Assembly (NCBI GenBank): GCA_017305935.1
Contig: JAFKJU010000040.1
Span: 1 to 45,825, forward strand
Source of the DNA: Hyphomicrobiales bacterium
GTDB taxonomy: Bacteria > Pseudomonadota > Alphaproteobacteria > Rhizobiales > Rhizobiaceae
Length of the DNA stretch: 45,825 nt
Direction: 5' to 3'
Position numbers and translations under genes: made by a program. Below the pieces are notes generated by a model that saw nothing but the letters and a program-made list of their open reading frames with translations, made no database searches and was not told the DNA's origin. This document shows, piece after piece, positions 1-45,825 of the stretch; the stretch's first letter is position 1, and every line of letters begins with the position of its first letter.

Positions 1-25
1 GGCGGCCTGCAGGCCGCCTTTTTTG
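1..25 (+). terminator. Intrinsic terminator of a gene upstream of the window
   Basis: Positions 1-18 are a perfect palindrome (GGCGGCCTGCAGGCCGCC) followed by six T at 19-24, the classical Rho-independent layout on the plus strand. It must end a gene lying before the window. In other rhizobia the cytochrome bc1 genes precede apt, but that gene is not visible here. Confidence 0.85.
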
Positions 26-144
26 TTTGGCCAGCCGGCCCGCAATTGATAGTGTCTGGCGTAACCCGGTCGCATGTACGGCAAACGCGCCTGCGGCGCG
101 GCTGCTGCCGGAGGTGCCCGATCAAGACACGGATGAGTGTTTTC

Positions 145-687
145 ATGACCTTGACTGCTTCGGATCTCGCCAGCTCGATCCGTTCCATCCCGGATTATCC
201 CAAGCCGGGCATCATCTTTCGCGATATCACCACACTGCTCGGCAATCCGCGCACTTTCCGCCGCGCAGTGGACGAATTGGTGAACCCCTATGTCGGTTCC
301 AAGATCGACAAGATCGCCGGCATGGAGGCGCGCGGCTTCATTCTCGGCGGCGCCGTCGCCCACCAACTTTCGGCCGGTTTCGTGCCGATCCGCAAGAAGG
401 GCAAGCTGCCGCACGAAACGGTGCGAATCGCCTACAGCCTCGAATACGGGGTTGACGAGATGGAGATCCATCGCGATGCGGTGCAGCCCGGCGACAAGGT
501 GATCCTGGTTGACGACCTGATCGCCACCGGCGGTACCGCGGTCGGCGCGGTGCAGCTTCTGCGCCAGATCGGCGCCGACGTCATCTCCTGCTGCTTCGTC
601 ATCGACCTGCCCGACCTCGGCGGCCGGCAGAAGCTGGAAGCGCTCGGCGTGGAAGTGCGCACGCTGGTCGAGTTCAGCGGGCATTGA
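145..687 (+). CDS. apt: Adenine phosphoribosyltransferase
   Basis: Purine salvage enzyme of the cytoplasm that converts adenine and PRPP to AMP and pyrophosphate. The protein begins with the family signature [19 protein letters not shown], contains the [14 protein letters not shown] segment, and carries the PRPP-binding loop [13 protein letters not shown] near residues 122-134. The ATG at 145 gives 180 residues, the usual rhizobial length; an in-frame ATG at 133 (184 residues) is equally possible because neither has a strong ribosome-binding site (a GGAGGT lies at 110-115, rather far away). Longer in-frame extensions upstream carry no family similarity. It is transcribed alone, towards the convergent MaoC genes, with no clear terminator in the 12 bases between them. 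Confidence 0.93.
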
Positions 688-699
688 CCCCGCTTTATC

Positions 700-1164
700 T
701 CAGGAAAATTCCAGCACGGTGCTTTCGAAGCGCACGACGAGATCGCCGCTCTGGTTGGCGCCTTCGCACAGGATGGTGTTCATGATCCAGCCGGGACGCG
801 AGGATAGGTCTCGGCTGGCCTTCAGGGTCACGAAATAGGTGATGTCATCACCGGCATAGACCGGGCGCAGCCAGCGAAGGTCGCGGAAGCCGGGGGAAGG
901 ACCGAGTTTTGGCGGCGCGATGCCGCGCTCTTCCAGCCGTCGGCATTCTTCTTTCCAGAAATCGAGGAAACTGCGCATCCATAGGGCGCATGTGTGCCAG
1001 CCGGACGCGCACAGGCCGCCGAACAGGCTGTTCCTGGCCGCTTCCGCATCGATATGGAAGGGCTGGCCGTCGAAACGGCGGGCGAAGCGGATGATGTCCT
1101 CGGCGCTGAAATGCTTGGTGGCCAGTTCCAGCCGCATGTCCGGATAGAGATCCTGCATCCTCAT
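700..1164 (-). CDS. MaoC-family dehydratase (second of a coupled pair)
   Basis: A 154-residue protein with the single hot-dog fold of MaoC/R-specific enoyl-CoA hydratases. The segment RFDGQPFHIDAEAA followed by FGGLCASGWHT is the hydratase-2 motif, with the usual catalytic Asp/His pair (D-Q-P-x-H-x-D). The likely reaction is hydration/dehydration of a 2-enoyl-CoA or related thioester; the substrate cannot be told. Its ATG at 1164 overlaps the TGA of the upstream MaoC gene as ATGA, so the two are translationally coupled and may form a hetero-oligomer. A second in-frame ATG at 1158 is an alternative start. Confidence 0.85.
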   Translation of the reverse strand: MRMQDLYPDMRLELATKHFSAEDIIRFARRFDGQPFHIDAEAARNSLFGGLCASGWHTCALWMRSFLDFWKEECRRLEERGIAPPKLGPSPGFRDLRWLRPVYAGDDITYFVTLKASRDLSSRPGWIMNTILCEGANQSGDLVVRFESTVLEFS

Positions 1165-1631
1165 ACGCCGGCCTCCGGGCTTGTCGCCATGCGGAACATC
1201 ACGGAATTTTCCGACAGCGCCACCAGTTCGCCATGCTGGTTCTCGGTCTCGTGGCGCAGCTTGACGACGCCGATGCCGGGGCGCGAATGCAAAGGCCGGG
1301 CGCTGATCACCACCGAGCGGCCGGACAGCGTATCACCTGCCAGCACCGGCTTCTTCCAGTCCATCAGGTCGATGCCCGGCGAACCCTGGCAGGTGGAATT
1401 CAGGATATAGCTGTCGATCATCATCCGCATGGTCAGCGCGCTGGTGTGCCAGCCGGAGGCGGCGAGGCCGCCGAGAATGCTGTCCTTGCCGGCGTTTTCG
1501 TCGAGATGCATCGGTTGCGGGTCGAATTCCCTGGCGAATTCAATGATATCGGCCGCCGTTACCGCAATCGGCCCGAGCGGAAAGACCCGGCCGGGTGTAA
1601 AGTCTTCATAAGTGTAGGTCGTCACGTGCAT
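1161..1631 (-). CDS. MaoC-family dehydratase (first of a coupled pair)
   Basis: A 156-residue hot-dog protein with the motif EFDPQPMHLDENAG and then LGGLAASGWHTSAL, closely parallel to the downstream gene, so the pair probably arose by duplication. The ATG at 1631 is chosen because the conserved MaoC N-terminus (YTYEDFTPGRVFPLG) begins a few residues later; the frame stays open to 1772 but that extension has no recognisable sequence. Its stop overlaps the start of the next gene by four bases. Expected activity is enoyl-CoA hydratase-like; the true substrate is unknown. Confidence 0.85.
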   Translation of the reverse strand: MHVTTYTYEDFTPGRVFPLGPIAVTAADIIEFAREFDPQPMHLDENAGKDSILGGLAASGWHTSALTMRMMIDSYILNSTCQGSPGIDLMDWKKPVLAGDTLSGRSVVISARPLHSRPGIGVVKLRHETENQHGELVALSENSVMFRMATSPEAGV

Positions 1632-1785
1632 ATCCGTCCCGTTTGCGACGCACAATGGCGAGGGCGGCGTGGTTTGGCAAGGGTGCATGGCCTTGTCAAA
1701 GCGTTGCGTCCGGGTAAGGTGGCGCCGAATTGAGCATTCCCGCTTTCTCCGAATCGTGAGAACGCATCTCACCCTTTGCTTTTTC

Positions 1786-1829
1786 GCATTTCCGAAGGAA
1801 AACCGCTTCGCACTGTTCCTGGAAATGCT
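1786..1829. repeat. Dispersed imperfect palindrome, family A copy 1
   Basis: An approximately 44-base imperfect palindrome beginning GCATTTCC and ending GGAAATGCT with AAAACCGCTT in the middle. Related copies are at 5321-5365, 17122-17167 and 33419-33464. It lies just before the DUF2157 start codon, and reading through it extends that frame with a spurious peptide containing ENRF and LFLEML. Confidence 0.75.
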
Positions 1830-1845
1830 TTATGGGGCCTTATTC

Positions 1846-2961
1846 ATGCAGACATTGAAATCCGTGCTCGACGGCGCCGCCGGCGAGGGCATTATCTCCG
1901 GTGATCAGGCCGGCGCGCTTTTGCCCTATATGCAGGCGCGCGGTGTCGTGCTCCGGGCGCCATCTGCAGCCTTGGGCGACATTGCCGGGCCCGGCGAGGC
2001 GCATGTGGTCGCGCCAGTGGAGGATACCGAAGCGCCGCGCTTCATTCGCGGCTTTCACGATGTGCTGATCACGATCGGCGTCTGCATCGTCATGGCCGGA
2101 ATATGGGGCGTGGGCTCGCTGTTCGGCGTATTGCCGGCAGTGATCGTCCTTGCGGAAATTCTCGTGCGGCGGCAGCGGCTGGCCCTGCCGGCGGTGGTGC
2201 TGACGCTGATTTTCGCGCATTGGATCTTCATGGCCAGCATCGTGATGCTCGAGGACCGGCTCGCGCCGGACGCGGATCCGATGCTGCATTTCGTGCTGAC
2301 CATGGCGCCCTTTGCGCTGCTGATGGCGCCTTTCTATCTGCGTTATCGCATTCCGTTGGCGCTCAGCCTGTGGATCGTGTCGCTGGTGGCTATCGCGGCC
2401 GGGCTGCTGTTCCTCGGACTCTCGCGGGCAAGCGGACAGGCGGACTTCATCAGCGTGCATCCGTCGCTCTCCGCGGCGATCTTCTTCGCCGGTGCCCTGG
2501 TGCTGTTTGCGGCGGCGATGCGCTACGATCTCTCCGATCGCTTCCGGGTGACGCGGCGCTCGGATGTCGCGTTCTGGCTGCATCTAGCGGCGGCGCCGGC
2601 GCTGCTTTATGCGATGCTGGCCCTGGTTTTCCTCGGCGATTTCAATAACGGCGCCCTGTTCAACGCTGAAAAAGGCCTGCCGGATGCGTTGATCGTCGTC
2701 GCTATCGTTGCGGTGTTCATGACCATAGGCCTGGTCATCGACCGGCGTGCCTTCGTCACATCGGGGCTGGTATCGCTGGGGCTGGCGACCGCAAGCCTCT
2801 TGCAGAAGACGGCGGCCGCGCCGGAAACCTATGTCTTCGCGACGCTGCTGATCGTCGGACTGGTAGTGCTGACCATCGGCGTCGGCTGGCCGCATTTTCG
2901 TCGCTTTGCGGTCACGCCGCTACCGCTGATCTTTAAAGAAAAACTGCCGCCTCTTCGGTGA
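1846..2961 (+). CDS. DUF2157-type multi-spanning membrane protein
   Basis: A 371-residue protein with a short soluble N-terminus (about residues 1-70, helical, GIISGDQAGALLPYMQARG, as in DUF2157 proteins) followed by about ten hydrophobic segments. This is an inner-membrane protein of unknown function. The start at 1846 is preferred; the frame is open upstream to 1669 but that part runs through a dispersed repeat (1786-1829) and lacks coding character. Another in-frame ATG lies at 1825. The last codons overlap the hairpin that terminates the convergent ychF gene. The DUF2157 assignment rests on the N-terminal pattern and overall topology only. Confidence 0.75.
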   Translation: MQTLKSVLDGAAGEGIISGDQAGALLPYMQARGVVLRAPSAALGDIAGPGEAHVVAPVEDTEAPRFIRGFHDVLITIGVCIVMAGIWGVGSLFGVLPAVIVLAEILVRRQRLALPAVVLTLIFAHWIFMASIVMLEDRLAPDADPMLHFVLTMAPFALLMAPFYLRYRIPLALSLWIVSLVAIAAGLLFLGLSRASGQADFISVHPSLSAAIFFAGALVLFAAAMRYDLSDRFRVTRRSDVAFWLHLAAAPALLYAMLALVFLGDFNNGALFNAEKGLPDALIVVAIVAVFMTIGLVIDRRAFVTSGLVSLGLATASLLQKTAAAPETYVFATLLIVGLVVLTIGVGWPHFRRFAVTPLPLIFKEKLPPLR

Positions 2962-2971
2962 AGGGCGGCAG
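2935..2971 (-). terminator. Intrinsic terminator of ychF, embedded in the end of the DUF2157 gene
   Basis: CTGCCGCC (2944-2951) pairs perfectly with GGCGGCAG (2964-2971). Read on the minus strand the stem is followed by TTTTTCTTT, so it terminates ychF. The stem spans the DUF2157 stop codon, so the two convergent genes share this stretch. Confidence 0.8.
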
Positions 2972-2998
2972 CGATCTTAAGGCAGGTGAGGCTTCGAC

Positions 2999-4102
2999 TC
3001 AGGTGTTGAAGCGGAAGTGGATGACGTCGCCGTCCTGCACCACATATTCCTTGCCTTCGTCGCGGCCCTTGCCGGCTTCCTTGGCGCCGACTTCGCCCTT
3101 GTAGGCGATGTAATCGTCATAGGCGATGGTGAAGGCGCGGATGAAGCCGCGTTCGAAATCGGTGTGGATGACGCCGGCCGCCTGCGGGGCCTTGGTGCCG
3201 CGCACGATGGTCCAGGCGCGGGTTTCCTTGGGGCCGACGGTGAAATAGGTGATGAGGTCGAGCAGGTGATAGCCGGCGCGGATCAGCCGGTCGAGGCCCG
3301 CTTCCTCAAGGCCGAGGGCGGAGAGGAATTCGGCGGACTCTTCTTCCGGAAGCTGGGCGACCTCGGATTCGATGGCGGCCGAGATGACGACGCATTCGGC
3401 GCCCTGTTCCCTGGCCATGGCGGCGACGGCTGCGGTGTGGGCATTGCCGGTCGCGGCGTCCGCCTCGGCGACGTTGCAGACGTAGAGAACCGGATGCGAG
3501 GTCAGCAGGTTGAGGCCTTTGAGGATCTCGATCTCTTCCGGCGCCAGCGTCTTCAGGAGAAGGCGGGCCGGCTTGCCCTCGTTCAAAAGCTTGACCACGG
3601 CTTCCATGATCGGAAGCTGGGCGATGGACTCCTTGTCCTTGCCGGTGGCGCGCTTGCGGGTCTGCTCGACGCGGCGCTCCAGGCTTTCGAGGTCGGCGAG
3701 CATCAACTCGGTCTCGATCGTATCGGCATCACCCACCGGGTTGATGCGGCCCTCGACATGGGTGATGTCGTCGTCCTCGAAGCAGCGCAGCACATGCACC
3801 ACGGCATCGACTTCGCGGATATTGGCGAGGAACTTGTTGCCGAGGCCTTCACCCTTGGATGCGCCGCGCACCAGGCCGGCGATATCGACGAAGGAGATGC
3901 GGGTCGGGATGATCTCCTTGGAGCCGGCGACCGTCGCCAGCGCCTTCATGCGCGGATCGGGCACGGCGACTTCGCCGGTGTTCGGCTCGATGGTGCAGAA
4001 GGGATAATTGGCGGCCTGCGCGGCCGCCGTCTTGGTCAGTGCATTGAAGAGGGTCGACTTGCCGACATTCGGCAGGCCGACGATACCGCATTTGAAGCCC
4101 AT
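2999..4102 (-). CDS. ychF: Redox-regulated ATPase/GTPase YchF (OLA1 family)
   Basis: A 367-residue Obg-family P-loop protein that associates with ribosomes. The G1 loop GLPNVGKS is at residues 9-16 and the G3 region DIAGLVRGA at 73-81. The G4 position reads NVAE (residues 210-213) instead of NKxD, the substitution that makes this family prefer ATP over GTP. A TGS domain forms the C-terminus (about residues 280-367). In rhizobia ychF commonly follows rplY and pth; here it has the same direction, but clpS lies between on the other strand. The TGA at 2999-3001 is followed by an intrinsic terminator at 2935-2971. Confidence 0.96.
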   Translation of the reverse strand: MGFKCGIVGLPNVGKSTLFNALTKTAAAQAANYPFCTIEPNTGEVAVPDPRMKALATVAGSKEIIPTRISFVDIAGLVRGASKGEGLGNKFLANIREVDAVVHVLRCFEDDDITHVEGRINPVGDADTIETELMLADLESLERRVEQTRKRATGKDKESIAQLPIMEAVVKLLNEGKPARLLLKTLAPEEIEILKGLNLLTSHPVLYVCNVAEADAATGNAHTAAVAAMAREQGAECVVISAAIESEVAQLPEEESAEFLSALGLEEAGLDRLIRAGYHLLDLITYFTVGPKETRAWTIVRGTKAPQAAGVIHTDFERGFIRAFTIAYDDYIAYKGEVGAKEAGKGRDEGKEYVVQDGDVIHFRFNT

Positions 4103-4254
4103 GGTCTTGAAACCCGTTTCTGGAAAACTGTCTGTGCTGCCTTTTGCGGAATGGCCGGGGGAAGGTCAAGCCTTGCGGCCGAAAACCTTGCCCGAGGACG
4201 CCGGGCGGGGCAATATCGTCGAAACAGGTCCATTTTTCGACGTAGGGGAAGCTC

Positions 4255-4566
4255 ATGGCCGGCAGCAGCACCCAGTTGAAACCGAAGCTGGCGACCAGAC
4301 CCAGGGTCGAACGCCCCAAGCTCTACAAGGTCATCCTGCTCAACGACGATTATACGCCGCGCGATTTCGTCACCATGGTGCTGAAAGCGGTTTTCCGCAC
4401 TGGCGAGGAAGCGGGGCGGCGCATCATGATCACCGCCCATCAGAAAGGCTCCTGCGTCGTCACCGTCTGCCCGCGCGATGTCGCCGAGACCAAGGCGAAG
4501 GAAGCGACCGATCTCGGCAAGGAGGCGGGCTTTCCGCTGCTGTTCACGGCGGAGCCGGAAGAATAG
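4255..4566 (+). CDS. clpS: ATP-dependent Clp protease adaptor ClpS (stand-alone, ClpS2-like)
   Basis: A 103-residue adaptor that delivers N-degron substrates to ClpA(P). The core LYKVILLNDDYTPRDFV followed by the AHQKGSCVV segment carries the Asn-Asp-Asp region and His that form the N-degron pocket and ClpA contact. The first 20 residues are a basic disordered tail. It is not next to clpA, unlike the usual clpS-clpA pair; many rhizobia carry two ClpS paralogues and this position between pth and ychF fits the second one, though the window cannot show the other copy. The start has AGGGGAA upstream. It is divergent from ychF and convergent with pth. Confidence 0.9.
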   Translation: MAGSSTQLKPKLATRPRVERPKLYKVILLNDDYTPRDFVTMVLKAVFRTGEEAGRRIMITAHQKGSCVVTVCPRDVAETKAKEATDLGKEAGFPLLFTAEPEE

Positions 4567-4569
4567 GGC

Positions 4570-5295
4570 CTAATCCTCACCCTTCTTGGAAAACATCCGC
4601 TTGAGCATATCCGCCATCGGGCCGGAGGCGGGCAGGGGCTTTGTCGCCGCATTCGGCCGCGCCTGGCGGATATGCGACTGTCCCGCCGGCTTCTTCGGGG
4701 AGGGCGCCGGCTTGGCCTCATCGGGCTTGCCACCGGTCGCCAAGGTGATGCGGTTCATGAATTGCGAATCCTCGCCCTTGACCAGCATGGCGGCATTGTC
4801 GGCGACAGCGTCGAGCAGCGGCTCCAGCCAGGCGGCGTCGGCCTTGGCGAAATCGCCGAGGACATGGCCGACCACGGCTTCCTTGATGCCGGGATGGCCG
4901 ATTCCGAGGCGGAGGCGGCGATAGTCCTTGCCGCAATGGGCGTCCAGCGACTTGATGCCGTTATGGCCGCCATGGCCGCCACCGGTCTTGATACGCGCCT
5001 TGCCGGCCGGCAGGTCGAGCTCGTCGTAGATGGCGACCAGATCCTTCGGCGTCAGCTTGTAGAAGCGCATCGCCTCGCCGACGGCCTCGCCCGACAGGTT
5101 CATATAGGTCAGCGGCCGGATCAGCAGCACCTTCTCGCCGCCCAGTTCGCCTTCCGAGATCTCGCCCTTGAACTTTCTCGACCAGGGCGAAAAGGAATGG
5201 CGGCGCTGGATGGCATCGAGCGCCATGAAACCGATATTGTGACGATTGCCGGCATATTGACTGCCGGGATTGCCGAGGCCGGCGATGACGAGCAT
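4570..5295 (-). CDS. pth: Peptidyl-tRNA hydrolase
   Basis: Cleaves the ester bond of peptidyl-tRNA released from stalled ribosomes. Residues 1-20 carry the signature ending GNRHN with catalytic His19; Asn66 (TYMNLSG), Asp91/Asp94 (YDELDLP) and the GGHGGHNG loop with Asn112 complete the active site. The protein is 241 residues: a normal 190-residue core plus a Lys/Pro/Ala-rich tail of about 50 residues, usual in rhizobia. The ATG at 5295 has AGAGGAG eight bases upstream; the open frame beyond it runs through a dispersed repeat. It follows rplY in the same direction, though a terminator and a repeat lie between. Confidence 0.96.
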
Positions 5296-5320
5296 GAACG
5301 GACTCCTCTTTGAGTTCCGG

Positions 5321-5365
5321 AGCATTTCCAGGAAAAGTGTAAAGCGGTTTTCCCTCCGGAAATGC
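5321..5365. repeat. Dispersed imperfect palindrome, family A copy 2
   Basis: AGCATTTCC ... GGAAAAGTGT ... CGGTTTTCC ... CCGGAAATGC, the best-conserved layout of family A. It sits between the rplY terminator and the pth start, so it is probably in the pth leader. Confidence 0.8.
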
Positions 5366-5373
5366 GACAAAGC

Positions 5374-5404
5374 AAAAAGGCGCCCTGCCGGGGCAGGACG
5401 CCTT
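5374..5404 (-). terminator. Intrinsic terminator after rplY
   Basis: On the minus strand AAGGCG-CCTGCC pairs with GGCAGG-CGCCTT across a two-base loop (one mismatch), followed by TTTTT. It lies 26 bases past the rplY stop, so most transcripts may end before pth. Confidence 0.8.
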
Positions 5405-5429
5405 ATAGGCGTTCAAACGGAAGCGGCGA

Positions 5430-6023
5430 TTACTCGCTGGCTTCTTCCGCCATGCCGCCGGCCGGGGCAACGATCGTTGCGATCGTGAAGTCGCGGTCGC
5501 CGATGACGGGCGAGGCGTTGGCTGGCAGCTTCACATGCGAGATGTGAACGGCATCGCCGACCTTGAAGCCTGACAGGTCGACGGTGATGAATTCCGGGAT
5601 GTCGTTGGCCGGAACGTGCAGCTCGACTTCGTGACGAACGACGTTCAGCACGGCGCCGGTCTTGATGGCCGACTTCTCTTCGTTGACGAAGTGAACCGGA
5701 ACCTGAACCGTGACCTGGCTGTCGGCGGAGACGCGCAGGAAGTCGACATGCATGGTGAAGTCGCGCACCGGATCCAGCTGATAGTCCTTCGGCAGGACGC
5801 GGATCTTCTCGCCGTTGACGTCGATGACGGCAACCGTGGTCATGAAACCACCGCCATGGATGCGCTTGGTGACTTCGTTGGTCGACAGCGCGATGGAAAT
5901 CGGGGCCTGCTTGTCACCATAGATGACAGCGGGAATGAAACCGTTGCGGCGAAGTTCACGGGAGGACCCCTTACCGACCCGTTCGCGCGCCTCGGCCTTG
6001 AGCTCGTAAGATGCGTGGCTCAT
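5430..6023 (-). CDS. rplY: 50S ribosomal protein L25/general stress protein Ctc
   Basis: A 197-residue, two-domain bL25 (Ctc type): an N-terminal 5S rRNA-binding domain (residues 1-95; [24 protein letters not shown] is the family start) and a C-terminal beta domain (about 96-185; [11 protein letters not shown]). The start at 6023 has AAAGGAT six bases upstream. It is divergent from the secreted-protein gene at 6297 and upstream of pth. Confidence 0.96.
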
Positions 6024-6150
6024 GGCATATCCTTTCGAGGTTGTTTGGAGAGCCCGGCGGTGGCAAGATGCCTGTGTTCCGCTGGACCGGAGACGGTCCG
6101 AAAACCTTCTCATCCGCGGTGCCTCCAAGGGTGTCTGCGCGGACGGGCGG

Positions 6151-6179
6151 GCTATAATACACAATGCCCGATAAGGCAA
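6151..6179 (-). promoter_or_regulatory. Candidate promoter of rplY
   Basis: Read on the minus strand, TTGCCT and TATAGC are separated by 17 bases, placing a start about 120 bases before rplY. The match is reasonable but judged only by eye. Confidence 0.4.
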
Positions 6180-6238
6180 GCCTTGCGCGGGTTTTGCCGA
6201 TCCGTGCCGTTTTGCCTGTTGTTCCGGACGCTTTCGCG

Positions 6239-6268
6239 TTGACAGCCCTCCCTCCTCCTTCGCACAAT
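6239..6268 (+). promoter_or_regulatory. Candidate promoter of the 6297 gene
   Basis: A perfect TTGACA at 6239-6244 with CACAAT 18 bases downstream, about 30 bases before the start codon. The -10 box is only a moderate match. Confidence 0.4.
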
Positions 6269-6296
6269 ACCGCTGATTGCAACAAGGAGAAGCATC

Positions 6297-7874
6297 ATGC
6301 AGCGTAAGACTTCGGCCGCAATGTGCCTGGCGGGCGCGCTTTTCGCCTGCGGCACGACGCAGGCGGCCGATATCGACCAGGCCGGCGCCGACAAGCTCAA
6401 AGCCAGCCTGACGCACTACCTGCCCAAGGATCTGCTCGATACCGGCTTTCTGTCGGTCAAGCCGGCCACCGGCCGCTACGAGATCGTCACCGATATCATG
6501 AAGCTTCTCGCCGGCAAGCTGCCGCCGGAAACGACGGTGACCGGCCTGAAACCCTTCACGGTGTTCGCAACGCCGGCCGAGAAGGATCTGTGGAAGGTCG
6601 AAGGCGACGGCAATTTCGACGTCACCGCCGGCTACAAGATCGCCGACGCACCGGCGACCATGCGCTACATCATCTCGAACTACAGCTATACCGGCCTGTT
6701 CGACCCGGCTATCGCCTATATGCGCAACGGCACGTTTACCGCCTCCGGTCTCAAGCTTTCGACCACCGGCGGCTCCGAGCAGATCGACGCCCGCTTCGGC
6801 GGCATGAATTATGTCGTCTCCAGCACCGATGCGGCCGGCGGCGCGCTCGATTTCACCGGCAGCGGTACCCTTTCGGATTTTTACGAGAAGGTGGTCTCGC
6901 CGAATACGCCGCCGGTGGAAATCTCCGCCGATTCCATCGCCTTCGACGCGACGGTGAAAGGCGCGATGTTGCGCGAAATCCGCGATCTCGTCTTCTTCGT
7001 GCTCGACAACATGAAGCACAAGGACCTGACCGACGCACAGCAGCAGGAACTGAAGGCGAAGGCTCTCGCCGCGTTGCCTTTCGCCTCGTCCATCGACGAG
7101 AACATTCGCCTCAACAACCTCAACGTCGCGACCGCGCAGGCGCGCTTCGGCGTCAAGACCTTCGATTACGGCCTCAATCTTTCGGGGGCCGGCGACGCGA
7201 TGCGTTTCGGGGTATCGATGAAGGCTGCCGATCCGATCCTGCCGGCAGGCTTGGTTCCGCCTGTTTACGCCAGCCTGGTGCCGCAGCAGACCGAGGTCTC
7301 CTTCAGCATGGCCGACATGAAGATCGGCGAATTTTTGCGGAAATTCCTGGAAAAGGCGGATTTCAACAAGAAGGAGCCGATTAGCGATGCCGAGGGCGCC
7401 GAACTGGTCAAGCTAATCTTCCCGGACGGCAAGGTGGCCATGACCTTCGACCGGATCGCGGCGCGCGCGCCGACCTATGACGTCGAGATGACCGGCAAGC
7501 TCACATCGGCGCTGGAAAACACCAAGCAGGTATCGATGACCGCGACCGTGATCGCACGCAATTTCGACGCCACCATCGCCGCCATCCAGGAAGCCGCCAA
7601 GGCCGATCCGCAGCTCAACCAGGTCTCCTTCGGCCTGATGATGGCCAAGGGCTTTGCCAAGGACGACGGCGGCGGCAAGCAGCGCTGGGAGGTCGAAGTG
7701 CGCGAGGACGGTTCCGTCGATATCAACGGCCAGCAGGTCAAGGGGCCGGATACCCTCGATGAGGAGCCGGAAGCGCTCGGCACGGAAGAACCGGATGCGC
7801 TGGGCACGCCGGAGGATTCGGACGAGCCGGCGACCGACGCGCAGCCGGAGACGGAGCAGCAGCAGCCGGAATGA
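6297..7874 (+). CDS. Large secreted (periplasmic) protein of unknown function
   Basis: A 525-residue protein with an N-terminal signal peptide (basic QRKTS, hydrophobic core [13 protein letters not shown], probable cleavage after TTQA or TQAA). The mature part is rich in alternating beta-type segments, repeats patterns such as [13 protein letters not shown] and [14 protein letters not shown], and has no Cys pattern or catalytic motif that I recognise. Its last 50 residues are an acidic, Pro/Glu/Asp-rich, low-complexity tail with two EEP-A-LGT units. AAGGAG lies eight bases before the ATG. It is monocistronic, ending in a bidirectional terminator. I do not recognise a family with confidence; similar proteins are probably conserved in rhizobia (inference). 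A DUF2125-like relation is conceivable but unproven. Confidence 0.8.
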
Positions 7875-7984
7875 CGCCGGTTGCCCGGCGCCTTCGTCCT
7901 TTTGCCTGATCCTCTCCCTTAAACGCGGGGGAGGGTACCGTCTGGCCAGATGGGGAGCGGCGGTCATTCCACTCCCGGAGAGAA

Positions 7985-8020
7985 TCGAAAAAGGCGCGCC
8001 CGTGAGGACGCGCCTTTTCC
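7985..8020. terminator. Bidirectional intrinsic terminator between the 6297 gene and prs
   Basis: AAAAGGCGCG (7989-7998) pairs perfectly with CGCGCCTTTT (8009-8018). T-rich tails follow on both strands, so it can end both convergent genes. Confidence 0.85.
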
Positions 8021-8039
8021 TTTGGAAACGGAGAAATTC

Positions 8040-8972
8040 TCAGTCGAACAGGCTCGATACCGAGGCTTCGTGGCTGGTGCGGTTGATCGCTTCGCCAAGC
8101 AGGCTCGCCGTCGAGATCACGCGGATGTTCGGCGCGGATTGCACGGCGGTGGTTGGCTGGATCGAATCGGTGATGACGAGTTCGCGCAGCTTCGAGGAGG
8201 TGACGCGGTTGACCGCACCGCCCGAAAGTACGCCATGGGTGATATAGGCGGTAACGCTGGTGGCGCCGTTCTTCAGCAGGGCCTCGGCCGCGTTGCAGAG
8301 CGTGCCGCCGGAATCGACGATGTCGTCGATCAGGATGCAGTCCTTGCCGTGAACCTCGCCGATGATGTTCATCACTTCCGACTCGCCCGGACGGTCGCGG
8401 CGCTTGTCGACGATGGCCAGCAGACAGTCGAGACGCTTGGCGAGCGCGCGGGCGCGGACCACGCCGCCGACATCCGGCGAGACGACCATCAGGTTCTTCA
8501 GGTCGTAATGTTCCTTGACGTCGCGGGCGAGGATCGGCGCGGCATAGAGGTTGTCGGTCGGGATATCGAAGAAGCCCTGGATCTGGCCGGCGTGAAGATC
8601 GAGCGTCAGGACGCGGTCGGCGCCGGCCTCGGTGATCAGGTTGGCGACCAGCTTGGCCGAGATCGGCGTGCGCGGGCCGGGCTTGCGGTCCTGGCGGGCA
8701 TAGCCGAAATAGGGAATCACGGCAGTGATGCGGCGCGCCGACGAACGACGGAACGCGTCGATCATGATCAACAGTTCCATCAGGTGGTCGTTCGTCGGGA
8801 ACGAGGTCGACTGGACGACGAAAACGTCCTCGCCGCGCACGTTTTCCTGGATTTCGACGAAGATTTCCTGATCGGCGAACCGTCTGACGCTGGCCTTGCC
8901 CAGGGGAACATTAAGATGTTTGCAGATCGCTTCGGCAAGATGCCGGTTCGAATTGCCTGCGAAAACCTTCAT
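8040..8972 (-). CDS. prs: Ribose-phosphate pyrophosphokinase
   Basis: Makes PRPP from ribose 5-phosphate and ATP, feeding purine, pyrimidine, His and Trp synthesis (and apt in this window). The 310-residue protein begins [10 protein letters not shown], has the ATP/Mg region [13 protein letters not shown], the signature [12 protein letters not shown] and the PRPP loop [11 protein letters not shown]. The start at 8972 matches the family start; the open frame runs on to 9110 without similarity. It is the last gene of a long minus-strand run. Confidence 0.97.
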
Positions 8973-9099
8973 TTTGGCCCGCCTCGTGTGTCCGTGCTGT
9001 TGGGCGCTTATTAACGCCCCGATTTGCGAATGCAAGGGGCTAGAAACGCCCGTCGTTGTTTTCTTCTGTAAAACATCGCGACAATTTTCATGACTCGCG

Positions 9100-9810
9100 T
9101 CAGCCGGCATGTTGGCTGCGCCAGCGCATATACTCCTGGATGGTTTTCGTCGCTATGGATTGCATGGCCGAGGCGGGCACGTTTGCCCAGGGATCGGGCC
9201 CGCCGCCGGGCACGCTGTCCTGCCCCTGGATGCGGTGCAGGCGCGCGCCGTTGCCGTCGAGAACGTCCCAGACATAGACGACCGTCGTCTGCGATCCGTC
9301 CGAAAAGGCGGAGAAATAGCCCTTGAGGATATGCTGGCTGCTGGAATCGCCCGACGCCTTGATGGCGAGGCCGTTGGCGCGGGCATCGGTGCCGAGCTGG
9401 CGCGACAGCGGCGTCACCGCCTGTACCGGCGCGCCGATGATCGGCAGGAAGCGGATGCTGGCCTCACCGTTTGCGGCGGCCGCCGTCTCGGCCGGCTGGG
9501 CGGGCGGTGTTTGCGCCGGGGCGGAGGCAGGTTGCTCGGCATTGCCGCCCTGCAGCGCCTCGGCCTGAGCCTGCAGCGTGTTCTGGGCGCCGCGCGCGCC
9601 CTGGCGGCGTGGCGGGCGGGCAGGGGCGGCGTCCGGCGCGCTGTCGGAGGCCAGCCGTTCGGCGTCGGCCTGGGTCACCGGCCCGGAGCCGGCGCGAGCG
9701 GTGCCGGCATTGGGGATATCCGCCTGGGGTGTCAGCGCATCGGTCGTATTGCAGGCGGAAAGCCCGAAAGCAAAGCAAAGGGCGGCGACAGCCTTTTTCG
9801 ATCCGTGCAC
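9100..9810 (-). CDS. Putative lipoprotein with Pro/Ala-rich linker, unknown function
   Basis: A 236-residue protein starting at GTG 9810, chosen because a strong AAGGGAGG lies seven bases upstream and because this start gives a compact lipoprotein signal: HGSKK, hydrophobic [10 protein letters not shown], lipobox LSAC with the lipidated Cys at about residue 21. An upstream ATG at 9849 would add 13 residues. Residues 25-125 are a disordered Ala/Pro/Gln-rich spacer; residues 126-230 form a globular domain ([41 protein letters not shown]) of no family I can name. It is probably anchored in the inner or outer membrane. It lies in the lgt...prs run; lgt of the same run encodes the enzyme that would lipidate it. 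Confidence 0.8.
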
Positions 9811-9930
9811 CGATGACGCCTCCCTTGGATTGATGCGTTTTCCGTTCACTGGCGGATTTATGGGCGCTCGATGCCCCGCCTGTCAATTCCGGGCGGGGGA
9901 ATTCCCCCGCCAATGCTTTTCGTGCCGCGT

Positions 9931-11082
9931 CTACCGGTTGAGGAAATCCAGCCCGTGGCGGGAAAGCGCGCGCGGGGCGTCGTCGGTCGTCAGGTATGTC
10001 TGGCCGAGCGTCATCGCCGTACCGCTGTCGGAATCCATGATGATCATGTGGACGAACAGCGACATGCCGGGCTTGATCTCCTCGACATTGCCGGCATGGA
10101 ACATCTGGTGCTCCATCCAGGAGGGCGAGAAGCGGGCGCCCAGCGAATAGCCGCAGGCATTCAGCCGGTGCCGCGTCAGGCCGCGCTCGTCCATGATGCG
10201 GGCATGGGTGTCGAAGACATCGCCGAAGATGTGGCCGGGGCGCAGCACCGCCTCGATCGCCTGGATGTTTTCGACGCAGGCGCTGAACAGCTCCTGATGA
10301 CGGTGGGTCGGCGTGCCGATGACGACGGTGCGCATCATCGCGGCATGGTAATGGGCGCTGACGCCGGCCCATTCGAGGGTGAGCTGGTCCTGCGCATCGA
10401 GCCGGCGACGGCCGGCCTTGTAACGGCAGAGCAGGGCGTCGGCCCCCGAGCCGATGATGAATTCATTGGCGGGATAGTCGCCGCCGCCGGCAAACACCGC
10501 GCCTTGCATGGCCGCCAGGATATCGGCCTCGTCGGCGCCGGGGCCGATCAGCGGCAGGGCGGCATCGAGCGCATCGTCGGCCAGTGCCGCCGCGCGCTCG
10601 ACATAGGCGATCTCGGCCGGGCTTTTCACCAGCCGCAGCCGGCTGACGAGATAGGAGGCGTCGACGATCGTGCCGAAGGCGGTCAATTGCTGGTCGAGCA
10701 GGCGGGCGATACGGCCGGTCATGCCGTGCGTGTCGTATTCGACGCCGATTTTCGCGCCGAGCAGGTCCATGTCCGAGAGCAGGTTTTTCAGATCCGAGGT
10801 CGGGTCGGCGTTCACCCGGTCGACCCAGATGACGACATTGTCGATGACCGAGGTCTGGCGGGCCTGGCGCAGGTCGGCGGAGCGGGTCAGCAGCGCCATC
10901 GTGCCGTCCGCCTTCACCACCAGGCACTGGAAGAAGCAGTAGCCGAAGGTGTCGTAGCCGGTCAGCCAGTACATGCTTTCCTGGGCGAAGAGCAGCATGG
11001 CGTCGAGTTTTTCCTCGCGCATGCCGGCGGTCAGGCGCTCCAGCCGCGCGGCGTATTCGTCGCGTTCGAAATGCAATGCCAT
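9931..11082 (-). CDS. M24-fold (creatinase/Xaa-Pro aminopeptidase-like) hydrolase lacking metal ligands
   Basis: A 383-residue protein with the creatinase N-terminal domain (1-150; ESMYWLTGYDTFGYCFFQ) and a pita-bread C-terminal domain. The five metal ligands of true M24 metallopeptidases appear replaced: the first Asp site reads LTLEWAG (Glu237), the second HAAMMRT (Ala), the His site GYSLG (Tyr), the first Glu site GMSLFVH (His) and the last MTLGQTYL (Gly). It therefore is probably not a prolidase; metal-free members of the fold include creatinase and the ectoine hydrolase DoeA/EutD, which uses a Glu. The ATG at 11082 has GGAGG eight bases upstream, inside the end of pgeF. It is tightly coupled to pgeF (one base apart). 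Confidence 0.85.
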   Translation of the reverse strand: MALHFERDEYAARLERLTAGMREEKLDAMLLFAQESMYWLTGYDTFGYCFFQCLVVKADGTMALLTRSADLRQARQTSVIDNVVIWVDRVNADPTSDLKNLLSDMDLLGAKIGVEYDTHGMTGRIARLLDQQLTAFGTIVDASYLVSRLRLVKSPAEIAYVERAAALADDALDAALPLIGPGADEADILAAMQGAVFAGGGDYPANEFIIGSGADALLCRYKAGRRRLDAQDQLTLEWAGVSAHYHAAMMRTVVIGTPTHRHQELFSACVENIQAIEAVLRPGHIFGDVFDTHARIMDERGLTRHRLNACGYSLGARFSPSWMEHQMFHAGNVEEIKPGMSLFVHMIIMDSDSGTAMTLGQTYLTTDDAPRALSRHGLDFLNR

Positions 11083-11083
11083 G

Positions 11084-11884
11084 TCAGTCCTCCATGATGG
11101 CAATGGCCGAGATCTGGCGGCCGTAGTCGGGTTCGCGCGCATGGGTGGTGCGGCGATAGGAGAAGAAGCGGTCGGCATCCGCATAGGTGCAGAGGCCGAG
11201 CTGGCCGGCCTGCACGCCGGCCTGTTGCAGCCGGCGCACGGTCAGTCCCGGCAGGTCGAACATCGCATGCCCGTCTTTCGGCGAGGGCGAGAAATAGGCC
11301 TCGTAGGACGGATCATGCGCCAGGAAACGCTCGACGAATTCCGGCCCGACCTCGTAACTGTCGCGGCCGATGGAGGGGCCGAGCACGGCGACGATGCGCT
11401 CGCGTTCGGCGCCGAGCCCTACCATGGCCTCGACGGTATTTTCGAGAACGCCTGTCAGCGCTCCCTTCCAGCCGGCATGGGCGGCGCCGACGACGCCGGC
11501 CTGCCGGTCCGCGAAGAGGATCGGCCCGCAATCCGCACTGAGCACGCCAAGCACCAGGCCCGGCCGTTTGGTCACCAGTGCGTCGGCCTTGGGGCGCTCG
11601 CCGTAACGGCGCCAGTCCTCGATGCCATCGAGCGTGACGACATCGGGGGAATGCACCTGGTAGAGCGTCACCAGATTTTCGGCGGGCGCCCCGAACCAGC
11701 CGGCGACGCGGGCGCGGTTTTCCCCGACATGTTCACGGCTGTCGGCCGAGCCGATGCCGACGTTCAGGCCGCGATAGAGGCCCTCGGAGACGCCGCCTTG
11801 GCGGGTGAAATACCCGTGGCGGATGCGGCCGGTATCCGACAGCGCCTCGCTGACGATCGGGCGCGGCCCTGTTTCATGCTGCAT
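11084..11884 (-). CDS. pgeF: Peptidoglycan editing factor PgeF (YfiH/laccase-domain, purine nucleoside-active)
   Basis: A 266-residue YfiH/LACC1-family protein. The metal-site residues are His78 (YQVHS), Cys119 (SADCGP) and His136 (AAHAGWKG). Relatives have purine nucleoside phosphorylase and adenosine deaminase activity; the E. coli member removes wrong amino acids from peptidoglycan precursors. The older label polyphenol oxidase is less likely in the cytoplasm. The start at 11884 gives the normal length; the frame is open to 11941. It sits between the MidA-type gene and the M24 gene on the same strand. Confidence 0.92.
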   Translation of the reverse strand: MQHETGPRPIVSEALSDTGRIRHGYFTRQGGVSEGLYRGLNVGIGSADSREHVGENRARVAGWFGAPAENLVTLYQVHSPDVVTLDGIEDWRRYGERPKADALVTKRPGLVLGVLSADCGPILFADRQAGVVGAAHAGWKGALTGVLENTVEAMVGLGAERERIVAVLGPSIGRDSYEVGPEFVERFLAHDPSYEAYFSPSPKDGHAMFDLPGLTVRRLQQAGVQAGQLGLCTYADADRFFSYRRTTHAREPDYGRQISAIAIMED

Positions 11885-12001
11885 TCTGCTGCCTCTGATA
11901 GTTCCCGGCGCCGGTGTCCCGGGATGGAGCGTTCGGGGCAAATCACCACCCCACGGGTGGCGGCAGCTTGGCCCAAGGCCCGCCCGGCTGTCAATCGGGC
12001 C

Positions 12002-13108
12002 TCAACTTGCGCCGGCGGGGCGCACCCGCCGCAGGTCGATGCGCGGATGGGAGAGCAGCAAGACCTTGAACAACTCGCCCATCTTGCCGGCGCCTTCGCC
12101 GGCCAAGCGCTCCACCGCGAGGCGGATTTCGTTTTGCGTCGCCGGGTCCTTGTTGCGGCCGAGCGCCTGCGCCCGCTCGACGATGCCGAGGCCGCGCAGG
12201 AAATCCCCCTGGTGCATCAGGCCGTTGACATCGACGCCGCTGGCGGCGGCGGTACGGCTCAGCCGGTCGAAATCCACATGGCTGGTGAGATCGGCCTCGC
12301 CCGGATGGGCAAGCGGCGGGTCGAATTCATGGTGGCGCACGGCCTGCAACGTGTCGCCATAGGCGGTGACGGTATAGCCGTAGTCAATAATCACGGCGGA
12401 GCCGCCGATTTCCTGCAGCCGGGCGCAGATCGTGCCCATCACCGCCTCACGGGCCGGCGCGATCTCGAAAATCGTGCCGTCCGGCAGGCCGGCGGGTGCG
12501 GCCGGCAGAAGCGCCGGATCGATGCCGGCGACGCCGAGCGAGAAGGTCAGCTCGTCATCGGCATCGAGACTGACCATGCGCTCGCGAAACCCGGTCGGTG
12601 TCTTGACGAACTGGCGGAAGGGAATAGCGTCGAACAGCTCGTTGGCGGCGAGCAGGATGAAGCCGCGCGGCACCTCGTCGAAGGAATCGTGCCAGTCGAT
12701 CTTCCCGATATGTGCGGCCAGCGTCTGGCGCTGGAGGTCGCGCAGCTTCGGGCTGGTCTCGACCATATGCACGCTCATTCCGGCATAGAGATCGGGGGCA
12801 AGGCGGGCGACGACGCGCAGCATGTCGGCCATCATCGTGCCGCGTCCCGGCCCGATCTCGACAAGGCGGATATCGCCCGGCGTCCCATGCCGCTGCCAGG
12901 CATGGACCATGAACACGCCGATCATCTCGCCGAAGAGCTGGCTGATTTCCGGCGCGGTGATGAAATCGCCGCCCTGTCCGAAGGGCTGGCGACTGCGGTA
13001 ATAGCCGTGTTCGGGGTGGGCGAGGCAAAGCGCGAAGTAATCCGTCACGCTGATCGGTCCATGCGCGCGGATCAGGGCCTTGATGGTGTCGCCGAGCTGT
13101 GTCGTCAC
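12002..13108 (-). CDS. SAM-dependent methyltransferase, MidA/NDUFAF7 family (DUF185)
   Basis: A 368-residue protein with the family N-terminus ISVTDYFALCLAHPEHGYY and the GGDFITAPEISQLFGE block, followed by the SAM-binding glycine loop VEIGPGRGTMMADML. The mitochondrial member NDUFAF7 dimethylates an arginine of complex I subunit NDUFS2; a role in complex I assembly is inferred from that. The start is GTG at 13108 with AAGGGGAG about eight bases upstream; a nearby ATG at 13116 is in another frame and stops at once. It lies 18 bases after lgt, so they form an operon. Confidence 0.92.
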   Translation of the reverse strand: MTTQLGDTIKALIRAHGPISVTDYFALCLAHPEHGYYRSRQPFGQGGDFITAPEISQLFGEMIGVFMVHAWQRHGTPGDIRLVEIGPGRGTMMADMLRVVARLAPDLYAGMSVHMVETSPKLRDLQRQTLAAHIGKIDWHDSFDEVPRGFILLAANELFDAIPFRQFVKTPTGFRERMVSLDADDELTFSLGVAGIDPALLPAAPAGLPDGTIFEIAPAREAVMGTICARLQEIGGSAVIIDYGYTVTAYGDTLQAVRHHEFDPPLAHPGEADLTSHVDFDRLSRTAAASGVDVNGLMHQGDFLRGLGIVERAQALGRNKDPATQNEIRLAVERLAGEGAGKMGELFKVLLLSHPRIDLRRVRPAGAS

Positions 13109-13126
13109 GCCGTCATGCTCCCCTTG

Positions 13127-13957
13127 TCAGGCCCGCCGGGCGCGCAGCGCAATCGCGATGCCGATGAGAACCATCGGCATCGACAGGACCATGCCCATGG
13201 TGAGCCAGCCGCCGGCGAGATAGCCAAGCTGCGCATCCGGCTCGCGGAAGAATTCCACGGTGATGCGCGCCACCGCATACCCGGCGACGAAGACGCCGCT
13301 GACCATGCCGGGATGTTTCAGCGCACCGGCGAAGCGGATCAGGAGGTTGAGGATGACGAACAGCACGATGCCTTCCAGCGCCGCCTCGTAAAGCTGGCTC
13401 GGATGGCGCGCGAAGGGACCGCCATTGGGGAAGATCACCGCCCAGGGCATGGAGGACAGCCGGCCCCAGAGCTCGCCATTGATGAAATTGGCAATGCGGC
13501 CGAAGAACAGGCCGATGGGTGCGACCGCCGCGACGATATCAAACATGCTCCACATCGGAATGGCGTTGCGGCGCGCAAACAGGATCATGGCGAGCGTCGT
13601 GCCGATCAGGCCGCCATGGAAGGACATGCCGCCGTTCCAGATCTGGATGGCGCGGACCGGCTCTGCCAGAACCGGGCCGAGATCGTAGAACAGGATATAG
13701 CCGATGCGGCCGCCGAGAATGATGCCGGCCGCCGCCCAAACGAGGAAATCGTCGAGATGGGTTGGCGTGATCGGCGAGGCGTCGCCGCGCCATAGCGACG
13801 CCTTCAGCGCCAGCCGGCGGGCATAGAGCCAGCCGAGAAGAATGCCGGCGACATAGGCCAGGCCATACCAATGGACCGCCAGCGGCCCGATTTGCAACGC
13901 CACCGGATCGATATCCGGAAAGGGCATGATCGACAGGAGTTGAGGCGCGAGCAGCAA
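13127..13957 (-). CDS. lgt: Prolipoprotein diacylglyceryl transferase
   Basis: Inner-membrane enzyme that adds diacylglycerol to the lipobox Cys of prolipoproteins. Seven hydrophobic segments are visible; the Lgt signature [14 protein letters not shown] is present with its Arg, Asn and Glu, as are the HWYGLAYV and [11 protein letters not shown] segments. The start is uncertain: TTG at 13957 gives 276 residues; ATG at 13927 gives 266 but leaves a very short N-terminus and has no ribosome-binding site. It is the first gene of the minus-strand run that includes a lipoprotein substrate candidate at 9100-9810. Confidence 0.93.
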
Positions 13958-14155
13958 GGGTCCGGTTCCGTTTCGTCCGGCGGAAAATGGCGGCCAAATC
14001 CTTGAGGGTCAAGCCGAAACTTGGTCGATCATCAAAGCTTGAAGGGCGGCCGGCGACGATTCTCCTTGCATCCTTACTATCCACACCCTACCTCACGTTC
14101 CAGGCCGCCTTTCCCGACATTTCGAGCGGCGCAGGCAACAGGCAAGGAGCCCGTC

Positions 14156-14416
14156 ATGACCACCGGATCGAACCGCGTTCTGGATGAATTCGCCAAGCTG
14201 ATGACCGATGCGGCCGGCGCTGCCCAGGGCGTGCGCCGCGAGATGGAAACCGCCTTCAACGTCCAGGCCGAGCGCTGGCTGAACAAGATGGACGTCGTCA
14301 AGCGCGAGGAGTTCGAAGCGGTGCGCGAAATGGCGATCAAGGCCCGCGACGAGAACGACGCGCTGCGCGCCCGCATCGACGCCCTGGAGGCCCGCCTCGC
14401 CGCCGACGGCAGGTAA
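14156..14416 (+). CDS. UbiK/BMFP-family accessory factor (YqiC-like)
   Basis: An 86-residue, almost wholly helical coiled-coil protein: an amphipathic N-terminal helix (VLDEFAKLMTDAAGAAQGVR) followed by a C-terminal trimeric coiled coil (VVKREEFEAVREMAI to LEARLAA). This is the BMFP layout; the enterobacterial UbiK helps aerobic ubiquinone synthesis and binds lipids. AAGGAG lies seven bases before the ATG at 14156; the longer open frame upstream is not credible. It is divergent from lgt. Confidence 0.85.
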   Translation: MTTGSNRVLDEFAKLMTDAAGAAQGVRREMETAFNVQAERWLNKMDVVKREEFEAVREMAIKARDENDALRARIDALEARLAADGR

Positions 14417-14798
14417 GTGCCGCGGGGGTGCCCGGCGATGGTTTCGCCGGGCGAAATCATCAAGAATCCAAGATTTTTTTGGGCCTGTGGACATGCCCAA
14501 AAAAGCCAATTTCCAGAGTCGTTTAAACTCTTGTGCTGAATCAAATTCACAGCACCTTTCCACAGGGCCCCGCGCCAAATCGCGCCTCGGGGGCTGGTCT
14601 TGAGACTCTGCCGTTATACACTGATTTTAAATGATGATTCGAAACGGGGCCGTTGCGGTTCCGGCGGGCTGTAGCCGTGTATTCCCGTCTCTCGTGACCG
14701 GGTCGTCAGTGATCGCGTTCCGGTTCAGATGGCGTTTGCGTGTCTCGGGTTTTTAAAAGCCGGGTGCGTCGTTTTCGCGCCGGTCAAAAAGGTGCTGC
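14417..14798. other. Gene-free 382 bp with inverted repeats before ybjN
   Basis: No credible gene. TTTTTTGGGC pairs with GCCCAAAAAA across a ten-base loop (about 14475-14504); lacking a T tail after the stem, it is not a normal terminator. GTGCTG (14533-14538) pairs with CAGCAC (14550-14555). The rest is AT-richer than the flanks and probably holds the ybjN promoter, which I could not place with confidence. Confidence 0.6.
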
Positions 14799-15299
14799 AT
14801 GAGCCTGATGGAAATGGAAGTTCAACGCCAGTCGAATCCGGTCGACATGATCGAATTCGTGGCCGCCAACAACGACTGGACCTTCGAGCGGTCCGGCGAG
14901 GACGAGATCGCCATGACCGTCGCCGGTTGCTGGGCCGATTACCACGTTTCCTTTTCCTGGATGGCCGATTTCGAAGCCCTGCATGTCGCCTGCGCCTTCG
15001 ATCTCAAGGTGCCGGATGCGCGGGTCAACGAGGTGATCCGGCTCCTTTCGCAGATCAACGGCCAGGTGCTGATGGGGCATTTCGACCTGTGGCGCGACGA
15101 GGAGGCGGTGATCTTCCGCCAGTCGCTGCTGCTGTGCGGCGGAGCGGAGCCGAACAATCACCAGGTCGAGCGGCTGCTGTCGAGCGCGGCGGAAGCCTGT
15201 GAGGCCTATTATCAGGCCTTCCAGTTCGTCGTCTGGTCGGGTATGGACGCCAAGAACGCGCTGGCCGCCGTTCTGTTCGAAACCGTAGGCGAGGCATGA
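14799..15299 (+). CDS. YbjN domain-containing protein
   Basis: A 166-residue protein with the YbjN fold, related to type III secretion chaperone-like folds. Typical segments are NPVDMIEFVAANNDWTFER, CWADYHVSFSWMADFEALHV and the WRDEEAVIFRQSLLL strand. The function is unknown; relatives affect sensor or stress phenotypes. Its stop overlaps the proC start as ATGA, so they are translationally coupled. The start at 14799 fits the family; an ATG at 14808 is also in frame. Confidence 0.88.
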   Translation: MSLMEMEVQRQSNPVDMIEFVAANNDWTFERSGEDEIAMTVAGCWADYHVSFSWMADFEALHVACAFDLKVPDARVNEVIRLLSQINGQVLMGHFDLWRDEEAVIFRQSLLLCGGAEPNNHQVERLLSSAAEACEAYYQAFQFVVWSGMDAKNALAAVLFETVGEA

Positions 15300-16123
15300 C
15301 CATGAGCATTTCTTCCACCAACGGTCCGATCGTGCTGATCGGCGCCGGCAACATGGGCGGCGCGATGCTGGCCGGCTGGCTGCGCAACGGCGTGCCCGGC
15401 TCCTCCGTCGTCGTCATCGATCCCGGCCCCTCCGAGGCGATGCGCACCATCATGGCCGATGCCGGTGCCCGCCACATGACCGCCGCGCCCGCAGACATGG
15501 TCGCCGGCGTGCTGTTCCTGGCGGTGAAGCCGCAGGCGATGGATGCCGTGCTGCCGCCCTTGAAGACGCTGGTCGGGCCGAAGACGGTGGTTGTTTCTGT
15601 TGCCGCCGGCAAGACGCTCGCCTATCTCGAAAGACATCTCGGCCAGGCCGCCATGGTGCGCGCCATGCCGAACACGCCGGCGATGATCGGCCGCGGCGTC
15701 ACCGGCGCCTATGCCAATGCCGGCGTCGATGCCGAGCAGAAGGCGCAGGTCGAGGCGCTGCTGAAGGTCAGCGGCCCGGTCGAATGGGTGACCGGCGAAG
15801 GCGATATCGATGCCGTGACGGCGCTGTCGGGCAGCGGCCCGGCCTATGTGTTCTATCTCGTCGAGTGCATGGCGGAAGCAGGGCGCAAGCTCGGCCTGCC
15901 GGCGGACCTCGCCATGAAACTCGCGCGGGAAACGGTCTCGGGGGCTGGTGAATTGTTGCACCAGTCCCCCGACGACGCGTCGCGGCTGCGCCAGAACGTC
16001 ACCTCTCCCGGCGGCACCACCGCCGCCGCGCTCTCGGTGCTGATGGCCGAGGACGGCATGCAGCCGCTGTTCGACGCAGCGCTTGCCGCTGCCCGCCGCC
16101 GCGCCGAGGAACTGGCGGGCTGA
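15296..16123 (+). CDS. proC: Pyrroline-5-carboxylate reductase
   Basis: Last step of proline synthesis: reduces 1-pyrroline-5-carboxylate with NAD(P)H. The 275-residue protein has the Rossmann loop IVLIGAGNMGGAMLAGW near residue 11, RAMPNTPAMIG in the middle, and the C-terminal signature from ALSGSGPAYVF to TSPGGTTAAAL. The start at 15296 overlaps ybjN; a second ATG at 15302 is the alternative. Only 23 bases separate it from csaA, suggesting ybjN-proC-csaA is one operon. Confidence 0.96.
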   Translation: MTMSISSTNGPIVLIGAGNMGGAMLAGWLRNGVPGSSVVVIDPGPSEAMRTIMADAGARHMTAAPADMVAGVLFLAVKPQAMDAVLPPLKTLVGPKTVVVSVAAGKTLAYLERHLGQAAMVRAMPNTPAMIGRGVTGAYANAGVDAEQKAQVEALLKVSGPVEWVTGEGDIDAVTALSGSGPAYVFYLVECMAEAGRKLGLPADLAMKLARETVSGAGELLHQSPDDASRLRQNVTSPGGTTAAALSVLMAEDGMQPLFDAALAAARRRAEELAG

Positions 16124-16146
16124 GCTGGAAAGAGTGGAAGATTTTC

Positions 16147-16488
16147 ATGAGTGAAGAGATTGCTTATTCCGATTTCGAGCGCGTCGATATCCGGGTCGGT
16201 ACGGTCGTCGAAGCGGCGCCCTTTCCCGAAGCGCGCAAGCCGGCGATCCGCCTGCTGATCGATTTCGGCCCCGAGATCGGCGTGAAGAAGTCCTCGGCGC
16301 AGATCACCGTGCATTATACGCCGGAAGAGCTTGTCGGCCGGCAGGTGATGGCGGTCGTCAATTTCCCGCCGCGCCAGATCGGGCCGATGCGCTCGGAAGT
16401 GCTGACCCTCGGCTTCGAGGACGAGGCCGGCGCCATCGTGCTGGCCGCGCTGGAACGCTCGGTGCCGAACGGCAGGAAGCTGATGTGA
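16147..16488 (+). CDS. csaA: tRNA-binding/chaperone protein CsaA
   Basis: A 113-residue dimeric OB-fold protein of the CsaA family, similar to the tRNA-binding domain of methionyl- and phenylalanyl-tRNA synthetases. The motif DIRVGTVVEAAPFPEARKPA and the end segment VLAALERSVPNGRKLM are characteristic. Relatives bind tRNA or act as export chaperones. It is the last gene of the operon; an intrinsic terminator follows. Confidence 0.93.
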   Translation: MSEEIAYSDFERVDIRVGTVVEAAPFPEARKPAIRLLIDFGPEIGVKKSSAQITVHYTPEELVGRQVMAVVNFPPRQIGPMRSEVLTLGFEDEAGAIVLAALERSVPNGRKLM

Positions 16489-16497
16489 TGTTTGCTG

Positions 16498-16525
16498 GCC
16501 GCGATTAGTGAATGTCGCGGCTTTT
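16498..16525 (+). terminator. Intrinsic terminator after csaA
   Basis: GCCGCGA (16498-16504) pairs with TCGCGGC (16515-16521), followed by TTTT. It overlaps the last codons of the convergent DUF1349 gene. Confidence 0.75.
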
Positions 16526-17086
16526 CGGCTCACCGATCGAAAACTCCGAAAAACGGGCTTCGAAGCCTTCGCGCTGAGGCGAGCACGCCATGATGCCGGC
16601 CTGCAGCGTCTCGAATTCCGGCGGGAAATAGGCGAGCCGCGCCATGGTCCAGTTGTCGGCATCGTCGCCGCGATATTGGATGAACAGCGCGTCGAACATG
16701 CGGGTGACGCGCAGGCGCATCGCCTGCGGCGGCGTGGGCAGGCGGATCGCCGACCAGTCGGAATGGCGATTGGTGACGACGACGCTCACGTGCTGGTGGT
16801 CGTCGGTCAGTTCGATGCCGCATTTCATCCAGTGGCGGGCATCGGCGCGGATCATCAACCCGGCCTGGTCGTAGAGCGCCTCGTATTGCCCGGAAAACCG
16901 CACTTCCATCATGAAATCGCCGCGACGCGTCTCATGCAGGAAATGGCCGTTGTCGTGTTCGAAGCCGTAATAGGTGTTCTGCCAGAAATCGGTGTGCAGG
17001 GCGGTGCGAAGGGTCAGCGTGCCGTCGCGCATTTCGCTATGGGGCGGTTCATGCAGCCAGCTCATGGCGGAAAAATCGGATGACAT
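16505..17086 (-). CDS. DUF1349 (concanavalin-like) domain protein
   Basis: A 193-residue protein of the DUF1349 type, a lectin-like jelly-roll fold. Segments such as DFWQNTYYGFEHDNGHF, YDQAGLMIRADARHWMKCGIE and the final AGIMACSPQREGF are family-typical. The substrate is unknown; relatives are thought to bind or cleave carbohydrate. The ATG at 17086 has AGGAAGGAA six bases upstream; the frame is open to 17107. No signal peptide is seen, so it is probably cytoplasmic. Confidence 0.88.
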   Translation of the reverse strand: MSSDFSAMSWLHEPPHSEMRDGTLTLRTALHTDFWQNTYYGFEHDNGHFLHETRRGDFMMEVRFSGQYEALYDQAGLMIRADARHWMKCGIELTDDHQHVSVVVTNRHSDWSAIRLPTPPQAMRLRVTRMFDALFIQYRGDDADNWTMARLAYFPPEFETLQAGIMACSPQREGFEARFSEFSIGEPKSRDIH

Positions 17087-17121
17087 CGCAATTCCTTCCT
17101 TTCGCAATGGGCGAACTCTAA

Positions 17122-17167
17122 AGCATGTCGCGCAAAACTGTGCAGCGGTTTTGCGACAACGGCATGC
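17122..17167. repeat. Dispersed imperfect palindrome, family A variant
   Basis: AGCATGTCGCGCAAAACTG ... CGGTTTTGCGACAACGGCATGC: the same plan as the other family A copies but with CATGTCGCGCAAAA arms. It lies between the ROK kinase stop and the DUF1349 start. Confidence 0.7.
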
Positions 17168-17271
17168 GAAAAATCAAAGACCTGAAACGCACGATCGGAT
17201 CTGAGGGGATCGCGACGCGCTTCAGGCGCAGATCGCCGTTTGAGGAAAGCGGTTTCGGCGTGTTTCAGGCG

Positions 17272-18396
17272 TCACTTGCGCTCGGTCCGGGTCTTCGGTT
17301 TCTTCTGAGGCTTCTTGTCCTCTGGCGCGGGCCGATTGCTGAAATGGGCGTTGCCGAGGCCGGTGCCGATGGTCAGCACGGCCCAATGCTGGACATCCTG
17401 CATGAACGGCACCTGCGAAAGCCCTTGCACGACCGCATCATTGTGCATGATGACGAAGGTATCATGGCCGCCGATCTGCGGGATCGCCTTGGTCAGCGCT
17501 TCGGGCAGGTTGAAACGCTCGCTTTCCCAGTTGCCGCCGGGCAGGTTCTGGCCGCCGCGCAGGATCGAGCCATCGGCGTCGATGATGCCGGGGCAGGCGA
17601 TGCCGATCACTGGAGCGGGCACGAGTTTCGCCTTGTCGGCCTTGGAGACCAGCGTGTCGATCATCTCCACCAGCCGCTCGATGGAGGTGCCCCGGCGCGG
17701 ATCGTCGTCGGCGTGACGCCAGATATCGGATTTCCACACGCGGGCGCGGGAAAAATCCGCCGCATCCTTCTGGCGAAGCTCGACGATGCCGGCGCGGATA
17801 TTGGTGCCGCCGATGTCGACGGCGACGATGGCGTCGTGGCCCTTCATCATCCAGGGCGGCATCAACTGCACCGCGCCGATCAGGCCGGCATCGTCGGAAT
17901 GCTGGCGGATGATCGACAGCTCCGTGCGGATGCCCTCGGCGCGCAGCAAAAGCTGGGTGCGGGCAATGGCGAGCGCGCCGATGTGGCTTTGCTTGAAACC
18001 GCCGCCAATGGCGATGCGCTCGGTCTTCTTCCAGCGATCCTCCTTCATGAAGCGCTGGATGACGCCGGCGAACGCGGCGGCGTAATCATCGATCGCGCCG
18101 AGGATCAGCGCTGTCGCCAGCGGCTCCTCGCCGGAAAACAGGGCGTCGAGCTGCTTCTTGGAGAAATCTCGGGTCGGGGTCTCGCCGAGCGGATCGGGCC
18201 CGGCGCGGCGCACGCGCTTGCGCCAGTCCTCAAGCCTATCGGAAAAGGCGGACTTGCAGGCGCGGTCGCCGATGAAGCCGTCGCCATCCTTGATTTCGAG
18301 ATTGTAGTCGTCGACCGTTACCGCCGGCAATTCGGCCGCCCCGTGGACGATCGGTGCGGCAACCTCTTCGACCTGCTTCTTTCTGATTTTCGCCAT
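17272..18396 (-). CDS. ROK-family sugar kinase homologue with circularly permuted motif order
   Basis: A 374-residue cytoplasmic protein of the ASKHA/ROK sugar-kinase superfamily. In ordinary ROK kinases the order is DxGGT, PG, NLPG, ND, GTG, then GGG and the final DDAGLIGA. Here IAIGGG (128-133) and DDAGLIGA (168-175) come first, and DIGGTNIRAG (194-203), ACPG (267-270), QNLPGGNW (283-290), HND (318-320, probable catalytic Asp320) and IGTGLGNAHF (343-352) follow. The chain thus seems permuted, with new ends between the GTG loop and the adenosine-side helices. The usual ROK zinc motif (CxCG..GC) is absent. The tail is Lys/Pro-rich. ATG 18396 is chosen because MAKIRKK is followed at once by conserved-looking sequence; the frame is open to 18711. 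It is divergent from otsB. Substrate unknown. Confidence 0.85.
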   Translation of the reverse strand: MAKIRKKQVEEVAAPIVHGAAELPAVTVDDYNLEIKDGDGFIGDRACKSAFSDRLEDWRKRVRRAGPDPLGETPTRDFSKKQLDALFSGEEPLATALILGAIDDYAAAFAGVIQRFMKEDRWKKTERIAIGGGFKQSHIGALAIARTQLLLRAEGIRTELSIIRQHSDDAGLIGAVQLMPPWMMKGHDAIVAVDIGGTNIRAGIVELRQKDAADFSRARVWKSDIWRHADDDPRRGTSIERLVEMIDTLVSKADKAKLVPAPVIGIACPGIIDADGSILRGGQNLPGGNWESERFNLPEALTKAIPQIGGHDTFVIMHNDAVVQGLSQVPFMQDVQHWAVLTIGTGLGNAHFSNRPAPEDKKPQKKPKTRTERK

Positions 18397-18532
18397 GCGT
18401 CCCCCGCGTTTGCAACCCCGATCGGTGACGAGAAACGCGTGGAGAGGACGGTGGTTCCGTGGCATCGCCGCCCGGCGGAAAGAAAGCGATTTTGCCCTTG
18501 CCCTCACGGGGCGCTGACCTAGATCGGCTGTC

Positions 18533-19327
18533 ATGCACGCAACCGATTTTCCCATCGGCGCCCTTGCTTCACCGGAAGCGGTCTTCCACGATCTCGGCCG
18601 GAACCCCGGCCGCTGGGCGTTGTTCCTCGACATCGACGGCACGCTGCTCGACCTTGCGCCGACGCCGGACACCATCCAGGTGCCCACAAGCCTGCCGACC
18701 GACCTGCACAATATCTCGGCGCATTTGAACGGGGCGCTGGCACTGGTTACCGGCCGGGCGCTGGTCTATGCCGACAGCCTGTTCCAGCCGTATCATTTTC
18801 CCATCGCTGGCCTGCACGGGGCGGAGATGCGCGGCTCCGACGGCACCATCCTGCCGGCCCTGGTGACGCCGGCCTTCGCGGCGTTGAAGCGCAGCCTCGC
18901 CGAACGCGCCTCCGTGATGAAGGGCGTTGTCGTGGAGGACAAGGGGGCGGCGATTGCCGCGCATTATCGCCTCGCGCCGGAATTCGATGAACCGCTCGGC
19001 GATCTCATGCGTGATTTCGTCGCGCAGGCCGGCGATGGCTGGGTGCTGCAACTCGGCAAGATGGTCTATGAAATCCGCCCGGCAAAATCCAGCAAGGGCG
19101 AGGCGGTGGCCCGCTACCTGCAGGAGCCGGTATTTGCCGGCCGGCGGGCGCTGGCGCTCGGCGACGACCTGACCGACGAATCGATGTTTTCCGCCGTCAA
19201 CGCAATGGGCGGCTATTCGATCCGCGTCGGCTCGGGCGAGGTGAAAACCGCGGCGCTCGGCCGCCTCGCCTCGCCGGAGGCGGTACGGCAGACGCTGGCG
19301 GCGCTGGCAGCCGGAAAACCGATCTGA
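18533..19327 (+). CDS. otsB: Trehalose-6-phosphate phosphatase
   Basis: HAD-superfamily enzyme that dephosphorylates trehalose 6-phosphate to trehalose, an osmoprotectant. The 264-residue protein has motif I LFLDIDGTLLD (Asp33 nucleophile, Asp35), motif II LVTGRAL, the cap-region segment AGLHGAEMRG, and motif IV LALGDDLTDE. Trehalose-6-phosphate synthase (otsA), often adjacent, is not in this window. It is divergent from the permuted ROK kinase, with 136 bases between the starts. Confidence 0.94.
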   Translation: MHATDFPIGALASPEAVFHDLGRNPGRWALFLDIDGTLLDLAPTPDTIQVPTSLPTDLHNISAHLNGALALVTGRALVYADSLFQPYHFPIAGLHGAEMRGSDGTILPALVTPAFAALKRSLAERASVMKGVVVEDKGAAIAAHYRLAPEFDEPLGDLMRDFVAQAGDGWVLQLGKMVYEIRPAKSSKGEAVARYLQEPVFAGRRALALGDDLTDESMFSAVNAMGGYSIRVGSGEVKTAALGRLASPEAVRQTLAALAAGKPI

Positions 19328-19329
19328 GA

Positions 19330-19725
19330 TCAGGCCTTCCTCGCCGTCTTTGCAGCGCGGCCGGCATGGTTCAGTTCGGCGGCGGCGCGGAGCAGCGTCT
19401 TGAACGCCTCCGCATCGATCGTCTCGCCCTCACGGATATCGATGGCGCGGCGGGTGTTGCCTTCCAGGCTGGCATTGAACAGCTTGGCCGGATCGTCCAG
19501 CGATGCGCCCTTGGCGAAGGTCAGCTTCACCACCGCCTTGTAGGTCTCGCCTGTGCAGAGAATGCCGGCAAAGGACCAGACCGGGACGCCGCGCCATTTC
19601 CATTCCTCGATCACCTCCGGCACGGCCTCGTGAATGAGGGCGCGCATGCGCGCCAGCGTCTTGCCACGCCAGTCGCCAAGCTCGGCGATCCGGACGTCGA
19701 TCAGGTGGGAAGCCGGTTCGCTCAT
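19330..19725 (-). CDS. DUF1801 domain-containing protein (YdhG-like)
   Basis: A 131-residue protein of the DUF1801 group: RMRALIHEAVPEVIEEWKWRGVPVWSF and the KAVVKLTFAKGASL segment are family-typical. Small cytoplasmic protein of unknown function, fold related to the frataxin/YdhG group. Its stop lies two bases from that of otsB (convergent). Nineteen bases or fewer separate its start from the histidine kinase stop, so it may be read from the petPR transcript. Confidence 0.88.
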   Translation of the reverse strand: MSEPASHLIDVRIAELGDWRGKTLARMRALIHEAVPEVIEEWKWRGVPVWSFAGILCTGETYKAVVKLTFAKGASLDDPAKLFNASLEGNTRRAIDIREGETIDAEAFKTLLRAAAELNHAGRAAKTARKA

Positions 19726-19743
19726 GGGGATCTCCTTCGTCTT

Positions 19744-21120
19744 TCACGCGGGAATACGGATGATGGCGCGCAGCCCCCCCAGCGGGCTATCGCCGAGCGT
19801 GATGTCGCCGCCATGGCTGCGGGCGATGTCGCGGGCGATGGCAAGCCCGAGGCCGGTGCCGGAGGCATCGAGATTGCGGGCCTCATCGAGGCGGAAGAAC
19901 GGTTTGAACACGTCGTCGCGGGCAGCTTCGGGAATGCCGGGGCCGTCATCGTCGAAGGTGATGGTCAGCCATTTGGCACTGTGGCGCGCCTCCATGTCCA
20001 GCCGGCCGGCATAGCGGCGGCTGTTGGTCGCAAGGTTGGTGACGAGGCGGGAGAAGGCGGTGGGCCGCACCTGCACGTCGTCCTCGCCTTCGATACGATA
20101 GGTCAGCGTCTTGCCATGCATCTGCGCATCCGCCTGCAGCTTGTCGAACAGGGCGGAGAGGCTGACCATGCCGACCATTTCTTCGCTCTCGCTCTTGGCG
20201 AAAGCCATGTAGCCTTCCAGCATGCTCTGCATGTCCTCGACGTCCTCGCTCATGCCCTGCAGGTCGGGATTGTCGCCGGCCAGCGCCAATTGCAGCTTGA
20301 AGCGGGTCAAGATGGTGCGCAGATCGTGGCTGACGCCGGTCAGCATGGCGGTGCGCTGCTCGATCTGCCGCTCGATGCGCTCGCGCATCAGGATGAAGGC
20401 GAGGCCGGCGCGGCGCACTTCGTCGGCGCCGCGCGGCGAGAAGTCGGGCGATTTCTGCCCCTTGCCGAAGCTCTCCGCCGCCCGCGCCAGCGTCAGGATC
20501 GGCCGGATCTGGCCGCGCAGGAACAGCAGCGAGATCAGGATCAGCACCAGCGAAGTGCCGACCATCCACAGGATGAAGATATGGGTGTTGGAGGCATAGG
20601 TCTGGCTGCGGCGGGCGAAGACGCGCAACACCTTGCCTTCGAGCTGGATGCGGATTTCCACCAGCCGCGAATCGCCGACCGTGTCGATCCAGAAGGGCAG
20701 GTGGATCTGGCGGGTAATCTCGTCGGACAGGATTTCGTCGAGGATCGAGAAGAAGGGTTTCGGGCGCGGTGCGGGCAGTTCGCCGCCGGGCTCGATCGAG
20801 ATCGTCAGGTTCAGTCGCTCTCGGGCGATACGGATGATTTCGCCGACATCCTTCTCGCCGGGATAGACGCCGATGAGATCGATGACGGCGGCGATGTCAC
20901 GGGTCACCGCCGTCGACAGGCGTTCGGTCACCATCTGCCAGTGGCGCTCCATGAACACGAAGGCGACCACGGTTTGCAACAGCACCATCGGCAGGATGAT
21001 GATCAATACCGAGCGGGCATAAAGGCCGGTCGGCAGGCGGCGGCGTAGCCAGCGCGTCATGGTGCGCAGGGCGCTGCCGCCGCGTTCCTGTTCCCTGCGC
21101 AAGACGTCCGTCAACGCCAT
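19744..21120 (-). CDS. EnvZ-like sensor histidine kinase
   Basis: A 458-residue inner-membrane kinase. Transmembrane helix 1 is at about residues 36-56, a periplasmic domain at 57-180, helix 2 at 181-202, then HAMP, the H-box TGVSHDLRT with His265, an N-box with Asn366 (NLATNSRRYA), G1 DDGPGI (391-396) and G2 GTGLGLA (421-427). All catalytic residues are present. AAGGAG lies five bases before the ATG, overlapping the spacer after petR. It is the cognate kinase of the preceding response regulator; the signal is unknown. Confidence 0.94.
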   Translation of the reverse strand: MALTDVLRREQERGGSALRTMTRWLRRRLPTGLYARSVLIIILPMVLLQTVVAFVFMERHWQMVTERLSTAVTRDIAAVIDLIGVYPGEKDVGEIIRIARERLNLTISIEPGGELPAPRPKPFFSILDEILSDEITRQIHLPFWIDTVGDSRLVEIRIQLEGKVLRVFARRSQTYASNTHIFILWMVGTSLVLILISLLFLRGQIRPILTLARAAESFGKGQKSPDFSPRGADEVRRAGLAFILMRERIERQIEQRTAMLTGVSHDLRTILTRFKLQLALAGDNPDLQGMSEDVEDMQSMLEGYMAFAKSESEEMVGMVSLSALFDKLQADAQMHGKTLTYRIEGEDDVQVRPTAFSRLVTNLATNSRRYAGRLDMEARHSAKWLTITFDDDGPGIPEAARDDVFKPFFRLDEARNLDASGTGLGLAIARDIARSHGGDITLGDSPLGGLRAIIRIPA

Positions 21121-21130
21121 GGTTGCTCCT

Positions 21131-21838
21131 TCAATCGATGCTCAGCCGGTAGCCGATGCCGCGCACCGTCTGCAGCCAGACGGGATTGGCCGGATCGTCC
21201 TCGATCTTGCGGCGCAGGCGGTTGATCTGCACGTCGATGGTGCGTTCGCCGACATCGGAATCGTTGCCGACCAGTTCGTGGCGCGGAATGGTCTCGCCGG
21301 CGCGCATGGCAAACAACAGCATGATATCCTGCTCGCGGTCGGTGAGGCGGATGATTTCCGCCCCCTTCTTCAGTTCCTTGCGCGAGAGCGAGAAGGTATA
21401 GGGGCCGAACATCACCTGTTCGATCTTCGGCGTATTGGCCGGGACGTTGCGGCGCAGGATATTGTTGATGCGCAGCACCAGTTCGCGCGGATCGAAGGGC
21501 TTTGGCAGATAGTCGTCGGCGCCGGCTTCCAGCCCGGCGATGCGCGAGGAGGCCTCGGCCAGCGCCGTCAGCAGGATGATTGGCACTTTCTTGATCTGGG
21601 CGAGGCTCTGGGTCAGCGACAGGCCGGTTTCGCCGGGCATCATCACGTCGAGCACGATCAGGTCGAAATCGAGGCCGTTCAGCTTGCGCCGCGCTTCGGC
21701 GGCATCCGCCGCAACGGTCACGCGAAAACCCTGCTCGACCAGGTAACGGTTGAGCAGGGCGCGAATGCGCTTGTCGTCATCGACGACCAGCAGATGGGCG
21801 GCGTCGTCGGAAAGGGGTGTCTTCTGTGTCGTCGTCAT
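21131..21838 (-). CDS. petR: OmpR-family response regulator, PetR-like
   Basis: A 235-residue regulator with a receiver domain (Asp20/Asp21, phospho-acceptor Asp64 in VLDVMMPG, Lys113 in LPKPF) and an OmpR winged helix (LTDREQDIMLL, GERTIDVQINRLRRKIE, VRGIGYRL). The order MarR regulator, response regulator, kinase matches the petP-petR arrangement described in Rhodobacter, where the pair affects cytochrome bc1; the symbol rests on that context. It follows petP by 33 bases and precedes the kinase by 10. Confidence 0.88.
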   Translation of the reverse strand: MTTTQKTPLSDDAAHLLVVDDDKRIRALLNRYLVEQGFRVTVAADAAEARRKLNGLDFDLIVLDVMMPGETGLSLTQSLAQIKKVPIILLTALAEASSRIAGLEAGADDYLPKPFDPRELVLRINNILRRNVPANTPKIEQVMFGPYTFSLSRKELKKGAEIIRLTDREQDIMLLFAMRAGETIPRHELVGNDSDVGERTIDVQINRLRRKIEDDPANPVWLQTVRGIGYRLSID

Positions 21839-21871
21839 GGCCTGACCGGAAAAAGAATGATGTCCAGCGGG

Positions 21872-22351
21872 TTATTTATCGCGCATGCCCTCGAGGAAAA
21901 GCTTGATGCCCGGCCGCATCGCCACCGGCACCTTCTCGAATGCCCGGGCGATGCGGCGGGATTGCGGCTCCGCGAGCGCGAGCGCCAGCGTCCGGCCTTT
22001 CGGCGTCGGATAGAGCTTGCGCTGGCGGCGGTCCTCCGGCCCGGCGACCTGGCGGATGTAGCCCGAGTCGATGAGTTGCTTGAGGACGCGCGCCAGGCTC
22101 TGCTTGGTGATCTTCAGCGTATCGAGGAGCGCAGCCACCGTCATGCCCGGCTCGCGATTGACGAAATGCACGACGCGGTGATGGGCGCGCCCGAAGCCGC
22201 TATGGGCGAGAATCGCGTCGGGATCGGAGACGAAATCGCGATAGGCGAAGAAGAATTGCTCGATGATTTCGAAATCGATCGTGTCGGTGTCCTGCTGCGC
22301 CGTTTCCAGCAGCTCGTCCTTCAGGGCTTTCGCCCGCACCTGCGCTGACAC
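21872..22351 (-). CDS. petP: MarR-family regulator, PetP-like
   Basis: A 159-residue winged-helix regulator. The core TVAALLDTLKITKQSLARVLKQLIDSGYIR with the wing VAGPEDRRQRKLYPTPKG is typical of MarR. The start is GTG at 22351, with AAAGGA nine bases upstream; the open frame beyond (to 22621) has no similarity and runs through the divergent promoter. It heads the petP-petR-kinase operon. A perfect 6-bp palindrome at 22408-22424 just upstream is a likely autoregulatory site. Confidence 0.88.
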   Translation of the reverse strand: MSAQVRAKALKDELLETAQQDTDTIDFEIIEQFFFAYRDFVSDPDAILAHSGFGRAHHRVVHFVNREPGMTVAALLDTLKITKQSLARVLKQLIDSGYIRQVAGPEDRRQRKLYPTPKGRTLALALAEPQSRRIARAFEKVPVAMRPGIKLFLEGMRDK

Positions 22352-22407
22352 CTTGTCGTTTCCTTTCGTCTTTGTTCGTCCGCAGCATATCCAGGAAAGC
22401 TGCGGCG

Positions 22408-22424
22408 GTTGCACGTTATGCAAC
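22408..22424. promoter_or_regulatory. Palindrome, candidate MarR (PetP) operator
   Basis: GTTGCA CGTTA TGCAAC is a perfect inverted repeat with a five-base spacer, 57 bases before the petP start and 154 before the divergent small gene. The TTGCA/TGCAA half-sites are of the kind bound by MarR proteins; binding is inferred. Confidence 0.5.
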
Positions 22425-22577
22425 GTGACTGAAAACTCAAACGAAAATAGCAGGTTTTGCGGTAACCGGGCAGCCGCAAGCCGCTTCGCATGTTTCTTCG
22501 GAAACAGCGGGATCGAAATCGAACCTTTAAACGTTAAGCCATCGAGGGTGACAACAGGATCGATACAGGAGAGGATC

Positions 22578-22754
22578 ATGACGACCATCACCACCGCCGC
22601 AACGCGCGAACCGCAGGTCAACGCCGCCTTGAAACCGGTGCTTTATACCGTCTTTGCGGCGAAACTCGTCGTCGCTGGCCTGCTGGTCGCCGCCGTCAAC
22701 CTGCCGACCCCCTCGGCTCATGCCGATCAGACGGTCGTTGCAGGCGATTTCTGA
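22578..22754 (+). CDS. Small single-span membrane peptide, unknown function
   Basis: A 58-residue protein with a polar N-terminus (TTITTAATREPQVNAALK) and one hydrophobic segment (VLYTVFAAKLVVAGLLVAAV, about residues 21-40), ending LPTPSAHADQTVVAGDF. The segment could be an anchor or a late signal peptide cleaved after AHA. AGGAGAGG lies six bases before the ATG, which supports real translation. It is divergent from petP and may share control from the palindrome at 22408-22424. No family recognised. Confidence 0.6.
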   Translation: MTTITTAATREPQVNAALKPVLYTVFAAKLVVAGLLVAAVNLPTPSAHADQTVVAGDF

Positions 22755-22820
22755 GTTTCTACTGTCTAAAGCCGGCATCAATGCCTATATGCCTCTTCAG
22801 TTTTCCCAAAGGAGAGGCGT

Positions 22821-23468
22821 ATGGGCATGCTACAGGCCGGGGTCATCCCGGTTACTCCCTTCCAGCAGAATTGCACGGTGCTGTTCGACACCGACACCAA
22901 GGAAGGCGTCGTCGTCGATCCCGGCGGTGATGTCGAGGTCATCCTGCAAGTGCTCAAGGAGAACGGCATCGACGTCAAGGCGATCTGGCTGACCCATGGC
23001 CATATCGACCATGCCGGTGGTGCCGACGAATTGCGCGAGGCGCTCGGCGTCAAGGTCATCGGCCCGCACAAGGACGACCTGCCGCTGCTCAGCGGCCTCG
23101 AAAAGCAGTCGAAGATGTTCAACGTGCCGATGGCGGTGCGCAACGTCGTGCCGGACCAGTGGCTTGACGACGGCGACACGGTGTCCTTCGGCGATCATGT
23201 CTTCGAGGTCTATCATTGCCCCGGTCACGCGCCCGGCCATGTCATCTATTTCAACCGCAAACAGGGCTTTGCCCATCTCGGCGACGTGCTGTTCAGCGGC
23301 TCGATCGGCCGCACCGACCTTCCCGGCGGCGATCACCGGCAATTGCTGGATTCGATCCGCGACAAGGTTCTGCCACTCGGCGATCAGGTCGGCTTCATCT
23401 GCGGTCATGGCCCCGGCGGCCAGATCGGCGAGGAGCGCCGCACCAATCCTTTCCTGCGTGGGATATGA
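22821..23468 (+). CDS. Metallo-beta-lactamase-fold hydrolase (glyoxalase II/YcbL-like)
   Basis: A 215-residue cytoplasmic hydrolase. The metal motif THGHIDHAGG (residues about 58-67) is complete, with the later ligands in CPGHAPGHV (His), LGDVLFSGSIGR (Asp) and ICGHGP (His). This pattern is that of YcbL-type glyoxalase II relatives, which hydrolyse S-lactoylglutathione or other thioesters. AAAGGAGAGG lies seven bases before the ATG. A minus-strand terminator follows. Confidence 0.92.
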   Translation: MGMLQAGVIPVTPFQQNCTVLFDTDTKEGVVVDPGGDVEVILQVLKENGIDVKAIWLTHGHIDHAGGADELREALGVKVIGPHKDDLPLLSGLEKQSKMFNVPMAVRNVVPDQWLDDGDTVSFGDHVFEVYHCPGHAPGHVIYFNRKQGFAHLGDVLFSGSIGRTDLPGGDHRQLLDSIRDKVLPLGDQVGFICGHGPGGQIGEERRTNPFLRGI

Positions 23469-23470
23469 AC

Positions 23471-23500
23471 AAACAAAAAGCGCCGGCTTTCGGCCGGCGC
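23471..23500 (-). terminator. Intrinsic terminator of the BA14K gene
   Basis: GCGCCGGC (23480-23487) pairs with GCCGGCGC (23493-23500). On the minus strand the stem is followed by TTTTTGTTT. Confidence 0.8.
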
Positions 23501-23527
23501 CTGGGATCGTCGTCGCTCCGTTTCGGC

Positions 23528-23953
23528 TCAGCCGACGGTGCAGAAGTGCTCACGGCCATCATAGCCGATGAAGGTGCCTGTGCCGGGGTCGAAGCTGCGA
23601 TAGCGCTGCGAGCAGTACCGGCGCCAGGCCGGCGACCAGGGGCGCAATTCGCGCACCGGCTGAACATAGCCGGGATCCTCGACATAGACGCGGGCGCGGG
23701 GCTGATAGACCGGAACCGGCTCCACGTAGTCGGGCTCGACATAGACGGGGCCTTCCTCGACATAACGCGGGCGGCTGGCAAGCGCCGAGCCGAGCAGCAC
23801 GCCGGCGGCAAGGCCTGCCGCGCCGAGCGCCACGCCATCACCGTGATGATGGCGGCGGTAATAATCCCCAGCTGTTGCCGGTGCGATCGACGTCAACGTC
23901 GCCGCCGCGACGGCAACGGACAGAACGGCGGATTTGATCATCGCATGCATCAT
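23528..23953 (-). CDS. BA14K-family secreted protein
   Basis: A 141-residue protein with a signal peptide (MMHAMIKSAVLSVAVAAA, likely cleavage after ATA), a His-rich stretch, a Gly/Ala-rich hydrophobic segment (about 40-60), a Val/Pro/Tyr-rich linker, and the C-terminal BA14K motif: WRRYCSQRYRSFDPGTGTF followed by GREHFC. The Brucella prototype is an immunoreactive lectin-like protein. The two Cys probably form a disulfide in the envelope. AGGAAAAG precedes the ATG at 23953; an ATG directly after it is an alternative start. Confidence 0.92.
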   Translation of the reverse strand: MMHAMIKSAVLSVAVAAATLTSIAPATAGDYYRRHHHGDGVALGAAGLAAGVLLGSALASRPRYVEEGPVYVEPDYVEPVPVYQPRARVYVEDPGYVQPVRELRPWSPAWRRYCSQRYRSFDPGTGTFIGYDGREHFCTVG

Positions 23954-24039
23954 TCTTTTCCTCGTTCAGCGGGCGACCGTGTCGGCCCTTTCGATGAAGC
24001 CAACCCTATGCTCGCCATCCTGAACGAAGCCTGAATGAC

Positions 24040-24061
24040 AAAACCCGGCATTTCTGCCGGG
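24040..24061 (-). terminator. Intrinsic terminator of the cold-shock gene
   Basis: CCCGGCA (24044-24050) pairs with TGCCGGG (24055-24061) across a four-base loop. On the minus strand TTTT follows. Confidence 0.8.
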
Positions 24062-24094
24062 CTTCAACTCGAAATAAAATGCCTCGGCGGAGGC

Positions 24095-24310
24095 TCAGCC
24101 GGCGATCTGCAGATTGACGGCCTTCGGGCCCTTGCCACGACGATCCGGTTCCGTGTCGAAGCTTACCTTCTGGTTTTCAGACAGTCCCGACAGGCCGGAA
24201 GCCTGAACGGCGGAAATATGCACGAAGATATCGGCGCCACCGTTGTCCGGTTTGATGAAGCCGAAGCCCTTATCGGTATTGAAGAATTTTACAGTGCCAG
24301 TCTCGGCCAT
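24095..24310 (-). CDS. Cold-shock domain protein (CspA family)
   Basis: A 71-residue single CSD protein with RNP1 KGFGFIKPD and RNP2 DIFVHISAV, a single-stranded nucleic-acid chaperone. The extended basic loop (EPDRRGKGPKAVNLQ) is usual in alphaproteobacterial Csps. AAAAGG lies eight bases before the ATG. Upstream is a long gene-free region that may include a long leader, as in other csp genes. Confidence 0.95.
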   Translation of the reverse strand: MAETGTVKFFNTDKGFGFIKPDNGGADIFVHISAVQASGLSGLSENQKVSFDTEPDRRGKGPKAVNLQIAG

Positions 24311-26355
<2,045 letters not shown>

Positions 26356-26378
26356 GCACCGTCTTTTTTATCGTTCAG

Positions 26379-26411
26379 GCGGGCGGGCCCATCGGTCCCG
26401 CCCGCTTTTTT
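26379..26411 (+). terminator. Intrinsic terminator after aatA
   Basis: GCGGGCGGG (26379-26387) pairs perfectly with CCCGCCCGC (26397-26405), followed by six T. Confidence 0.9.
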
Positions 26412-26416
26412 GTTGA

Positions 26417-27508
26417 TTACAACCCTATGGCCGTCAGCATGATGAAGGTGGCGAACAGGATGAAATGCGTCATGCCCTCGATGGCGTTGGTCTCGCCGTC
26501 GTTGAGGTTGATGGCGGCGGCGATCAGGGTGATGCCGACCATGACCGTCTGGGTCGGGGTCATGGCCATGACGAAGGGCTGGCCGGTATAGAGCGCGATC
26601 GCCTCCATCACCGGAACGGTAAGGATCACCGTCGACAAAGACGCGCCGAGCGCGATGTTGACCACGGCCTGCATCCGGTTGCGCAAGGCGGCGCGCATCG
26701 CGGTCATGATTTCGGGGGCGGCGGAAATGGCGGCGACAACGATCGCCATCAGCGCCGGCGGCGCGCCGCTGCCTTCCAGCCCGTGATTGAGCAGCGCCGA
26801 CATGGTTTCCGCCAGCACGCCGATGAGGATGACGCCGAACAGGATGATGGCGACAGCCGCCGTCGTCGAGCTTTCCTCTTCTTGTTCATGTGGGCCTGCG
26901 CCGGTCCTTTCGCGTCGCGGATAGGCATAGGAGAAGAAATAGCTGTGCTGCCCCACCTGCATGCGCAGGAAAAGGGTGTAGAGCGCGATCATCGCGACGA
27001 TGGTGAATGCGGAATAGTAATGCCATTTGTCGACGGGTACGAATTCCGGCACCACCATGGAAATGCCCATCGCCGTCAGGATCATGACGCTGTAGGTCTT
27101 GCCGCTGTCGTCGTTATAGGGCTGCTCGCCATGCTTGATGCCGCCAAGCAGGGCGGCGAGGCCGAGAATACCGTTGATATCCAGCATGACCGCTGCGTAG
27201 ATCGTGTCGCGCACCAGCGTCGGCGACTCCTGGTTGTTCATCATGATCGCCAGGATGATCACCTCGACCAGCACGGCTGAGAGCGTCAGGATCATGGTGC
27301 CGTAGGGGTCGCCGACCTTGACGGCCAGCACCTCGGCCTGATGGGCGACCCGCATCGAAGCGATGACGATCAGCACGATCAGGCCGCCCGCGGCAAGCAG
27401 CGCCACCAGCCGGCCGGCCTCGACGAGCTGGTGCTCGAACAGCATGGCAAGGATGGCGCCGAGAACCGGCAGGAGAAGCAGGCGTTCCTGTCTGGCGATA
27501 GTCAGCAT
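26417..27508 (-). CDS. Calcium/proton antiporter, ChaA/y4hA-like
   Basis: A 363-residue inner-membrane protein with about ten or eleven hydrophobic segments in two halves, separated by a charged central loop (RRERTGAGPHEQEEES, about residues 205-225). VLVEVIILAIMM in the first half and AISAAPEIMTAMRAAL in the second are the alpha-repeat regions of cation/Ca2+ exchangers, each with its key acidic residue. Relatives are ChaA and the Rhizobium plasmid gene y4hA. The ATG at 27508 is preferred; GAGAGG lies 13 bases upstream. It converges on the aatA terminator. Confidence 0.9.
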   Translation of the reverse strand: MLTIARQERLLLLPVLGAILAMLFEHQLVEAGRLVALLAAGGLIVLIVIASMRVAHQAEVLAVKVGDPYGTMILTLSAVLVEVIILAIMMNNQESPTLVRDTIYAAVMLDINGILGLAALLGGIKHGEQPYNDDSGKTYSVMILTAMGISMVVPEFVPVDKWHYYSAFTIVAMIALYTLFLRMQVGQHSYFFSYAYPRRERTGAGPHEQEEESSTTAAVAIILFGVILIGVLAETMSALLNHGLEGSGAPPALMAIVVAAISAAPEIMTAMRAALRNRMQAVVNIALGASLSTVILTVPVMEAIALYTGQPFVMAMTPTQTVMVGITLIAAAINLNDGETNAIEGMTHFILFATFIMLTAIGL

Positions 27509-27912
27509 GATGTGGCGTCGGTCCTCTCTTGTGTCCGGCAATGTAAGGCACGGGCGGGTCGCTGCAAGCCCGGGCGGGGAGTATTTGCAGTTGTCGGATT
27601 TTGATGAGATAGTCGGTCTCGTTCAGGCCGTTCGCGGTGGGTCTTACCCGTCGGCGGACAAGGCCGATCGCACTCTGCCCGCTTCGCTGAGCGGCGGGCG
27701 CTGTCGAGCCCTCGCGGCCCGCGTCTCCATCCCTGGCGTGGCCGCCCGGGCGGACGCCATGGCGGGCCTTTCCACGCCGTCATGGGGCTTTTGGCGCATT
27801 GTCCGGGATCGGAGTGCCCGGATCGTGGACGGCGGATGCCGGGCGATGAGGTCGCGTGTTTCCATCGCCGGATCCGGCGCGGCGCGTCACCGGTTCGAAG
27901 GAGGTGAACGGA
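27509..27912. other. Gene-free 404 bp before the DUF2188 gene
   Basis: Very GC-rich with several short inverted repeats, for example CCCGCTTCGCTGAGCGGCGGGC near 27680. No credible gene on either strand; open frames here have skewed composition and no motifs. It holds the promoters of the antiporter gene and the DUF2188 gene, which I could not place. Confidence 0.5.
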
Positions 27913-28197
27913 ATGGTTAAAGTGGTTTATGAAGTGGTGCCGCATGACGGTGGCTGGGCCTATCGGCTCGGCGACGTTTATTCGGAGGCGTTTCGCTCGC
28001 ATGCGGAGGCGCTCGAAGCAGTGCGCATCGTCGCGGCCGAGCAGAGCGTTGCCGGCGAGGCTTCGGTCATCAGCTACCAGGACAAGGACGGCGTCTGGAA
28101 GCGCGAATATGACGACGGCAGCGACCGGCCGGAGCCGGAGATCGTCGACGCGATGTTCCGCGGCCGCGCCTTTCGCGCCGGGTCCACCGACGCCTGA
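27913..28197 (+). CDS. DUF2188 domain-containing small protein
   Basis: A 94-residue protein. The N-terminal part VYEVVPHDGGWAYRLGDVYSE, then FRSHAEALEAVRIVAAEQ, matches DUF2188, small proteins of unknown function. The tail (DGSDRPEPEIVDAMF) is acidic. A near-perfect AAGGAGGTG lies six bases before the ATG at 27913, deciding the start against the upstream ATG at 27856. It meets the LysR gene stop-to-stop. Confidence 0.82.
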   Translation: MVKVVYEVVPHDGGWAYRLGDVYSEAFRSHAEALEAVRIVAAEQSVAGEASVISYQDKDGVWKREYDDGSDRPEPEIVDAMFRGRAFRAGSTDA

Positions 28198-29091
28198 TCA
28201 GGACGCGATGAACGTCTTCAGTCCCTGAACCAGGGCATCGAAGACGAGCCGGCAGCGGCGCGCGCTTTTCATGTCCTCATGCATGACGACATGAGTTTCG
28301 AGCGGCAGGTCGATTTCTTTCGCGAACAGGCGCACCAGATCGGGCTCGCGGCGCGCCAGCGGCACCTGGCACAGGCCGATACCCATGCCGGCGCGGATGG
28401 CGGCAAGCTGCGCCAGATTGTTGTCGCTGCGAAAGGCGAAGCTCAGGCCCGACAGCATCGGCAGCGCGTCCATCGCCGCGCGGATGAAGGCCGTCTCCCG
28501 GTCGAAGCCGATCAGCCGGTGGCGGGCGAGATCGTCGGGGGTTTCAGGCATGCCGTGCCGGTCGAGATAATCCCGGCGCGCATGCAGGCCGAGCGCAACA
28601 GGGCCGACAGTGCGCACCAGCAGCACCTCCTGCCTCGGCGCGGTCATGCGCACGGCGATATCCGCCTCGCGGCGCAACAGATCTTCGATTTTGTCAGAGA
28701 GCGACAATTCGACCGTCAGGCCGGGGTGTTCGCCCTGCAGCGCGGCTAGGATCGGCGGCAGCACCTCGACGCCGACGACATCGCTGGCGCTGATGCGCAC
28801 GGTGCCCGAGATGCCGTCGCGTTCGCCGCTCGCCATGCGCATGAGCGAGGCGGCGGTGGTCGCCATCAGCTTCGCCTGCGGCTGCAATCGACGTGCCGCC
28901 TCGGTCGGCAGCAGGCCCTGTTGCGAGCGGGTAAACAGCGGCAGGCCGAGATGGCGCTCCAGCGCCTCGATGTGGCGGCCGGCAGTCGGCTGAGTTAGGC
29001 CGAGCGCGCGGGCGGCAGCCGAAAGCGACCCTTCCTCCAGCACCGCCAGAAAGGTGCGATACCAGTCCCAGTTCGAAAGATCCGTTGCCAT
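28198..29091 (-). CDS. LysR-family transcriptional regulator
   Basis: A 297-residue LysR protein: winged helix at residues 7-65 (TFLAVLEEGSLSAAARALGLTQPTAGRHIEALE) and a periplasmic-binding-like effector domain from about residue 95. The ATG at 29091 gives the normal LysR length. It is divergent from the reductase gene at 29183, with 91 bases between, and is its likely regulator. The LTQPTAGRHI helix places it near the CrgA-like/AaeR subgroup, but the effector cannot be told. Confidence 0.92.
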   Translation of the reverse strand: MATDLSNWDWYRTFLAVLEEGSLSAAARALGLTQPTAGRHIEALERHLGLPLFTRSQQGLLPTEAARRLQPQAKLMATTAASLMRMASGERDGISGTVRISASDVVGVEVLPPILAALQGEHPGLTVELSLSDKIEDLLRREADIAVRMTAPRQEVLLVRTVGPVALGLHARRDYLDRHGMPETPDDLARHRLIGFDRETAFIRAAMDALPMLSGLSFAFRSDNNLAQLAAIRAGMGIGLCQVPLARREPDLVRLFAKEIDLPLETHVVMHEDMKSARRCRLVFDALVQGLKTFIAS

Positions 29092-29182
29092 GCATTTTTG
29101 TATAGCAGCGCCAGAATTTTCCGCAATTTCGTTTATCGCGGATTGGACGATACTGGCTTCATCGACAATGGAGATGACGGTC

Positions 29183-30205
29183 ATGACGCAGAACACGCAA
29201 CAGGTGGCAACGGCCTTGGTCCTGGGCGCGACCGGCGGCATCGGCGGCGCGGTCACCGGGGCGCTGCTGTCTCGGGGCTGGCAGGTGAGGGCATTGACCC
29301 GCCGCGCGCCACAGGAAATGGCGCGCAAGCGGCCGGAGATTTCATGGGTTTCCGGCGATGCCATGGATGCCGACGCGGTGCTGGCGGCTGCGGAGGGCGT
29401 GTGCCTGATCGTCCATGCCGTCAATCCGCCTGGCTATCGCGACTGGGACAAGCTGTCGCTGCCGATGCTGGAAAACACCATCGCCGCGGCGCGCGCCGTC
29501 GGCGCCCGCATCCTGTTTCCCGGCACGATCTACAATTTCGGGCCGGATGCGTTGCCGAACCTGACGGAGGACAGCGCGCAGCATCCGGTGACCGGCAAGG
29601 GCGCGGTGCGCGCCCGCATGGAAAAGCGGTTGCGGGCGGCGTCGGCCACCGGCGTGCCGGTGCTGATCGTCCGCGCCGGCGATTATTTTGGGCCGAATGC
29701 CGCCAACAACTGGTTCGGGCAGTTGCTGGTGACGCCGGGCAAGCCGGTGCGTTCCGTCACCTATCCCGGCCGCAAGGGCGTCGGCCACCAATGGGCATAC
29801 CTCCCGGATGTCGCCGAAACCATGATGCGCCTGGTCGATCGCCGTGCCGAACTGCCGGATTTCGCCGAATTCCAGATGGAAGGTTTCTGGGATGCGGACG
29901 GTACGCAGTTGATCGCCGCCATCGGCCGGGCGGCCGGCGCGCCGCCCAGGGTCAAATCCTTTCCGTGGTGGCTGCTGCCGCTTGCCGCACCCTTCGTGCC
30001 GTTCTTCCACGAATTGCGCGAGATCCGCTATCTCTGGCAGATGCCGGTGCGGATGCGCAACGACAGGCTCGTCGCCTTCCTCGGCCAGGAACCACGCACC
30101 CCGCTGGACGAGGCCATGCGCACGACGCTCACCGCACTCGATTGCCTGCCGCCGGCTCCCCCGGCGCACGCAGGCCGCCAGCCTTCGCTGCGGCTGCCCG
30201 CTTGA
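29183..30205 (+). CDS. NAD(P)-dependent epimerase/reductase (extended SDR)
   Basis: A 340-residue extended or atypical short-chain dehydrogenase. The dinucleotide loop LVLGATGGIGGAV is near residue 13, followed by the NmrA-like VRALTRR. FPGTIYNFGPD precedes the catalytic-type region; the classic YxxxK is not obvious, so it may be an atypical SDR that binds but does not reduce. GGAG lies nine bases before the ATG at 29183; an ATG at 29174 is too close to it. It is divergent from its presumed LysR regulator. Confidence 0.87.
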   Translation: MTQNTQQVATALVLGATGGIGGAVTGALLSRGWQVRALTRRAPQEMARKRPEISWVSGDAMDADAVLAAAEGVCLIVHAVNPPGYRDWDKLSLPMLENTIAAARAVGARILFPGTIYNFGPDALPNLTEDSAQHPVTGKGAVRARMEKRLRAASATGVPVLIVRAGDYFGPNAANNWFGQLLVTPGKPVRSVTYPGRKGVGHQWAYLPDVAETMMRLVDRRAELPDFAEFQMEGFWDADGTQLIAAIGRAAGAPPRVKSFPWWLLPLAAPFVPFFHELREIRYLWQMPVRMRNDRLVAFLGQEPRTPLDEAMRTTLTALDCLPPAPPAHAGRQPSLRLPA

Positions 30206-30214
30206 TGCCTGCAA

Positions 30215-30245
30215 ATGAAAACCGGCCCTTGTTTTCAGGGCCGGT
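30215..30245 (-). terminator. Intrinsic terminator of the Old Yellow Enzyme gene
   Basis: AACCGGCCCT (30219-30228) pairs with AGGGCCGGTT (30236-30245). On the minus strand TTTTCATTT follows; the plus strand lacks a good T tail, but the stem may also slow the convergent reductase transcript. Confidence 0.7.
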
Positions 30246-30253
30246 TGGATTGA

Positions 30254-30308
30254 TCGTAAAGCTTTCGTCTCTTTCCACGTCATGCTGGGACACGCCCGAG
30301 CATGCGTG
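30254..30308. repeat. Dispersed palindrome, family B copy 1
   Basis: Contains CGTAAAGCTTTCG, then CCACG ... CATGCT-GGG-acacg-CCC-AGCATG ... CGTGG. It shares the GTCATGCT/AGCATG arms and the AAAGCTTT edge with the element at 39715-39815. It lies between two convergent genes. Confidence 0.65.
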
Positions 30309-30325
30309 GAATATATCTGGAAATC

Positions 30326-31438
30326 TCAGGCCAGCGCCGGATAGTCGGTGTAGCCGGCTTCCTTGCCGCCGTAAAAGGTATTGCGGTTCGGCTCGTTGAG
30401 GGCGGCATGTTCGCGCAAGCGGCGCACGAGGTCGGGATTGGCGATGAACAGCCTGCCAAAGGCAACGAGGTCGGCGCGGCCGCTTTCGACGGCGTCCGCA
30501 GCGCTTTCTCGGTCATAACCGTTGTTGACCATCCAGGCGGCCTTGCCGCCGGCGGCGCGGTGGGCCTGCTTGAAGGCGGCGTAATCGAAGGGCTTGTCGC
30601 CCTGCTGGTAGTCGCGCGCACCGCCGGTCGCCCCTTCGATTACATGAATATAGGCGAGGCCGAAAGCGGCCAGCTTTTCAGCCACATGATTGAAGATCGG
30701 CTGCGGATCGGGTTCGGAGGCGTCATTGGCGGGCGTTACCGGCGACAGGCGGATGCCGACGCGGCCGCCGCCGATCTCGCGGGTCACGGCCTCGACCACC
30801 TCAAGCAGGAAGCGGGCGCGGTTCTCGATCGAGCCGCCATACTGGTCGGTGCGGTGGTTGGTGCCCGAGCGCAGGAACTGGTCGATCAGGTAGCCATTGG
30901 CGGCATGCAGTTCGATGCCGTCGAAGCCGGCCTCGATGGCGGCGCGGGCGCCCTTGCGGAAATCATCGACGATGCCGGCGATTTCTTCCGTGCCGAGCGC
31001 GCGCGGCGCCGAAGTCTCGGTGAAGGTGCCGTTGCCCTGGTCGTCGATGACATAGGTTTTGCTCTTGGCGGTGATCGCCGAGGGCGCGACCGGCTGGGCG
31101 CCGCCCGGCTGCAGGCTGACATGCGAGACGCGGCCGACATGCCAGATCTGGGTGACGATCTTGCCGCCCGCTGCATGCACGGCGTCGGTTACCTTCTTCC
31201 AGCCGGCGATGGCTTCCGGCTTGTAGAGGCCGGGGACATCGGCGTAGCCCTGGCCCTGCTGGGTGATCGGCGTGCCCTCGGTGATGATCAGGCCGGCGCC
31301 GGCGCGCTGGCGGTAATATTCCACCTGCAGATCGTTGGGAATGGCGTTCGGAGAGCGGTTGCGCGTCAGCGGCGCCATGACGACGCGGTTGGCAAGGGCG
31401 ATATCCCCAATGGTGATGGGATCGAAAAGGCTCGTCAT
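30326..31438 (-). CDS. nemA: Old Yellow Enzyme-family flavin oxidoreductase (NemA-like)
   Basis: A 370-residue FMN enzyme that reduces activated alkenes such as N-ethylmaleimide, enones or nitro compounds with NAD(P)H. Family motifs: DIALANRVVMAPLTRNRS at the N-terminus, IWHVGRVSH, the ELHAANGYLIDQFL region with the substrate-binding His, YGGSIENRARFLLEV, and the FMN-phosphate segment DLVAFGRLFIANPDLV. AAAGG lies eight bases before the ATG at 31438. It follows the ArsR gene by 29 bases on the same strand and ends at 30215-30245, so ArsR-OYE is a two-gene operon for electrophile detoxification (inference). Confidence 0.93.
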   Translation of the reverse strand: MTSLFDPITIGDIALANRVVMAPLTRNRSPNAIPNDLQVEYYRQRAGAGLIITEGTPITQQGQGYADVPGLYKPEAIAGWKKVTDAVHAAGGKIVTQIWHVGRVSHVSLQPGGAQPVAPSAITAKSKTYVIDDQGNGTFTETSAPRALGTEEIAGIVDDFRKGARAAIEAGFDGIELHAANGYLIDQFLRSGTNHRTDQYGGSIENRARFLLEVVEAVTREIGGGRVGIRLSPVTPANDASEPDPQPIFNHVAEKLAAFGLAYIHVIEGATGGARDYQQGDKPFDYAAFKQAHRAAGGKAAWMVNNGYDRESAADAVESGRADLVAFGRLFIANPDLVRRLREHAALNEPNRNTFYGGKEAGYTDYPALA

Positions 31439-31467
31439 TGTCTGACCTTTCATTGAAATTCGGTTGG

Positions 31468-31803
31468 TCATTCGGATCGGGTTGGGAGGGGCCGGCTTTC
31501 GCCGGATTCGAGGAGGCTCGACAGCTCCGCCAGAAAGGCGGCGATAGTGGCTTCGTTGCGGCGATAGAAAATCCACTGGCCGAGCCGCTGCGACGTCACC
31601 AGGCCGGCGCGTTGCAGCACGGCCAGATGCGACGACACCGTCGACTGCGACAGGCCGCAACGCTCGAACTGGCTGGCGCACACGCCGAGGTCGAGCGGAT
31701 GCGTCTGGCTGGAAAAATGCAGTTCCGGTTCGCGCAACCACAGCAGGATCTGCAGCCGGGCAGGGTGGGCGAGCGCCTTGAGAATGTCGTCGGTGTTCAT
31801 CAT
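31468..31803 (-). CDS. ArsR-family repressor with Cys pair
   Basis: A 111-residue winged-helix repressor: DDILKALAHPARLQILLWL, then the recognition helix LSQSTVSSHLAVLQRAGLV and wing QWIFYRRNE. Two Cys flank the recognition region (VCASQFERCG; residues 42 and 49), possible thiol sensors of electrophiles, fitting the downstream OYE gene. No ELCVCDL metal box is present. Two adjacent ATG codons (31803 and 31800) are possible starts. Upstream is an AT-rich palindromic region, probably its own operator. Confidence 0.88.
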   Translation of the reverse strand: MMNTDDILKALAHPARLQILLWLREPELHFSSQTHPLDLGVCASQFERCGLSQSTVSSHLAVLQRAGLVTSQRLGQWIFYRRNEATIAAFLAELSSLLESGESRPLPTRSE

Positions 31804-31814
31804 GCGGCTCAATG

Positions 31815-31846
31815 ATATATCGCGATTTATCGATATATGTATCGAT
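31815..31846. promoter_or_regulatory. Overlapping AT-rich palindromes, candidate ArsR operator
   Basis: ATATATCG (31815-31822) and CGATATAT (31831-31838) form a perfect inverted repeat with an eight-base spacer. It overlaps a second pair, ATCGAT (31829-31834) and ATCGAT (31841-31846). They lie 12-43 bases before the arsR start, where a repressor would block the promoter. Confidence 0.55.
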
Positions 31847-31907
31847 GAACTTCGATATGGCAACTCACGACAGCGTGATCGATGGATGGCACAGAAGAAA
31901 TGCGGGC

Positions 31908-32026
31908 AAAAAAAGAGGGCCGTTGGAGTGTCTCCAAGGCCCTTTTAAGTGTGAAGGTTCTTCAACCTCCAGAGGGGAACAGCTAGTGCGGCGGCACTGG
32001 GAGGAAAACCGCCATGTGCATTAGCT
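31908..32026 (-). ncRNA. abcR: AbcR (alpha-r15) family trans-acting sRNA, copy A
   Basis: About 119 nt on the minus strand, from about 32026 to the T run ending at 31908. It carries the two C-rich anti-Shine-Dalgarno loops, TTTTCCTCCCAGTGCCG and TGTTCCCCTCTGG, and the conserved GGTTGAAGAACCTTC hairpin. It ends in a terminator stem of GGGCC-GGAG and CTCC-GGCCC, then seven T. A second copy lies 250 bases upstream. In S. meliloti and Agrobacterium, AbcR1/AbcR2 lie in tandem next to lsrB/vtlR and, with Hfq, repress many ABC-transporter mRNAs. Gene context here is the same. I cannot say which copy is AbcR1. Confidence 0.85.
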
Positions 32027-32032
32027 GGGTGC

Positions 32033-32061
32033 AATATGGTTGATTTTTGTGCAGGGCACAA
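32033..32061 (-). promoter_or_regulatory. Promoter of AbcR copy A, overlapping a palindrome
   Basis: On the minus strand TTGTGC (32061-32056), a 17-base spacer and CATATT (32038-32033) precede the predicted start at about 32026. The -35 box lies in a perfect palindrome, TTGTGC CCT GCACAA (32047-32061), absent from copy B. It may be the LsrB/VtlR site. Confidence 0.6.
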
Positions 32062-32161
32062 TGAACGAAAACGCAGGGCGGCCATGCATTTTTTGACCAT
32101 CTGGTAAAATAGGCATTCGCATTGCGGACGGCAGCGCAAGCCAGACTGAACGCCAGAGAGC

Positions 32162-32279
32162 AAAAAAAATGGGCCGCCGGAAAACTCCGCGGCCCGTAAG
32201 TGTGAAGGTTCTTCAACCTCCAGAGGGGAACAGCTGCTGCGGCGGCACTGGGAGGAAAAAGCCGCCATATGCATCAGCT
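32162..32279 (-). ncRNA. abcR: AbcR (alpha-r15) family trans-acting sRNA, copy B
   Basis: About 118 nt on the minus strand, from about 32279 to the T run ending at 32162. It is nearly identical to copy A over the first 80 nt, including the CCTCCCAGTGCCGCCGC and TGTTCCCCTCTGG loops and GGTTGAAGAACCTTC. The terminator stem differs in sequence (GGGCCGC-GGAG and CC-GGCGGCCC) but not in shape, followed by eight T, which argues for selection on structure. It lies about 215 bases past the lsrB stop. Confidence 0.85.
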
Positions 32280-32285
32280 GAGGGT

Positions 32286-32314
32286 GATATGGTGTGTATT
32301 CAGGCAGGTTTCAA
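32286..32314 (-). promoter_or_regulatory. Promoter of AbcR copy B
   Basis: On the minus strand TTGAAA (32314-32309), a 17-base spacer and CATATC (32291-32286). The -35 is closer to consensus than that of copy A, and the palindrome seen there is lacking, suggesting activator-independent expression. Confidence 0.55.
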
Positions 32315-32493
32315 GAGGTATTTGCGCATGGCTGTCATGCGGAAACTGCAACTCTCTAGGCGTGGCGATCGATGAAAACTGTCGCGAAAGTTGTTTTCAG
32401 CCTCGGAAAACCGCGATAAATCCATGTTATCAATCGATAATATCGGGTTGTGTCGCGGGCGTCCGTGCTGCGGAGGCGACGCAAACCTGCTTT

Positions 32494-33405
32494 TTAAAAA
32501 TTCCAGTTGCGGGCCTTGGAAACGATGAAATCGCGGAATGCCTTCAGCTTGGCGGCGTTCTTCATTTCGTCGGGATAGCAGAAATAGGTGTCGAAGGACG
32601 GCACATCGGCATTGATGGCGAGCTGGATGAGGCCCGGATCGCGCCCGACGATATAATCCGGCAGGCAGGCGATGCCGATGCCGAGCAGGCAGGCGCGCTT
32701 GATCGAAGTCTGGCTGTTGATTTGCAGGTGCGGCACCCGCTTGTTGTCCGACGAACGCCCGGCGACTTCCAGCCAGTTGACGTCGAGCAGATAGTTCGGC
32801 GCCGGTTCGCCGAAGGAGATGATCCGGTGATTGTCCAGGTCCTCGATCGACTGCGGCTCGCCATAGCGGTTGATATAGGAGGGGGCGGCATAGACGTGCA
32901 TATGCACGGTGAACAGCTTGCGCTGGATAAGGTCCGATTGCTGCGGCTGGCGCAGGCGGATGGCGCAATCGGCATGGCGCATGTTGACGTCCAGTTCCTC
33001 GTTGTCGAGGATCAGTTGGATCTGCACATCCGGGTAAAGCTGCAGGAATTCCTGAATCTTGTCGGTCAGCCAGCCCTGGCCGAGCCCGACCGTCGTGGTG
33101 ACGCGCAGGCGGCCGCTTGGCTTCTCCGTGGTTTCCGTGAGTTGCATCTTCACGGTTTCAAGCTTGAGCAGCACTTCATGGGCGGTGCGGTACAGCAGTT
33201 CGCCCTGTTCTGTGAGGATCAGGCCGCGCGCATGGCGATGGAAGAGCTTGACGCCGACATCCTGCTCCAGCGCGCTGACCTGACGGCTGATGGCGGATTG
33301 CGAGAGGTGCAGCTTGTCGGCCGCATGGGTGAACGAACCGGCCTCCGCCGCGGCATGAAAAATCCGCAGCTTGTCCCAGTCCAGCGGCATTCCTGCGCCC
33401 CTCAT
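32494..33405 (-). CDS. lsrB: LysR-family redox/virulence regulator LsrB (VtlR)
   Basis: A 303-residue LysR protein. The helix-turn-helix is DKLRIFHAAAEAGSFTHAADKLHLSQSAISRQ, and the effector domain has four Cys (ADCAIR, RACLLG, IACLPD, YFCYPD). In S. meliloti LsrB senses oxidants by Cys and is needed for symbiosis; the Brucella orthologue VtlR controls AbcR2. ATG 33405 has AAGGGGG four bases upstream; a second ATG at 33390 gives the more usual N-terminus MPLDWDKL (298 residues) but has poor spacing. It lies upstream of the AbcR pair and downstream of trxB on the same strand. Confidence 0.94.
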   Translation of the reverse strand: MRGAGMPLDWDKLRIFHAAAEAGSFTHAADKLHLSQSAISRQVSALEQDVGVKLFHRHARGLILTEQGELLYRTAHEVLLKLETVKMQLTETTEKPSGRLRVTTTVGLGQGWLTDKIQEFLQLYPDVQIQLILDNEELDVNMRHADCAIRLRQPQQSDLIQRKLFTVHMHVYAAPSYINRYGEPQSIEDLDNHRIISFGEPAPNYLLDVNWLEVAGRSSDNKRVPHLQINSQTSIKRACLLGIGIACLPDYIVGRDPGLIQLAINADVPSFDTYFCYPDEMKNAAKLKAFRDFIVSKARNWNF

Positions 33406-33418
33406 GATTCCCCCTTAA

Positions 33419-33464
33419 AGCATTTCCTGGAAAAGTGTTTAACGGTTTTCCACCCCGGAAATGC
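33419..33464. repeat. Dispersed imperfect palindrome, family A copy 3
   Basis: AGCATTTCCTGGAAAAGTG ... ACGGTTTTCC ... CCGGAAATGC, very close to the copy at 5321-5365. It fills the gap between the trxB stop and the lsrB start. Confidence 0.8.
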
Positions 33465-33470
33465 GCAACT

Positions 33471-34445
33471 CTACTCGGCCGCGATGGCCACGGTTTCGAT
33501 GCCGGCGAGATAGCGCTCGGCCTCGAGCGCCGCCATGCAGCCCATGCCGGCGGCGGTGATCGCCTGCCGGAAGGTGTCGTCGGTGACGTCGCCGGCGGCG
33601 AAAACGCCCTCGACGGTGGTCGCCGTCGAATCCGGCGCCGTCCAGATATAGCCGTTCGATTTCAGCCTGATCTGGTCCTTGAACAGTTCGACCGCCGGCG
33701 CATGGCCGATGGCGACGAAGACGCCGTCGATCGGCATTTCGGTGATGGCGCTGGTTTTCGTATCGCGCAGCCTGGCGCCGGTGACCGACGGCGGCATCGG
33801 CGGTTTGGCCGGCGTGCCGGTGATTTCGGCAATCTCGGTGTTCCAGAGAATTTTGACGTTCTCCTTGGCAAACAGCCGTTCCTGCAGGATTTTTTCGGCG
33901 CGGAAGCCCTCTCGGCGATGCACAACCGTCACGCTGCGGGCGATGTTCGACAGATACAGCGCCTCCTCGACGGCGGAATTGCCACCGCCGACCACGATCA
34001 CATCGCGGTTGCGATAGAAGAAGCCGTCGCAGGTGGCGCAGGCGGAAACGCCGAACCCCTGGAAGTGCTGCTCGCTTTCGATTCCCAGCCACTTGGCCTT
34101 GGCGCCGGTGGCGATGATCAGCGTATCCGCGGTCCAGTTTTCACCCGAATCGGTCTTCACCGAGAAGGGGCGATGGGAGAGTTCGACCGAGGTCACGAGG
34201 TCGTTGACGATCTCGGCACCGACATGGGTCGCCTGCTTGAGCATCTGCTCCATCATCCACGGACCTTGGACGGGCTCGGCATAGCCCGGATAATTCTCGA
34301 CATCGGTGGTGATCATCAACTGGCCGCCTTGCTCCATGCCAGCGATCAGCACCGGCTTCAGCATGGCACGCGCCGCGTAGATGGCGGCCGTATAGCCGGC
34401 CGGGCCGGATCCGATGATCAGGACCTTGGTATGACGGGCGTTCAT
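33471..34445 (-). CDS. trxB: Thioredoxin reductase
   Basis: A 324-residue low-molecular-weight flavoprotein that reduces thioredoxin with NADPH. The FAD loop GSGPAG is at residues 12-17, the redox disulfide CATC at 136-139, the NADPH loop GGGNSAVEEA at about 155, and the end motif GVFAAGDVTDDTFRQAITAAGMG. AAAGGAACG precedes the ATG. It lies upstream of lsrB; LsrB is tied to redox control, so the pairing is functional. Divergent from lrp. Confidence 0.97.
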   Translation of the reverse strand: MNARHTKVLIIGSGPAGYTAAIYAARAMLKPVLIAGMEQGGQLMITTDVENYPGYAEPVQGPWMMEQMLKQATHVGAEIVNDLVTSVELSHRPFSVKTDSGENWTADTLIIATGAKAKWLGIESEQHFQGFGVSACATCDGFFYRNRDVIVVGGGNSAVEEALYLSNIARSVTVVHRREGFRAEKILQERLFAKENVKILWNTEIAEITGTPAKPPMPPSVTGARLRDTKTSAITEMPIDGVFVAIGHAPAVELFKDQIRLKSNGYIWTAPDSTATTVEGVFAAGDVTDDTFRQAITAAGMGCMAALEAERYLAGIETVAIAAE

Positions 34446-34671
34446 AATCGTTCCTTTCGAATTCGTCGCGCGCTCGCGCCGGCGCGTCAGGCATGAAGCC
34501 GCCCGTATATGGGGCTCAGTTTACGATTGCTCCATGCAAATATTCAAGGGCAGGGTTGCGTTAATAACAGGGCTTTTGGCACGCGGTAATAATCGGTCGC
34601 AACAGGGACACATTCTTGCGTATCTCGCGACTTCGTTTAAAAGAAACGAAAAGATTCTGGAGACCTTTCCG

Positions 34672-35136
34672 GTGCGTGCCGAACTCGATGCCATTGACCT
34701 TAAAATCCTGCGCGAATTGCAACGCGACGGGCGGATCACCAATGTAGAACTGGCCGACCGCGTCGGCATCTCCGCGCCCCCCTGCCTGCGGCGGGTGCGC
34801 AAGCTTGAAGAATCGGGCATCGTCGAGGGCTATCACGCGATGCTGAATGCGCCGGCGCTCGGCTTCGACCTCGTTGCCTTCTGCATGGTCGGGCTTAAAC
34901 ACCAGTCCGAGGCCAATCTCAAGGCCTTTGCGGCCGCGACCACCGAATGGCTGTTGGTGCGCCAGGCGTGGATGGTTTCGGGCGACAGCGACTTCCTGCT
35001 GCATTGCGTGGCCGAAAACCTGACGCATTTCCAGGATTTCGTGATCGAGGTGCTGACCGCCAACGAGCATGTGGACACGGTGCGCACCATGCTGACCATC
35101 CGCCAGGTCAAAAAGATCGGGCTGGTGGAAATCTAG
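34672..35136 (+). CDS. lrp: Lrp/AsnC-family transcriptional regulator
   Basis: A 154-residue protein: winged helix LDAIDLKILRELQRDGRITNVELADRVGISAPPCLRRVRKLE and an RAM (ligand-binding) domain with GDSDFLLHCVAE. The start is GTG at 34672, with TGGAGA eight bases upstream, because the Lrp fold begins within five residues; the ATG at 34534 would add a meaningless extension. Its TAG overlaps that of the convergent glycosyltransferase inside CTAG. In S. meliloti lrp lies in the same place next to lpsB and greA. Confidence 0.93.
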   Translation: MRAELDAIDLKILRELQRDGRITNVELADRVGISAPPCLRRVRKLEESGIVEGYHAMLNAPALGFDLVAFCMVGLKHQSEANLKAFAAATTEWLLVRQAWMVSGDSDFLLHCVAENLTHFQDFVIEVLTANEHVDTVRTMLTIRQVKKIGLVEI

Positions 35137-36218
35137 GCCGGAGTGAGGGCCGGTAACGGCTCTCCGCGCAGCAGCGCTTCATAGATGGCGCCGATCGCCA
35201 GGGCCTCGCCCTCGATGCTGAAATTCTCGATGACGTGATCGCGTCCGCGCGCGCCCGCCTGTTCGCGGCGGGCGTCGTCATCCATGAAGGCGGCGCTTGT
35301 CGCTGCCATGGCGTCGAGATCGGCGGCGGGAATGACGGCGCCGATCTCCGATTTACCGTAAATCACCAGTTCCGGGAAGGCACCGACATCGGTCGCGACC
35401 ACAGGCACGGCGCTGGCCATGGCTTCCAGCGGCGTCAGGCCGAACCCTTCCCAGCGCTGCGGGGCGATGAACAGGTCCAATGCACGATACCAGTCATTGA
35501 TATTGGTGTGCTCGCCGACGAACAGGATACGATCCGCCAATCCCGCCGCCGCGACGCGCTGCTTCAATTCGGTTTCGAAGCCGGCATGCTTGGCGGTGGC
35601 GCGGCCGGCGATGACGGCGATCCAGTCCGGCCGCGCGGGCAGCAGGCGGATCATCGCATCGACGAACAGATCCGTGCCCTTCTGATGGCGGACGCGACCG
35701 AAGCAGCCGGCAACTTTCTTCGCCGGATCGAGGCCGAGCGCGCTTTTTGCCGCGCCCCGGTCGGCAGGCGGGGAGAACCGCGTGGTGTCGATGCCGTGGC
35801 GGATGACGGTGTTGGGGACCGTGAGGTAAGCGGCGGTGCGGGCGCTGGTGGCGATCACCGCATCCATGCGGCCAACCAGAAATTTCGTCCAGCCGCTATG
35901 GCGCCGCTGCGAGGCGGAGGTGAAGACGATCTTCAGCGGCATGCGCAGGAGGTCGCGCAGCATGAGCGCCGGCAGCATCTCGATGTTGCGGCGGGCATGC
36001 CAGACGCGCCGACGCCGCCGTGAAGGCGGCGTCCAGAAACGCAGGAGATCGGAAAAAGAGATACACGGCAGGCCGGCGGGCAGGCCGGGGCCGAGTGTGG
36101 CGATGCGCTGGCCGAGTCGCGCCTGCACCGGCACCAGCTGGATGATCGTCGAGGTCACTCCCGACAGCCGCCGCTTGAAGTTCGGCGCGACGATCTCGAC
36201 CTCGCTCACATCACTCAC
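35133..36218 (-). CDS. lpsB: LPS core glycosyltransferase, family GT4 (LpcC/LpsB mannosyltransferase)
   Basis: A 361-residue GT-B enzyme. Donor-site features are CFGRVRHQKGTDLFVDA and the EX7E motif EGFGLTPLE, followed by GAFPELV. The Rhizobium LpcC and S. meliloti LpsB proteins transfer mannose to the Kdo of the LPS inner core; this gene matches in sequence character and in context (beside greA and lrp). The start is GTG 36218 with GGAG six bases before it; ATG 36211 is out of frame. The protein is cytoplasmic or membrane-associated. Operon with greA (30-base gap). Confidence 0.9.
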   Translation of the reverse strand: MSDVSEVEIVAPNFKRRLSGVTSTIIQLVPVQARLGQRIATLGPGLPAGLPCISFSDLLRFWTPPSRRRRRVWHARRNIEMLPALMLRDLLRMPLKIVFTSASQRRHSGWTKFLVGRMDAVIATSARTAAYLTVPNTVIRHGIDTTRFSPPADRGAAKSALGLDPAKKVAGCFGRVRHQKGTDLFVDAMIRLLPARPDWIAVIAGRATAKHAGFETELKQRVAAAGLADRILFVGEHTNINDWYRALDLFIAPQRWEGFGLTPLEAMASAVPVVATDVGAFPELVIYGKSEIGAVIPAADLDAMAATSAAFMDDDARREQAGARGRDHVIENFSIEGEALAIGAIYEALLRGEPLPALTPA

Positions 36219-36248
36219 ACGACACTCCGTTGGCCGGTCCGGTTGGTC

Positions 36249-36725
36249 TCAGCCCCAGGAAATCGCCAGGATTTCGTAGGCCTTTGAGCCGCCGGGCGCA
36301 TTGACCTCGATGGAATCGCCGACTTCCTTGCCGATCAGCGCGCGGGCGATCGGCGAGGAAATGGAGATGCGGCCGGCCTTCACATCGGCTTCCTGATCGC
36401 CGACGATCTGGTAGGTCTTCTTTTCCTCGGTATCCTCGTCGACCAGCTTGACGGTGGCGCCGAACTTGATGGTCGAGCCGGACATTTTCGAGAGATCGAT
36501 GACTTCGGCGCGGGCGATCAGATCTTCCAGCTCGCCGACGCGGCCTTCATTGTGGCTCTGCGCTTCCTTGGCGGCATGGTATTCGGCGTTTTCCGAGAGG
36601 TCGCCATGGGCGCGCGCTTCCGCGATCGCTTCGATGATTCGCGGGCGCTCTTCCTGTTGGCGCCAGCGCAGTTCTTCCTGCAGCTTGACGAACCCGCCCT
36701 GTGTCATCGGTACCTTATCAACCAT
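36249..36725 (-). CDS. greA: Transcription elongation factor GreA
   Basis: A 158-residue factor that rescues backtracked RNA polymerase by stimulating RNA cleavage. The coiled-coil tip with the acidic pair ([17 protein letters not shown]) is intact; the C-terminal globular domain has [14 protein letters not shown] and ends [16 protein letters not shown] precedes the ATG. A hairpin-terminator with its own promoter lies in the leader (36767-36830), so it may be autoregulated. Upstream of lpsB. Confidence 0.97.
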
Positions 36726-36766
36726 TTTGCTGTCCTTCGAACCTCGTATCGCTCATTGGCGGACAC

Positions 36767-36830
36767 AAAAAGAAACAGGTTCCGAAGCGGAACTTCGGAA
36801 CCATGTCACAAACCAATTTGAACGGTTATA
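36767..36830 (-). ncRNA. Candidate greA leader RNA with attenuator (GraL-like)
   Basis: On the minus strand, 42 bases before greA, GGTTCCGAAG pairs perfectly with CTTCGGAACC across a five-base loop (36778-36802), followed by TGTTTCTTTTT down to 36767. The gene on the other side runs the opposite way, so this cannot terminate an upstream minus-strand gene. A TATAAC -10 box lies at 36830-36825, predicting a start near 36818 and a terminated RNA of about 50 nt. E. coli greA has a similar leader terminator giving GraL. Confidence 0.55.
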
Positions 36831-36947
36831 GCAGAGTGCAGGGCGAAAAGGCCAGAAAATTCGCAACCGTACCGGAAGCGCCCTTTTACGACGCCTGAGC
36901 TTCTCCCTTGATGTCGCTTGCTTTTCAGCAATTTCAGCGATGATGGC

Positions 36948-36978
36948 TTGACGCATCGACAAGGAACATATAGTGAAC
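36948..36978 (+). promoter_or_regulatory. SOS promoter with LexA box (GAAC-N7-GAAC)
   Basis: GAAC (36964-36967), seven bases ATATAGT, GAAC (36975-36978) is a perfect match to the direct-repeat LexA box of alphaproteobacteria (GAACN7GAAC). TTGACG at 36948-36953 is a good -35, and the likely -10 (TATAGT, 36969-36974, 15-base spacer) lies inside the box. It ends five bases before the radical-SAM start codon, so LexA would block initiation. Confidence 0.8.
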
Positions 36979-36983
36979 AAATA

Positions 36984-38216
36984 ATGAGGAAATCGCTGAA
37001 GGATCGTCTTGCCATCCTGTCCGACGCCGCCAAATATGATGCCTCCTGCGCATCGAGCGGCACGGCGAAACGGGATTCGGCCGCAAGCGGCGGGCTGGGC
37101 TCGACCGAAGGCTCCGGAATCTGCCATGCCTATGCCCCGGACGGGCGCTGCATTTCCCTCCTGAAAATCCTGATGACCAATTTCTGCATCTATGACTGCG
37201 CCTATTGCGTCAATCGCTCCTCCAGCAATGTCGAACGAGCAAGGTTTACCGCCGAAGAGGTCGTCTGGCTGACGATCGAATTCTATCGGCGCAATTATAT
37301 CGAGGGGCTGTTTCTGTCTTCCGGCATTATTCGCTCCTCCGATTATACGATGGAAGAGATGGTGCGCATCGCCCGGACCTTGCGCATCACCCATGGCTTT
37401 CGCGGCTATATCCACCTCAAGACCATCCCCGAGGCCTCGCCGGCGCTGATCGAAGAGGCGGGGCTTTATGCCGATCGCCTGTCGATCAATATCGAACTGC
37501 CGACCGATGCCGGTATTGCTCGCTTCGCGCCGGAAAAGCGACCGGCCAATATCCGCCGCTCGATGGCCGATCTGAGGCTCAAAATCGAGGATGCCGGCGA
37601 GCCGACCCTGCAGACCGGCCGGCGCAAGCGCTTTGTGCCGGCGGGGCAGAGCACGCAGATGATCGTCGGCGCCGATGGTGCCAGTGATGCCGCGATTCTC
37701 TCGACCAGCGCCCGTCTCTATGGCAGCTACGATTTGAAACGCGTCTATTATTCCGCCTTCAGCCCTATCCCCGATGCCTCGCGTAACCTGCCGCTCGTCA
37801 AGCCGCCGCTGATGCGCGAACATCGGCTCTACCAGGCGGACTGGCTTTATCGTTTCTACGGTTTCGATATCAACGAGATTGTTTCCGGGCGCGAGGATGG
37901 GATGCTGGATCTCGATCTCGATCCGAAACTCGCCTGGGCGCTTGCGCATCGCGCAAAATTTCCGGTCGATATCAACCGCGCGGCGCGGGAAATGCTGCTG
38001 AGGGTGCCTGGACTCGGCACCAAGGCGGTGAAATCGATTCTCTCCGCCCGGCCGCACAGGCGGCTGCGGCTGGAGGATCTGGCGCGGCTTGGGGTTTCGA
38101 TCCGAAAGGTCAAGGCCTTCGTTGCCGCCGAGGGCTGGTCGCCGCTGAAGCTGACCGACCGCTCCGACCTGCGAACGATGTTCGAACCGAAACCGCAACA
38201 GCTCAGCCTGCTATGA
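36984..38216 (+). CDS. Putative DNA modification/repair radical SAM protein (TIGR03916 type)
   Basis: A 410-residue radical SAM enzyme. The 4Fe-4S motif CIYDCAYC (Cys68, Cys72, Cys75) is intact, preceded by the family region GICHAYAPDGRCISLLK. A helix-hairpin-helix DNA-binding region lies at the C-terminus (about 335-395; AAREMLLRVPGLGTKAVKSIL). Proteins of this type are almost always paired with DUF4130/UdgX proteins, as here; the chemistry is unknown. ATG 36984 gives the best N-terminus; an upstream ATG at 36918 lies before the LexA box. Its stop overlaps the next start as ATGA. Confidence 0.92.
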   Translation: MRKSLKDRLAILSDAAKYDASCASSGTAKRDSAASGGLGSTEGSGICHAYAPDGRCISLLKILMTNFCIYDCAYCVNRSSSNVERARFTAEEVVWLTIEFYRRNYIEGLFLSSGIIRSSDYTMEEMVRIARTLRITHGFRGYIHLKTIPEASPALIEEAGLYADRLSINIELPTDAGIARFAPEKRPANIRRSMADLRLKIEDAGEPTLQTGRRKRFVPAGQSTQMIVGADGASDAAILSTSARLYGSYDLKRVYYSAFSPIPDASRNLPLVKPPLMREHRLYQADWLYRFYGFDINEIVSGREDGMLDLDLDPKLAWALAHRAKFPVDINRAAREMLLRVPGLGTKAVKSILSARPHRRLRLEDLARLGVSIRKVKAFVAAEGWSPLKLTDRSDLRTMFEPKPQQLSLL

Positions 38217-39709
38217 TCCACGCCGCCGTCATCGAGGGCAGGGGTGCATTCGAGCCATGGCGCGACGCCGCCCGCGCGCTGTTGCAGACTGGAATTGCTC
38301 CCGATGCAGTGGACTGGCGCGTGTTTGATGCTGCGGAGGCGCGGCTAGATTTCGACGCCTTGCCGGTGCCGGCGGGCGGCGCGGGAAAGACGTCTGCCGT
38401 GCCGGCCGCCTTTCTCGACCTCGCCGCCGCCGCCATCTGTCACAGCGATCCGGCGCGTTTTGCGCTGCTGTATCGGCTGTTGTGGCGACTGGTGCATGAG
38501 GAGCGCCTGCTCTTGAGGGTGCATGCGGATGCGGATGTGGCCGCTGCCCGGGCGATGGAAAAATCCGTGCGCCGCGATGCCCACAAGATGACGGCCTTCG
38601 TCCGGTTTCGGGAGATCGTCGCGCCGCCGGGCGCGCGCCGGCGCTTCGTCGCCTGGTTCGAGCCGGAGCATTTTATCGTTGCCCGCACCGCGCCTTTCTT
38701 TCAGCGGCGCTTCACCGACATGGATTGGCTGATCGCCACGCCGAAGGGCTCGGCTGCCTGGGACGGTGAAAGGCTGACGGTGACGCCGGAGCCGGCTGCG
38801 AGGCCGGAGGCGGAAGACGCGACCGACGACCTTTGGCGCATCTATTATTCCAACATCTTCAATCCCGCCCGCCTCAAGGTGAAGGCGATGCAGGCGGAGA
38901 TGCCGAAAAAATACTGGAAGAACCTGCCCGAGGCGCGTCTGATCCCCGAGCTTATTGCCGAGGCGGAAACGCGGGTCGCCGAAATGGCGGCGCGGCAGGC
39001 GACCACACCCCTGCCGTTCCACGACCGGTTGCAATCTTCCTTTCCGGCGGAAACCTTGCCCGTGCCTGCCAATAATTGGGAAGCCTTGCGGAACCAGGCG
39101 ATGGGTTGCACGCGTTGCCCGCTGCATTGCCACGCCACGCAGACCGTCTTCGGCGAAGGTCCTGGCGATGCCGAGGTCATGATCGTCGGCGAGCAGCCGG
39201 GCGACCAGGAAGATCTCGCCGGTCGCCCCTTCGTTGGCCCGGCCGGAAAGCTGTTCGACCGCGCGGCGGGGGAGGTTGGGCTGGATCGCCGGCGGCTCTA
39301 CGTCACCAATGCGGTCAAGCATTTCAAATACGAGCCGCGCGGCAAGCGCCGCATCCACCAGAAGCCCAACATGGGGGAGATCGAACATTGCCGCTGGTGG
39401 CTGGCGAAGGAAATCGACCTCGTGAAGCCGAAGTTGATCGTCGCGCTCGGCGCAACCGCCTATGCGGCCCTGACCGGCGAGCGCAAGCCGTTGTCGGAAG
39501 TGCGCGGTCAGACCCTGGCGATGGAGGGCGACCGGGCGCTGTTCGTCACGGTGCATCCGTCCTATCTGCTGCGCATTCCCGATCCGCAGAAGAAAGAGGT
39601 GGAGTGGCGGAATTTTCTGGAGGATTTGAAGGCGGTGACCTGCCTGATGCAGGCCGCCAGTATGACCGAAGAGGACGCTTTGCCCCGTGCCCGACTTGCG
39701 ATTCCTTAA
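38213..39709 (+). CDS. udgX: DUF4130-UdgX fusion, uracil-DNA glycosylase family
   Basis: A 498-residue two-domain protein. Residues 1-250 are the DUF4130/TIGR03915 domain (RLVHEERLLLRVHADADV, MTAFVRFREI, FIVARTAPFFQRRFTDMDWLI). Residues 285-475 are UdgX: cluster Cys299 and Cys302 (GCTRCPLHC) and Cys393, motif 1 GEQPGDQED (326-334), the KRRIH loop with His382, and HPSYLL (448-453). In Mycobacterium UdgX the KRRIH His bonds covalently to the excised uracil site, making an irreversible DNA crosslink. Translationally coupled to the radical-SAM gene; SOS-controlled as a unit. Intrinsic terminator follows at 39835-39862. Confidence 0.93.
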   Translation: MIHAAVIEGRGAFEPWRDAARALLQTGIAPDAVDWRVFDAAEARLDFDALPVPAGGAGKTSAVPAAFLDLAAAAICHSDPARFALLYRLLWRLVHEERLLLRVHADADVAAARAMEKSVRRDAHKMTAFVRFREIVAPPGARRRFVAWFEPEHFIVARTAPFFQRRFTDMDWLIATPKGSAAWDGERLTVTPEPAARPEAEDATDDLWRIYYSNIFNPARLKVKAMQAEMPKKYWKNLPEARLIPELIAEAETRVAEMAARQATTPLPFHDRLQSSFPAETLPVPANNWEALRNQAMGCTRCPLHCHATQTVFGEGPGDAEVMIVGEQPGDQEDLAGRPFVGPAGKLFDRAAGEVGLDRRRLYVTNAVKHFKYEPRGKRRIHQKPNMGEIEHCRWWLAKEIDLVKPKLIVALGATAYAALTGERKPLSEVRGQTLAMEGDRALFVTVHPSYLLRIPDPQKKEVEWRNFLEDLKAVTCLMQAASMTEEDALPRARLAIP

Positions 39710-39714
39710 ACGGG

Positions 39715-39801
39715 CGTCATCCTCGGCCTTGTGCCGAGGATCTGCAAACATCACATAAAATCAAGAGGCTGAAGATGCTCGGGACAAGCCCGAGCATGAC
39801 G
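39715..39801. repeat. Dispersed palindromic element, family B copy 2 (two-arm form)
   Basis: Outer arms CGTCAT (39715-39720) and ATGACG (39796-39801). Inside are two hairpins: ATCCTCGG/CCGAGGAT (39719-39741) and ATGCTCGGG/CCCGAGCAT (39775-39797), with 33 AT-rich bases between. Followed by GATGCGAAAGCTTTT. The form resembles a tiny non-autonomous mobile element. Confidence 0.7.
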
Positions 39802-39834
39802 ATGCGAAAGCTTTTAAGACTTCTTCGCAGTATG

Positions 39835-39862
39835 GAGCACCCCGCAAGGGACGCTCGTTTTT
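39835..39862 (+). terminator. Intrinsic terminator of the radical-SAM/UdgX operon
   Basis: GAGC-CCC (39835-39843) pairs with GGG-GCTC (39848-39856) with a small internal mismatch, followed by GTTTTTG. Its T run abuts the carB stop codon at 39864. Confidence 0.6.
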
Positions 39863-39863
39863 G

Positions 39864-43361
<3,498 letters not shown>

Positions 43362-43655
43362 ATCGTCATCCGTTTTCTAGCGTGCGCGAACAACCGGTCC
43401 CGGTGTTTTCCACCGGCCGGGGGCACTATGTCGTTTCGAAAGGCTAGAAGCGGCTTATAGGCAAATGTGGGGGGGAACGGAACCCCATAAATGCAGTTTC
43501 CTCAACAACAGGTCGGGCGCGCCTATATGGCCTCGGTTCCATGAATTCGGAAGCGGCAAAGGCTTAGCCTTTTCCCGTTTTTTTACCGATGGCGTGTCTT
43601 ATGGCGAAGGGGCGCGATTGCCCCTCTCCAGATTGCCCCGCCGAGGATACGCCCC

Positions 43656-44591
43656 ATGCTCCTGCAGCCGCGCCTGCTGCTCTTTTCGATGACCCTGCTC
43701 GCCTATGGGATCGTCTTCGCCTTGGCATGGATGGTCGGGCCGGCCGTGGAATACGGCTCGATCATGAAGCTGTGCGCGGTTCTCATTCCGGTCTTCGGCG
43801 CCGCGATCGCCTATACGATGTTCCGCCGCATGGAGCCGATGCGGGTATTGCTCGAATGCATTCTCTGCGGATTGCTGCTGTCGGTGCCGGTGGGGCTTTC
43901 CACCTATATCGCCATGGGGGCGAATTTTCCGCTGGCGGATGAGCGGCTGATGCGCATGGATGCCGCGCTCGGCTTCGACTGGCGCGCCTTCATCCGTTTC
44001 GTGGATGCGCGTCCGCTTCTGGCGGAAAGCCTGGGGCAGGCCTATCAGAGCTTCGGCCTGCAACTGCTGGGCATTCCAATCCTGCTTGCCGCATTCGGCC
44101 GCTATGCCCGCTGCTATGCCATGGTGCTGGGCTATGGCCTCTTGTGTTTCCTGTCGATCCTGATTTCGCTCTGGTATCCGGCGCTCGGCACCTACAGCGT
44201 CTATGCGGTGGCGCCGCAATCGCTTGACAATATCAATGCCCATTTCGGCTATGCGTTTCTGGAGCAGTTCAACGCCGTTCGCTCGGATCCGGATTTCGTC
44301 TTTTCCTTTCCGAAGATGATGGGGATCGTGACCTTTCCTTCGGTCCATGCCGCCGCTGCGGTGCTGTGCGCCTGGGCGATGTGGGATATTCGCCTGCTGC
44401 GTTATCCGTTCCTCGCCCTCAATGTGCTGATGGCGGTCTCGGCGATCTCGCATGCCAATCATTATCTGGTGGATGTCATCGCCGGCATCGGCGTTGCCTC
44501 CATATCGATCTCAAGCGTCAGCGCGCTGTGCAACCTGCGCGCCCATGCGCCGGTGCGGACCGCGAAGACAATGGTGGCCAAGCAGGCCTGA
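43656..44591 (+). CDS. PAP2-superfamily membrane phosphatase/phosphotransferase
   Basis: A 311-residue inner-membrane protein with about seven hydrophobic segments. The PAP2 residues are Ser229-Val-His231 (FPSVHAAAA) and SHANHYLVDV with His266/His269 and Asp273. The N-terminal Lys-Arg motif of ordinary PAP2 is not obvious, which suits the PAP2_3 group, including inositol-phosphorylceramide synthase-like enzymes of lipid metabolism. GAGGAT lies eight bases before the ATG. It meets the LytTR gene stop-to-stop, eight bases apart. Substrate unknown. Confidence 0.87.
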   Translation: MLLQPRLLLFSMTLLAYGIVFALAWMVGPAVEYGSIMKLCAVLIPVFGAAIAYTMFRRMEPMRVLLECILCGLLLSVPVGLSTYIAMGANFPLADERLMRMDAALGFDWRAFIRFVDARPLLAESLGQAYQSFGLQLLGIPILLAAFGRYARCYAMVLGYGLLCFLSILISLWYPALGTYSVYAVAPQSLDNINAHFGYAFLEQFNAVRSDPDFVFSFPKMMGIVTFPSVHAAAAVLCAWAMWDIRLLRYPFLALNVLMAVSAISHANHYLVDVIAGIGVASISISSVSALCNLRAHAPVRTAKTMVAKQA

Positions 44592-44599
44592 CCGGTCGT

Positions 44600-45382
44600 T
44601 TAACCGAACCGTGCCCGCGCCTGCGCCGCATAGGTGCGGCTGACGGGGATTTCAGTGCCGTCTTCGAGGATGGCCGTAAGCTTGCCGTCCCCGCGCTCCA
44701 GGCGGGCGACGAAGGCGGTCGCGACCCAGTGGGAGCGGTGGACCTGCAGGCCGTCGACACCGTCGATTTCCCGGAGCGCATCGGAGAAGCGCAGCAGGAT
44801 CAGTTCGCTGCCGCGGTTGGTGCGCACGTGCGTATAATGATCCTGAACCGAAAGATGCAGCAGTATCCCACGATTTTGCGGTTTCAGGCGGGCCAGCAGA
44901 CGCGCGCCGGGCGGTTGCGAATCGACGGCGGCCGGCTGCGGTCGCTCGAACTCCGCAGCGACCTTGCCGTTCGCCAGCGTCATGTAGGAGATGACGCAGA
45001 ATATCAGGCAGAGGGGCAGTGAGGAGAGAACGCCGCCGGCCACTCCCGCCAGCGTCGGCGGTGTCGCGAACCAGGCATAGTCGATGAGTTTGACCAGGAC
45101 GGCAATCGGCAAGGCGGCGACGGCCGCGCCGGTCATCATGCGCATGAACATATAGGGGGTCAGGCGTTCGAGCAGCCGGTTGCCGGCGATGGAAAAGGCA
45201 ATGGCCGTCGGCCAGGCGAGCGCATGGACGGTGAACCAGTAGGCAAAGCGCGGCAGGGCGCGCAGGTGCTCATAGGTGCCGAACGGACCGGTGACGGTGA
45301 ACAGCAGCACCACCGCCGCGAAGGTGATCCACAGGTTCCGCAGGCGCAGAAAGGCCTGCATTTCGCGAAACGTGGATTGCAT
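44600..45382 (-). CDS. Membrane-anchored LytTR-family transcription regulator
   Basis: A 260-residue protein: four hydrophobic segments in the first 150 residues (WITFAAVVLLFTV, FAYWFTVHALAW, AAVAALPIAVLVKLI, LSSLPLCLIFCVI), then a C-terminal LytTR DNA-binding domain (about 160-260; HLSVQDHYTHVRT, VHRSHWVA, IPVSRTYAAQARARFG). There is no receiver domain, so it is probably controlled through its membrane part, as in LytTR regulatory systems. ATG 45382 is preferred; ATG 45421 would add 13 residues. Neither has a strong ribosome-binding site. Divergent from the frame at 45490. Confidence 0.9.
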   Translation of the reverse strand: MQSTFREMQAFLRLRNLWITFAAVVLLFTVTGPFGTYEHLRALPRFAYWFTVHALAWPTAIAFSIAGNRLLERLTPYMFMRMMTGAAVAALPIAVLVKLIDYAWFATPPTLAGVAGGVLSSLPLCLIFCVISYMTLANGKVAAEFERPQPAAVDSQPPGARLLARLKPQNRGILLHLSVQDHYTHVRTNRGSELILLRFSDALREIDGVDGLQVHRSHWVATAFVARLERGDGKLTAILEDGTEIPVSRTYAAQARARFG

Positions 45383-45440
45383 GATGCCGTCTTTCACGAA
45401 GTTTTCCGCCCTGCCGCGCATGTCTGCTTGAGCGCTTTAG

Positions 45441-45470
45441 ACCGTTGATCCAACCGATTGGCAAGATCAA
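45441..45470. promoter_or_regulatory. Nested inverted repeats, candidate LytTR site
   Basis: ACCGTTGAT (45441-45449) fits the general LytTR half-site pattern. TTGATC (45445-45450) pairs with GATCAA (45465-45470), enclosing CCAA-CCGA-TTGG. It lies between the divergent LytTR gene and the frame at 45490. Confidence 0.35.
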
Positions 45471-45489
45471 TCCGTGCAGGAGTTATGCC

Positions 45490-45825
45490 ATGACGCTCGC
45501 GCCCCTTCTCGACGCGCCGCTCGCCATCCAGATCCATGTCGCCACCGTCGTGCCCGCCGCTCTGCTCGGCATCTGGATGTTGCTGGCGCGCAAGGGCACG
45601 CTGGTCAGCCTGTGCAATCTCGGGCCGGTTCTTCACCCGCGCGCCGTGACGATGATCCACGACGCGCAGGTGCACCTGACGCCGCAATCCTATTCGCGGG
45701 GCTTTCGCCTCTGGTACAAGTTCCTCCCGCCCCTCGTCGGGCGAACGAACCGGCAGATACTGACGGTCTCGGAATATTCCAAGCAGCAGCTCGTGCGCTA
45801 CGGCGTCGCGCCCGACCACCCGCGC
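45490..45825 (+). CDS. Partial chimeric frame: DUF2306 N-terminus joined to a GT4 glycosyltransferase
   Basis: Open from ATG 45490 to the window end (112 residues, no stop). Residues 1-37 (APLLDAPLAIQIHVATVVPA, then LLGIWMLLARKGT) look like the first transmembrane span of a DUF2306 membrane protein, the usual neighbour of such LytTR genes in rhizobia. From about residue 38 the sequence changes to SLCNLGPVLHP, MIHDAQVHLTPQSYSRGF and ILTVSEYSKQQLVRYGVAP, which is the interior of a family-4 glycosyltransferase. AGGAG lies seven bases before the ATG. This is either a true fusion/rearrangement or an assembly join near 45594-45606 at a contig end. Confidence 0.75.
   Translation, partial: MTLAPLLDAPLAIQIHVATVVPAALLGIWMLLARKGTLVSLCNLGPVLHPRAVTMIHDAQVHLTPQSYSRGFRLWYKFLPPLVGRTNRQILTVSEYSKQQLVRYGVAPDHPR

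Follow-up and report, generated by a model that had tools for sequence, protein, structure and literature searches.

The window analysed in this study is a stretch of 45,825 nucleotides from a Hyphomicrobiales bacterium (assembly GCA_017305935.1, contig JAFKJU010000040.1). It carries a gene for a ROK-type kinase whose chain is circularly permuted. The adjoining gene, otsB, is divergent and separated from it by 136 bases. The positions of both genes, of the motifs of the kinase and of a putative promoter motif are listed in Table 1. The kinase gene was reported in a first-pass annotation, whose open reading frame, strand, coordinates and motif positions all held. A longer frame, reaching 18711, was not needed, because near homologues also begin at the ATG of 18396 and the promoter motif would fall inside the longer frame. 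A 465-residue open frame on the opposite strand, at 17125-18522 (+), spans the whole kinase gene and is probably a mere by-product of high G+C codon usage.

Table 1. Features of the kinase locus; positions are those of the window.
Feature	Position	Strand	Basis or detail
Circularly permuted ROK-type kinase, CDS	17272..18396	(-)	374 aa, ATG at 18396; N-terminal region and length kept in homologues
Residues 17-187, counterpart of part of the ROK C-terminal lobe (lobe II strand 3 to last helix), at the N-terminus	17836..18348	(-)	N-half profile for residues 77-183; residues 17-76 only in the rotated chain
Residues 188-355, lobe I and lobe II strands 1-2, usually the N-terminal half in ROKs	17332..17835	(-)	Pfam ROK 2-141/294 at residues 191-354
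Adenosine-side GGG motif IAIGGG, residues 128-133	17998..18015	(-)	GGG invariant in 56/56
DDAGLIGA, residues 168-175, last helix of lobe II	17872..17895	(-)	Model and alignment
Phosphate-1 loop DIGGTNIRAG, residues 194-203	17788..17817	(-)	Alignment
Asp320 of the HND motif, presumed catalytic base	17437..17439	(-)	H318 N319 D320 invariant in 56/56
Phosphate-2 loop IGTGLGNAHF, residues 343-352, near the new C-terminus	17341..17370	(-)	Alignment
Putative sigma-EcfG (RpoE2) general-stress promoter motif GGAAC-N16-CGTT	18434..18458	(-)	Starts 62 bases before the ATG
otsB, trehalose-6-phosphate phosphatase	18533..19327	(+)	264 aa; PF02358 E 7.5e-28; TIGR00685 149.1 bits, cut-off 68.05

The distribution of the kinase was determined in several samples of genomes, the window's own being counted in each. 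The permuted kinase was present in 6 of the 61 near genomes and absent from the other 55, which is a patchy distribution. It was found in 16 of 385 genomes of the class. A draw from the phylum, which overlapped in part with that of the class, gave matches in 50 of 398 genomes. Twenty-two of these were full-length (E < 1e-100); the remaining 28 were weak, lay inside the C-terminal half and were in line with ordinary ROKs. Five genomes of this draw that carried the permuted kinase were from outside Alphaproteobacteria (G468, G625, G642, G781, G791). A contig scan confirmed at least 546 of 594 pattern-matching stretches as relatives. By title, the 80 matches listed came from Rhizobium, Sinorhizobium/Ensifer, Phyllobacterium, Shinella, Bradyrhizobium, Alsobacter and other Hyphomicrobiales. 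The kinase was also matched in 207 of 72,556 plasmid records, mostly from Rhizobium (111) and Sinorhizobium (79), with one from Roseateles. Among the 30 plasmid matches listed, the annotation was "ROK family protein", "glucokinase", "hypothetical protein" or no listed gene; for the name "glucokinase" we saw no supporting test. One plasmid match, L096 (Bosea sp. plasmid pNBC550, 527156-527397), is a remnant in two pieces that covers residues 18-99 only (21% of the query), has no listed gene and looks like a decayed copy. Two further homologues, L105 (G182) and L111 (G411), are reported with TAG stops inside.

For the comparison with ordinary ROKs, a canonical ROK profile was built from 30 sequences, namely 34 ROK loci without L154 (not extracted), L004 (wrong strand), and L148 and L150 (incomplete). 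The profile of the permuted family (alignment A3) was built from 56 sequences, the window protein and 55 homologues. Alignments A2 and A3 took 20 of the 80 close loci listed, and 30 of the loci L098-L131 were kept after L105 and L111 (stops inside), L113 (fragment) and L116 (near copy of L115) were left out. The 56 proteins aligned end to end, all in the permuted order. The 55 homologues, which come from many genomes, ruled out a frameshift, an assembly error, a fusion or a strain-specific artefact. As the first-pass annotation had noticed in the window protein, the adenosine-side motifs precede the phosphate-1 loop and the phosphate-2 loop lies near the end of the chain, and this order was kept in all 56 sequences.

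The Pfam ROK family matched the kinase with E 3.5e-8 and 33.8 bits (cut-off 22.9), and the best stretch paired residues 191-354 with profile positions 2-141 of 294. Searched up to E 10, Pfam gave no match whose best stretch fell in residues 1-185. In its native order, the family profile aligned with the canonical ROKs with a score of 61.6 over 137 columns. When it was rotated at residue 188, the score rose to 104.7 over 285 columns, which begin at DxGGT and reach the last helix, and a duplicated chain gave 106.2 over 291 columns. The C-half alone scored 60.9 against the canonical profile. The N-half alone scored 56.9, with residues 77-183 on ROK columns 209-308, while 40 column-shuffled N-halves reached at most 22.4 and the reversed N-half 18.4. 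In 20 trials with the C-half joined to a shuffled N-half, no score exceeded 61.1. When the rotation point was moved along the profile 10 columns at a time, the score was highest at columns 170 and 180 (102.1 and 106.5; residues ~180 and ~190), close to where the joint is predicted. These results demonstrated that the proposed circular permutation is real, and that the permuted kinase is homologous to the ROK kinases with the order of its halves rotated.

Three other comparisons did not add to this. A single-sequence phmmer search of the PDB with rotated L098 gave only marginal matches, of which an antibody chain ranked first (E 0.076). A search with one sequence is too weak, and its result gives the rotation no support. 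In an NCBIfam scan the scores of five rotated sequences barely moved. A comparison of native and rotated protein alignments found only the trivially identical half.

An unrelated domain in residues 1-185 had been named beforehand as the result that would refute the permutation. In that case there would be no permutation, the GGG and DAGLIGA motifs would have arisen by chance, and the added domain would be fused to a truncated N-terminal half of a ROK that is inactive or regulatory. Residues 1-185 are indeed without any Pfam family, and residues 17-76 failed to align with ROKs when the N-half was used alone; it took the rotated chain to align them, and the similarity was low. However, the N-half on its own matched the missing ROK C-terminal lobe in the correct order, at residues 77-183 and with a score well outside the range of the 40 column shuffles, and the predicted fold was single, compact and of high confidence. 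An unrelated domain is contradicted by these data, and we regard it as extremely improbable.

The ASKHA fold consists of two RNase H-like lobes, each with the order b1-b2-b3-a1-b4-a2-b5-a3. An AlphaFold2 model of residues 14-358 was made from the 56-sequence alignment (model numbering plus 13 gives protein numbering). It had a pLDDT of 92.7 and a pTM of 0.91 and formed one continuous domain; it replaced an earlier model from 6 sequences only (pLDDT 66.6, pTM 0.65). In model numbering, the first part consisted of a strand at 13-18, helices from 29 to 103, a strand at 114-119, a helix at 125-140, a strand at 146-149 and a helix at 154-165. The middle comprised strands at 176-182, 187-193 and 206-213, a helix at 222-242, a strand at 247-255 and a helix at 284-291, and the end a strand at 301-306, a helix at 307-313 and strands at 324-330 and 334-341. 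The elements thus ran b3'-a1'-b4'-a2'-b5'-a3', then through all of lobe I, then b1'-b2'. After rotation, both lobes read b1-b2-b3-a1-b4-a2-b5-a3, and the cut falls in lobe II, after its strand 2 and before its strand 3. The expectation of a single ASKHA fold after rotation of the chain was therefore met in the predicted structure, as judged by the order of strands and helices without superposition. By the same element order, the chain ends are predicted to sit where strand 2 of lobe II turns into strand 3. We infer that this turn lies opposite the phosphate-2 turn, at the other end of the two strands. The expectation in the first-pass annotation that both ends would move to the hinge side is a prediction that does not stand as worded.

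We also compared the model with known structures using Foldseek. The 50 matches listed were of the hexokinase, ROK, Ppx/GppA, MreB and Hsp70 types, and all of their TM-scores were 0.43 or lower. Ranks 1, 3 and 4 were two-domain hexokinases (1dgk, 1hkb, 5hex_B), with 423-428 columns and an rmsd of 29.8-34.8 A. We infer that these alignments run over the repeat boundary; the aligned ranges were not shown. Single ROK chains (2yhy, 5nck, 3vov) aligned over 170-173 columns. Some one-domain ASKHA chains aligned in native order too, MreB (8aam) over 302 columns at 5.5 A and human glucokinase (7t78) over 309 columns at 9.7 A. Foldseek by itself is therefore no proof of the permutation. The twofold pseudo-symmetry of the fold may be the cause of these alignments of about 300 columns.

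We next consider the active site. The GGG, DxGG, PG, NLP, HND and GTGLGNA positions were invariant in 56/56 sequences and occurred in that order. On the adenosine and phosphate-1 side, the invariant residues were Gly131-133, Asp168, Asp194, Gly196, Gly197, Asn199 and Arg201. The others were Cys268-Pro-Gly, Asn284-Leu-Pro, Trp290, His318-Asn-Asp320, Gln324 and Gly344-Thr-Gly-Leu-Gly-Asn-Ala350. Phe41, Gly43 and Asp44 were likewise conserved in all 56, and His18 in 55. The catalytic and nucleotide motifs of ROKs (DxGGT, ND, GTGxG and GGG) were all present, and the sole variation among them was at position 198 (41 T, 15 S). From what is known of the ROK family, we take Asp320 to be the catalytic base. 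The invariant motifs are those that a working kinase needs, and activity is inferred from them.

The CxCGxxGCxE zinc motif is a defining feature of the ROK family. In the 56 permuted sequences no Cys was conserved at its place, and the sole invariant Cys column was C268 of the CPG motif. The absence of the zinc motif from the window protein, reported in the first-pass annotation, thus held for the family. It need not follow from the permutation, since five unpermuted ROKs, which in this study we named PPGK-like, lack the zinc cysteines too. This set comprised L170, L199, L201, L188 and L203 (L200 and L202 of the original seven failed the extraction pattern), and all fell below the cut-off of the polyphosphate glucokinase model NF045942, with at most 110.6 of 250 bits. 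The five form a second unusual ROK class, short and zinc-less, which is present in the window's own genome as L203 (G000:C40:15327-15989) and in other genomes of the class as L188, L199, L170 and L201.

A FastTree tree, midpoint-rooted, was built on the uncontested half with 82 rows (63 ROK rows of 73 domains, 5 PPGK-like and 14 permuted). The 14 permuted rows formed one clade (local support 0.999) with long branches. This clade was sister to the five PPGK-like ROKs with weak support (0.813). As this sister group is zinc-less, the loss of the zinc cysteines, judged from sequence, probably predates the permutation. The C-half scored 77.5 against the PPGK-like group and 60.9 against the canonical ROKs, values that are only roughly comparable because the profile depths differ. 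Rotation gained little against the PPGK-like group, with 80.6 for the native family and 88.8 for the rotated one over 177 columns crossing the joint. There, HGaaELPsV of the joint aligned on phmELAHhP and GFIGDRA on the yvG region. The N-half alone did not align to this short group, and its score of 18.3 was inside the shuffle range.

The promoter region of the kinase was compared with that of its homologues. The strict pattern GGAAC-N15-18-CGTT occurred three times in the window, both strands counted. Within 300 bases upstream, the strict motif was found in 67 of the 80 close homologues listed, compared with 32 of 5386 background windows, each 300 bases long and taken from these loci. The other 13 loci comprised ten from Shinella with GGAAC-N16-CATT, one from Bradyrhizobium with a match that has one mismatch and two from Alsobacter without any match. 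A relaxed pattern gave no gain over the strict one among the 80 loci (67/80) and matched 88 of the 5386 background windows. The 80 loci share ancestry, and these counts are not independent. NepR is the type of anti-sigma partner that EcfG has, and the window's genome encodes one (PF18557, 51 bits, cut-off 25.7). GGAAC-N16-CGTT is given as the motif for sigma-EcfG1 of Rhizobium etli in the part of that report available to us (PMC3892343).

The OtsB match was present in 48 of the 80 listed loci, and in 45 of the 80 it was divergent within 700 bases; contig boundaries truncated some of the loci. In Sinorhizobium meliloti (ml46), the adjoining divergent gene was an NAGGN osmoprotectant peptidase gene. 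The strict motif occurred within 400 bases in only 6 of 29 loci from more distant relatives, a set that includes five loci from outside the class. The window's OtsB had no match among the open reading frames within 4 kb of the kinase in 12 more distant loci. Thus, the more distant relatives mostly lack the promoter motif and the otsB linkage. Some of their neighbours look like stress proteins by eye, namely L233 5341-6054 (+), L235 6768-7079 (-), L083 2248-2874 (+) and L093 7935-8453 (-), which we take to resemble ferritin-like/YciE-type, BON-domain, general-stress and DUF4142-like proteins.

Previous reports, each available to us only in part, described otsBA as RpoE2-mediated in Ensifer aridi (PMC8877191), included the trehalose-6-phosphate pathway in the sigma-EcfG regulon of Bradyrhizobium (PMC8092242), and stated that most RpoE2-dependent genes of S. 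meliloti have no predicted function (PMC6180224). Our literature search found no paper on RpoE2 or the general stress response together with the ROK family, and nothing useful on polyphosphate glucokinase and Rhizobium. ROK and glucokinase had zero mentions in the main text, as far as it was available, of the general-stress papers; their supplementary tables were outside our scope, and RpoE2 dependence may stand there.

The sugar site was examined through the GExGH motif, which serves in sugar binding in ROKs and is absent from the kinase sequence. When aligned with PPGK-like ROKs, its Glu and His fell on positions 22 (E in 15/56) and 25 (S in 31/56), which were not conserved; with canonical ROKs they fell on a gap and on position 20, in a region where the alignment was ambiguous. 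The sugar site is therefore changed, and the substrate may not be glucose. On sequence grounds alone, no substrate can be assigned.

Many ROK proteins are regulators, and the main rival to a kinase is a permuted ROK fold without catalysis, acting as a sugar- or nucleotide-responsive sensor or as a protein partner in the stress response. The missing GExGH, the variable residues where it would lie and the linkage of the gene to a stress-type promoter motif are compatible with such a sensor. A sensor does not account for the invariance of Asp320 and of the phosphate-1, phosphate-2 and adenosine motifs in 56/56 sequences from more than one class, and no DNA-binding family was among the Pfam matches. 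We therefore consider a non-catalytic role unlikely and retain the kinase.

A second alternative keeps the permuted kinase and changes its chemistry: the substrate would be a polyol, an amino sugar or another precursor of a stress solute, or polyphosphate would be the phosphoryl donor. The sugar-site region is unlike that of canonical ROKs, the PPGK-like ROKs adjoin the permuted clade in the tree, and the osmoprotectant gene adjoins the kinase in S. meliloti. The PPGK model was also the best NCBIfam match for 3 of 5 rotated sequences, but the scores on NF045942 were far under the cut-off of 250 bits (18.7 for the native sequence and 18.1-26.0 for the five rotated ones). In addition, the NLP-GNW and HND motifs resemble those of hexose kinases. 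A non-hexose substrate or a polyphosphate donor is accordingly possible but rather doubtful.

Taken together, we think it likely that the window encodes a single-domain ROK-type ASKHA kinase that went through one ancient circular permutation and that in rhizobia is most likely induced by EcfG/RpoE2, with a role in stress and trehalose metabolism. Homology, permutation, a single clade in our sample, intact catalytic motifs, the promoter motif and the otsB linkage in close relatives were observed by computation, and what follows on activity, substrate, promoter use and role is inferred only. Circular permutation by duplication is the usual model. The old chain ends would have been joined by a short linker at about residues 179-188, and new ends would have arisen directly after the phosphate-2 hairpin, where a loop connects strands 2 and 3 of lobe II. 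The phosphate-1, phosphate-2 and adenosine motifs would still hold ATP in the usual ROK cleft, and the phosphoryl group would be transferred to a sugar-like hydroxyl with Asp320 as the base. In rhizobia, the general stress sigma factor EcfG/RpoE2 most likely switches the gene on. The kinase then most likely acts in stress and in the metabolism of the compatible solute trehalose, where one task could be to phosphorylate glucose again. With ATP (or polyphosphate) as the donor, it would perhaps turn glucose from trehalose turnover into glucose-6-phosphate. This substrate step is the weakest part of the proposed mechanism.

A wider reading can be offered only tentatively. The permuted kinases may be an undescribed ASKHA clade that arose once, before it spread through Alphaproteobacteria and other classes, and that was recruited to the stress response in rhizobia, with a remodelled sugar site, a new substrate or donor (possibly polyphosphate) and access or control through the lobe II loop. 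If this is true, stress turns on a kinase whose opened lobe II loop gives new access or control. We found no publication, among open-licence PMC papers, on a natural circular permutant of a ROK, of an ASKHA (actin/hexokinase/Hsp70) protein, of a glucokinase or of a hexokinase. The permuted kinase is abundant and conserved in many soil bacteria, yet the annotation "ROK family protein" conceals it, since standard profiles cover no more than one half of the chain. With it, the general stress regulon of Alphaproteobacteria gains a likely kinase target, and one can test whether the cut in lobe II alters domain closure.

Among known systems, the canonical ROK kinases (PF00480; N-acetylmannosamine kinase, 2yhy; Thermus hexokinase, 3vov) share the phosphate-1, PG, NLP, ND, phosphate-2, GGG and final helix motifs with the permuted kinase and are homologous to it over the 285 profile columns aligned after rotation. 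In contrast to them, its chain is rotated, without CxCGxxGCxE and without GExGH, and the canonical motif order of phosphate-1, phosphate-2 and adenosine is not met, since the adenosine side comes first. We class the permuted kinases as a permuted sister clade, which should work like the ROKs but fails the motif order and the zinc motif. The PPGK-like ROKs of Alphaproteobacteria also lack the zinc cysteines, resemble the joint region (mELAH...yvG...W) and adjoin the permuted kinases in the tree. They differ in being unpermuted, in their length of ~220-250 aa and in keeping E(L/I)AH (DLAH in L201), and the permuted N-half does not align with them.

The two-domain hexokinases (human HK1/HK2; 1dgk, 5hex) have the ASKHA fold as well, and their two-repeat chain holds the permuted order across the repeat boundary, which we take as the reason for their high Foldseek rank. 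They differ in being duplicated and much longer, and the sequence matches to them were short and weak; they offer an analogy to a tandem intermediate and no close kinship. The ribokinase-type fold is unrelated to ASKHA. An alignment that is likewise non-sequential and segment-swapped joins two sugar kinases of that different fold, ADP-dependent glucokinase and the ribokinase-type 2-dehydro-3-deoxygluconokinase, according to the part of that report available to us (PMC2213659).
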